From Candidatus Kuenenia stuttgartensis (GTDB taxonomy: Bacteria > Planctomycetota > Planctomycetia > Planctomycetales > Planctomycetaceae), in contig CAMAVB010000048.1 in NCBI GenBank assembly GCA_945861465.1, positions 1-37,369 of the forward strand: 37,369 nucleotides of DNA, read 5' to 3'. Below the pieces are notes generated by a model. The model was given only the letters and a program-made list of their open reading frames with translations, was not told where the DNA came from and did not search any database. Shown piece after piece: positions 1-37,369 of the stretch. A program made the translations under genes and the position numbers. Position 1 is the stretch's first letter; each line of letters begins with the position of its first letter.

Positions 1-297
1 TACGGCGGCGACGGCAACAGGTTCAATTCGTTTACGCAGGTGATCGTGCCTGATGCAACGCTGGTCGCTGAATCAGCCGCCGACGCCGTGAAACCGGGTT
101 CTGCATTTCGTCAGAGGCTGGAAGCAATGCCTGCCGACAGTGCCGTGACGATCGTCGTGTACGAGGATTCGTTCAAGGAATTCGCGGCCTTGCGTGAAGT
201 CGCTCACGGACTGCAGATCCGAGTCGCCGCAAGACCCCTGCCCGTGGGCACCGACATCACGATCAGCGCCAATGGCAGTGCGTCGCGGGCGCAGTAG
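1..297 (+). CDS. C-terminal fragment of an unrecognised protein
   Basis: The frame is open from the first base of the window and ends at TAG 295-297, so about 98 C-terminal residues are visible and the start lies outside. An internal ATG at 40 exists but is unlikely to be the true start because the frame is open upstream. The fragment is soluble and of mixed alpha/beta character. It contains a VTIVVYEDSF stretch followed by ALREVAHGLQIRVAARPLPVG, which looks like the end of a compact domain. No catalytic motif or membrane segment is seen. I do not recognise the family. Confidence 0.55.
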   Translation, partial: YGGDGNRFNSFTQVIVPDATLVAESAADAVKPGSAFRQRLEAMPADSAVTIVVYEDSFKEFAALREVAHGLQIRVAARPLPVGTDITISANGSASRAQ

Positions 298-523
298 GAT
301 GGGGGCGGTGAGCAAGCCGAATCGCAATTTATGGCAGGAAGATTACGGGCAGGAAGATTATTCAGCTCCAATGCGACTCATTTTCCTGCCCCCAATTTTC
401 CTGCCCAAAAACATCAGACTGCTGTTCATTCTCCGGCCCTTAAGTCAACAGCAGTCATCCCATTCTGAACGGACTCATCCGTGCGCGACCAGCAGGCCGC
501 AGTTCTTCTTTGTGAAATTTCGT

Positions 524-560
524 ATTTGAAATTTGAGATTTGAAATTTGAGATTTGAAAT
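524..560. repeat. 14-bp tandem repeat (ATTTGAAATTTGAG)
   Basis: About 2.6 copies of ATTTGAAATTTGAG lie in a row, flanked by TTCGTATTT on the left and AAATACGAA on the right, so the whole block is also an inverted repeat. A related AATTTGAAATTTGAAATTTG run occurs at about 12238-12258. Confidence 0.85.
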
Positions 561-585
561 ACGAAGGCAAACACGCACTTTGGAT

Positions 586-638
586 GGCCCCGCCGTATCG
601 CGGCCCCGCCGTATCGCGTAGCCCCGCCGTATCGCGTA
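586..638. repeat. 16-19-bp tandem repeat (GCCCCGCCGTATCGCG)
   Basis: Three consecutive copies of a unit containing GCCCCGCCGTATCGCG lie immediately beyond the stop codon of the PEP-CTERM gene. Copy spacing varies slightly (16, 19 and 18 bp). The function is unknown. Confidence 0.85.
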
Positions 639-649
639 TCCGGGGCAGC

Positions 650-1324
650 TTATGTGATGTCGCACTCATCTGCTCTGCTTTGCCGCCGCCTTTTGCAGCC
701 GAGGAACGCTAACAGACCTGTGCCAAACAGGATCATGCCACTCGGTTCGGGAACAACGTGTGCACCCTGTGCGTCTAGCAGAACATTGTCGTAGTTTACT
801 TGTCCGCCCGTATGGGTGATGAGCTGGATTTGCAACGCTGCTCCCAGATTTGGATGATCCGCAAACGTCTGGAATTGCACCGTTGCTGTCGCGAATAGTC
901 CGTCGAGCGGAACTGGCGTGGACGTGGAAGCGAGCACCGTGCTTCCCGCGAGCAAGTTAATACTGTAGCCAAGACCAGGAAAAGGTTGATCCAGTCGATC
1001 CCCCACACTGACCGATAGGGTATAGAGCGTGTTTGCCGTCAGGACATCGCTGAGAATCTGGGAGATGGTACCCCCGTCAGTGTGACTATAAGCCACGTTG
1101 AAACCGTGGGGTATCCCTGCAGTGTATTTCGTGGGACCCGGTCGGAAAGTCCCCTGACCGCCTAGAGCACTCCAGTCAGTAGGGTTCCAATCGTAAAGCC
1201 GTTATCAAGAAGGCTCTGACTCTCAAAGCTCGGATTGAGGACCGTTAGGAGGCCGGCCGATGCGGAACCCCCAACGGCATTCAATACTGCCACAAAAATT
1301 ACACAATAACGCGAAGTTTCGCAT
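650..1324 (-). pseudogene. Frameshifted PEP-CTERM sorting-domain protein
   Basis: The 3' frame, open through 650-1096 and further upstream, ends with VVPEPSGMILFGTG, a hydrophobic stretch and CKRRR. That is the PEP-CTERM signal recognised by exosortase-type systems for export to the cell surface. The N-terminal part (signal-peptide-like FVAVLNAVGGSASAG, then LLTVLNPSFES) is in another frame that stops at 1162-1164. The reading TDWSALGGQGTF continues it in the downstream frame, which implies a one-base indel near 1165-1180. A second, compensating shift is likely in the T5 run near 1295: the best start, ATG at 1324 preceded by AAGGGTGG, reads MRNFALLC in the downstream frame before the signal-peptide core. 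The alternative is a GTG start at 1380 with only one frameshift. Sequencing error is possible. The intact protein would be about 220 residues, with a lectin-like beta-sandwich probable. Confidence 0.75.
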
Positions 1325-1549
1325 TGTCCACCCTTATTTTTTGAAACGATTAAGAATCCGGTCCGGAAGTTTACTAACACATCAAGTGATATAATTCGAA
1401 TATCCTAGGTGGTCCAGTCAGTTAGACCCATATTTCCCGTATTTCTCGAATTGCCGAGTTTCGTGGGTGATACCGGGGTGATACCGGGATACCGGAAAGC
1501 AAAAAGGGGTCAGGCGTATCAAGTCTTTAGTCGCCGAATTTGCGAACGC

Positions 1550-2485
1550 TCACCACTTGGCTCCGACTGGTTTCGCGCCGGCGTTTTTCATGCGGATGCA
1601 GTACAGCGAAGTCCGCGCCGTGATAAACAGCGTCTTGTAGTCGTCACCGCCGAAGGTGACATTGGCGGGACCTTCAAGGACTGCGATTCGTTCCAGGAGT
1701 TTTCCATCGGCGTTGTAGACGTTGACTCCGCCGTGCGTTGTGTAGAGGTTGCCCTTCTCGTCAACCGTCATGCCGTCACTGCCTTCTTCGATCGTGAACA
1801 ACTTCTTGCCGAGTGATCCGTCCTTTTTGACCTCGTAACAATGAATACCTGCGGGTAGTTTATGAAATGCCGGATCGGGATGTCTCGGATTGCCACCGGT
1901 GTCGGCGATGTAGATCCGGCTTTCATCCGGTGAAAAGTCGATGCCGTTGGGCATTGCGAGGTCCTTGACGATGGGCTCAACTTTTCCGGATGCCGGATCG
2001 AGACGATAAACCCAATGGCCGGGTAGTTCAGCAGCACCGGTCAGACCCCATGGCGGGTCGGTGAAGTACAGTGTGCCGTCAGACTTCACGGCAACATCGT
2101 TGGGGGAATTCAGTCGTTTTCCGTCGAACTTGTCTGCCAATACCGTGATGCTGCCATCAGCTTCTGTCCGCACGACGTTGCGACCTGCGTGCTGACAGGA
2201 AATCAAGCGGCCTTCAAGGTCGAGGATATTGCCGTTGGATTGCTCACTCACGCGGAACAGCGATAAGCCGTCTGCTTCCGACCATTGCATGATCCGGCTG
2301 TTTGGAATGTCCGAGAAAACGAGTATCTTCTTCGCCGGAATCCACGCCGGGCCTTCAGTGAATTTCATGTCACCGGCCAGCTTCTGCACTTTGGCACCCG
2401 GTGCGATCAGTGATTCCGCATCGTCGGCACGCACGTGCGTCACGGCGACGAGCAGGATGAGTAATGAGAAAAGTCGTTTGAGCAT
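1550..2485 (-). CDS. Secreted SMP-30/gluconolactonase/LRE-family protein
   Basis: A 311-residue protein with a signal peptide (MLKRLFSLLILLVAVTHVRA, cleavage near residue 20). It then forms the six-bladed beta-propeller expected of the SMP-30/gluconolactonase family. Family metal and active-site positions are visible: E44 in FTEGP, N129-D130 in NSPND, FTDPPWG shortly after, and MPNGIDFSPDE further on. Such proteins hydrolyse lactones or related sugar derivatives with a divalent metal; the substrate here is unknown. Length is typical of the family. The ATG at 2485 directly precedes a lysine/arginine n-region, and I see no strong ribosome binding site. It is probably monocistronic: the PEP-CTERM gene starts about 200 bp downstream, and the upstream side is a repeat field. 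Just beyond its stop (1490-1530) is an AAAAAGGGGTCAGGCG stretch that I cannot assign. Confidence 0.88.
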   Translation of the reverse strand: MLKRLFSLLILLVAVTHVRADDAESLIAPGAKVQKLAGDMKFTEGPAWIPAKKILVFSDIPNSRIMQWSEADGLSLFRVSEQSNGNILDLEGRLISCQHAGRNVVRTEADGSITVLADKFDGKRLNSPNDVAVKSDGTLYFTDPPWGLTGAAELPGHWVYRLDPASGKVEPIVKDLAMPNGIDFSPDESRIYIADTGGNPRHPDPAFHKLPAGIHCYEVKKDGSLGKKLFTIEEGSDGMTVDEKGNLYTTHGGVNVYNADGKLLERIAVLEGPANVTFGGDDYKTLFITARTSLYCIRMKNAGAKPVGAKW

Positions 2486-2656
2486 GGCTGTTTCGTCACA
2501 TTATTAAGGAGGGGTCGATTTTCATTGATCGTAGCCGGTCAACGGCATGTTGTCAGGTCTGCGGATTGTTAAAATGTTCAACCGCCCGAAACAGGAGCCT
2601 GTCTGAGTACCGCTGGTTTTGTGAGCGGCAAGGCGCTAGGGGTCTGTTGATTTAAT

Positions 2657-2722
2657 CGTTTAGCGGCAAGCCGAAGGCGTCGGCATGCATGGAAACAGTC
2701 GCCTGCGGTTTGCCGCTAAACG
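2657..2722. repeat. GTTTA-type palindromic repeat
   Basis: Arms CGTTTAGCGGCAA (2657-2669) and TTGCCGCTAAACG (2710-2722) form a 13-bp perfect stem around a 40-base loop with further partial pairing. It resembles the hairpins at 3192-3264, 12519-12584 and 18263-18328, which share the GTTTAnC start. Confidence 0.8.
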
Positions 2723-2775
2723 AAAACCCAATCCGAGTGACTATACTTCACGCGGGTTGGACTGAGGCTTCGTTC

Positions 2776-2889
2776 GGCGAGCGGGGGACGTGAGTCCCCT
2801 GATTTTTGAAGTGTCCACGCGGTCAATCAGGGGATTGACGTCCCCCGCTCGCCAAAGGTCAATCAGGGGATTGACATCCCCCGCTCGCC
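2776..2889. repeat. Triple GGCGAGCGGGGGAC palindromic arms
   Basis: An arm GGCGAGCGGGGGACGTGAGT (2776-2795, continuing to 2803) is followed by two inverse copies at 2826-2853 and 2862-2889. The two inverse copies are near-identical direct repeats of each other, 36 bp apart. Either inverse copy can pair with the first arm, which gives alternative hairpins. Confidence 0.85.
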
Positions 2890-3013
2890 AAAGAAATACA
2901 TCAATTCCGACCGCGCGGCGTATATCCTTCACGCGGTCAGGAATGATGCCCTGCGTTATCAGCCGCAACGCGTTAGCCGTGTGTTGATTTAATGATTATT
3001 GGGTCCCAGGGTC

Positions 3014-3070
3014 ATACCAACCCGAAGCGCCAGCGAGGAATTCAGCCTCGCTGGCGCTTCGGGTTGGTAT
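3014..3070. repeat. Perfect 25-bp-stem palindrome (family F)
   Basis: The arms at 3014-3038 and 3046-3070 are exact inverse copies (core CCCGAAGCGCCAGCGAGG) around the 7-base loop AATTCAG. Half of the same hairpin recurs at 12157-12181. TGTTGATTTAAT and ATTAAATCAACA flank the palindrome and extend the symmetry. Confidence 0.92.
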
Positions 3071-3170
3071 TAAATCAACAGACCGCTAGCCGCGGGTTGT
3101 GCATTCGGTCAGCACCGGCGGCTAGTGCCTTGCCGCTCACAAAACCTCAAATCTGACCGCACGGAGTATA

Positions 3171-3296
3171 AGCACCAGTGCAGAAGTGTTTTAGTTTAAC
3201 GGCGAGCCGTAGGCGTAGGCGGAAGCACGCTGGATTCGCCTACGCCTACGGCTCGCCGTTAAACGATTTGTGCCAACTTACTTATGCACCAGTGCT
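3171..3296. repeat. Family A miniature element, intact copy (A1)
   Basis: A 126-bp element bounded by TA dinucleotides (3169-3170 and 3297-3298). Terminal inverted repeats are AGCACCAGTGCA and TGCACCAGTGCT. An inner long hairpin has arms GTTTAACGGCGAGCCGTAGG (3195-3214) and the inverse ending at 3263. The copy at 12492-12720 is nearly identical but interrupted by element B1. The TA target duplication is inferred from the two copies. Confidence 0.85.
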
Positions 3297-3309
3297 TAGA
3301 ACCCCGTTT

Positions 3310-5673
3310 TCAGGTCAACCGGGCGAAGCCGGTGTGGCGGACTGAACCGCCGATAGTCTGAAGTCGTGGCAGTACGTCGTCGAGGCGAATTGCTTCGGCC
3401 AATTCGACGAAGACCGGTTCGACGGCTGCGAGGTACTGCGTGATATGGTGTTCTTTGTGGGCGAAACTGGGGTAGAAGCCGCTGCCGGTCAGGTAGCCTC
3501 GGTCAAGCATCCGCGCGGTGAGTAGTGTTCCGAGTGCTGCGGCTTGTGCGTGATCGAAACTCAGATGAAGCAGGGCCGGGTGCCCCGTGACCTTGACAGG
3601 CACTCCAATTCGCCGGCCCAGAGTCTTCCAGCCATCGCGCATCAGGGTGCCGATGTGACTCGTGTGAGCGGCGATGTTGACGTCTCGAAGTTTCCGGATC
3701 GTCGCCAACGCGGCGGTTGGACCGACGCCTTCGGTCCAATAAGTGCTGGAAATGAATGACGTCTGCGCAGCGTCCATGATGCGGCGGCGGCCAATGATCG
3801 CGGCCATCGGGTGACCATTGCCGATTGCTTTGGCAAACACAGCAACGTCCGGCATCACGCCGTACTTCAAATGCGCACCGCCGAGATGCATCCGCCAACC
3901 GGAGGAAATCTCGTCGAAAACCAGTGCTGCACCGCAACGGTCACAAAGTTCGCGGACGCCTTCGAGAAAGCCCGGATCGGGATCGGTCGAGCGTGTTGGT
4001 TCCATCACAACCGCTGCGAGTTCACTGCCGTGAATGGCTACGATCTGCGCCAGTTCTTGTAATCTGTTATACGTGAAGGGCAGTGCGGTTCCCGCGAGTC
4101 CCCGCGGTACGCCTGCCGGTGCAAGGCCCGGCAGCAGGTGACCTTGCAGACTGTCGGCAGCACCCACCGGATTCACGTTCGCCGCCAGATACCAGTCGGA
4201 CCATCCGTGATAGCCACAGAACGCGATCTTATCGCGTCCGGAGGCAGCACGCACAAGGCGGACGGCGATGGCCATCGATTCACCGCCGGTACGTGCATAA
4301 CGAACCTGCTCGGCCCACGGATGCAGTTCGATCAGCAGCTCGGCTAACTCGACTTCCTCAGCGGCGTTCAGCGTCGACATCGAACCGAGCGCGATGCGGC
4401 GCTGGACCGCTGCCGTAACATCTGGATCGGCGTAACCCAGCAGGCACGAACCGATGCCGGATGTCGTCATGTCGATGAATCGGCGGCCATCAAGGTCCGT
4501 CACTTCACAGCCATGTGCTTCACGGGCGTAGGCTGGCCAGAGTCCGGGAGCGAACATCTCCGGACGCTTGCTGAGCAGTTGGGTTCCGCCAGGAATCAGT
4601 TGCTTTGCCCTGGCATACAACTTCTGTGTCTGCCCACCGTCAGGCGGAACTGCGTGGGAATCGTCTTCGCGGAACTGAACATGAAACGCGGAGACGGCGT
4701 TTTTCCAGAAAAGGTTCTGAATGTCGTCTGGAGACCATTGGGCAATTTCAGCCGCATGCTTCATGGACAGCAATTGTTCATAGATCGCCAGAATCGGTCG
4801 CCCGTCGCAATGCGGAAATTGCAGGTTCAAGCGGCCGGCGTCCACGTATTGCCAGGCGCGTCCCATCGCGGCGTACTGACCATGAAAGTACATCGCATCA
4901 ATGCCGTCTGATCCGTACAACATGCGCCGGCGATCCTCACGCGAGAACAGCGTGATCAGCGGTCGCACGTCAGTCACTGCCGACACGTCGTACCAGATAT
5001 TCGGCATGTCACGAAGTTGCTCGATCGCCTTACGAATCGGCCAGTAGGTAAAGCTGCGAGCACAATGGGCCAGAATCCATTTGATGTTCGGGTAGCGGCT
5101 TCCCGTGAATTCCTGCAGATCGCTCAGATTGAACTCGTCCGCGCAGCCATGGAAACGAGAAAGGTGCATCGTAATCCACAGTCCCATTTCATTCGCCAGC
5201 CCCAGTTGCTCGTGAGTCAGAAACTCGTGCATCCGACATTGCGCGATATCGCCGGTGGTCGAGAACAGACGGTAGGGTTTGAGTCCGATGAATCCTCGCT
5301 CGCGGACGTCGCGTTCGATGTCCTGCACGCGACACGCCGGCGTCACGAGTCGATTCATGCGAGACTGCGGATCCTGTCGAACCTGCTCGATGCACCAGTG
5401 GTTGTGAGCATCAACATCGATCCCGACTGCTGGCGTCCCAAGCACCAGAAAATGCGTCTCACGACCGGGGTACAATCTCGCTGCCCATTTTTGTAACGTC
5501 GAGAAATCTGCGAAACTCCACGGATTCGCGGTCGATGGCGAAGCTGCCCTCACATGCTCAGGATGGAACATGTGAATATGGGCGTCGAACACACGATCCG
5601 GGACGAAGTCGTGGAGTTCCTCGTCCCAGATCTGCTGATCGTGTGGTGAGAAGTCGCTCAGAGAAACCGGCAT
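3310..5673 (-). CDS. Amidohydrolase-class III aminotransferase fusion protein
   Basis: A 787-residue two-domain protein. Residues 1-330 are an amidohydrolase (TIM barrel) with D30-A-H32-I-H34, H170 (ITMH), H203 (LAHC) and D256 (YGSDG), which matches the metal-site pattern of the amidohydrolase-2 family. Residues 345-787 are a fold-type I, class III PLP aminotransferase resembling glutamate-1-semialdehyde aminomutase. It shows TGGESMAIAVRLVRA (462-476), D587 in VFDEI and the presumed PLP lysine K615 in FAKAIGNG. Both active sites look intact. The true start is ATG 5673 (MPVSLSD). A longer in-frame start at 5958 would translate a repeat element (D1) and part of the preceding gene, and I rejected it. 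It is the third gene of the 8481-to-3310 operon. The substrate is unknown; a modified amino sugar or a small-molecule metabolite is possible. Confidence 0.85.
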   Translation of the reverse strand: MPVSLSDFSPHDQQIWDEELHDFVPDRVFDAHIHMFHPEHVRAASPSTANPWSFADFSTLQKWAARLYPGRETHFLVLGTPAVGIDVDAHNHWCIEQVRQDPQSRMNRLVTPACRVQDIERDVRERGFIGLKPYRLFSTTGDIAQCRMHEFLTHEQLGLANEMGLWITMHLSRFHGCADEFNLSDLQEFTGSRYPNIKWILAHCARSFTYWPIRKAIEQLRDMPNIWYDVSAVTDVRPLITLFSREDRRRMLYGSDGIDAMYFHGQYAAMGRAWQYVDAGRLNLQFPHCDGRPILAIYEQLLSMKHAAEIAQWSPDDIQNLFWKNAVSAFHVQFREDDSHAVPPDGGQTQKLYARAKQLIPGGTQLLSKRPEMFAPGLWPAYAREAHGCEVTDLDGRRFIDMTTSGIGSCLLGYADPDVTAAVQRRIALGSMSTLNAAEEVELAELLIELHPWAEQVRYARTGGESMAIAVRLVRAASGRDKIAFCGYHGWSDWYLAANVNPVGAADSLQGHLLPGLAPAGVPRGLAGTALPFTYNRLQELAQIVAIHGSELAAVVMEPTRSTDPDPGFLEGVRELCDRCGAALVFDEISSGWRMHLGGAHLKYGVMPDVAVFAKAIGNGHPMAAIIGRRRIMDAAQTSFISSTYWTEGVGPTAALATIRKLRDVNIAAHTSHIGTLMRDGWKTLGRRIGVPVKVTGHPALLHLSFDHAQAAALGTLLTARMLDRGYLTGSGFYPSFAHKEHHITQYLAAVEPVFVELAEAIRLDDVLPRLQTIGGSVRHTGFARLT

Positions 5674-5782
5674 TTCGAGTTCCGAAAAAAGAAAGTAACT
5701 TCGTTGGACTGTCAGTGAGCGGCAAGGCGCTGGCCGCCGGTGCTGTAAACCAGATTCAGAATGAGAACCAGAGTTTTCGCAG

Positions 5783-5879
5783 GTAGGGTGGGACAAGCGG
5801 CTGACAAGCCGCGCCGGCCCACCGTTCTCAAGCACACATGGTGGGCCGGCGCTCCCGTTGCTCGCTGGTCCCACCCTAC
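5783..5879. repeat. GTAGGGTGGGAC palindromic element (family D, copy 1)
   Basis: An imperfect inverted repeat beginning GTAGGGTGGGACAAGCGG and ending CGCTGGTCCCACCCTAC, with inner arms GGTGGGCC/GGCCCACC. It lies between the oxidoreductase and fusion genes of the minus-strand operon. Copy 2 is at 8656-8732. If transcribed it would form a strong hairpin in the operon mRNA. Confidence 0.88.
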
Positions 5880-5893
5880 AAGAACTCCGCTTC

Positions 5894-6958
5894 TCATAGA
5901 GAGCCTGGTTTAGAACCTGGTCGATCGCCTGGATTCTCAATCGTTTGCCAGCACCCATGATCTACACTCGCCAGCGCAGCCAGATTGACGCGCAATGTCT
6001 GCAGGCCGTCATGCAGACTACAAAGCAGCGAAGTTTGACCTTCGACGGCATCTAGAAATCGATTGGCCTGCGTCACGAACATGGCGTCGCGGGGCTGCGG
6101 CTCGTGCGGTTCGTCGTGCCAGAGTTCGTCACGGCGCATCATCCATCGCCAGCGATGCGCGTGCGTTTCCCAACGGACAGTGCCATGTTCACAAATGACG
6201 GTGAGCGTGATTTCGTTTGGTGCCTGATGCTGATTCAGACTATAACTGCCGAGCACATCGCCGTGACGCGTCAGCACATGCACCGTGTCTTCCACAGTCA
6301 CGCCCTCAAGCACCAGGTGAGCGGCATCCGCGACGAGTCGTGCGATCGGGCCGACGATCCATTCCCCGGCGTTCAGAACATGCGTCAACGCATCCTGGAT
6401 TGCTCCACCTCCCGTGGCGCGGTCCACGTAATAGGTGTCGCGATACGCCGGGCGGTAAGTTGGAAAATGCTGGCCGCAGACGGCCACAATCTCGACGGGT
6501 TTTCCGAACCGACCACTCAATACGGCTGCGCGCATCGCCGCCAGTGCCGGATCACAACGCAGGACATAGGCCACACCCACCACAAGACAGCGCTGGCTGA
6601 CCAATTCTGTCAACAGGTCAACTCCGTCGGTGTTGGTGCTGAGCGGTTTTTCGATCAACAGATGGAGGCCGGCTTCAGCGAGTCGCGTGGCAATCTCCAG
6701 ATGGCGATCCGCAGGGGTTGCAATGACGGTCGCGGTGACCCGCCCGGGTGCTCGGTCAAGCGCATCGGCGTGACCCGCCATCGCCGTTTCAAGATCGGCG
6801 AAACCACGAACCTCGTAGCGTTCAGAGATCGTTTTTCGGAGTGCTTCATTGATCTCAACGAACGACACCTCGGCACGACCCGTTGCCTTGAAACAACGCA
6901 AATGTCGCTCGCCAATGGAGCCGACGCCAACAATCAGAACCCGGTGCAGATCACTCAT
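5894..6958 (-). CDS. Gfo/Idh/MocA-family NAD(P)-dependent oxidoreductase
   Basis: A 354-residue protein with an N-terminal Rossmann fold (VLIVGVGSIGERHLRCF, residues 7-23). The family signature EKP follows in LLIEKPLSTNTDG near residue 115. The C-terminal alpha/beta domain contains the TGGGAIQDALTHVLNAGEW segment where the catalytic residues normally lie. These enzymes oxidise or reduce cyclic sugar or inositol derivatives using bound NAD(P). The start ATG at 6958 overlaps the TAA stop of the upstream gene (TAATG), so translation is probably coupled. A longer in-frame start near 7114 would run back through the upstream coding region and is unlikely. Together with the downstream aminotransferase it suggests oxidation followed by transamination of a sugar-like substrate, which is inference. 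Confidence 0.9.
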   Translation of the reverse strand: MSDLHRVLIVGVGSIGERHLRCFKATGRAEVSFVEINEALRKTISERYEVRGFADLETAMAGHADALDRAPGRVTATVIATPADRHLEIATRLAEAGLHLLIEKPLSTNTDGVDLLTELVSQRCLVVGVAYVLRCDPALAAMRAAVLSGRFGKPVEIVAVCGQHFPTYRPAYRDTYYVDRATGGGAIQDALTHVLNAGEWIVGPIARLVADAAHLVLEGVTVEDTVHVLTRHGDVLGSYSLNQHQAPNEITLTVICEHGTVRWETHAHRWRWMMRRDELWHDEPHEPQPRDAMFVTQANRFLDAVEGQTSLLCSLHDGLQTLRVNLAALASVDHGCWQTIENPGDRPGSKPGSL

Positions 6959-8481
6959 TAGCCACCACCGTCCTGTGCAAACCGCATGGCGTACAGGTCC
7001 GCGTCCTTCATTACGAATCGCAGGCGAACAGTTCTTCCCGCAAGGGATCTCACATTGCTGCCGGATTTCCAGCTCACCGTGCGATCGATTTCGTTTCCAA
7101 TGACTTCCACACAATCGGCTGCCGCGAAGCCCGGAATCGATTGACCACTCTCGTCCTGAATTTCAACGCGGATCGAACCCACCGCCGAGGTCGAGAAGTT
7201 CAGATCGAGGTGCCCGCCGGAAAAAATCAGTTGTTTTGTGAGAAGCTCTCCACCGTTGTAGTCGGCATGGACAGACGCAAACCCGTCGAGACGTAACGAG
7301 TAGCGATGTAAATGCGCAGTCGGCTGGGCATTGTCCTGATTCGTATAGATCGACATCTCGGTCGGTCCAGTCTGCAGGATCCCCAGGGCAGGATAGTTGG
7401 TCCGGGACACCCAGTTCCGCGCTCCGATGCCGGGGCGAATGAAGGAACTCAGAAAGGTGCGATCGTAAACGTGTCCACCGCGCGTGGTCAGCAGCACGGC
7501 GTCGGACAAGTCTTTGTGATAGCCATCGGCCACATGAAGTGCGGCGGCTTCCTGATCACTGATGGCTTGCCGACCAGGTACAAAACGGGCAGCGATGGCG
7601 ACATACAGGTGCGGCGCGCGGAAGTAGGGATGTGTCTGATTCGTGTACAGCTCTTCTGTCGGAGAGGGATGGTCGGCAGTGACGTAGCTCATCAGCACCG
7701 GGTCGCTCCACTGGACAAAGTCTGCACTCTCGCAGCGCGCAATGGTTCGGACGCCATTCCAGACTCGGAAATAGCAAACATATTTTTGCTCCGATTCCGA
7801 CCAGAAGGCCACGTTCTGCGAATCAAACATCCAATCGAATTTGAACGGGGCCCGGCGTGGAATAACCGGTTCGCTTCGCAGCTTTGTCCAGTGCAGCCCG
7901 TCAGCCGACACATAGGCAATCAGCCCGCTGCTATCCAGTCCGCTCAGCGCCTTGTAGCGTTGTTCCGGAGGGCATTCCGGTCGCGTGTCGATCACAGGAC
8001 TGAAGTTGTGCGAGAAAGGAGGGTCGCCAGCCAGCACGATGTTGTTCTCGTGCGCACCATTGACCTCGAACAGACTGAGCTTCTGTCTCGTCCAATGGAT
8101 GCCATCGTCGGAGTCGGCCACGCAGGTGACTTCGCCCGCCGTTCCATCCAGAGTCCCCGATGGCATGCCTCGATAATACACCCGCATCCTTTCCCCGTCC
8201 CGGATCATCGTGCAATAGCCGCAGTGAATTCCTTCCCACGGTTGATCGAAACTGAACACCGTCCCTTCGTCCCGAGGTTCGTGCAACTGCAGCCGCACGT
8301 GATCCAGCTTCTCGATCAGATACTGATCGAGAAACAGTTCACGACGCACGCCAATTTCGAGCGGTGCCTGCTGAGCCAGAGCCGAGGTGCCACAGACAAG
8401 CACGCACCAGCCCACAATCCACGATCTTCCTGACGCCTTCACGACCGCCGCTTTCCTGGCTTTGTCTCGACTCCGCCTCAT
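6958..8481 (-). CDS. Secreted protein with beta-propeller (glycosidase-like) repeats
   Basis: A 507-residue protein with an N-terminal export signal (basic n-region to residue 20, hydrophobic WIVGWCVLVCGTSALA, cleavage near AQQ). The mature part has repeated DG.HWT motifs (DSDDGIHWTRQ, SADGLHWTK and a related FVQWSDP) typical of five-bladed beta-propellers of the GH32/43/68-like or sialidase-like superfamilies. Long proteins of this appearance are common in planctomycetes and are usually left as hypothetical. I cannot point to a catalytic triad with confidence. The C-terminal 100 residues (HLDLNFSTSAVGSIRVEIQD onward) look like a separate beta-sandwich. It is the first gene of the operon. Its stop overlaps the next start, and element D2 lies upstream. 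The secreted location suggests it acts on an external carbohydrate. Confidence 0.75.
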   Translation of the reverse strand: MRRSRDKARKAAVVKASGRSWIVGWCVLVCGTSALAQQAPLEIGVRRELFLDQYLIEKLDHVRLQLHEPRDEGTVFSFDQPWEGIHCGYCTMIRDGERMRVYYRGMPSGTLDGTAGEVTCVADSDDGIHWTRQKLSLFEVNGAHENNIVLAGDPPFSHNFSPVIDTRPECPPEQRYKALSGLDSSGLIAYVSADGLHWTKLRSEPVIPRRAPFKFDWMFDSQNVAFWSESEQKYVCYFRVWNGVRTIARCESADFVQWSDPVLMSYVTADHPSPTEELYTNQTHPYFRAPHLYVAIAARFVPGRQAISDQEAAALHVADGYHKDLSDAVLLTTRGGHVYDRTFLSSFIRPGIGARNWVSRTNYPALGILQTGPTEMSIYTNQDNAQPTAHLHRYSLRLDGFASVHADYNGGELLTKQLIFSGGHLDLNFSTSAVGSIRVEIQDESGQSIPGFAAADCVEVIGNEIDRTVSWKSGSNVRSLAGRTVRLRFVMKDADLYAMRFAQDGGG

Positions 8482-8655
8482 TCGCTTGTTCCTTTAAAAT
8501 GGAGCACCCTGTAGAATGTTTGGCACTATAGTACGATTTTTCGTGAACTTCCAGGAGGTTGCCGATGATTGACGTTTGTCGCCACACACAGTGGGAAAGT
8601 TTGATTGGATGCCGATCGTCGCGTACATCTGCGCGGATGGCCAGTTTGTGAATTC

Positions 8656-8732
8656 GTAGGGTGGGACCAGCGGAGCGCCGGCCCACCACATCGGACAAAT
8701 GGTGGGCCGGCGCTCCGCTGGTCCCACCCTAC
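8656..8732. repeat. GTAGGGTGGGAC palindromic element (family D, copy 2)
   Basis: A near-perfect palindrome of about 77 bp with arms from GTAGGGTGGGACCAGCGG inward and a short loop around 8690-8698. It sits between the divergent starts of the minus-strand operon (8481) and the plus-strand gene at 8771, so it lies in or near both promoter regions. Confidence 0.92.
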
Positions 8733-8770
8733 ATATAGTTCAATTCGACAGTCGGAAAGCCATCTATCAC

Positions 8771-9595
8771 ATGAACACTGCTCTGGATACTGCGGACAAC
8801 CGCGTTTCTGTCACGGACTTTTATCGATCATTTGTGCGATTCCGGATTGATCTGAATAGCACACAGCCCAGAACGATCAGCCAACCGCCGCCGTTTACGC
8901 TGAACAATGCACGCTTCCCGCTGGAATGTGTCTGTAGAATCACCAATGGTCAGGGTGTTGATGCCAGGACCATCGAGTATGTGCTGGGTGCATCCTGCAA
9001 GGCCGAACAGGTTCACGTACTCGAAAACATCTGGCATGATCCGGCGGCTGATATGTGCCTGGTCGCATCCCGAGACGAATTCCTCGTCATCAAAAGCTGG
9101 GACCGAAACAACCGCGGCGTCATGCTCAGTCCTCCGACACTTGGCCCACAACCGGAACGTCAGGCGGGAAAGTGTTCAGTGGCCTTTACCGACATGAACA
9201 TCGACCTGCGTAGAGTATCCGGGCAACTGCTGACGAAAACTGACGAAATTGTCGCGGCGGTGCTCGACAATCGTCCGCTGGTTTCTCAGACCGAATTCTC
9301 ACTCAGCGATGGTTCGCAGGTTTTCCTTGAATACCCGGTCAAAGTGATCAACGCGAGCGAACGAGAAATGTTCTATCAGGTCGATACAGGACCAGTTCTG
9401 ATACCGGATCCTACGGCGTTCGATGGGACGAACGCAATCTCCGCCCTGCGATTGGCGTTCATGGCTCACAACACGCTGGGTTGCACGGAGCTGCTTTTGA
9501 ATGTTCCGACCGAAATCGCCCCCGGCCTGAGCGTAAATCATTACTCTAAGGTAATGAAAATAAACGCCCTGAATAACATCATCGCAGTGGACTGA
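8771..9595 (+). CDS. Unrecognised 274-residue protein
   Basis: The frame opens upstream at 8699 inside element D2, so I chose the first ATG after the repeat (8771, MNTALDTADN). The predicted protein is soluble, without signal peptide or membrane segment, and mixed alpha/beta. Its composition and lack of low complexity look like a real gene. Notable stretches are ECVCRITNGQGVDARTIEYV and CLVASRDEFLVIKSWD. I do not recognise a family or catalytic motif. GGAAAG lies about 17 bases upstream, so the ribosome binding site is weak. Its neighbours are a divergent operon behind and a DUF1579 gene about 70 bp downstream, possibly co-transcribed. Confidence 0.65.
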   Translation: MNTALDTADNRVSVTDFYRSFVRFRIDLNSTQPRTISQPPPFTLNNARFPLECVCRITNGQGVDARTIEYVLGASCKAEQVHVLENIWHDPAADMCLVASRDEFLVIKSWDRNNRGVMLSPPTLGPQPERQAGKCSVAFTDMNIDLRRVSGQLLTKTDEIVAAVLDNRPLVSQTEFSLSDGSQVFLEYPVKVINASEREMFYQVDTGPVLIPDPTAFDGTNAISALRLAFMAHNTLGCTELLLNVPTEIAPGLSVNHYSKVMKINALNNIIAVD

Positions 9596-9663
9596 ATCCA
9601 GTTTAGAATGAGTTTATCTGGTGGAACGGACCGTACATCCTGGCAACATCTTAGGAGCGACCA

Positions 9664-10260
9664 ATGCGGTTGTTTACAACAGTTTTCCTTGCAGCGTGTT
9701 GTTCGTTGGTTGTCGCCACGCATGCTTTTGGGCAGAATAGTGATGCCAAATCGGCAGACAAACAATCAACGCAGAAAGAGAGCAAGAAGATGCCCGAGCC
9801 TGAACGATTTCTCGGTCAATGTGTTGGCAAGTGGCAGGGGACAGTGCAGACATGGTTCGAACCGGGGAAACTGGCCGATGAATCGAAAGTCTCTGGTGAG
9901 ATCGTGTCGTTGCTGAACGGAAATTTCTTTCGACACACTTATGAAGGATCAATGAAAGGTAAACCGCGGCATGGTGAAGAGACGCTGGCGATGAATGGCA
10001 TCACGAAGAAGTTTCAGGTCTGCTGGTTCGACGATTTTCACATGAGCGGTGCGATCCTGATCAGCGAAGGGGACGCGATCGAGCGTGGTTTTTCGGTTTC
10101 TGGCAAATACGACTGGGCACCGGGAGAACCCCAGGGTGGATGGCGAACGGACTATGAATTGAAGGACGCTGATCATTTGACGATCACCGCTTACAACATC
10201 ATGCCCGATGGGCAGGAGTCAAAGGCAGTCGAAACGATTTACGAACGGGTGAAGAAATAG
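9664..10260 (+). CDS. Secreted DUF1579-family protein
   Basis: A 198-residue protein with a signal peptide (MRLFTTVFLAACCSLVVATHAFG). The DUF1579-like domain follows: FLGQCVGKWQGTVQTWFEPG at the start, SGEIVSLLNGNFFRHTYEGSMKGKP, MNGITKKFQVCWFDDF, and a C-terminal beta strand pattern ending VETIYERVKK. The family is lipocalin-like in appearance and has no firm biochemical role. The ribosome binding site AGGAG lies eight bases before ATG 9664. The TAG stop overlaps the GTG of the integrase remnant, so the remnant abuts it directly. Confidence 0.85.
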   Translation: MRLFTTVFLAACCSLVVATHAFGQNSDAKSADKQSTQKESKKMPEPERFLGQCVGKWQGTVQTWFEPGKLADESKVSGEIVSLLNGNFFRHTYEGSMKGKPRHGEETLAMNGITKKFQVCWFDDFHMSGAILISEGDAIERGFSVSGKYDWAPGEPQGGWRTDYELKDADHLTITAYNIMPDGQESKAVETIYERVKK

Positions 10261-10525
10261 TGCCCAACGAGCATATCGATGCTGTCAGGGAACACGTGAA
10301 TCGCTTTGTGTGGGGCATGATCCAGCTACAACTGACAACCGGAATGCGCCCTGGAGAAGAGCGGCTGATGCATCTGCGTGACATCGAGATGAGTGGCGAA
10401 GTCTGGGAGTACCGTCCACAGGAGCATAAGACAAAACACCACGGTCGCCAACGGTTGATCTTCATCGGACCGAAGGGGCAGTAGATTGTGAAGCAATTCC
10501 TGGTGGCAGATCGTGAAACGGCATC
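10260..10525 (+). pseudogene. Tyrosine recombinase (integrase) remnant
   Basis: The frame from 10260 encodes HIDAVREHVNRFVWGMIQLQ, then TGMRPGEERLMHLRDIEMSG and HKTKHHGRQRLIFIGPKGQ. This is the start of the catalytic domain of planctomycete-type phage integrases, including the first catalytic arginine (TGMRPGE). An in-frame TAG at 10482-10484 interrupts it. The same frame then continues IVKQFLVADRETAS, as expected of the family, until element C1 cuts in at about 10526. The N-terminal SAM-like domain and the C-terminal HxLR...Y part are absent. It is therefore a decayed fragment, useful as a marker of past insertion next to the repeat-rich block that follows. Confidence 0.8.
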
Positions 10526-10528
10526 TAA

Positions 10529-10627
10529 GGACCGGCGCAGAATTAACTGTCGTCTTTCGGGCGTGGAGCACGTTTTTAACGTGCTCGGCACGATGGAATC
10601 GTGCCCCACTTATTTCTGTCTCAGTCC
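10529..10627 (+). repeat. Family C miniature element (C1)
   Basis: A 99-bp element starting GGACCGGCGCAGAAATAA and ending TTATTTCTGTCTCAGTCC, flanked by TAA on both sides (10526-10528 and 10628-10630) as a 3-bp target duplication. The inner hairpin is GGAGCACG...CGTGC plus GGCACGATGGAATCGTGCC. On the minus strand one frame is stop-free (TEISGARFHRAEHV...). Copies C2 and C3 are at 16360-16458 and 20044-20142. Confidence 0.88.
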
Positions 10628-10654
10628 TAAGGTGTCTGCCATCTACGGTGTCTG

Positions 10655-10867
10655 GCACTTGCCCAGGTGGAAGCGAATCTGGCTGCCGGGCACGTTGCTG
10701 ACCCAAACGAAGCTACCACCGAGGCAAGCTCGGTGGCGTGCAGCTAATTGGAATAGACGTCGCGATCTGGTGGCCAGACGGGGCTTCCATCCACGCAGGG
10801 TGGATGGCGTGCCGGGGAATACGGTATAGTCGTAATCGACGCTCGGCAACCATGAACAATAATGGCA
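10655..10867 (+). repeat. Family E dispersed repeat, copy 1
   Basis: About 210 bp that aligns by eye, in inverse orientation, with 18355-18563. Shared landmarks are GAATCTGGCTGCCGGGCACG, CTACCACCGAGGCAAGCTC, GACGTCGCGATCTGGTGGCC, ATCCACGCAGGGTGGATGGC and ACCATGAACAA. It contains internal short palindromes. The remainder of the gap (10868-11114) holds other fragments such as GTAGGGTGCGTGAAGCGGAG, but no gene. Confidence 0.82.
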
Positions 10868-11114
10868 CAATTCAAAAGTGAAGTGTACTCTCGTCAATAG
10901 CAAATCTTTGACAGCCCAGGCTAGCGGTCTGCGGCGGATCGTGATAAATCCTCTCAGAAAAACAAAACTCTCAACGTTTGCTGAGTAGGGTGCGTGAAGC
11001 GGAGCGTAACGCACCATTTGGGGAAAGCGTGAGAAACTGGCATGTTTCGCTGACGCTGCACACATCCGACTAACCCGAAGCGTCAGTGCGGGATTAAAAT
11101 AAGGGACAAGTTCA

Positions 11115-12113
11115 GTGCAAGTAACTTCACACGATCTGGTGCTGGTCACAGGCGCGACCGGCCTCGTTGGTAGTCATGTGGCGGAGCAGGCCGTGCAGCG
11201 GGGTTGGCGCGTGCGAGCGCTCGTCAGACCGAATGCAGACCTGAGTTTCCTGCGTGGGCTGAATGTGGAATTGGTTCCAGGTGATCTGGATCAGCCGGAA
11301 TCACTGAAGTCCGCGTGTGACGGCGTCACGATCGTGATCCACTGTGCCGCAAAAGTCGGTGATTGGGGACGCACGGAGGAATATCGTCGCATCAACGTCG
11401 CGGGAACCAAATCGCTGATGGAAGCCACTCTAGCCACACAGACACTGAAGCGGTGGGTACAGATCAGTTCTCTCGGAGTCTACGAAGGCAAAGATCACTA
11501 CGGCACCGATGAAGCGACCGCGCCTTGTGCAACCGGGATCGACGGCTACACGCTCACCAAGGTGGAGTCGGAACTGCTCGTTTGCGACTACATTCGTGAT
11601 CGCAGATTACCGGGCGTGGTCCTGCGTCCAGGTTTTATCTATGGCCGGCGTGATCGCACTGTCCTGCCAAAGTTGACCGACCGACTGCGTTCCGGAAAGT
11701 TTGCATTTCTTGGTTCATCGGACAAGCTGATGAACAATACGTACGTCGGCAATCTCTGCGAAGCTATCTGGCTGGCGATTGAGCGGGACGACGTCGTCGG
11801 AGAGGTCTTCAATATCCGCGACCCGCGTGCCGTTACGAAACGCGAATTCATCGATACAGTTTGTGATGCCGCTGGAATCGTCAGGCCGACAAAGATCGTG
11901 CCGCTGCCGATTGCCAGATTCCTGGCGAGCGCGATGGAGACTACGTGGAAGTTGCTCGGCAAAAAAGACGCCCCGCTACTGAACAGCGCCCGGATCAAGT
12001 TTCTTGGTTTGAACCTGGACTACAGCATCGACAAGGCCGTTCGTCAACTTGGGTATGCGCCATCAACCGACTTCCGCGATGCCATGCCTCTGAGCATTGA
12101 ACCACGCACTTGA
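11115..12113 (+). CDS. NAD-dependent epimerase/dehydratase (extended SDR)
   Basis: A 332-residue extended short-chain dehydrogenase. GATGLVGS (13-20) is the glycine-rich NAD-binding motif, D57 lies in PGDLD, CAAKVGDWG (77-85) is the adenine-ring region, SSL (118-120) and Y145-TLTK149 form the catalytic Ser-Tyr-Lys set, and LRPGFIYGRRD is the substrate-side loop. It resembles the 3-beta-hydroxysteroid dehydrogenase/NAD-dependent epimerase branch; the substrate is unknown. Start GTG 11115 is chosen because AAGGGA lies a suitable distance upstream and the Rossmann strand follows directly. It stands alone between repeat blocks and converges on the SLOG-like gene at 12720. Confidence 0.9.
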   Translation: MQVTSHDLVLVTGATGLVGSHVAEQAVQRGWRVRALVRPNADLSFLRGLNVELVPGDLDQPESLKSACDGVTIVIHCAAKVGDWGRTEEYRRINVAGTKSLMEATLATQTLKRWVQISSLGVYEGKDHYGTDEATAPCATGIDGYTLTKVESELLVCDYIRDRRLPGVVLRPGFIYGRRDRTVLPKLTDRLRSGKFAFLGSSDKLMNNTYVGNLCEAIWLAIERDDVVGEVFNIRDPRAVTKREFIDTVCDAAGIVRPTKIVPLPIARFLASAMETTWKLLGKKDAPLLNSARIKFLGLNLDYSIDKAVRQLGYAPSTDFRDAMPLSIEPRT

Positions 12114-12156
12114 ACTGAATGTTGGCGGTATGACTTCTCGCGATTCGCTGAATTCC

Positions 12157-12181
12157 TCGCTGGCGCTTCGGGTTGGTATGA
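12157..12181 (+). repeat. Half copy of the family F palindrome
   Basis: The 25 bases from CCTCGCTGGCGCTTCGGG match one arm of the palindrome at 3014-3070 exactly. The other arm is missing, and ATCAATAGACCGC follows as a degenerate version of the flank seen at 3071-3085. Confidence 0.85.
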
Positions 12182-12364
12182 CCATGAACCATAAAAACCA
12201 CTCAATCAATAGACCGCCAGCGGGCCGCGATTGTTCAATTTGAAATTTGAAATTTGAAATACAAATCGCGGGGCGTTGCCCACGCGGTGAAGCGATTGTG
12301 CCATCCTCAACCGCGCGAGGTATAACTTGCGATGCGATGGGTGTGGTCAGGCAATTTTCAGTTA

Positions 12365-12485
12365 GGCGAGCGGCAGATAGAAATTTACCGGCGAGCTTCC
12401 GTACGACGGACTTCCAGTCCGTCGATGACCAGTCTCGACGGACTGGAAGTCCGTCGTACAGGTAAGAGATCATCTACGGCTCGCC
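12365..12485. repeat. Family G palindromic element (G1)
   Basis: A 121-bp element from GGCGAGCGGCAG to CTACGGCTCGCC, flanked by TTA at 12362-12364 and 12486-12488. The inner arms ACGACGGACTTCCAGTCCGT and its inverse form a long hairpin, and each arm is itself palindromic (GACTTCCAGTC). The second copy is at 20373-20494. Confidence 0.85.
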
Positions 12486-12491
12486 TTATTA

Positions 12492-12720
12492 AGCATTGGT
12501 GCAGAAGTTTTTTAGTTTAACGGCGAGCCGTAGGCGTAGGCGGAAGCACACTGGATTCGCCTACGCCTACGGCTCGCCGTTAAACGATTTGTGCCAACTT
12601 AGGACCGCTCGAGAAATAACTGTCTCTTTTATACCCCTCACCCTGCCCTCTCCCCTTCGCAGGGGAGAGGAGGATGCGGTCAATTATTTCTCGAACGGTC
12701 CTTACGGATGCACCAGTGCT
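12492..12720. repeat. Family A miniature element interrupted by B1 (A2)
   Basis: The same element as 3171-3296: ends AGCATTGGTGCA...TGCACCAGTGCT and the inner GTTTAACGGCGAGCCG hairpin. It is split at CCAACTTA by the B1 element. The right end lies on the stop codon of the SLOG-like gene. G1 abuts its left end with one base between. Confidence 0.87.
12602..12701 (+). repeat. Family B miniature element nested in A2 (B1)
   Basis: A 100-bp element from GGACCGCTCGAGAAATAA to TTATTTCTCGAACGGTCC, flanked by TTA on both sides. The terminal inverted repeats are about 21 bp with two mismatches. The inner part has CCTCTCCCCTTCGCAGGGGAGAGG, a 10-bp hairpin. Other copies are at 20146 (truncated), 29362-29460 (inverse) and 31931-32030. 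Confidence 0.9.
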
Positions 12721-15038
12721 TAACCCGGCTCGGGCAGTTCTTTTGCGTAGAGAACGGACCATCCAGCAACTTCGTGGACGAAGTCGGTGGCCACGGTTTC
12801 GGTGATGTGCAGAGCGTCGAGCGACCATGCTGCGGGATCTGTACCGGAATCGGCGCGGGCAGCGGCGATTCGTCTGGCCAGGCGATCCGCTTCACCCCAG
12901 CGACCGCCTTGCAGAGCGACTGCCGGCGGGCGTTTGAGCAGGTGCCACACCACCAGTTTAACGCTGCGCCACTTGCGGATCAGCCACGACCGTTTCTCGG
13001 ATGGCGGCGTTTCGGCACGACCGGCAAGAATCACACGCATCACTGCGGAACGTTCGGCAATGCGTCGACATTCTGACTGGAATCGCACTCCATTGAGCGC
13101 GGCCACGGCGGCAGGAAGCAGGGCGGCGAAAAAGATCAACCACGGAGTCCACGGGACCAGCGAAATCACCCAGCTTTCGAGGCCTTGGGGCAGCAGGTGC
13201 AGACGGTGCAGCATTTCTCCGGCAACGATCAGGATGTCGATCGCGACGAACAGGATTACGAACGCGCCCAGCGTTGCGCTGATCCATTCAGCGCTGCGGT
13301 GAATCGAATTCATCGTGTGAGCGCTACGGGCGTGGTAGATCGCCTGCCCGCAGATCCAGCGGTCCCGCACAGCTTCGACAAGGGCTTGCGGGTTGAGCCT
13401 GAGAATCTTTACGGTGAGCCGACTTGCCTGACCATCGCCGGGTTGACCGTCGCCAGGACGAGATTCTGTGCTGCCCCCCGGAAAGACTTCTGCCGAAACG
13501 TCAGCTGGCGAAACGTCGGCTGGCGAAACGGAGTGGATGATTGCGTCAAAGAGCCAGTCAATGTGACTCTGACGAATGACGCGCGAGGCGTATTGTTGCG
13601 CGGAGGCTGCGGGAGGCTGAATGCTGCCCGCCAGTGGCAGGTAGTACATGCCTCGCAGTCTCTCGGCGAGATACCGGTAGTCTACGGCTCGGTCGTTCCA
13701 CTTTTCATGATTAGCCCGGTAGGTGTTGCGAACAATCCCGATCACAAGGCACAACTTGGCGATGCCCAATCCAAGCAGCGTGGGAGTCCGCCATCCCGGA
13801 TGATTCTCCCCGCAGACCGCGAGGAGGGTGAGGCTGAGTGCCGCGAGGGCTACCGCCACAATGATGGCCCCGTAATTAAACAGAAATGCCCCGCGATACA
13901 TTCCTGAATAGTGGTAATTCAGTTCAGTGGCTCGCTTGCGCCAGACGTGATAAGGGGCCAGCGGCTGATCAGTCGTCAGACCCGGTCCCGAACGAAAGAA
14001 CGCCTCGAATCGTGTCCAGACGTGTTCACGCCAATCGGGCTTGCGCTTTCCCGTCGCGGGATCGAGCGGCGGCGTTACTGCATCAACAAAGAACTCGGAG
14101 AGCAGTTCTTTGTGCGGGAGTTCCTTGTCGGGCTGCGTGACTTCCCCGTGAGCTTCCAAATTGTGTTCTGTGCCGGGGTCGGCGACGATTTGAGTGACCC
14201 ACTTATCGAGAGTGTCTTGCAACGTGTTGCTTTCAGGGTCGATGGCCCGGGTGCTGTCGGACAGAGCGGAATAGAGGTTTTCCGTCGGTTCGATCAGGAA
14301 CAGCAGCTTCCTGCCTGTGTGAAAGAAGACGACAGGAAGATCGAACGCGAGGGCGTCCCGCACTGTCTCCATTGTGCCGCCGGGCCTGGCGGGCTGGCTG
14401 GGATCGGCTGCCGCTACCAAAATATCGGAGTGGCGTAACAGCAAGGCGGACTGCGCCCGGTAACCGCGGCCCCGACGTGTCTCAGCCAGATTCTTTGCCT
14501 CTTCTGGCTCGCTGGTTTTGTCGTAGTTGCCATCCAGCTCCAGGATGTAAGCACACTGGGCGGCCTGACGATCAAACTCGCTGCGGAATGTCTCGGGGCG
14601 ACTCTCGCGATACGCTGCGATCGGGAACGGAAGAATGGCAGCCAATTCTTTCTCCAGGCAGCACTGTGGTGCGTCCCCTGGGGAGCCTTGATCAGGCAGG
14701 ACGTTGACATGTTCCAGCGCCCTGGCAGCGACCGCATCCGCCCCTTCGCAGAGGCCAGTCACTAATCTCAACAGTGGAGCGTCTTTTGGGAAGCTCTGGG
14801 CATAAAACCTGGCAATCCAGGGTTCCTGGCCCGCTTGAACCGGGATGCCCGGAAGCACCGCGGCGAGTCGATGTCCAAGAGTCTGAAACACCCTGGTGAG
14901 GGCTGTCTGCAGGGAGGTTTCGGCAGAAGCATCCAATTTCTGTGTGCCGGCAAAACCAAGACGCAGAACCAGACGTGGCCTCGGGGGCAATGGGTTGAGT
15001 GCTGTTGCGGGCATGTCGTCCGATGATTCCGTGTTCAT
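12720..15038 (-). CDS. SLOG-like nucleotide-sensor protein with two 2TM (SLATT-like) regions
   Basis: A 772-residue protein. Residues 22-240 look like a SLOG/Rossmann nucleotide-binding domain: GFAGTQKLD (28-36), LVTGLCEGADAVAARAL (92-108), then SDILVAAADPSQPARPGGT (204-222) and DLPVVFF. Hydrophobic pairs follow at about 384-408/420-437 and 585-606/628-650. Each pair is next to a helical segment (YRYLAERLRGMYY; FQSECRRIAERSAV), as in SLATT (DUF4231-like) pore-forming effector domains. A low-complexity linker (SPADVSPADVS...GDGQPGDGQ) lies at 505-538. SLOG and SLATT domains are known partners in nucleotide-based conflict systems. Here I infer a membrane effector gated by a nucleotide ligand. 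It is second in an operon, 47 bp after the TIR gene. Its TAA stop lies at the boundary of element A2. Confidence 0.75.
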   Translation of the reverse strand: MNTESSDDMPATALNPLPPRPRLVLRLGFAGTQKLDASAETSLQTALTRVFQTLGHRLAAVLPGIPVQAGQEPWIARFYAQSFPKDAPLLRLVTGLCEGADAVAARALEHVNVLPDQGSPGDAPQCCLEKELAAILPFPIAAYRESRPETFRSEFDRQAAQCAYILELDGNYDKTSEPEEAKNLAETRRGRGYRAQSALLLRHSDILVAAADPSQPARPGGTMETVRDALAFDLPVVFFHTGRKLLFLIEPTENLYSALSDSTRAIDPESNTLQDTLDKWVTQIVADPGTEHNLEAHGEVTQPDKELPHKELLSEFFVDAVTPPLDPATGKRKPDWREHVWTRFEAFFRSGPGLTTDQPLAPYHVWRKRATELNYHYSGMYRGAFLFNYGAIIVAVALAALSLTLLAVCGENHPGWRTPTLLGLGIAKLCLVIGIVRNTYRANHEKWNDRAVDYRYLAERLRGMYYLPLAGSIQPPAASAQQYASRVIRQSHIDWLFDAIIHSVSPADVSPADVSAEVFPGGSTESRPGDGQPGDGQASRLTVKILRLNPQALVEAVRDRWICGQAIYHARSAHTMNSIHRSAEWISATLGAFVILFVAIDILIVAGEMLHRLHLLPQGLESWVISLVPWTPWLIFFAALLPAAVAALNGVRFQSECRRIAERSAVMRVILAGRAETPPSEKRSWLIRKWRSVKLVVWHLLKRPPAVALQGGRWGEADRLARRIAAARADSGTDPAAWSLDALHITETVATDFVHEVAGWSVLYAKELPEPG

Positions 15039-15085
15039 GAAATGGGACGCTCCGGTGGTTTGCGAAAAGTTGAATCAGGCCAGGC

Positions 15086-18000
15086 TCATTGCCCTGCGGA
15101 AAACATGGGTTTCAGTTGGGCGTAGAGCTGTCGCATTTGGGCGTCCATCGGTCGGCCCTGGGTGGCGAACGAGTCCAGAACGGCAAAACAGGCCGCGAGA
15201 TTTCCCATAGCCTTTTGCTCATTGCCCCGGGCTCGGTGAAAGTGGAAGAGTTTGAAATGCGACACCGACACGTCGCGCGCGGCCTGCGCCGACACGGGGT
15301 TGGCGGCCAGCAAGCGTTCGCGGACCTCCAGACTGCGCGTGTAATGGGCCAGGGCCTGCTCCGCGTCCCGCGGCAAGCCCCGGCTGGCCAGAAAGTCGGC
15401 CAGCTTGTTCAAGCTCACCGACGCATCGCGCGCGGCCTGCGCCGACTCGGGGTTGGCGGCCAGCAAGCGTTCGCTGACCTCCAGACTGCGCGTGTAATGG
15501 GCCAAGGCCTGCTCCGCGTCCCCCGGCAAGCCCCGGCGGGCCAGAAAGTCGCCTAGTCGATCAAGGGTCACCGGCACGTCGCGCGCGGCCTGCGCCGACT
15601 CGGGGTTGGCGGCCAGCAAGCGTTCCAGTACTTCCTGACATCGCGTGTAATGGGCCAGGGCCTGCTCCGCGTCCCCCGGCAAGCCCCGGCTGGCCAGAAA
15701 GTCGGCCAGCTTATTCAAGCTCACCGACACGTCGCGCGCGGCCTGCGCCGACTCGGGGTTGGCGGCCAGCAAGCGTTCGCGGACCTCCAGACTGCGCGTG
15801 TAATGGGCCAGGGCCTGCTCCGCGTCCCCCGGCAAGCCCCGGCGGGCCAGAAAGTCGGCCAGCTTCTCAAGGGCGACCGAATAGAGCCGCGCCTTGTCTT
15901 CGTCGTCCGACTGCCGCTCATGCTGCTGCTTGAGCGTGTCGTGGAAACGGCGGAACAGAACCTCGGCACGGACGAGCTGGCCGGTGTGGAACTCGGCGGT
16001 CGCCGCCGCCCCTGCCGCCATCGCCAGTTCGCGGCTGCCAGGCTGCTCGCGCCACAACCGTTCCACCGTTTCCTCCAGCGGTCGCAACTGCCACAGCACG
16101 GACGAGTCGTGGTCGTAGATTTGTTCAAACTCTGCCGCAGCGGCAACAACCACGGTAATGAGCGCGCCGGCTGACTCCGCGCGAGATTCGACCGAAAGCG
16201 TGGCCAGCAGGTGCTCGCCCACCAGTCGATGCAGACGGGCCTGACGCGGCTGATTGCGCGCCGCAGGATCAAATTCGGTGACGACGAGCAGACGACGGCC
16301 CAGCAAGTCGTGCAGCAGCGTGAGCCACGGATCGGTGAGGCGTGTTGTTTCCGTCCCTGGTACCGGCGCAGAAATAACTGTCGTCTTTTGGACGTGGGGC
16401 ACGTTTGTAACGTGCCCGGCACGATGGAATCGTGCCCCACTTATTTCTGTCTCAGTCCCTGGCTGCAACTCCGAATACTGCATAGCTGCCGCTCGCCGAA
16501 GCCAGTCGATTACGATCATGTCGGATGGGAGCAGTGCGGCGAGTTCCAGCACATGCCGGGCAGCGGGGGAGAGTCCTTCGAGCGAATCATCGACGATGAC
16601 CGACACTTGCAGCGTGCGGCGTTTTTTACGCGATTCAGTTTCCGCTGCCGTTTCTTCGCCGTAGCGAACTCGGCGTGCGGTTGGCTCATCGGCCCCGTGG
16701 ACGTCGCTCCCGACCAGTCCTTTTTCCCTCAGCCACACGAGATATCTGGTGCAGGTTGCGCCGTCGCGGGCGTGGGCTTGTAGGTAGGCGGCGACAAGTT
16801 CGATGGCCAGCGTGAATCCGCCCAGCGCGCGGACGATTTCCCTGGCGGCCGTCTCTTCCTCTGGGGAGGCGAATTTCTGTCCCGGTTGGAAGTCACGGAT
16901 AAGCGCCAACGCATCCGATTCCGGCAGGTCATCCACAGGAATCGGCGTCAGGCTGGCGGAGTCTCCGCCGAATTCATGGGGGTCCAGCCGCGTGGTGACG
17001 ACGACCTGCAGCCAGTCCTCCTTCACCAGTCGAGCCAGTCCGCCAGCAGAAAGCAGATCTTTCTCCGAAACATTGTCCAGGATCAGCAGACAGTGCGGCT
17101 CGACCCGCGGGCGGTTGGCCACGTCCCGCGCGGTGTGCAGATCCGGCTGGCGGGAGAGCTGTTCCTCAATGCGAACCACGTTGCCGCGGGTCCACTGTTC
17201 CAGCGCAGAAAAGAGAGCTTTCAAAATGAACGCCCGCGCTTCCTCGGGTCGCAGCGTGGTCGGCGGTGGCGGAATGGTCAGCCCGATGAGCGAAGCGACG
17301 GACTCGAGCGCCTCAGCCATGTCGCGTTTGCCTTCACACGGCACAAACCACCGTCCGCCGGATGCATAGTGCTCAGCATAGGCGTACGCATACTGCATGG
17401 CCAGAGCCGTCTTTCCCTGCCCGCCCAGGCCGTGGAGCGCGCCCACGAGGCCGATCTTGTCCGCGATCAATCCGCCGTGCAGTTCGCGCAGCTCCCGATG
17501 ACGCCCGACGAAGTGAGAATACGAGGCGTCGAGATTGCCAGGTGCCAGCGCGGCAAGCGTTGACTTGTCGAGCCGCCTGGCAATGACGCGATCCATGGCG
17601 TCGATCCGCGCGGCGAGGTCGAGCAGCCTGTGCTTGTCGGTTTGCGGGTGAGCCCGAAGCTCCGCCAGCCGTTCGGCGACATCCAGTTCGCGGAGCAGGT
17701 CGGGGCCGGCAGTGAACCAGGGAATGAGTTCGAATGGTTCACCCCGATTCCGGCGCTGGATATCCTTAATCCATGCGGCGAGTTCCTGCTGGAGTCTGGC
17801 GTCCTCCGGTCCCGGGTTCTTCGATGGGACGATTTCGAAGTAGATCGGCAGGATGCCATCGTCTCCGCGCGCTAACGTGTGCTCCAGCCGCAGAAACTCT
17901 TCCCACTCGCGGCGACACCATTCGCTGCGCAGGTAGTTTGCTGAGAGAAACGCGATGAACAGCTCCGAATGCCGCAGCCCCTCAGAAATTCCGCGCTGCC

Positions 18001-18178
18001 AGTCCGTGCCGTGTTCGATCGACGCCTTGTCAAAAAAGACTTTCAGCGCGCGACCGGAGTAACGCTCGTGCTGAGCCAGCAGCCGATCATGAAACGCCGT
18101 GACCCAGCCATCACGACCTTTGTGTTCTGGGTCGTTGTCTTTGCGAGAGTAGGAAAGAAACAGGTGGTAATTGGGCAT
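15086..18178 (-). CDS. TIR/NB-ARC (STAND)/TPR protein with an in-frame repeat insertion
   Basis: A 1030-residue protein. The TIR domain occupies 1-150: HLFLSYSRKD (5-14), VFFDKASIEHGTDW (48-61), FLSANYLRSEWCRREW, with E91 the likely NADase glutamate. The NB-ARC/STAND NTPase spans about 220-660: P-loop GLGGQGKT (250-257), Walker B CLLILDNV (363-370), VVVTTRL (392-398), the GLPLA-like GGFTLA (453-458), and an MHD-like LHRLV (649-653). Residues about 574-607 are encoded by repeat element C2 and fall between winged-helix segments. The C-terminus carries four nearly identical 51-residue TPR-like repeats. TIR domains of this kind cleave NAD+ and make nucleotide signals; STAND modules oligomerise on trigger recognition. 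The first gene of a two-gene operon. ATG 18178 fits the TIR start. Confidence 0.88.
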   Translation of the reverse strand: MPNYHLFLSYSRKDNDPEHKGRDGWVTAFHDRLLAQHERYSGRALKVFFDKASIEHGTDWQRGISEGLRHSELFIAFLSANYLRSEWCRREWEEFLRLEHTLARGDDGILPIYFEIVPSKNPGPEDARLQQELAAWIKDIQRRNRGEPFELIPWFTAGPDLLRELDVAERLAELRAHPQTDKHRLLDLAARIDAMDRVIARRLDKSTLAALAPGNLDASYSHFVGRHRELRELHGGLIADKIGLVGALHGLGGQGKTALAMQYAYAYAEHYASGGRWFVPCEGKRDMAEALESVASLIGLTIPPPPTTLRPEEARAFILKALFSALEQWTRGNVVRIEEQLSRQPDLHTARDVANRPRVEPHCLLILDNVSEKDLLSAGGLARLVKEDWLQVVVTTRLDPHEFGGDSASLTPIPVDDLPESDALALIRDFQPGQKFASPEEETAAREIVRALGGFTLAIELVAAYLQAHARDGATCTRYLVWLREKGLVGSDVHGADEPTARRVRYGEETAAETESRKKRRTLQVSVIVDDSLEGLSPAARHVLELAALLPSDMIVIDWLRRAAAMQYSELQPGTETEISGARFHRAGHVTNVPHVQKTTVISAPVPGTETTRLTDPWLTLLHDLLGRRLLVVTEFDPAARNQPRQARLHRLVGEHLLATLSVESRAESAGALITVVVAAAAEFEQIYDHDSSVLWQLRPLEETVERLWREQPGSRELAMAAGAAATAEFHTGQLVRAEVLFRRFHDTLKQQHERQSDDEDKARLYSVALEKLADFLARRGLPGDAEQALAHYTRSLEVRERLLAANPESAQAARDVSVSLNKLADFLASRGLPGDAEQALAHYTRCQEVLERLLAANPESAQAARDVPVTLDRLGDFLARRGLPGDAEQALAHYTRSLEVSERLLAANPESAQAARDASVSLNKLADFLASRGLPRDAEQALAHYTRSLEVRERLLAANPVSAQAARDVSVSHFKLFHFHRARGNEQKAMGNLAACFAVLDSFATQGRPMDAQMRQLYAQLKPMFSAGQ
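15268..15877 (-). repeat. 153-bp tandem repeats in the TPR region
   Basis: Four copies with an exact 153-bp period (for example the AGAAAGTCG word near 15391, 15544, 15697 and 15850), each encoding LADFLARRGLPGDAEQALAH and a second helix pair. The nucleotide identity between copies is very high, which indicates recent duplication or gene conversion. A degenerate fifth end precedes 15268. Confidence 0.92.
16360..16458 (+). repeat. Family C miniature element inside the TIR/NB-ARC gene (C2)
   Basis: A 99-bp element from GTACCGGCGCAGAAATAA to TTATTTCTGTCTCAGTCC, flanked by CTG at 16357-16359 and 16459-16461. Element plus duplicated triplet equals 102 bp, so the host frame is kept and 34 codons are added. 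The insert-encoded peptide matches the stop-free minus frame of C1. Confidence 0.9.
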
Positions 18179-18262
18179 GGTCTGAGTCTCAATCAGGATC
18201 TCTTGTTGACGGAGTATGTGGGATGAATTTCAGAATGCCAGCATTCAGCATTCTGATTTAGT

Positions 18263-18328
18263 CGTTTAACCCGACCCAAATGGGAGGAATGCCACAGGAA
18301 CGCCTCGCCTACGGCATCGGGTTAAACG
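18263..18328. repeat. GTTTA-type palindromic repeat
   Basis: Arms CGTTTAACCCGA (18263-18274) and TCGGGTTAAACG (18317-18328) form a 12-bp perfect stem. It lies just upstream of the TIR/NB-ARC gene start and could affect its promoter region. Confidence 0.8.
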
Positions 18329-18354
18329 AAAACACTCCTGATCGTCCTTAAATA

Positions 18355-18563
18355 TGCCATTTTTGTTCATGGTTGCGAAGCGTCGAGTATGACTGTTCCG
18401 AATTCCCCGGCACGCCATCCACCTTGCGTGGATGGAAGCCCCGTCTGGCCACCAGATCGCGACGTCTCTACCACATTACTGCACGCCACTGAGCTTGCCT
18501 CGGTGGTAGCCTCGTTTTGTTCAGCAACGTGCTCGGCAGCCAGATTTGCTACCACCTGGGCAA
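18355..18563 (-). repeat. Family E dispersed repeat, copy 2 (inverse of copy 1)
   Basis: This copy aligns in inverse orientation with 10655-10867. The sequence after it (18564-18665) contains further related pieces: GGTGCCGCGATCTGGTTGCC and CTTCCACCTGGACGAGCCAG. The latter recurs in copy 3. Between 18666 and 18970 I see only short repeat scraps such as GACGCTAACGCGTTCCGGCT, also present near 2955-2975 in inverse form, and no gene. Confidence 0.82.
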
Positions 18564-18970
18564 GCCAGTGTGGAAAGCGGCGTGATGGGAATGGTGCCGC
18601 GATCTGGTTGCCAAATCTGGCTTCCACCTGGACGAGCCAGGGTGGAAAGCCGACAATACGCAAAACCCGATGCATGATAGAATCCCCGCCGACAACACGG
18701 GTCGTTCAAATCCTGCATCATGAAAACCTGCCAACAACCCCGGATTTTTAACAGCCCAGCGCTAGCCCACGGTTAGAACCGGACGCTAACGCGTTCCGGC
18801 TGATAACCTGAACCCGAAAATCAAATCGTGACAGAGCACTAGTGCCTCGTCGAGACTTTATCTTCGGCCTGCTCAGGATCAAGCATCGTAAGATTGGCGT
18901 TTTATGGTTATCGTGCCCATGCTTCTGTAATGGTCTCAGATTCTCATCCTTTGATCGCGAGGTATCCACA

Positions 18971-19933
18971 ATGTCTCCAACTCAGCTGTGCATCGTGTTT
19001 ATTGGCCTTGCGCTTGTCCCGTTGACTCCGGCAACCGCGCAGTTCAGTGGGTCTCGTGGCGCAGTGGGCGAGGGACGCGATCAAACTCAGGGATCTACCG
19101 GGCTGGCCCCTTTGGATCCGGAGGTAGCTCAGGGGTACATCACGATCGAAGGTAAGGCAGAACTGCGAGTCAAGCCGACCGAGATTCGCGTTGTCCTTGC
19201 AGTGACCGCGGAAGGCAAAACGCCCTCTGAATGCAAACTGAAAGTGAGCGATACCATCAAGTCACTGACGGCAGCATGGATGGCAGCCGGGATCGCTCAG
19301 GAAAGTATCGTTGAGGACTTTATTGCTGTCCTGCCAAGATACGAATTTGACATTGAAAAGATTCGAGATCAGGACGTAGCGGTCGAAAAGAAAGCTGGCT
19401 ATCTGATGCAGACAAATCTGCATTTGGCCGTCAAAAACGATGTCAAGGCGATGGAAGCCATCAATCTGGCGTTTGAAAAAGATGTCGCCGATATCATCGC
19501 GTTCGACTATTGGAGCAAAGAACTTGATGAGATGAAAATCAAGGCACGTGCCGAGGCTGTCAAGGCCGCACAGGAAAAATCCGTGACGTTGCTTGGCGCT
19601 TTGTTTGAACAGCAGCCGCCGCTGATCAATCTGCAGGAATCAACCCGTGTCTATTATCCCGAGTCGCTGTACGAGTCGCTGTACGAGTCGTTCACCAACA
19701 GCAATGACGCGGAATACGAGACTTCCTATTCACGCCGTGACATACCTGTGCTTCGTACTTTCCGACCAAAGAACACGTATTACCGCGGCCTTTATCCGGA
19801 CGGTGATGTGCAATCCAAAGAGTTGCCGATGCAGTCGGAAATCTCAATCGTTTCTACGGTACGATTGTACTTTGAATCCCCCGCATCCAAAGGGCGTCCG
19901 ACGTCGAAGAAAAGCGAGAACTTGCCTCGATAA
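18971..19933 (+). CDS. Secreted SIMPL-domain (DUF541) protein
   Basis: A 320-residue protein with a signal peptide (MSPTQLCIVFIGLALVPLTP, cleavage near ATAQ). The domain begins GYITIEGKAELRVKPTEIRV, the usual start of SIMPL/DUF541 proteins (periplasmic or outer-membrane, stress-related, no known catalysis). It continues with KLKVSDTIKSL...AWMAAGIAQESI and the conserved ARAEAVKAAQEKSVTLLGAL segment near residue 200. The C-terminal half carries a short duplicated stretch (SLYESLYESF, from a 12-bp tandem repeat at about 19667-19690) and ends in a DUF541 beta pattern. ATG 18971 has GAGG ten bases upstream; an in-frame GTG/TTG further upstream is less likely because the signal peptide would be buried. 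Probably monocistronic. Confidence 0.85.
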   Translation: MSPTQLCIVFIGLALVPLTPATAQFSGSRGAVGEGRDQTQGSTGLAPLDPEVAQGYITIEGKAELRVKPTEIRVVLAVTAEGKTPSECKLKVSDTIKSLTAAWMAAGIAQESIVEDFIAVLPRYEFDIEKIRDQDVAVEKKAGYLMQTNLHLAVKNDVKAMEAINLAFEKDVADIIAFDYWSKELDEMKIKARAEAVKAAQEKSVTLLGALFEQQPPLINLQESTRVYYPESLYESLYESFTNSNDAEYETSYSRRDIPVLRTFRPKNTYYRGLYPDGDVQSKELPMQSEISIVSTVRLYFESPASKGRPTSKKSENLPR

Positions 19934-19945
19934 TAGCTGCGTTTG

Positions 19946-20042
19946 GTTCAACAACGTGCCCGCCAGCCAAATTGGCTTCCACCTGGACACGAGCCAGGGT
20001 GGAAAGCAGCGTGATGAGAATGGTGCCGCGATCTGGTCGCTA
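19946..20042 (+). repeat. Family E repeat, partial copy 3
   Basis: About 97 bp related to the region 18510-18610 (CAACGTGC, GCAGCCA/CCAGCCA, CTTCCACCTGGAC, GAGCCAGGGTGGAAAGC, GTGCCGCGATCTGG). It abuts element C3, as copy 1 lies next to C1. Confidence 0.75.
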
Positions 20043-20043
20043 G

Positions 20044-20142
20044 GGACTGGCGAAGACATAACTGCCGTCTTCCGGATGTGGAGCACGTTTTTAACGTGCT
20101 CGGCACGATGGAATCGTGCCCCACTTATTTCTGTCGCAGTCC
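20044..20142 (+). repeat. Family C miniature element (C3)
   Basis: A 99-bp element from GGACTGGCGAAGACATAACT to TTATTTCTGTCGCAGTCC. The left flank is TAG and the right flank TAA. It is directly followed by the truncated B copy, sharing the TAA. Confidence 0.88.
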
Positions 20143-20145
20143 TAA

Positions 20146-20188
20146 GGACCGCTCGAGAAATAACTGTCTCTTTTTATACCCCTCACCC
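20146..20188 (+). repeat. Family B miniature element, 3'-truncated copy (B2)
   Basis: The first 43 bp of family B (GGACCGCTCGAGAAATAACT onward to CCCTCACCC), then unrelated sequence. The rest of the gap to 20372 includes a CCCTCATCCGGCCTTCGG stretch with GGGGGAGAAGGG but no gene. Confidence 0.85.
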
Positions 20189-20372
20189 AACGCCGTTAAG
20201 AATTTGATAGCGTCCGATCCAGCGAATAACCCCCTCATCCGGCCTTCGGCCACCTTCTACCCCTTACCAGGGGGAGAAGGGACTTCGAGAAACCCTGTGA
20301 AAACACAACGCAACGTCAATCTGAACACTATCTTATGGCAAATCTGACACTCAAAGTAACGCTGTCCCATTA

Positions 20373-20494
20373 GGCGAGCGGCAGAAATGAATTTACTGGT
20401 ACGACGGACTTCCAGTCCGTCGCATGGTGCTACTCGACGGACTGGAAGTCCGTCGTACAAATTGCGGATGGTAAGTTCTATCCTGCCGCTCGCC
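20373..20494. repeat. Family G palindromic element at a stop codon (G2)
   Basis: A 122-bp element from GGCGAGCGGCAG to CTGCCGCTCGCC with perfect 12-bp ends and inner arms ACGACGGACTTCCAGTCCGT/inverse. It is flanked by TTA at 20370-20372 and 20495-20497. The right TTA is the TAA stop codon of the minus-strand PSD1 gene. Confidence 0.9.
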
Positions 20495-23017
20495 TTAGTC
20501 CAGATAAACAAATTCGTTCAGGTTCAATGCGACGAGGCAAAAGTATTTCCGAGCCTGTTCGGCAGTCATGTTCTGTTCGTTCTGTAGCGTGCTGATCAAC
20601 TGCAGTCCACGAGTGACCTCGGCATCAGTTGGTGGCCGTTGTGTGACCCGCTGCAACGCTGTGCGGACCTGGGCGTCGAGCGCATCAGGGTGTGCTTCCT
20701 GGAGCATAGCTGCAAACACGGTGGCCTCGGCAAGGATAAACTCACTATTGAGCAGTCCCAAAGCCTGTGTGGGCTGCGTTGTGGCAAAGCGAACGGGGCA
20801 GGTCTGATCGGTATCCGCCATATCGAAGCTCTCCAGAATCGGATCGAGCAGTGATCGTTTCACGTGAATATAGACGCTGCGACGGGCTTCATCTTCCGGA
20901 GATGAATGGCCCCAGCCAGAGCCGGGTTGCGACTGTCCGGCTTTCACTTCGGCCGGGATCTTCGTATAGATCGACGGGCCATACATGCGGTCTGCATTCA
21001 GCGTTCCGTTGGCCCAGAGAATGGAATCGCGAACTTCCTCGGCCGAAAGTCGGCGCATCTCGAATCGCCAGAAATTGTCGTTTGTCGCGTCCTTTGCAAG
21101 TGCTTCTTCGCGACCGGCGGAACTCATCTGATACGTCGCTGAATTCATGATCAGGCGATGCATGGATTTGATAGACCACTTGTCTTCGACAAATTTCGCC
21201 GCCAGCCAGTCGAGAAGTTCCGGATGAGTTGGCTTGCTGCCCTGAAACCCGAAATCGCTTGAGGTACGCACAATTCCCCGGCCAAAGTGATACTGCCACA
21301 GACGATTCGCCATTACGCGGGACGTGAGCGGATTTGCGGGACTCGTTATCCATTTCGCTAACGCTTTACGCCGACCACTGGAAACGGCTCCTGCGGCGAG
21401 CGGGACAATCTCAGGTTCCGGCGGAGACAGCACTGACGGAAACGCGGGACGAACTTCTTCGCCCGGTGACTGCGGATTCCCGCGCATCAGCAGATAAGTG
21501 GGCTTCATCCCGGCGACATCTTCTTTGACGCACAATGCCTGAGCCATCCCGGTCGGGCGGTTTTCTCTTAACTTGTCGCGACGATTCGTGAGACCTCGGT
21601 AGCGATTGACTTCCTTGTCCGTCAACAGTCCTCCTTCGCGCTTTTCGATCAAACGCACACGATTGGCCTCGAATGCAAATTCGTCGTTATCGACACCCGA
21701 GAAATCTGCCTTTGCTTTCTCTTCGATCGTTGCAAGATCGCGTTCGATGTTTTTCAGTTCGCGTTCAAACTGCTCGACCGCAGCTTCATGCAGCGAACTT
21801 TCTTCCGGCTGCGGGATTTCAGTGACCGAAGCTTCCAGTACTGATTCATGAGAGCGGTTTCCGTAGCGCTTCACGCCGCGAAAAAATGCGATCATGCTGT
21901 AATAGTCGGTCTGCGGAATTGGATCGATCTTGTGGTCGTGGCAGCGAGCACAATTGATCGACAGACCAAGCATCGTCTGCCCTGTGGTTGTGACAATGTC
22001 ATCCAGATCATCGTAGTAGGCCAGTTCCGGATCGGCCGGTTCGTCATCCCAGCGTCCCAGGCGATAGTAGCCCGTCGCGATGATGGCATCCGGAGTCTCA
22101 TGCAGCAGTTCGTCGCCCGCCAGTTGTTCCGTCAGAAATTGATCGTATGGCTTGTCGCTGTTGAATGCCTGAATCACATAGTCGCGATAGCGCCAGACAA
22201 AGGGCTTGGCTCCGTCGCGTTCGTAGCTGTTGGTTTCTGCGTAGCGAACGAGGTCAAGCCAGTGGCGACCCCATTGTTCTCCGTAATGCGGCGATTCGAG
22301 CAATTCATCAATCAAGGAGGCCCATGCCTGCGGTGACGGATCGGCGGCAAATGCTTCAACGGCTTCCGGTTCCGGCGGCAATCCGGTCAGGTCGTAATAG
22401 GCCCGACGCACCAGTTCACGAGGTCCGGCCTGGGCATTTGGCGTCAGGCCGTGATCCTGCAGTTGTTTCTGGATGAAGCGGTCGAGATCGTTCTTCACCC
22501 AGTCGCCCGCAACTTCGGGAGCCTGCGGCTTGACGACGGGCCGAAACGACCAATGCTGTTTGGTTTGCTCGTTAACACGAGGCGGTTCACGCGGGGCTTC
22601 AAAGTGCAGTGCTTTCAGTTCCTTTGGCCACGCAAGTCCGTTTTTCACCCAGTTCGTGAGCGATTCAATCTGCTGTGGCGACAATTGCCCGGTTGGCGGC
22701 ATCTCGTACCCGTCGTAATTGATCGCCTTAACCAGCAGACTTTCGGCAGGATTGGCAAGATCGACTGCGGCCCCGGATTCGCCCCCTGTCAGAATTGCGG
22801 CCCGTCGCGTCAGATCGAGCCCGCCCTTCGGCTCCGCACCAGAATGGCATGTCAGGCAATTGGCTTCCAGGATAGCTGCGACTTCCACTTCGAATGCGGC
22901 GAGATGCTCCGCTGGAAAATCGGGAATTTCATCAGCGACTGCGTCACCGGCCAACAGAGAAAGCATCAAAAGTGCTGGAACGCACCGAAAGGCAACGCCG
23001 TTAAGGATTTTGATCAA
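20495..23017 (-). CDS. Secreted cytochrome c/DUF1549/DUF1553 protein (PSD1 type)
   Basis: An 840-residue protein when started at TTG 23017 (preceded by AAGGG), which gives the signal peptide IKILNGVAFRCVPALLMLSLL...AVA. A longer in-frame ATG at 23176 would translate a palindromic repeat and was rejected. Then come a planctomycete-type cytochrome c motif C54-L-T-C57-H58 (EANCLTCHSGAEPKGG), a DUF1549 region (LDRFIQKQLQDHGLTPN, RRAYYDLTGLPPEP) with CARCHDHKIDPIPQ, and a C-terminal DUF1553 region (MANRLWQYHFGRGIVRTSSD, THPELLDWLA). The family is abundant in planctomycetes and is thought to act in periplasmic carbohydrate or sulfated-polysaccharide turnover, but has no proven reaction. The usual DUF1501 partner is not next to it. 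Confidence 0.88.
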   Translation of the reverse strand: MIKILNGVAFRCVPALLMLSLLAGDAVADEIPDFPAEHLAAFEVEVAAILEANCLTCHSGAEPKGGLDLTRRAAILTGGESGAAVDLANPAESLLVKAINYDGYEMPPTGQLSPQQIESLTNWVKNGLAWPKELKALHFEAPREPPRVNEQTKQHWSFRPVVKPQAPEVAGDWVKNDLDRFIQKQLQDHGLTPNAQAGPRELVRRAYYDLTGLPPEPEAVEAFAADPSPQAWASLIDELLESPHYGEQWGRHWLDLVRYAETNSYERDGAKPFVWRYRDYVIQAFNSDKPYDQFLTEQLAGDELLHETPDAIIATGYYRLGRWDDEPADPELAYYDDLDDIVTTTGQTMLGLSINCARCHDHKIDPIPQTDYYSMIAFFRGVKRYGNRSHESVLEASVTEIPQPEESSLHEAAVEQFERELKNIERDLATIEEKAKADFSGVDNDEFAFEANRVRLIEKREGGLLTDKEVNRYRGLTNRRDKLRENRPTGMAQALCVKEDVAGMKPTYLLMRGNPQSPGEEVRPAFPSVLSPPEPEIVPLAAGAVSSGRRKALAKWITSPANPLTSRVMANRLWQYHFGRGIVRTSSDFGFQGSKPTHPELLDWLAAKFVEDKWSIKSMHRLIMNSATYQMSSAGREEALAKDATNDNFWRFEMRRLSAEEVRDSILWANGTLNADRMYGPSIYTKIPAEVKAGQSQPGSGWGHSSPEDEARRSVYIHVKRSLLDPILESFDMADTDQTCPVRFATTQPTQALGLLNSEFILAEATVFAAMLQEAHPDALDAQVRTALQRVTQRPPTDAEVTRGLQLISTLQNEQNMTAEQARKYFCLVALNLNEFVYLD

Positions 23018-23061
23018 TGAAACCCTTGGTTGGACACAATCCAGGTGATTTCTCGGAATGT

Positions 23062-23242
23062 GATTCAGTCCCGGAGGGACGACAAGATATAGCCACGGGC
23101 GAGAGCCCGTGGTACGTGATGATAGAGCGTCGGAAGTCCCGAAGGGACGACAGGAATTGCGCCTGGGTTGTCTCATGTCGTCCTTTCAGGACTGAAAACC
23201 ACCTGTATTTCACTAACCACGGGCTCACGCCCGTGGCTACAA
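23062..23242. repeat. Composite inverted repeat (CCACGGGC hairpins)
   Basis: TAGCCACGGGCGAGAGCCCGTGG (23090-23112) is a hairpin whose inverse recurs at 23217-23239. Between and beside these lie GTCCCGGAGGGACGAC (23069), GTCCCGAAGGGACGAC (23137) and the inverse-like GTCGTCCTTTCAGGAC (23177). It lies just upstream of the PSD1 start. Nothing further is seen between 23243 and 23697. Confidence 0.85.
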
Positions 23243-23697
23243 CCTGCCGCCACATTCGTGGCTCAAACGCAGGATCGGTTCGCCAGCTATGCGTTTCAAA
23301 AGTGCCGTTTTTTTCGGAAAAAGTCCTTCACGGCGTTGACCGAAAGAGCATCTCAGAATTTCAATTCAACGGAGGAATTACATCGTCCTGATGACAATGG
23401 ATAGATTTTATAGGCTACCCAGCACATCTCACACTGTCAACGAGCCAGCTGTTGTACCGATCTCCGGAGGTTTCGAACATTGGCTTCCGCGATTCTTGAA
23501 CCATTCGGAAATCCTGGTAACCTGCTCCAAATTTTGCGCGTTTTGACGCCACCGGCCCGGTCGCGAACTACTTTGCTGTCTTTCGGAATTTTCCGATCCT
23601 GTCTGCGAAAGTGGTACGCGCAGGCCGTGCTGATCCGGAGTTTTCTTGCGGATACCGATCGGAATCGTGATCTCGCTACTGGAAGGACCACTGCCAA

Positions 23698-26600
23698 GTG
23701 CCACGTCGTAACGATCTTAAGAAGATTCTGATCATTGGTTCCGGTCCGATTGTGATCGGCCAGGCATGTGAGTTCGACTATTCGGGAACTCAAGCCTGTA
23801 AAGCTCTGCGGGAAGAAGGCTACGAAGTCGTGTTGGTGAATTCCAATCCTGCGACCATTATGACCGATCCGAACACTGCCGATCGGACGTATATCGAACC
23901 GATCACGTGGCAGTACGTCGAAGAGATCATCAAGCAGGAACGTCCTGACGCGCTGTTGCCGACGCTCGGTGGTCAGACAGGTCTCAACACGGCGATGGAA
24001 CTCGTCAAGCACGGCGTACTCGCGAAGTACGGCGTCGAAATGATTGGCGCGAAAGAAGAAGTGATCAAGCGAGCTGAAGAACGCGACACGTTCAAAAAGA
24101 TCATGCTCGAAATCGGCCTTGATGTTCCTCGAAGCTACACCGTTCACAATATCGGCGAAGCGCGGGAAGCCGTAAAAGACATCGGGCTGCCGATCATCAT
24201 TCGAGCCAGTTTCACGCTGGGCGGTACGGGCGGCGGGATTGCGTACAACATCGAAGAGTTCGAAGACATGGTCCGCCGCGGGATCGCACTTTCGCCCATC
24301 AATGAAGTGTTGCTCGAAGAGTCTATTCTCGGCTGGAAGGAGTACGAAATGGAAGTGATGCGCGATAATGCCGACAATGTCGTCATCATCTGCGCGATCG
24401 AGAACTTTGATCCGATGGGGGTTCACACGGGCGATTCGATCACCGTCGCTCCGGCTCAGACGCTGTCCGACAAAGAGTATCAGCGGATGCGCGACGCCAC
24501 GATCAAGATCATGCGTGCCATCGGCGTCGAAACCGGCGGTTCGAATGTGCAGTTCGCAATTCATCCGGACACCGGCCGCATGACCGTGATTGAAATGAAT
24601 CCGCGCGTCAGTCGTTCGTCTGCGCTGGCGTCAAAGGCGACAGGATTCCCGATTGCCAAGATCGCGGCAAAGCTGGCGGTCGGTTATCGACTGGATGAGA
24701 TTCCCAACGACATTACCCGCGAAACTCTGGCATGTTTCGAGCCGACAATCGACTACGTCGTCACCAAGATCCCGCGCTGGACGTTTGAGAAATTTCCGGA
24801 AGCTGATCCTACGCTGACGGTGCAGATGAAGTCTGTCGGCGAAACGATGGCGATCGGTCGAACGTTTCGTGAATCACTGCAAAAAGCGTTGCGCGGCCTG
24901 GAAATCGGCCACTTTGGACTGGGCGGCGGCAAAAAAGATCTGTGGGGAACCGACAAGCAGCCGACGCGGGAAGAGATTCAGAGCAAGCTCGCGGTTCCGA
25001 ATGCGGATCGCATTTTCTATCTGCGGTATGCATTGAAGTTCGGGATGTCAGTTGAGCATATTCACGAGACCACCGATATCGATCCGTGGTTCCTGCGCAA
25101 TCTTGAGCAGCTGGTCAGACTGGAAGATGAGATCCGCTTGATCAGTCGGCTTGACGATGCGTCGCCGGAACTGATCCGTCGTGCCAAAGAGGACGGGTTC
25201 TCTGATGCGCAGCTGGCGTTTTGGTGGGACTGTTCTCAAATGGAAGTCCGTCAGCGGCGAAAGGAGCTGAACATCGTTGCCACATTCAAGCAGGTCGATA
25301 CGTGCGCGGCGGAGTTCGAGGCTTACACCCCGTACTATTATTCCACATATGAAATGGAAGATGAAACGCCGGCAAAGGAGCCTGGCAAAAAGCGTATCAT
25401 GATTCTGGGCGGCGGACCGAACCGCATCGGCCAGGGGATAGAATTCGACTATTGTTGCTGCCACGCCGCGTTCGCGCTGAAGGAACTGGGTATCGAAAGC
25501 ATCATGGTCAATTCGAACCCGGAAACAGTTTCGACGGACTACGACACATCCGACTACCTGTTCTTTGAGCCGTTGACGATCGAGGACGTGCTGAATATCT
25601 GTGACCGGATGCAGCCAGACGGCGTCATCGTGCAGTTCGGCGGCCAGACACCGTTGAATCTTGCCCGAGGTCTGGAAGCAGCGGGCGTCACCATCATCGG
25701 CACCAGTCCGGACATGATCGATGCAGCCGAAGACCGTGAGCGATTTCAGAAGATTTTGGAAAAGCTCGGCCTGCACCAGCCGCCGAACGGCATCGCCACC
25801 AACATCGAAGGCGCGCGGGCAGCGGCCAACCGGATCGGATATCCGGTGATCGTTCGTCCAAGTTATGTGCTGGGCGGTCGCGCGATGGAGATCTGCTACG
25901 ACCAGAAAAGTCTGGAACGCTACATGACGGAAGCCGTCGATGTGTCGCCGGACAAGCCTGTCCTGATCGATAAGTTTCTGGAAGACGCGATCGAAGTGGA
26001 TGTGGATGCGATCTCTGATGGCGAAACGACGGTCATTGGCGGCGTGATGGAACATATCGAAGAAGCCGGTGTGCATTCCGGCGACTCGGCGTGTGCGTTG
26101 CCGCCCTATTCTTTGCCTGCCAGCGTCGTCGATGAGATCCGTGCTGCCACGCGATCCCTTGCGACCGCGTTGCAGGTGCGCGGGCTGATGAATATCCAGT
26201 TCGCCGTCAAGGTCGATGGTGACAGTCCGCAGGGCACAGTTTATGTGCTGGAAGTCAATCCGCGCGCCAGTCGTACGTCGCCATTCGTGTCGAAGGCGAT
26301 CGGACATTCATTGGCGAAGATTGCGGCCAAAGTGATGGTCGGGGTTTCGCTGAAGTCACAGGGTTTCACTGAGGAAATTGTCCCGAAGTACACGTCGGTC
26401 AAAGAAAGCGTATTTCCGTTTAACCGCTTTATGGGTGTCGATATTGTACTCGGCCCTGAAATGCGATCGACCGGCGAAGTTATGGGGATCGACGCCGACT
26501 TCGCGCTGGCGTTTGCCAAGGCACAACTTGCGGCTGGCTCGCGTCTGCCGATGACCGGCAAGATTTTCATCAGCATGTCGGCCAATCATAAGGCGCGGAT

Positions 26601-26973
26601 GATCGAGCCTGCTCGCCATCTGCGGAAACTCGGCTATCAACTGGTCTGCACGAGCGGCACTGCTCGAGTCTTCCAGGAGGCTGGCATTGAGGTGGACGTC
26701 GTGCGAAAAGTTCAGGAAGGTCGTCCGAATCTGCTCGACCTGATGGCTAACGGAGAAATCCAGCTGATCTTCAACACCCCCAGCGGCAAAGGGGCTCGTA
26801 CTGACGAAGGCAAAATCAGGGCCGCTTCTGTGACGTATGGCATACCCTGTGTGACCACGATGCCCGGCTGCTCGGCAGTGGTCAACGCTCTGGCAGCACT
26901 TCGCGAACATCCAGCTCCAGGTGTCAGGGCAATTCAGGATTGGGTGGGTGCAAACAACCAGGAATTATCTTAA
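23698..26973 (+). CDS. carB: Carbamoyl-phosphate synthase large subunit
   Basis: A 1091-residue protein that starts [20 protein letters not shown], the CarB signature, and has the internal duplication of the family: a second [20 protein letters not shown] near residue 570. Each half holds an ATP-grasp domain (for example [33 protein letters not shown]) and [13 protein letters not shown], and [20 protein letters not shown] marks the metal-binding strand. The last 130 residues ([20 protein letters not shown] on) are the MGS-like allosteric domain. It makes carbamoyl phosphate from bicarbonate, ammonia/glutamine and two ATP for pyrimidines and arginine, with CarA as partner; carA is not in the window. 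Slightly longer than the 1073 residues of E. coli. Start GTG 23698 has GGAAGG upstream. The following Uma2 and pyrK genes run in the same direction. Confidence 0.97.
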
Positions 26974-26996
26974 ACAGCAATGCAGCCATGTGAGTG

Positions 26997-27599
26997 ATGA
27001 ACATGACAAGTGCCCAGCGGCTCAGAAAGATTTCGGAAGAAGATTACCTGGCGGGCGAAGTGCATGCGCGATTCAAGTATGAATACGTCGCGGGAATGGT
27101 CTATGCGATGGCGGGCGGCACGTATGCTCACAATCTGATCGCGTCCAATGTGCTGGGTGAACTGCATTCGCAACTGAAAGGCAAGCCGTGTCGAGCCCTG
27201 AATTCCGACAGCAAAGTGAGGATTCAGACGAATACACGGACGCGGTTCTATTATCCGGACGCTTCGGTGGTATGTGCCGAAAATATTCTGCAAAGTACAT
27301 TTCAGGACAAACCCACCTTGATTGTCGAAGTCCTTTCGGACATGACTTGCAGAACAGACGAAGGTGAAAAGCTCGACGCATATCAAACGATCTCGGCTTT
27401 GAACGTTTACCTGATGTTTCGACAGGATTGTGCGGGAGCCGTCGTTTACCGGCGGTGTGGAACCGAGTTTCAGCGCGAGGTCTATTCCGATCATGCGGCG
27501 ATCATTCTCCTCCCCGAAATTGATGCCCAACTGCGTTTATCCAGCGTGTATGACGAAGTGAATTTTGTGTCCGAGTCTGACACTCCGGAACTCAATTGA
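26997..27599 (+). CDS. Uma2-family (DUF820) putative endonuclease
   Basis: About 200 residues. The frame can start at GTG 26994, ATG 26997 or ATG 27003; I use 26997. Motifs typical of Uma2/DUF820, a PD-(D/E)XK-like fold, are visible: ISEEDYLAGE..ARFKYEYVAGMVYAMAGGTYAH, RFYYPDASVVC (the catalytic D), and KPTLIVEVLSD..C.TDEGEKLDAY (E in VEVLSD, K in GEKL). The family is frequent in cyanobacteria and planctomycetes, and its role is not settled. It begins 20 bp after carB and ends about 20 bp before pyrK, so it is embedded in an apparent pyrimidine transcription unit, without an obvious link to that pathway. Confidence 0.88.
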   Translation: MNMTSAQRLRKISEEDYLAGEVHARFKYEYVAGMVYAMAGGTYAHNLIASNVLGELHSQLKGKPCRALNSDSKVRIQTNTRTRFYYPDASVVCAENILQSTFQDKPTLIVEVLSDMTCRTDEGEKLDAYQTISALNVYLMFRQDCAGAVVYRRCGTEFQREVYSDHAAIILLPEIDAQLRLSSVYDEVNFVSESDTPELN

Positions 27600-27619
27600 A
27601 TGGATCTGCCGGCGTAACC

Positions 27620-28501
27620 ATGAGCGAAGAAACTCCCACCAGTCTTCCCGGAATGATGTTCTGTGCAAAACAGCACATTGCACGGGTCGAAGCAGTCCGT
27701 CAGATGGCCCGCGATACATGGGCCGTGAAAATTCATGCACCGGAGCTGGCAGCCAGCATTACGCCGGGGCAGTTCTTTATGATTCGACCGGCAACGGGGA
27801 GTGATCCGTTGCTGGGGCGACCCTTTGCATTGTTTGATATCTACTGCGATGCAGACGGAAAACCCGCAGGCGTGGAATTCGGATTCGTAAAAGTTGGCAA
27901 GTTGACGTCGCTGATGAGTCAATGGACAGTGGGTGAGGAAGTCAGTATCTGGGGGCCGTTGGGCAATGGCTTTCCGATTCCGGACTGCCGCCACCTGATC
28001 TGCGTCGCGGGCGGCATCGGACAAACGCCGTTTCTGGGAGTCGCGCGCGAAGCGCTCGGCCTGGCGACATATGGCAACCCCGCGCGGCGCATCGCGCGGC
28101 GGCCGGAATCTGTTTCGTTGTGTTACGGAGTGCGATCAATGAACTACCTCGCAGGAATCGAGGAGTTTACGATCGACGGACTGGACCTCAAAATCGCCAC
28201 CGACGACGGATCATTCGGTCACCATGGCTTTGTCACCGATCTGCTGAAGCTCCAGTTGGCATCGAACCACGATGAAGTTCACGTCTACTGCTGCGGCCCT
28301 GAACCGATGATGAAGGCTGTCGCGGAGATCTGTAAACAGCAGTCGGTTCCATGCTGGCTGTCTCTTGAAACTCCCATGGCCTGTGGGTTTGGTGCCTGTT
28401 TTAGTTGCGTCACGAAAGTCGTCGAACCCGATGGTTCATGGGACTACCGCCGCACCTGTGTCGAAGGACCGGTGTTCAAGGCGGAACAGTTAGTGCTGTA
28501 G
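27620..28501 (+). CDS. pyrK: Dihydroorotate dehydrogenase electron-transfer subunit-like protein
   Basis: A 293-residue ferredoxin-reductase-type flavoprotein. RPFALFD (67-73) is the FAD-binding RPxS/A motif, GGIGQTPF (131-138) is the nucleotide-binding glycine loop, and CGPEPMMKAV (225-234) is the C-terminal NAD site. Cysteines 255, 260, 263 and 280 (ACGFGACFSC...TC) are the [2Fe-2S] ligands of PyrK. It should pass electrons from PyrD type 1B to NAD+. It is slightly longer than Gram-positive PyrK (about 256 residues), with an insertion at 140-165 (YGNPARRIARRPES). ATG 27620 is preferred over an upstream TTG (27596) because the domain starts soon after. carB upstream supports a pyrimidine role; no pyrD is seen here. 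Confidence 0.88.
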   Translation: MSEETPTSLPGMMFCAKQHIARVEAVRQMARDTWAVKIHAPELAASITPGQFFMIRPATGSDPLLGRPFALFDIYCDADGKPAGVEFGFVKVGKLTSLMSQWTVGEEVSIWGPLGNGFPIPDCRHLICVAGGIGQTPFLGVAREALGLATYGNPARRIARRPESVSLCYGVRSMNYLAGIEEFTIDGLDLKIATDDGSFGHHGFVTDLLKLQLASNHDEVHVYCCGPEPMMKAVAEICKQQSVPCWLSLETPMACGFGACFSCVTKVVEPDGSWDYRRTCVEGPVFKAEQLVL

Positions 28502-28808
28502 TTGTGACGTATTCGCACATCGCAACAGCCGGATCCGCACATACGCACAGTGCCGCAGGCTTTCGCCGTCCCGGATTTGTCGGGAATTGTTCGAGCAGAC
28601 CACAGGGAATTGTAAATTTTTCGCAGTCTGTGACTGATTCGTAGGCATTCGGCGACGTCTCAATGTTGATGGAGCGTGGAAATGCAGAGATTATCCGCTC
28701 CCCAGGATTCCTGCGATGAACTCGGCACGCCGTGTGCAATCTGGTCCACGAGGACAACTTTCGGGGTTTCGGCCCGGTAAAACTTTCAAGTCATAAGAAA
28801 GCATCCCC
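28502..28808. other. Intergenic region without recognised features
   Basis: I see no gene or clear terminator. A small TCCCGGATTTGTCGGGA hairpin (about 28580-28596) lacks a T-run. The region must hold the promoter of the CxxCH gene that starts at 28809. Confidence 0.5.
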
Positions 28809-29351
28809 ATGCCACAGTTATCGGCGGTTGGCAAATTGCAAGCGGGATTCGTCGCCATTGCGGTCACGTGTGCCGTCATCGCATTGGTCAATCCCATCAG
28901 CGTCAGGGCTTCATCGACATCGACATCGACATCGTCAGGACCTGGCCAGGATGAGATCGCAGCACCGCCATCCAAAGCCTCAATGGACGAGTTCATGAAG
29001 CAAAAGCTCGCGGCCGCGCAGGGAGCGCTGGAAGCCGTGGCACGAGAAGATTTTGAGCAGCTACATCAGGTGTCCCTGCAGATGATAGAACTCAGTCACA
29101 AAGAAATCTGGGAGCAGATGGCCAGTCCCCGTTTCGTTCAGGACACGGTCGATTTTGTGGCGGCGGTAGAGTTCATGGATCGCATGGGAACCGCGAATGA
29201 TGCGGAAGGCGTCACTCTGGGATTTGCGCGTTTGATGATGGCTTGCGCTGAGTGTCACCGCCATATGAGAACGCCGACAGTTGCTGGGCTGAACGTCTCA
29301 CCAGAGCCAACGCGACAGAATCTGCTGGCTCACTTTCAGCAGAATCTGTAA
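28809..29351 (+). CDS. Exported single-heme cytochrome c-like protein (C-terminal CxxCH)
   Basis: 180 residues. N-terminal hydrophobic segment 10-33 (GFVAIAVTCAVIALVNPISVRA) is a signal peptide or anchor. A serine/threonine run follows, encoded by a TCGACA hexamer tandem (about 28913-28934). The rest is helical, and the only heme motif is C146-A-E-C149-H150 near the C-terminus. This is the layout of class II cytochromes c (cytochrome c'/c556-like), where a four-helix bundle carries the CxxCH in its last helix. The partner is not evident. ATG 28809 has AAGAAAG upstream. Family B element B3 begins ten bases after its stop. Confidence 0.78.
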   Translation: MPQLSAVGKLQAGFVAIAVTCAVIALVNPISVRASSTSTSTSSGPGQDEIAAPPSKASMDEFMKQKLAAAQGALEAVAREDFEQLHQVSLQMIELSHKEIWEQMASPRFVQDTVDFVAAVEFMDRMGTANDAEGVTLGFARLMMACAECHRHMRTPTVAGLNVSPEPTRQNLLAHFQQNL

Positions 29352-29361
29352 GAACCCCTTA

Positions 29362-29460
29362 GGACCGTTCGAGAAATAATTGACCGCATCCTCCTCTCCC
29401 CTGCGAAGGGGAGAGGGCGGGTGAGGGGTATGAAAGAGACAGTTATTTCTCGAGCGGTCC
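29362..29460 (-). repeat. Family B miniature element (B3, inverse)
   Basis: A 99-bp element, inverse to B1, flanked by TTA at 29359-29361 and 29461-29463. Its ends GGACCGTTCGAGAAATAA and TTATTTCTCGAGCGGTCC are intact. It lies between the CxxCH gene and the BON-like gene and may separate their transcription. Confidence 0.9.
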
Positions 29461-29486
29461 TTATAACACAGGTGGCAGGATTCGCT

Positions 29487-29741
29487 ATGCTTCGTTGTTC
29501 TGAATTGATCATGTCAAATCCAACCGAAAACCGATGCCCTTCAGCGATTCAGCTGACCATGTGTCTGGAGGGCCGATTACAGGGTCTGATGTTGGGTTCC
29601 ATTCGGGTGCATGTATGCGAAAACGAACTGCAACTCTTTGGCATCGTGGCGTCATGGCACGAAAAGCAGCAGGCGCAGGAGTTGGCCCGCGAGGTTGCGC
29701 CGACGTATCGTATTCGGAATGAATTGCAGGTTTCACGTTAA
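29487..29741 (+). CDS. Small BON-like domain protein
   Basis: 84 residues from ATG 29487, with CAGGA eight bases upstream (an alternative ATG lies at 29511). The second half, SIRVHVCENELQLFGIVASW followed by HEKQQAQELAREV and IRNELQVSR, has the strand-helix-strand pattern of the BON domain (OsmY-like: a beta-strand with a glycine turn, a helix, then a final xNxLxV strand). No signal peptide is evident. BON domains bind membranes or ligands; the role here is unknown. It probably depends on its own promoter because element B3 lies directly upstream. Confidence 0.65.
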   Translation: MLRCSELIMSNPTENRCPSAIQLTMCLEGRLQGLMLGSIRVHVCENELQLFGIVASWHEKQQAQELAREVAPTYRIRNELQVSR

Positions 29742-30009
29742 TGCTGCCGCACGAGATCTTCAGGATTCTGCACGTGTGCAGGATGTAAAATCAGGCGTCG
29801 CTGATTCGTTGGGGAAATCAGACCGGATTACGTCATAAGTTCGATGGTCGGTGACGAGTCTCTGCTCCGAGACACGACAATTCTCAATTTGAACCTGGGT
29901 TGAAATCGGACGATTGACTTGCCACCATTCGCGGGGAAGGCTATCGGCGATGATTTGAGGAACTCCGGACGGCAACGATCGGGGAATCTGACTGGTCGTC
30001 GTGCACGTC

Positions 30010-30093
30010 GCGAGAGTGGCGAAATTGGCAGACGCGCTGGATTTAGGATCCTGTGCCTTAAACGGCGTGGGGGTTCAACTCCCCCCTCTCGCA
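30010..30093 (+). tRNA. tRNA-Leu (anticodon UAG)
   Basis: An 84-nt class II tRNA. Acceptor GCGAGAG (30010-30016) pairs with CTCTCGC (30086-30092), with discriminator A 30093. The D-arm reads GTGGCGAAATTGGCAGACGC, the anticodon loop TTTAGGA gives UAG, a long variable arm follows (GCCTTAAACGGC), and the T-arm is GGGGGTTCAACTCCCCC. CCA is not encoded. The anticodon stem CTGGA/TCCTG contains one T-T mismatch. Confidence 0.93.
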
Positions 30094-30100
30094 ATTCAGC

Positions 30101-30147
30101 AAAAAAGCTCGGAAAACTGTCTTCGACGGCGTTTCCGGGCTTTTTTC
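30101..30147 (+). terminator. Rho-independent terminator after tRNA-Leu
   Basis: AAAAAAGCTCGGAAA and TTTCCGGGCTTTTTT pair as a hairpin (one mismatch) closed by a run of six T on the plus strand and six A on the left, so it could work in both directions. It starts eight bases after the tRNA end. Confidence 0.85.
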
Positions 30148-30552
30148 GTTTCCTCAAGCCCGAAGCCCGCTGAGCAAGCGGTCAAACGAGTCGAGGCCAT
30201 CCGAGCGGAGTATGACGCACTCCGGCTGAGCCATCTTTCTCAGCCGCGTGAAGTATCAACGACAGTCCTCCGGAATCGGGGAATTCCTGCCAGATGACGC
30301 TGGATGTTGACTTGCAGGCCAAAAATCGTCAAACGCTTGGTATGTTATACGGCGCGAGGTTAAAAGTGACAATGACCCGCAGCGTCAGCGCGGGCTGCAA
30401 ATCGCAACGCTTCGCTGAAGCTGCGGGTTACAATCCCGTGCTTGCAAGGCCTCATTTCAAGCCGCGCGGAGTGTCACAGCTTGAGTCCAGCGCTGACGTA
30501 CTCCAGCGTTCATCTTTTTCAAACCAAACGCCGAGCTTTGCTTCCAAACAAA
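30148..30552. other. Intergenic region with short palindromes
   Basis: No convincing gene. It holds AACCCGCAGCTTCAGCG-type inverse pieces (ACCCGCAGCGTCAGCG at about 30374 and the inverse near 30412-30428). The methyltransferase promoter must lie here. Confidence 0.5.
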
Positions 30553-31668
30553 ATGTCCGTCGAATCACCACGCACCCTGAAACTTGTTTCCGATCGATTG
30601 CTGGCAGAACTCAGTGCAGAACTGCGCGGCCCGAATGTGTTGGTGTTGCTCATGCACGGCACAACGCTCGCGTCCGCGCTGCGTGAATCGCGTCCGGATC
30701 TGAAATTTACATTCTTTACCACAGAGCATTTCTTCTATCGCACTCTGCAGGCGTTTCACGCGGATATGATAGTGACGCCGGATGCCGTCAGTATTATCTG
30801 TGCGGCTGATCTGCCGGAACAGGAATTCGACGAAGTGATCTTCCCGACCCTGTCCGGTGATTCCTCAGAACTTGCACAGGACCTGATCCAGGCCGCGCAT
30901 CAGCGATTGCGGTCCGGAGGTCGGCTGTTTGCTTCGACGAACAATCCAAAAGATCGCTGGGTCCAGAATCAATTGAAGGCGCTCTTCAGCAAAGTCGATG
31001 TGTTGAAGTCTAAGCAGGGCACAGCATGCATCGCGACGAAATCCAAGCCGCTGAAGAAGGAAAAAGGGTTTCGAGCGAGATTTGCGTTTCGCCAGGGTGC
31101 GCGACTGGCTTTCGTCGAAAGCCGCCCGGGAGTTTTCTGTCATCGCCGCGTCGATGGCGGCGGACGGGCATTGATTCGCTCGCTGGCGTTACTGCAGGAA
31201 ACGAATGGTGAGCCCGAATTCAAGCCTGAGCGGATCGTCGAAATGGGCTGCGGTTCCGGTGCGGTGTCGGTCGCCGCTGCGATCGAATATCCGGACGCCC
31301 GCATTCTGGCTGTCGATAGCGATGCACGGGCAGTGGAATGCACGCAGCGATCCGCAGCACTGAACGAAATCACATCGATTCAGACAATCCTGTCATCGGA
31401 CGGCGTGCTGCCTGAACCCGGGACATGGGATCTGTTGCTTGGCAATCCACCATACTATTCCGATTACAGAATTTCAGAGCTGTTTCTGCAGGCGGCGCGC
31501 ACGGGATTGCGCGAAGGCGGCCGCATTCACATTGTGACGAAGCTGCTGGAATGGCATCAGGCGCGAATGGAACAACTGTTCGCCGATGTCACACAGCATG
31601 TGATCAGTGAATACACAGTTTTTACCGCAGTCGCCCGAAACAGACCAGGATCAAAGACCCGCCGCTAA
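30553..31668 (+). CDS. RsmC/RlmG-like class I methyltransferase
   Basis: A 371-residue protein with the two-domain plan of RsmC/RlmG rRNA guanine-N2 methyltransferases. The N-terminal degenerate methyltransferase-like domain (1-165) lacks the SAM motif. The C-terminal catalytic domain has VEMGCGSGAVSV (229-240, SAM motif I), VDSD (254-257) and LGNPPYYSD (296-304; the NPPY catalytic motif of N-methyltransferases). The target is likely 16S or 23S rRNA guanosine, but which one cannot be told from this. The start ATG 30553 (MSVESPRTLK) is chosen over upstream in-frame starts that run through the repeat scraps. It converges with the small gene at 31651, overlapping by 18 bp at the ends. Confidence 0.85.
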   Translation: MSVESPRTLKLVSDRLLAELSAELRGPNVLVLLMHGTTLASALRESRPDLKFTFFTTEHFFYRTLQAFHADMIVTPDAVSIICAADLPEQEFDEVIFPTLSGDSSELAQDLIQAAHQRLRSGGRLFASTNNPKDRWVQNQLKALFSKVDVLKSKQGTACIATKSKPLKKEKGFRARFAFRQGARLAFVESRPGVFCHRRVDGGGRALIRSLALLQETNGEPEFKPERIVEMGCGSGAVSVAAAIEYPDARILAVDSDARAVECTQRSAALNEITSIQTILSSDGVLPEPGTWDLLLGNPPYYSDYRISELFLQAARTGLREGGRIHIVTKLLEWHQARMEQLFADVTQHVISEYTVFTAVARNRPGSKTRR

Positions 31669-31848
31669 CTGCGGATCCGACGATTCCAGTCGCTGGCACA
31701 ACATCTGAATCTCGTCCAGGTCCATACTGCGGCGATAGGTGTCGTACTTCGTGGGTTCGCGCAGTTCCAGGATAATGGAACTGCGCACGTAGCGCAAACC
31801 ACGCAAGAGGACTTCGCGTTCGTGAGTCGATACTTCAATCTGCATCAT
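31651..31848 (-). CDS. Small hypothetical protein
   Basis: 65 residues from the ATG pair at 31848/31845 (MMQIEVSTHEREVLLRGLRY), with GGA just upstream. An in-frame ATG at 31923 would give 90 residues. The body is two predicted helices around a short linker (LRYVRSSIILELREPTKYDT, DLDEIQMLCQRLES). Similar short, charged two-helix proteins are common in planctomycetes and have no known function. Its 3' end overlaps the methyltransferase 3' end on the other strand. Confidence 0.6.
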   Translation of the reverse strand: MMQIEVSTHEREVLLRGLRYVRSSIILELREPTKYDTYRRSMDLDEIQMLCQRLESSDPQLAAGL

Positions 31849-31930
31849 TCCGCTTGTCACAACAACGGCTCCGATTAACTTTCGCCGCCTAATCCGGGTA
31901 CCTCCTGAATCCGAACTCGGCATTGTCTAA

Positions 31931-32030
31931 GGACCGCTCGAGAAATAACTGTCTCTTTTTACACCCCTCACCCTGCCCTCTCCCCTTCGAGGGGAGAGGA
32001 GGATGCGGTCAATTATTTCTCGAACAGTCC
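31931..32030 (+). repeat. Family B miniature element (B4)
   Basis: A 100-bp element flanked by TAA at 31928-31930 and 32031-32033. It is almost identical to B1. The sequence from 32034 to 32298 carries no gene; a 10-bp stem GGTCTGGCGG/CCGCCAGACC sits at 32239-32266, beyond the flotillin stop and without a T-run. Confidence 0.92.
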
Positions 32031-32298
32031 TAAGCTGTCAGTGGTAACTTCCAGCTGACAACAGCAAGCCTGGCGCAATCATGGCCAGCAACGGGGTAAG
32101 TGTACGCCTCAAATCGTCAATGCTCAAGCGGTCAATGTAAATCTACCGCGAAGCACGCAAGCAAGATTTTGAGCGGGTGAGTTTGAACGGGAAACGCGGG
32201 AAGTCCAGTCCGTTCGCAACGTTACGTTCGGGAGCAACGGTCTGGCGGCCCGACCACCGCCAGACCAGCCGAAATCGTGATCGTACTGTCAGAACAAC

Positions 32299-33282
32299 TC
32301 AAGTTTTTGGAGCGGCTCGCAGCGCTCCCCTGCGGTAGGCATCGGCCATTGCCTTTGGAATTTCGGATTCCGACAACACGACTTCGGCCTGATTCTCCTG
32401 CGTCAGAGCGCGCATTTCCTGTTCCAACGCGACGGCAGCGGCTCGTCGTTCTTCCGCATGAGCCCGAGCGATTCGCATATCGGCCTCCGCCTGATCGGCC
32501 TGCAGTCGAGCGCCCACATTGTCGCCGATGTCAATGTCTGCGATATCGATCGATACGATTTCATAAGCTGTCTGCGAATCCAGCCCCTTCGCCAGCACAG
32601 CGCGGGCGATCAGCATGGGGTTGGCCAACACTTCTCGATGGCTCGCACACGAACCGATCGCCGAGACGATTCCTTCGCCGACTCGCGCAATAATCGTCTC
32701 TTCGGTGGCACCACCAATCAATTGCTGGATGTTGGTTCGCACGGTGACACGCGCCTTCGCCCTCAATTGAATCCCGTCGCGCGCCACGCCATCCAGAGTC
32801 GGACGACCTGTTCGACCGTCCGGGCAGTCAATCACTTTAGTCTTCACGCTCGTCTGTACGGCTTCCAGCACGTTTCGTCCGGCAAGGTCGATGGCGGACG
32901 CTGTTTTCCAGTCCAGCGGGATTTGAGCGCGATGGGCTGCGATCAGTGCGCGGATGACCAGAGGGACATTGCCGCCAGCGAGGTAATGGGATTCCATGGC
33001 ATTGGTGGTGATATCATCCAGTCCTGCCTGAACGACCATGATGCGTGTGTCCACAATGAGCTGTGGATTCACTTTCTTCAGCTTCATCACGACCATCTGC
33101 AACGGTCCGATTCCGGCTCCCGACATGAAGGCACGAAACCATAGCGAGGCGACGGACGCAAAGACGCCGAGAAAGACCAGCAACACGATCCCGAAGATCA
33201 CTGCCACACCGGCCAGCAGCAATTCCGTAAAATTCAATGCCCCCAGCACAGGAGCCAGCATTGCGGAATGTAGCTCAAGCAT
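32299..33282 (-). CDS. floA: Flotillin-like protein FloA
   Basis: A 327-residue protein. A hydrophobic N-terminal hairpin at about 18-50 ([20 protein letters not shown]) is followed by the SPFH-like region ([40 protein letters not shown]). The family-specific [41 protein letters not shown] and [25 protein letters not shown] lead into an alanine/glutamate-rich coiled-coil tail. It forms membrane microdomain scaffolds in Bacillus and relatives. Length matches FloA/YqfA. The start ATG 33282 follows AAGGAAG. No NfeD partner is adjacent. The stop at 32299 and B4 beyond it close the unit. Confidence 0.93.
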
Positions 33283-33805
33283 CGTTTTCTTCCTTACAAT
33301 TGTTCCGGAATCGTCAGCGTCCCGGCGGAATGCAGACGTTGTTCACCTGAAGTGTAATGCAATCCGCGCAGAATTCGCAAACCACTCAACAATGATCTTT
33401 AAGCGGGCTTCGCCCGCAACCCAACCTCACTATGTCGCATAACTGGCATCGCCGCCTTGTCTGATGCGAGCCGACGGAGCGGCTCGCCTCCGCAGGTCCG
33501 CCACTCCGTCGGCGGACATTTATCGGTTTGCGAGAATCTTCTCACGAAAACAAAATTTTTAACGCTTGGTGAGCAGAGTTCGGCTGCCACCTCCACGATG
33601 ACTGGCGAGTCGCTGCTGCGTCCGACTATGATAACAGGCTCGGCAAAACGTCATTTCGCCGGTGGCGGATCAAAATCAATTTCCAAAGTCGCCATTTTTA
33701 ATGTGCGTCGATGCTCTGCAGCGACAATTTCCGCCTCGGTATTGCGGAGCGACTGCAGTTGCTGGCAACGTCCGCATGAGTTTCAACGATCCAGGAGACC
33801 CTGTT
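33283..33805. other. Intergenic region with repeat fragments
   Basis: No gene. GCGGGCTTCGCCCGC at 33403-33417 is a perfect short palindrome that recurs near 37256. ACGAAAACAAAATTTTTAACGCTTGGTG at 33543 resembles AAAACAAAACTCTCAACG at about 10962. The promoters of floA and the RidA gene diverge from here. Confidence 0.5.
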
Positions 33806-34267
33806 ATGAGAATCGAATCCCGCCTGAACGAATTGGGAATCACATTGCCACCAACTCCGACTCCGGGCGGTGTTTACACGCCGGTTGTGGTCGTGGAGCA
33901 CATGGCGTACGTGTCCGGACAGGTGCCCTACGGAGCCGACGGAAAACTTGTCATCGGTCGAGTTGGCTCAGACCTGACTGAAGAAGAGGGAGCTGCGGCG
34001 GCTCGGACAGTTGCCCTGACGATGTTGGCCACGATCAAGGCATCTTTGGGCAACCTGGATCGCGTGAAACGCATTGTGAAGGTTCTGGGGTTCGTTAACT
34101 GTACACCGGAGTTCCAGAAACATCCCGCCGTGATGAACGGATTCAGTAATACGATGGTTGAAGTGTTCGGGGACGCCGGAAAAGCAGCCCGCAGTGCGGT
34201 GGGCATGGGGTCGCTGCCTTTCAACGTTCCGGTGGAAGTGGAAGCCGTTCTGGAACTTCACTCGTAA
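33806..34267 (+). CDS. RidA/YjgF/UK114-family protein
   Basis: A 153-residue protein of the RidA family (PTPGGVYTPVVVVEHMAYVS, GQVPYGADGKL, GRVGSDLTEEEGAAAARTVA, and NLDRVKRIVKVLGFVNCTPE). It has the longer, YjgF/RutC-like form with an FQKHPAVMNGFS segment and a final AVGMGSLPFNVPVEVEAVLE. Members hydrolyse reactive enamine/imine intermediates; the conserved arginine is replaced or shifted here (SAVGMGSLP, where the RidA arginine precedes the AV in AARSAV). It is close to the single-domain YjgF-like group often annotated as endoribonuclease L-PSP. ATG 33806 has AGGAG nine bases upstream; an in-frame upstream start at 33662 is unlikely. Monocistronic by spacing. Confidence 0.88.
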   Translation: MRIESRLNELGITLPPTPTPGGVYTPVVVVEHMAYVSGQVPYGADGKLVIGRVGSDLTEEEGAAAARTVALTMLATIKASLGNLDRVKRIVKVLGFVNCTPEFQKHPAVMNGFSNTMVEVFGDAGKAARSAVGMGSLPFNVPVEVEAVLELHS

Positions 34268-34306
34268 ATCCTGCGTTCCGGAAAGGTTCGTGCTCGAACG
34301 CACCAT

Positions 34307-34344
34307 CTGAATCCTGAATCCTGAATCCTGAATCCTGAATCCTG
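34307..34344. repeat. 7-bp tandem repeat (CTGAATC)
   Basis: Five perfect copies of CTGAATC followed by CTG, 40 bp downstream of the RidA stop. Such microsatellites vary by slippage. The gap (34268-34518) is otherwise the probable promoter region of the cytochrome operon. Confidence 0.95.
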
Positions 34345-34518
34345 TTTCTCTCAGATTCCGGCAACCCGCGCCGCAGCCTTTTCCTCGGTTGTGTTTGGTG
34401 GTGTCAGGCTTTCAAATACGTTTCTGCTTCGGACGCTGCGCCATCACAAACACACATCGTCCTGTATCCCGCCACAACGCGTTTGCCGCGATCTCTGACT
34501 TTGTTCAGGAATACACCC

Positions 34519-35163
34519 ATGACATCAACCAGTCCTGAGACGCCCAATCATGCGTCCGTGCATCTGCGGCCCGCAGTCGAGACACCTCGCCGCAGTATGC
34601 TGGTGCATCTGTTCACGGCGGCGCTGAGCTTTCTGATCGTCGCTGTGCCATCGACATTGAGCGGGCTGTTTTTTCTGGATCCGATTCTGCGTAAGCGGAA
34701 AGCAGCGTCCGGCGGTTCGACCGATGGCGAAGTGCCTAAAAAAGATGAAGCCGGATTCATTCGTCTCGATGTGACAAAAGATGCTGTCCCGGAAGACGGC
34801 ACGCCCCTGTCTGTCACCGTGAACGACGACCTCATTGATGCCTGGAACATGTTCCGAGATGTTCCGGTCGGCAGTGTCTGGCTGCGAAAAGTCGGTGCCG
34901 GCCCGATCATTGCCTTCAATTCAGTCTGCCCGCATCTGGGTTGTTCGGTCGATTACATTCACGCCGAAAATCACTTCTTCTGTCCGTGTCACACCAGTGC
35001 GTTTGCTCTGGATGGAAAGAAGACGAACGAAATCCCGCCGCGCGACATGGACGCTCTGGATGTTTCGATGCGAACCAACGGCAAGGAAGATGCGAATGGT
35101 TCTGAGATCTGGGTGAAGTTTCAGAATTTCCAGCGAGCGACCTCAGACAAGATCGTCATTTGA
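34519..35163 (+). CDS. Rieske iron-sulfur protein of a cytochrome bc complex
   Basis: A 214-residue Rieske protein. One N-terminal membrane helix spans about 28-53 (LVHLFTAALSFLIVAVPSTL). The [2Fe-2S] box has C137-P-H139-L-G-C142 and C155-P-C-H158. The intact CPHLGC and CPCH boxes support a functional cluster. It transfers electrons from quinol to the cytochrome subunits and spans the cytoplasmic membrane. ATG 34519 follows AGGA with suitable spacing; the region upstream of it is not an additional domain. It is directly followed, 14 bp later, by the cytochrome b-c gene, and the two form an operon. Confidence 0.94.
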   Translation: MTSTSPETPNHASVHLRPAVETPRRSMLVHLFTAALSFLIVAVPSTLSGLFFLDPILRKRKAASGGSTDGEVPKKDEAGFIRLDVTKDAVPEDGTPLSVTVNDDLIDAWNMFRDVPVGSVWLRKVGAGPIIAFNSVCPHLGCSVDYIHAENHFFCPCHTSAFALDGKKTNEIPPRDMDALDVSMRTNGKEDANGSEIWVKFQNFQRATSDKIVI

Positions 35164-35177
35164 AAGACTACGGAACC

Positions 35178-37172
35178 ATGATCGCATTGATTAACTGGCT
35201 GGAAACTCGGACGGGCTTCAAAGCTCTGATCCATGAAGCGTTTAACGAACGAGTTCCCGGCGGGGCGCGCTGGCGCTATGTGTGGGGAAGTACTCTGGTC
35301 TTCACGTTTACGCTGCAGGTCATTACGGGCTTCATGCTATGGGCCGCTTATAGTCCCAGCACGCGCACGGCCTGGGAAAGTGTGTACTACATTCAGCACG
35401 AAATGTTTCTGGGCAACATCATTCGGGGCCTGCATCATTATGCGGCACAAGGAATGGTCGTGCTGATGGCCATTCATCTGATTCAAGTGATCATCGATGG
35501 AGCTTACAAGGCTCCGCGAGAGATGAACTTCTGGCTGGGTATTGTGCTGATGATGATTGTGCTGGGCCTGTCGCTCACCGGTTACCTGCTTCCGTGGGAT
35601 CAGAAAGGCTACTATGCGACTCAGGTGACCACGAACATCATGAGTGCGACGCCTGGCGTTGGTCGCGAAGTTCAGATCCTGGCGCAGGGTGGCTCGGACT
35701 ACGGGCATCTCACGCTGACACGTTTCTTTGCGATGCACGCCGGGATACTGCCAACTCTGCTTGTCGGTTTTCTGGCTTTGCACATCTACGTGTTCCGCCG
35801 GCACGGGCTGACGGTCCATGATCCCAATCGCGCTCCGGAAACGACGTTCTGGCCGGATCAGGTCCTGAAGGACTCCGTGGCATGTCTGGCGGTGCTCGCG
35901 GTCGTGCTGCTGCTGGCCATTTTTCGCGGTGCCGAAATGAGTGCTCCGGCAGACCCTTCTGTGAAATTTGATGCCGCCCGGCCGGAATGGTATTTCCTGT
36001 TTCTGTTTCGCTTCCTGAAGTTTCATGCTGTCGATGCCCTTGGCGTGACGTTCGGCGCGATTATCGTCCCCGGAATCATCATGGGCATCATCGCTATGAT
36101 GCCCATCACAGCGAAGGTGTTCGGTGGCTTCGGTCATCAGCTCAACAGAGCTTTCATCTGGGCACTGTCGCTCGGTGTGGTCGTGCTGACGGTCATGGCA
36201 TTTTACGAAGACGCGAACAACAAAGATCATCAGGCGGCCTTGACAGAGGCTCATCGCGACGGCCAGCGCGCGATCGAACTGGCTTCCGGACCGGACAAGA
36301 TCCCAGTCGAGGGTGCCGTCTCGCTTCTCCGCAAAGATCCGTTCACTCAGGGACCGCGATTGTTTGAACAAAACTGCTCAGGTTGTCACCGTTACAATGG
36401 CCATGATGGACGTGGTTCTTTGGTAACAGAAGCGGGCAAGACGGAATTGGATCCTCCGGTAACTGGATCGCCGACAGCGGCAGATCTGGGATCGTTTGGT
36501 AGTCGTGAATGGATGACGGCAATCGTGATGGATTATTCAAATCACTTTGCCTGGATGAAGAACTCGAAGTGGTTCCTTGATGCTCAGGCGAAGTCTGCGG
36601 CAGGCGAAACTGTCGACTACATTAACCCGGACAGTTCCGAAATGGCCGACTGGACCAGCGGCAATCTGGAATCCCTGAAGTCTGCTGAGAACGCCGACAA
36701 CGTAAAAGCACTGGTCGAATTTCTGGCCGCAGAAGCTGGGCATGTCGGCACAACCTATGATTCCGCGCTGGTGGAAAAAGGCCGCGAGCTGGCAATCAAA
36801 GGGGAGTGGGCCGGGGCGCTCAACGGCACGTCCTGTGCGAGTTGCCACGATACGATCGGTCAGGATTTCCCGTCGAATCCGGATGATTCAACAGCTGGCA
36901 GTTACCCGACACTTGCAAAGTACGGATCGGCCGCATGGCTGAAAGATTTTATTCGCCACCCTGACGCAGCTCGACACTACGGGGCGAAGAATCAGATGGT
37001 CTCGTATTCGCCGGAGAAGCTGTCTGAGGAAAATCTGGATCTTCTGGTGCGCTGGCTGACGCACGATTACACGACATCGACGGTGCCCGACTATGCGGAC
37101 CAGATGGATGTGCTGAAGTCTGCACTGACACAAGGAACGTCAGCTGCACCCGAACCGGCACCAGAAAAGTAG
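35178..37172 (+). CDS. Cytochrome b fused to a diheme cytochrome c domain
   Basis: 664 residues from ATG 35178 (an in-frame TTG at 35160 overlaps the Rieske stop). The N-terminal part is cytochrome b6-like with likely heme ligands H86, H100, H187 and H202 and the PEWY quinol-site motif at 269-272. Transmembrane helices include 35-57, 88-110, 118-140, 184-205 and 230-250. After about 345 comes a periplasmic tail with two CxxCH motifs, C400-SG-CH404 and C553-AS-CH557. In this layout the b subunit and the cytochrome c of a bc1/b6f-type complex are one chain, a known arrangement in planctomycetes and some other phyla. It oxidises quinol and passes electrons to a soluble or membrane acceptor. It ends in a Pro/Ala-rich linker (APEPAPEK). 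Confidence 0.93.
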   Translation: MIALINWLETRTGFKALIHEAFNERVPGGARWRYVWGSTLVFTFTLQVITGFMLWAAYSPSTRTAWESVYYIQHEMFLGNIIRGLHHYAAQGMVVLMAIHLIQVIIDGAYKAPREMNFWLGIVLMMIVLGLSLTGYLLPWDQKGYYATQVTTNIMSATPGVGREVQILAQGGSDYGHLTLTRFFAMHAGILPTLLVGFLALHIYVFRRHGLTVHDPNRAPETTFWPDQVLKDSVACLAVLAVVLLLAIFRGAEMSAPADPSVKFDAARPEWYFLFLFRFLKFHAVDALGVTFGAIIVPGIIMGIIAMMPITAKVFGGFGHQLNRAFIWALSLGVVVLTVMAFYEDANNKDHQAALTEAHRDGQRAIELASGPDKIPVEGAVSLLRKDPFTQGPRLFEQNCSGCHRYNGHDGRGSLVTEAGKTELDPPVTGSPTAADLGSFGSREWMTAIVMDYSNHFAWMKNSKWFLDAQAKSAAGETVDYINPDSSEMADWTSGNLESLKSAENADNVKALVEFLAAEAGHVGTTYDSALVEKGRELAIKGEWAGALNGTSCASCHDTIGQDFPSNPDDSTAGSYPTLAKYGSAAWLKDFIRHPDAARHYGAKNQMVSYSPEKLSEENLDLLVRWLTHDYTTSTVPDYADQMDVLKSALTQGTSAAPEPAPEK

Positions 37173-37369
37173 ACGGGGCTGTTGAAAAGCTGGTCTTCAC
37201 AGAATTGGAATCAAACGACCGGACCAGCATGCTTTAAGACATTTGTCACCTTGGCGCGGGCTTCGCCCGCAATTCAAAGTAGTCGTCACTCTCTGAGTGA
37301 CGCAATGCGATTCATTTGGCCAGTTCAGACAAGCGTCACTGAGGCAGTCGCATTCTGGTTGATCCGCCC
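37173..37369. other. Intergenic region at window end
   Basis: No gene is recognised. The palindrome GCGGGCTTCGCCCGC occurs near 37257, as at 33403. The next gene of the operon, if any, is outside. Confidence 0.5.

Follow-up and report, generated by a model that had tools for sequence, protein, structure and literature searches.

A miniature transposon inserted in frame within a TIR/NB-ARC/TPR gene of Candidatus Kuenenia stuttgartensis

The window, meaning the whole 37,369-nucleotide stretch of DNA that was analysed (contig C48 of an 8.22-Mb assembly in 474 contigs), contains a long gene whose reading frame runs through a short repeat also present elsewhere in the window. The locus raises the question of what this repeat is, how it came to add whole codons to a protein and whether its length was shaped for insertion into proteins. 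Very probably, a non-autonomous DNA transposon (MITE) has recently inserted itself into the TIR/NB-ARC/TPR gene. The coordinates of the element, its carrier gene and its relatives in the window are collected in Table 1.

Table 1. Coordinates of the inserted element, its carrier gene and related elements in the window
Feature	Position	Strand	Basis or remark
Family C MITE, full length, 99 bp	16360..16458	+	Identical to C390 copy over all 99 bp
Target-site duplication CTG, left copy	16357..16359	.	
Target-site duplication CTG, right copy	16459..16461	.	
Left terminal inverted repeat, consensus GGACCGGCGCAGAAATAA	16360..16377	+	
Right terminal inverted repeat, minus-strand reading GGACTGAGACAGAAATAA	16441..16458	-	
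Internal hairpin 1	16397..16417	.	Single-strand DNA fold
Internal hairpin 2	16418..16436	.	Single-strand DNA fold
Carrier gene TIR/NB-ARC/TPR, 1030 aa, insert = residues 574-607	15086..18178	-	ORF, Pfam
Second family C copy, intergenic, flanked by a TAA duplication	10529..10627	+	
Third family C copy, intergenic	20044..20142	+	
Sister family D MITE, 100 bp, terminal repeats of the same type	12602..12701	+	
Sister family D MITE, 99 bp	29362..29460	-	
Sister family D MITE, 100 bp	31931..32030	+	

Ends, target duplication and fold of the element

The segment was confirmed as a full-length MITE of a family here called C: it has terminal inverted repeats and a duplication of fixed length, measures 99 bp, lacks a transposase and occurs in 73 copies in the sampled sequence. 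The 18-bp terminal inverted repeats of the family are imperfect, with GGACYGNNNNAGAAATAA at both ends, and the window copy starts with GT where the family consensus starts with GG. When the element was folded as single-stranded DNA a z score of -6.0 was obtained, and none of 200 shuffles was equally stable. The first-pass annotation had placed the repeat at 16353-16462; the element is real, although its true ends are those of Table 1, and the wider span corresponds to the element together with an 8-bp direct repeat, GTCCCTGG, composed of the CTG duplication and look-alike flank. A target duplication encompassing all 8 bp was rejected because in the other copies the ends lie at GG...CC and 3 bp are duplicated. 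A 3-base match at a single site is weak evidence by itself, and CTG is exceptional as a target (1 of 49 in-register family C duplications). The copy on contig C390 equals the window copy throughout, GT start included, and is flanked by a TTA duplication of its own, indicating that an element starting with GT was able to move and that the window copy is a member of a young lineage of copies.

The claim that 99 bp plus 3 bp add 102 bp, and thereby 34 codons with no frameshift or stop, was borne out both in its arithmetic and in the open frame. The carrier gene enters a minus-strand frame that is stop-free through the element, and codons 574-607 encode the peptide GTETEISGARFHRAGHVTNVPHVQKTTVISAPVP. 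This peptide is indeed common to the stop-free minus frame of the copies reported at 10529 and 20044, both of which exist and lie between predicted genes. All three window copies were recovered unaided by a repeat search, in which the other two were 87% and 91% identical to the reference copy at 10525.

Copies of the family and their distribution relative to genes

At least 40 family C copies were found among the matches listed in the own genome. For counting, a sample of 120 stretches of 20 kb was drawn from contigs C1-C91 by contig number and position, blind to elements, with one stretch (on C32) placed to cover a paralogue of the carrier gene and containing no family C copy. Sample and window together amount to 2.437 Mb, or roughly 30% of the genome, and hold 73 full-length copies; addition of a similarity-picked set of 38 regions around the best family C matches raised the number to 108 distinct copies. 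By extrapolation, there would be approximately 250 full-length copies genome-wide. A search with the pair of terminal repeats (50-80 bases between), a pattern that also catches the sister family D, yielded 129 matches per strand in the own genome and none with a reversed control. The lengths of the 73 copies were 99 bp (63 copies), 100 bp (6), 98 bp (2), 97 bp (1) and 80 bp (1). In-register 3-bp duplications flanked 49 of them (TTA 24, TAA 22, TAT 1, CTG 1 and TTT 1), the usual target TTA/TAA accounting for 46, while the remaining 24 copies had no duplication or only an off-register match. Apparent CTA, AAG and TAG duplications were discarded as artefacts of copies set one base off register.

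Genes were called using a simple gene finder made for this analysis, with sites called after removal of the element (empty sites); the calls are sensitive to training, as one copy (L138) passed from in-frame to intergenic when the training set grew. According to these calls, 63 of the 73 copies are intergenic, eight are read through within predicted genes and two stop predicted genes. Further copies thus do sit in frame within genes rather than all being strictly intergenic, in keeping with the earlier proposal of an element that enters coding sequence. The corresponding counts are 94, 10 and 4 for the 108 distinct copies, 61, 7 and 2 without the window (n=70), and 65, 7 and 1 under stricter gene limits (n=73). 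Among the 108, the four stopped genes are doubtful ORFs of 48 and 96 codons, a 538-codon gene stopped 6 codons before its end and a gene stopped at codon 432 of 470; the two in the sample are the 96-codon ORF and the last. A copy near the start of, and in frame with, a Y1 (IS200-like) transposase ORF (L017, 1424-2200, minus strand) was counted as intergenic, though it may lie within the Y1 gene. Intergenic family C copies were found between convergent genes more often (17/63) than intergenic TTA/TAA sites (1045/6818).

The depletion, frame and length tests described here were run sequentially on the same data, and the p values are nominal. TTA/TAA sites in the sample (n=19,815) are 33.6% intergenic and 66.4% genic, compared to which the 10 genic copies among 73 (p ~2e-20; 9/70 without the window) represent a solid depletion of family C in genes. 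Insertion would be expected to leave the gene open at 50% of the genic sites, and in 38% of these open cases the minus frame would be the one read. Read-through was observed in 8/10 genic copies (p = 0.055; without the window 7/9, p = 0.09), and the minus frame was used in six of the eight read-through copies of the sample (p = 0.04; without the window 5/7, p = 0.08) or, with the similarity-picked set included, in 8/10 against the expected 38% (p = 0.009). The two read-through copies outside the minus frame lie near gene starts, at codons 31 and 9.

Family D shares its terminal repeats with family C and has a different core. Of its 24 full copies in the sample, 15 measure 100 bp and 22 are intergenic; the two in predicted genes are both 102 bp long, one being read through in a doubtful 56-codon ORF and the other stopping a gene at codon 555 of 593. 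The length of all 12 sampled intragenic copies of the two families is therefore divisible by three. With both families pooled, 12/67 copies of such length lie in genes versus 0/30 of other lengths (Fisher p = 0.008), a difference that persisted without the doubtful ORFs (p = 0.02), without the window (11/63 versus 0/28, p = 0.013) and without both the window and the two doubtful ORFs (p = 0.03). Comparison of the 99-bp C copies (10/63 in genes) with the frame-shifting D copies (0/20) gave p = 0.053. The support for the frame and length effects on genic copies is moderate.

The carrier protein, its insert and other carriers

The two best homologues of the carrier protein, a protein from genome G011 (35% identical) and the paralogue on C32 of the own genome (33%), align on both sides of residues 574-607 and lack the segment, so that its expected absence elsewhere was upheld in both homologues found. 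Matches above the Pfam cut-offs were obtained for TIR (residues 7-123), NB-ARC (340-467) and TPR_12. The first-pass annotation had put the insert between winged-helix segments, in a likely loop; the winged-helix-like region was assigned by position, with no Pfam match there. A structure model of residues 340-700 was calculated from an alignment of three sequences, including pieces of both homologues. In this model, fragment residues 236-275 have a pLDDT below 50 and lie between helices at 218-228 and 278-288, and 10-residue blocks with pLDDT 76-90 are found further out on both flanks of the insert; mean pLDDT is 58, and the low confidence at the insert is partly due to the alignment gap. The three-sequence model supports, without proving, the loop position, and the inserted stretch is probably a disordered loop that separates two helices C-terminal to NB-ARC, with a neutral or mildly tuning effect.

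Were the gene a decaying pseudogene, the insertion would be irrelevant to any working protein. Accessory immune-like genes are often lost, and a close orthologue was not found in 17 congeners, both of which count in favour of decay. However, the 1030 codons of 15086-18178 are open throughout, the three Pfam matches exceed their cut-offs and the alignment with homologues shows an intact P-loop, GLGGQGKT; we consider decay unlikely.

Three minor features of the carrier protein were also recorded. Its TPR part contains tandem 153-bp (51-codon) units at 15238-15996 (minus strand), 66-91% like the reference, which look like a recent repeat expansion. The protein weakly resembles a fusion of an FxsC-like TIR protein and an FxSxx-system TPR protein (NCBIfam, below cut-offs). 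PADLOC returned a single match, PDC-S66, to the TIR part.

Other genes carrying the element in the minus frame encode an Lhr-type helicase, a PD-(D/E)XK nuclease, an outer-membrane efflux protein, an AAA ATPase, a HAD hydrolase and a glycoamylase. Pfam scans covered nine other carriers and one borderline case; in each of the nine carriers the best Pfam-matched stretch does not include the insert. In the AAA ATPase (L015), matched parts of a single domain flank the insert on either side, and in the HAD hydrolase (L142) it probably sits within the domain, in the first half, which had no match. Three of the nine were compared with congeners, by coordinates only. In the efflux gene, residues 414 to 449 are unbroken in G017 (67% and 79%) and the 34 codons are absent, as they are in G004 (67% and 74%). 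In the nuclease gene, they are absent in G017 (92%) and G002 (90%), with wider gaps of 36 and 40 in the more distant G004 and G011. The helicase of G017 (90, 84 and 77% over three parts) has 25 codons versus 58 in the own gene. These orthologue gaps suggest an in-frame gain and are, from coordinates, the strongest evidence for it.

Origin of the insertion and comparison with known systems

The family C element was found in 0/17 congeners and 0/19 other genomes of the taxonomic family; of 22 genomes from the class, G051 alone gave a match, confined to the inner part of the element. The terminal-repeat-pair pattern had two matches in congener G017; of 170 genomes, the 168 besides G017 and the own genome had none. 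The G017 copies, together with one in G002, belong to family D. Searches of Rfam (221 bases), plasmids and viral contigs (one exact 23-base pattern) returned no match for the element.

A TNA-like target duplication of 3 bp is a trait of IS1031/IS5-type elements, and family C is like the MITEs of this type in its usually TWA duplication. No IS5-type transposase with matching ends was found in the genome. Twelve genomic places matched PF01609; an autonomous element's pair of repeats was seen at none of them, and one has a MITE nearby. PF13359 and PF13586 matched nowhere. An autonomous element with the same ends was not found in the 2.44-Mb sample, and the 474-contig assembly may miss multi-copy IS. 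Five long pairs of terminal repeats 400-3500 bp apart were present in the sample. The L091 pair, which has matching 3-bp flanks, encloses other ORFs, none transposase-like by eye. At L209 (629-2244), a family D-like left end lies ahead of a DDE_5/DDE_Tnp_1 transposase, with no right end seen, and no second full copy of the DDE_5 protein was found in the own genome.

In the history that we favour, a transposase acting in trans would have put the element into a short, usually TWA, target; most genic insertions would have been purged, or genes avoided, and the survivors would be frame-keeping insertions in a loop or between domains. A wider reading is that a burst of a codon-neutral transposon left its ~250 copies and, by extrapolation, some 25-30 proteins with a 34-residue insert, mostly in the minus frame as the peptide is soluble and harmless, with the 100-bp sister family barred from genes. 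This we entertain tentatively, doubting it rather more than we believe it, since dropping the window copy reduces the support for the frame preference to p = 0.08. If true, length modulo three would determine which transposons can find refuge in coding DNA.

Whether the length was shaped for proteins was assessed from differences to the consensus. Minus-frame carriers (n=8) have 8 synonymous and 35 non-synonymous differences, and intergenic copies (n=74) have 90 and 252, with no difference between the ratios seen (p = 0.35; the count leaves out 8 copies set one base off register). A selfish element that invades proteins, its codon-neutral length and open, soluble minus frame held under selection, would explain why one of three open frames is used in 8/10 read-through carriers and why it is this one, the minus peptide being hydrophilic and Cys-free while one plus frame is hydrophobic and the other has three Cys. 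However, these ratios argue against it, as do the 63 intergenic copies of 73 and the sister family with the same ends and a mostly 100-bp length (15/24); the minus frame is open in 73/74 intergenic copies, an openness that needs no selection in genes. Adaptation to proteins is accordingly judged improbable, slightly more so than decay of the gene, and the data fit tolerance, not use, of the peptide. The first-pass annotation had called 99 plus 3 a property that suits insertion into proteins, of which the arithmetic holds and the shaping for protein life is unsupported; as in-frame copies show no synonymous excess, the codon-neutral length seems to have arisen by accident in a founder and to have been filtered afterwards, as broken genes were selected against. 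That the segment is instead ancestral to the TIR/NB-ARC protein, the family having spread by copying out of the gene, is consistent with the intact frame and the stop-free segment but has a negligible chance of being right given its absence from two homologues, the same ends with separate duplications at dozens of unrelated sites and the identical copy with a TTA duplication.

From excerpts of the literature, in-frame MITE fusions are already known for the Rickettsia palindromic elements (RPE), ERIC/RU, Correia elements and the Coxiella QMITEs. The portions of PMC10969869 and PMC2229807 available describe RPE as palindromic elements of about 105-146 bp with a stop-free frame, gained in frame in conserved proteins; ORFs contain nearly half of the copies in R. 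conorii and 11/12 in other species (PMC10969869, excerpt). Family C likewise enters unrelated protein genes in frame (8/73 sampled plus 2 similarity-picked copies), so the earlier likening to RPE holds for the effect. It fails for family membership: only 10/73 copies are in predicted genes and 63 are intergenic, family C has a clear 3-bp duplication, and its host belongs to another phylum (the window encodes PSCyt1/PSCyt2/PSD1). The family C consensus peptide matched no NCBIfam model at E <= 1, RPE kinship being judged via these models.

The enterobacterial ERIC and RU-1, RU-2 and RU-3 are MITE-like and intergenic, and some of them form in-frame fusions that leave conserved domains untouched (PMC2759123, excerpt). 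Fusions of RU to superfamily proteins are reported there as C-terminal, whereas several family C inserts are internal. Correia/NEMIS elements of Neisseria fall into two size classes, one open-framed and often genic, the other almost only intergenic (PMC2229807, excerpt), a contrast that resembles and anticipates that between families C and D. The Neisseria contrast is tied, in that excerpt, to stop codons, whereas length modulo three separates the intragenic copies of C and D. Coxiella QMITE1 and QMITE2 are MITEs with occasional in-frame ORF insertions but, according to the portion of PMC5896051 available, differ from family C in their length (150-400 bp), duplications and copy number (about 50 each). 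A literature search on planctomycete MITEs or a multiple-of-three MITE length gave no title on such a case among the matches listed.

Two families that share their ends within a single genome provide a natural experiment on the gain of protein segments, in which family C adds 34 whole codons, family D mostly shifts the frame and congener orthologues represent the state before insertion. Conserved enzymes that read through a 34-residue insert make direct tests of function possible. For annotation, a peptide common to unrelated planctomycete proteins may be a transposon and not a domain.

Other features of the window were noted in passing. Two copies of a 112-bp repeat (3169-3280 and 12490-12601) are 96% alike and contain a perfect inverted repeat of 28 bp, and the copy at 12490-12601 adjoins a family D element. 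A 215-bp inverted repeat pair (10658-10872 and 18350-18564) is 89% complementary. The ORF at 3310-5958 (minus strand) is an apparent fusion, with matches to an amidohydrolase as well as to a class-III aminotransferase.
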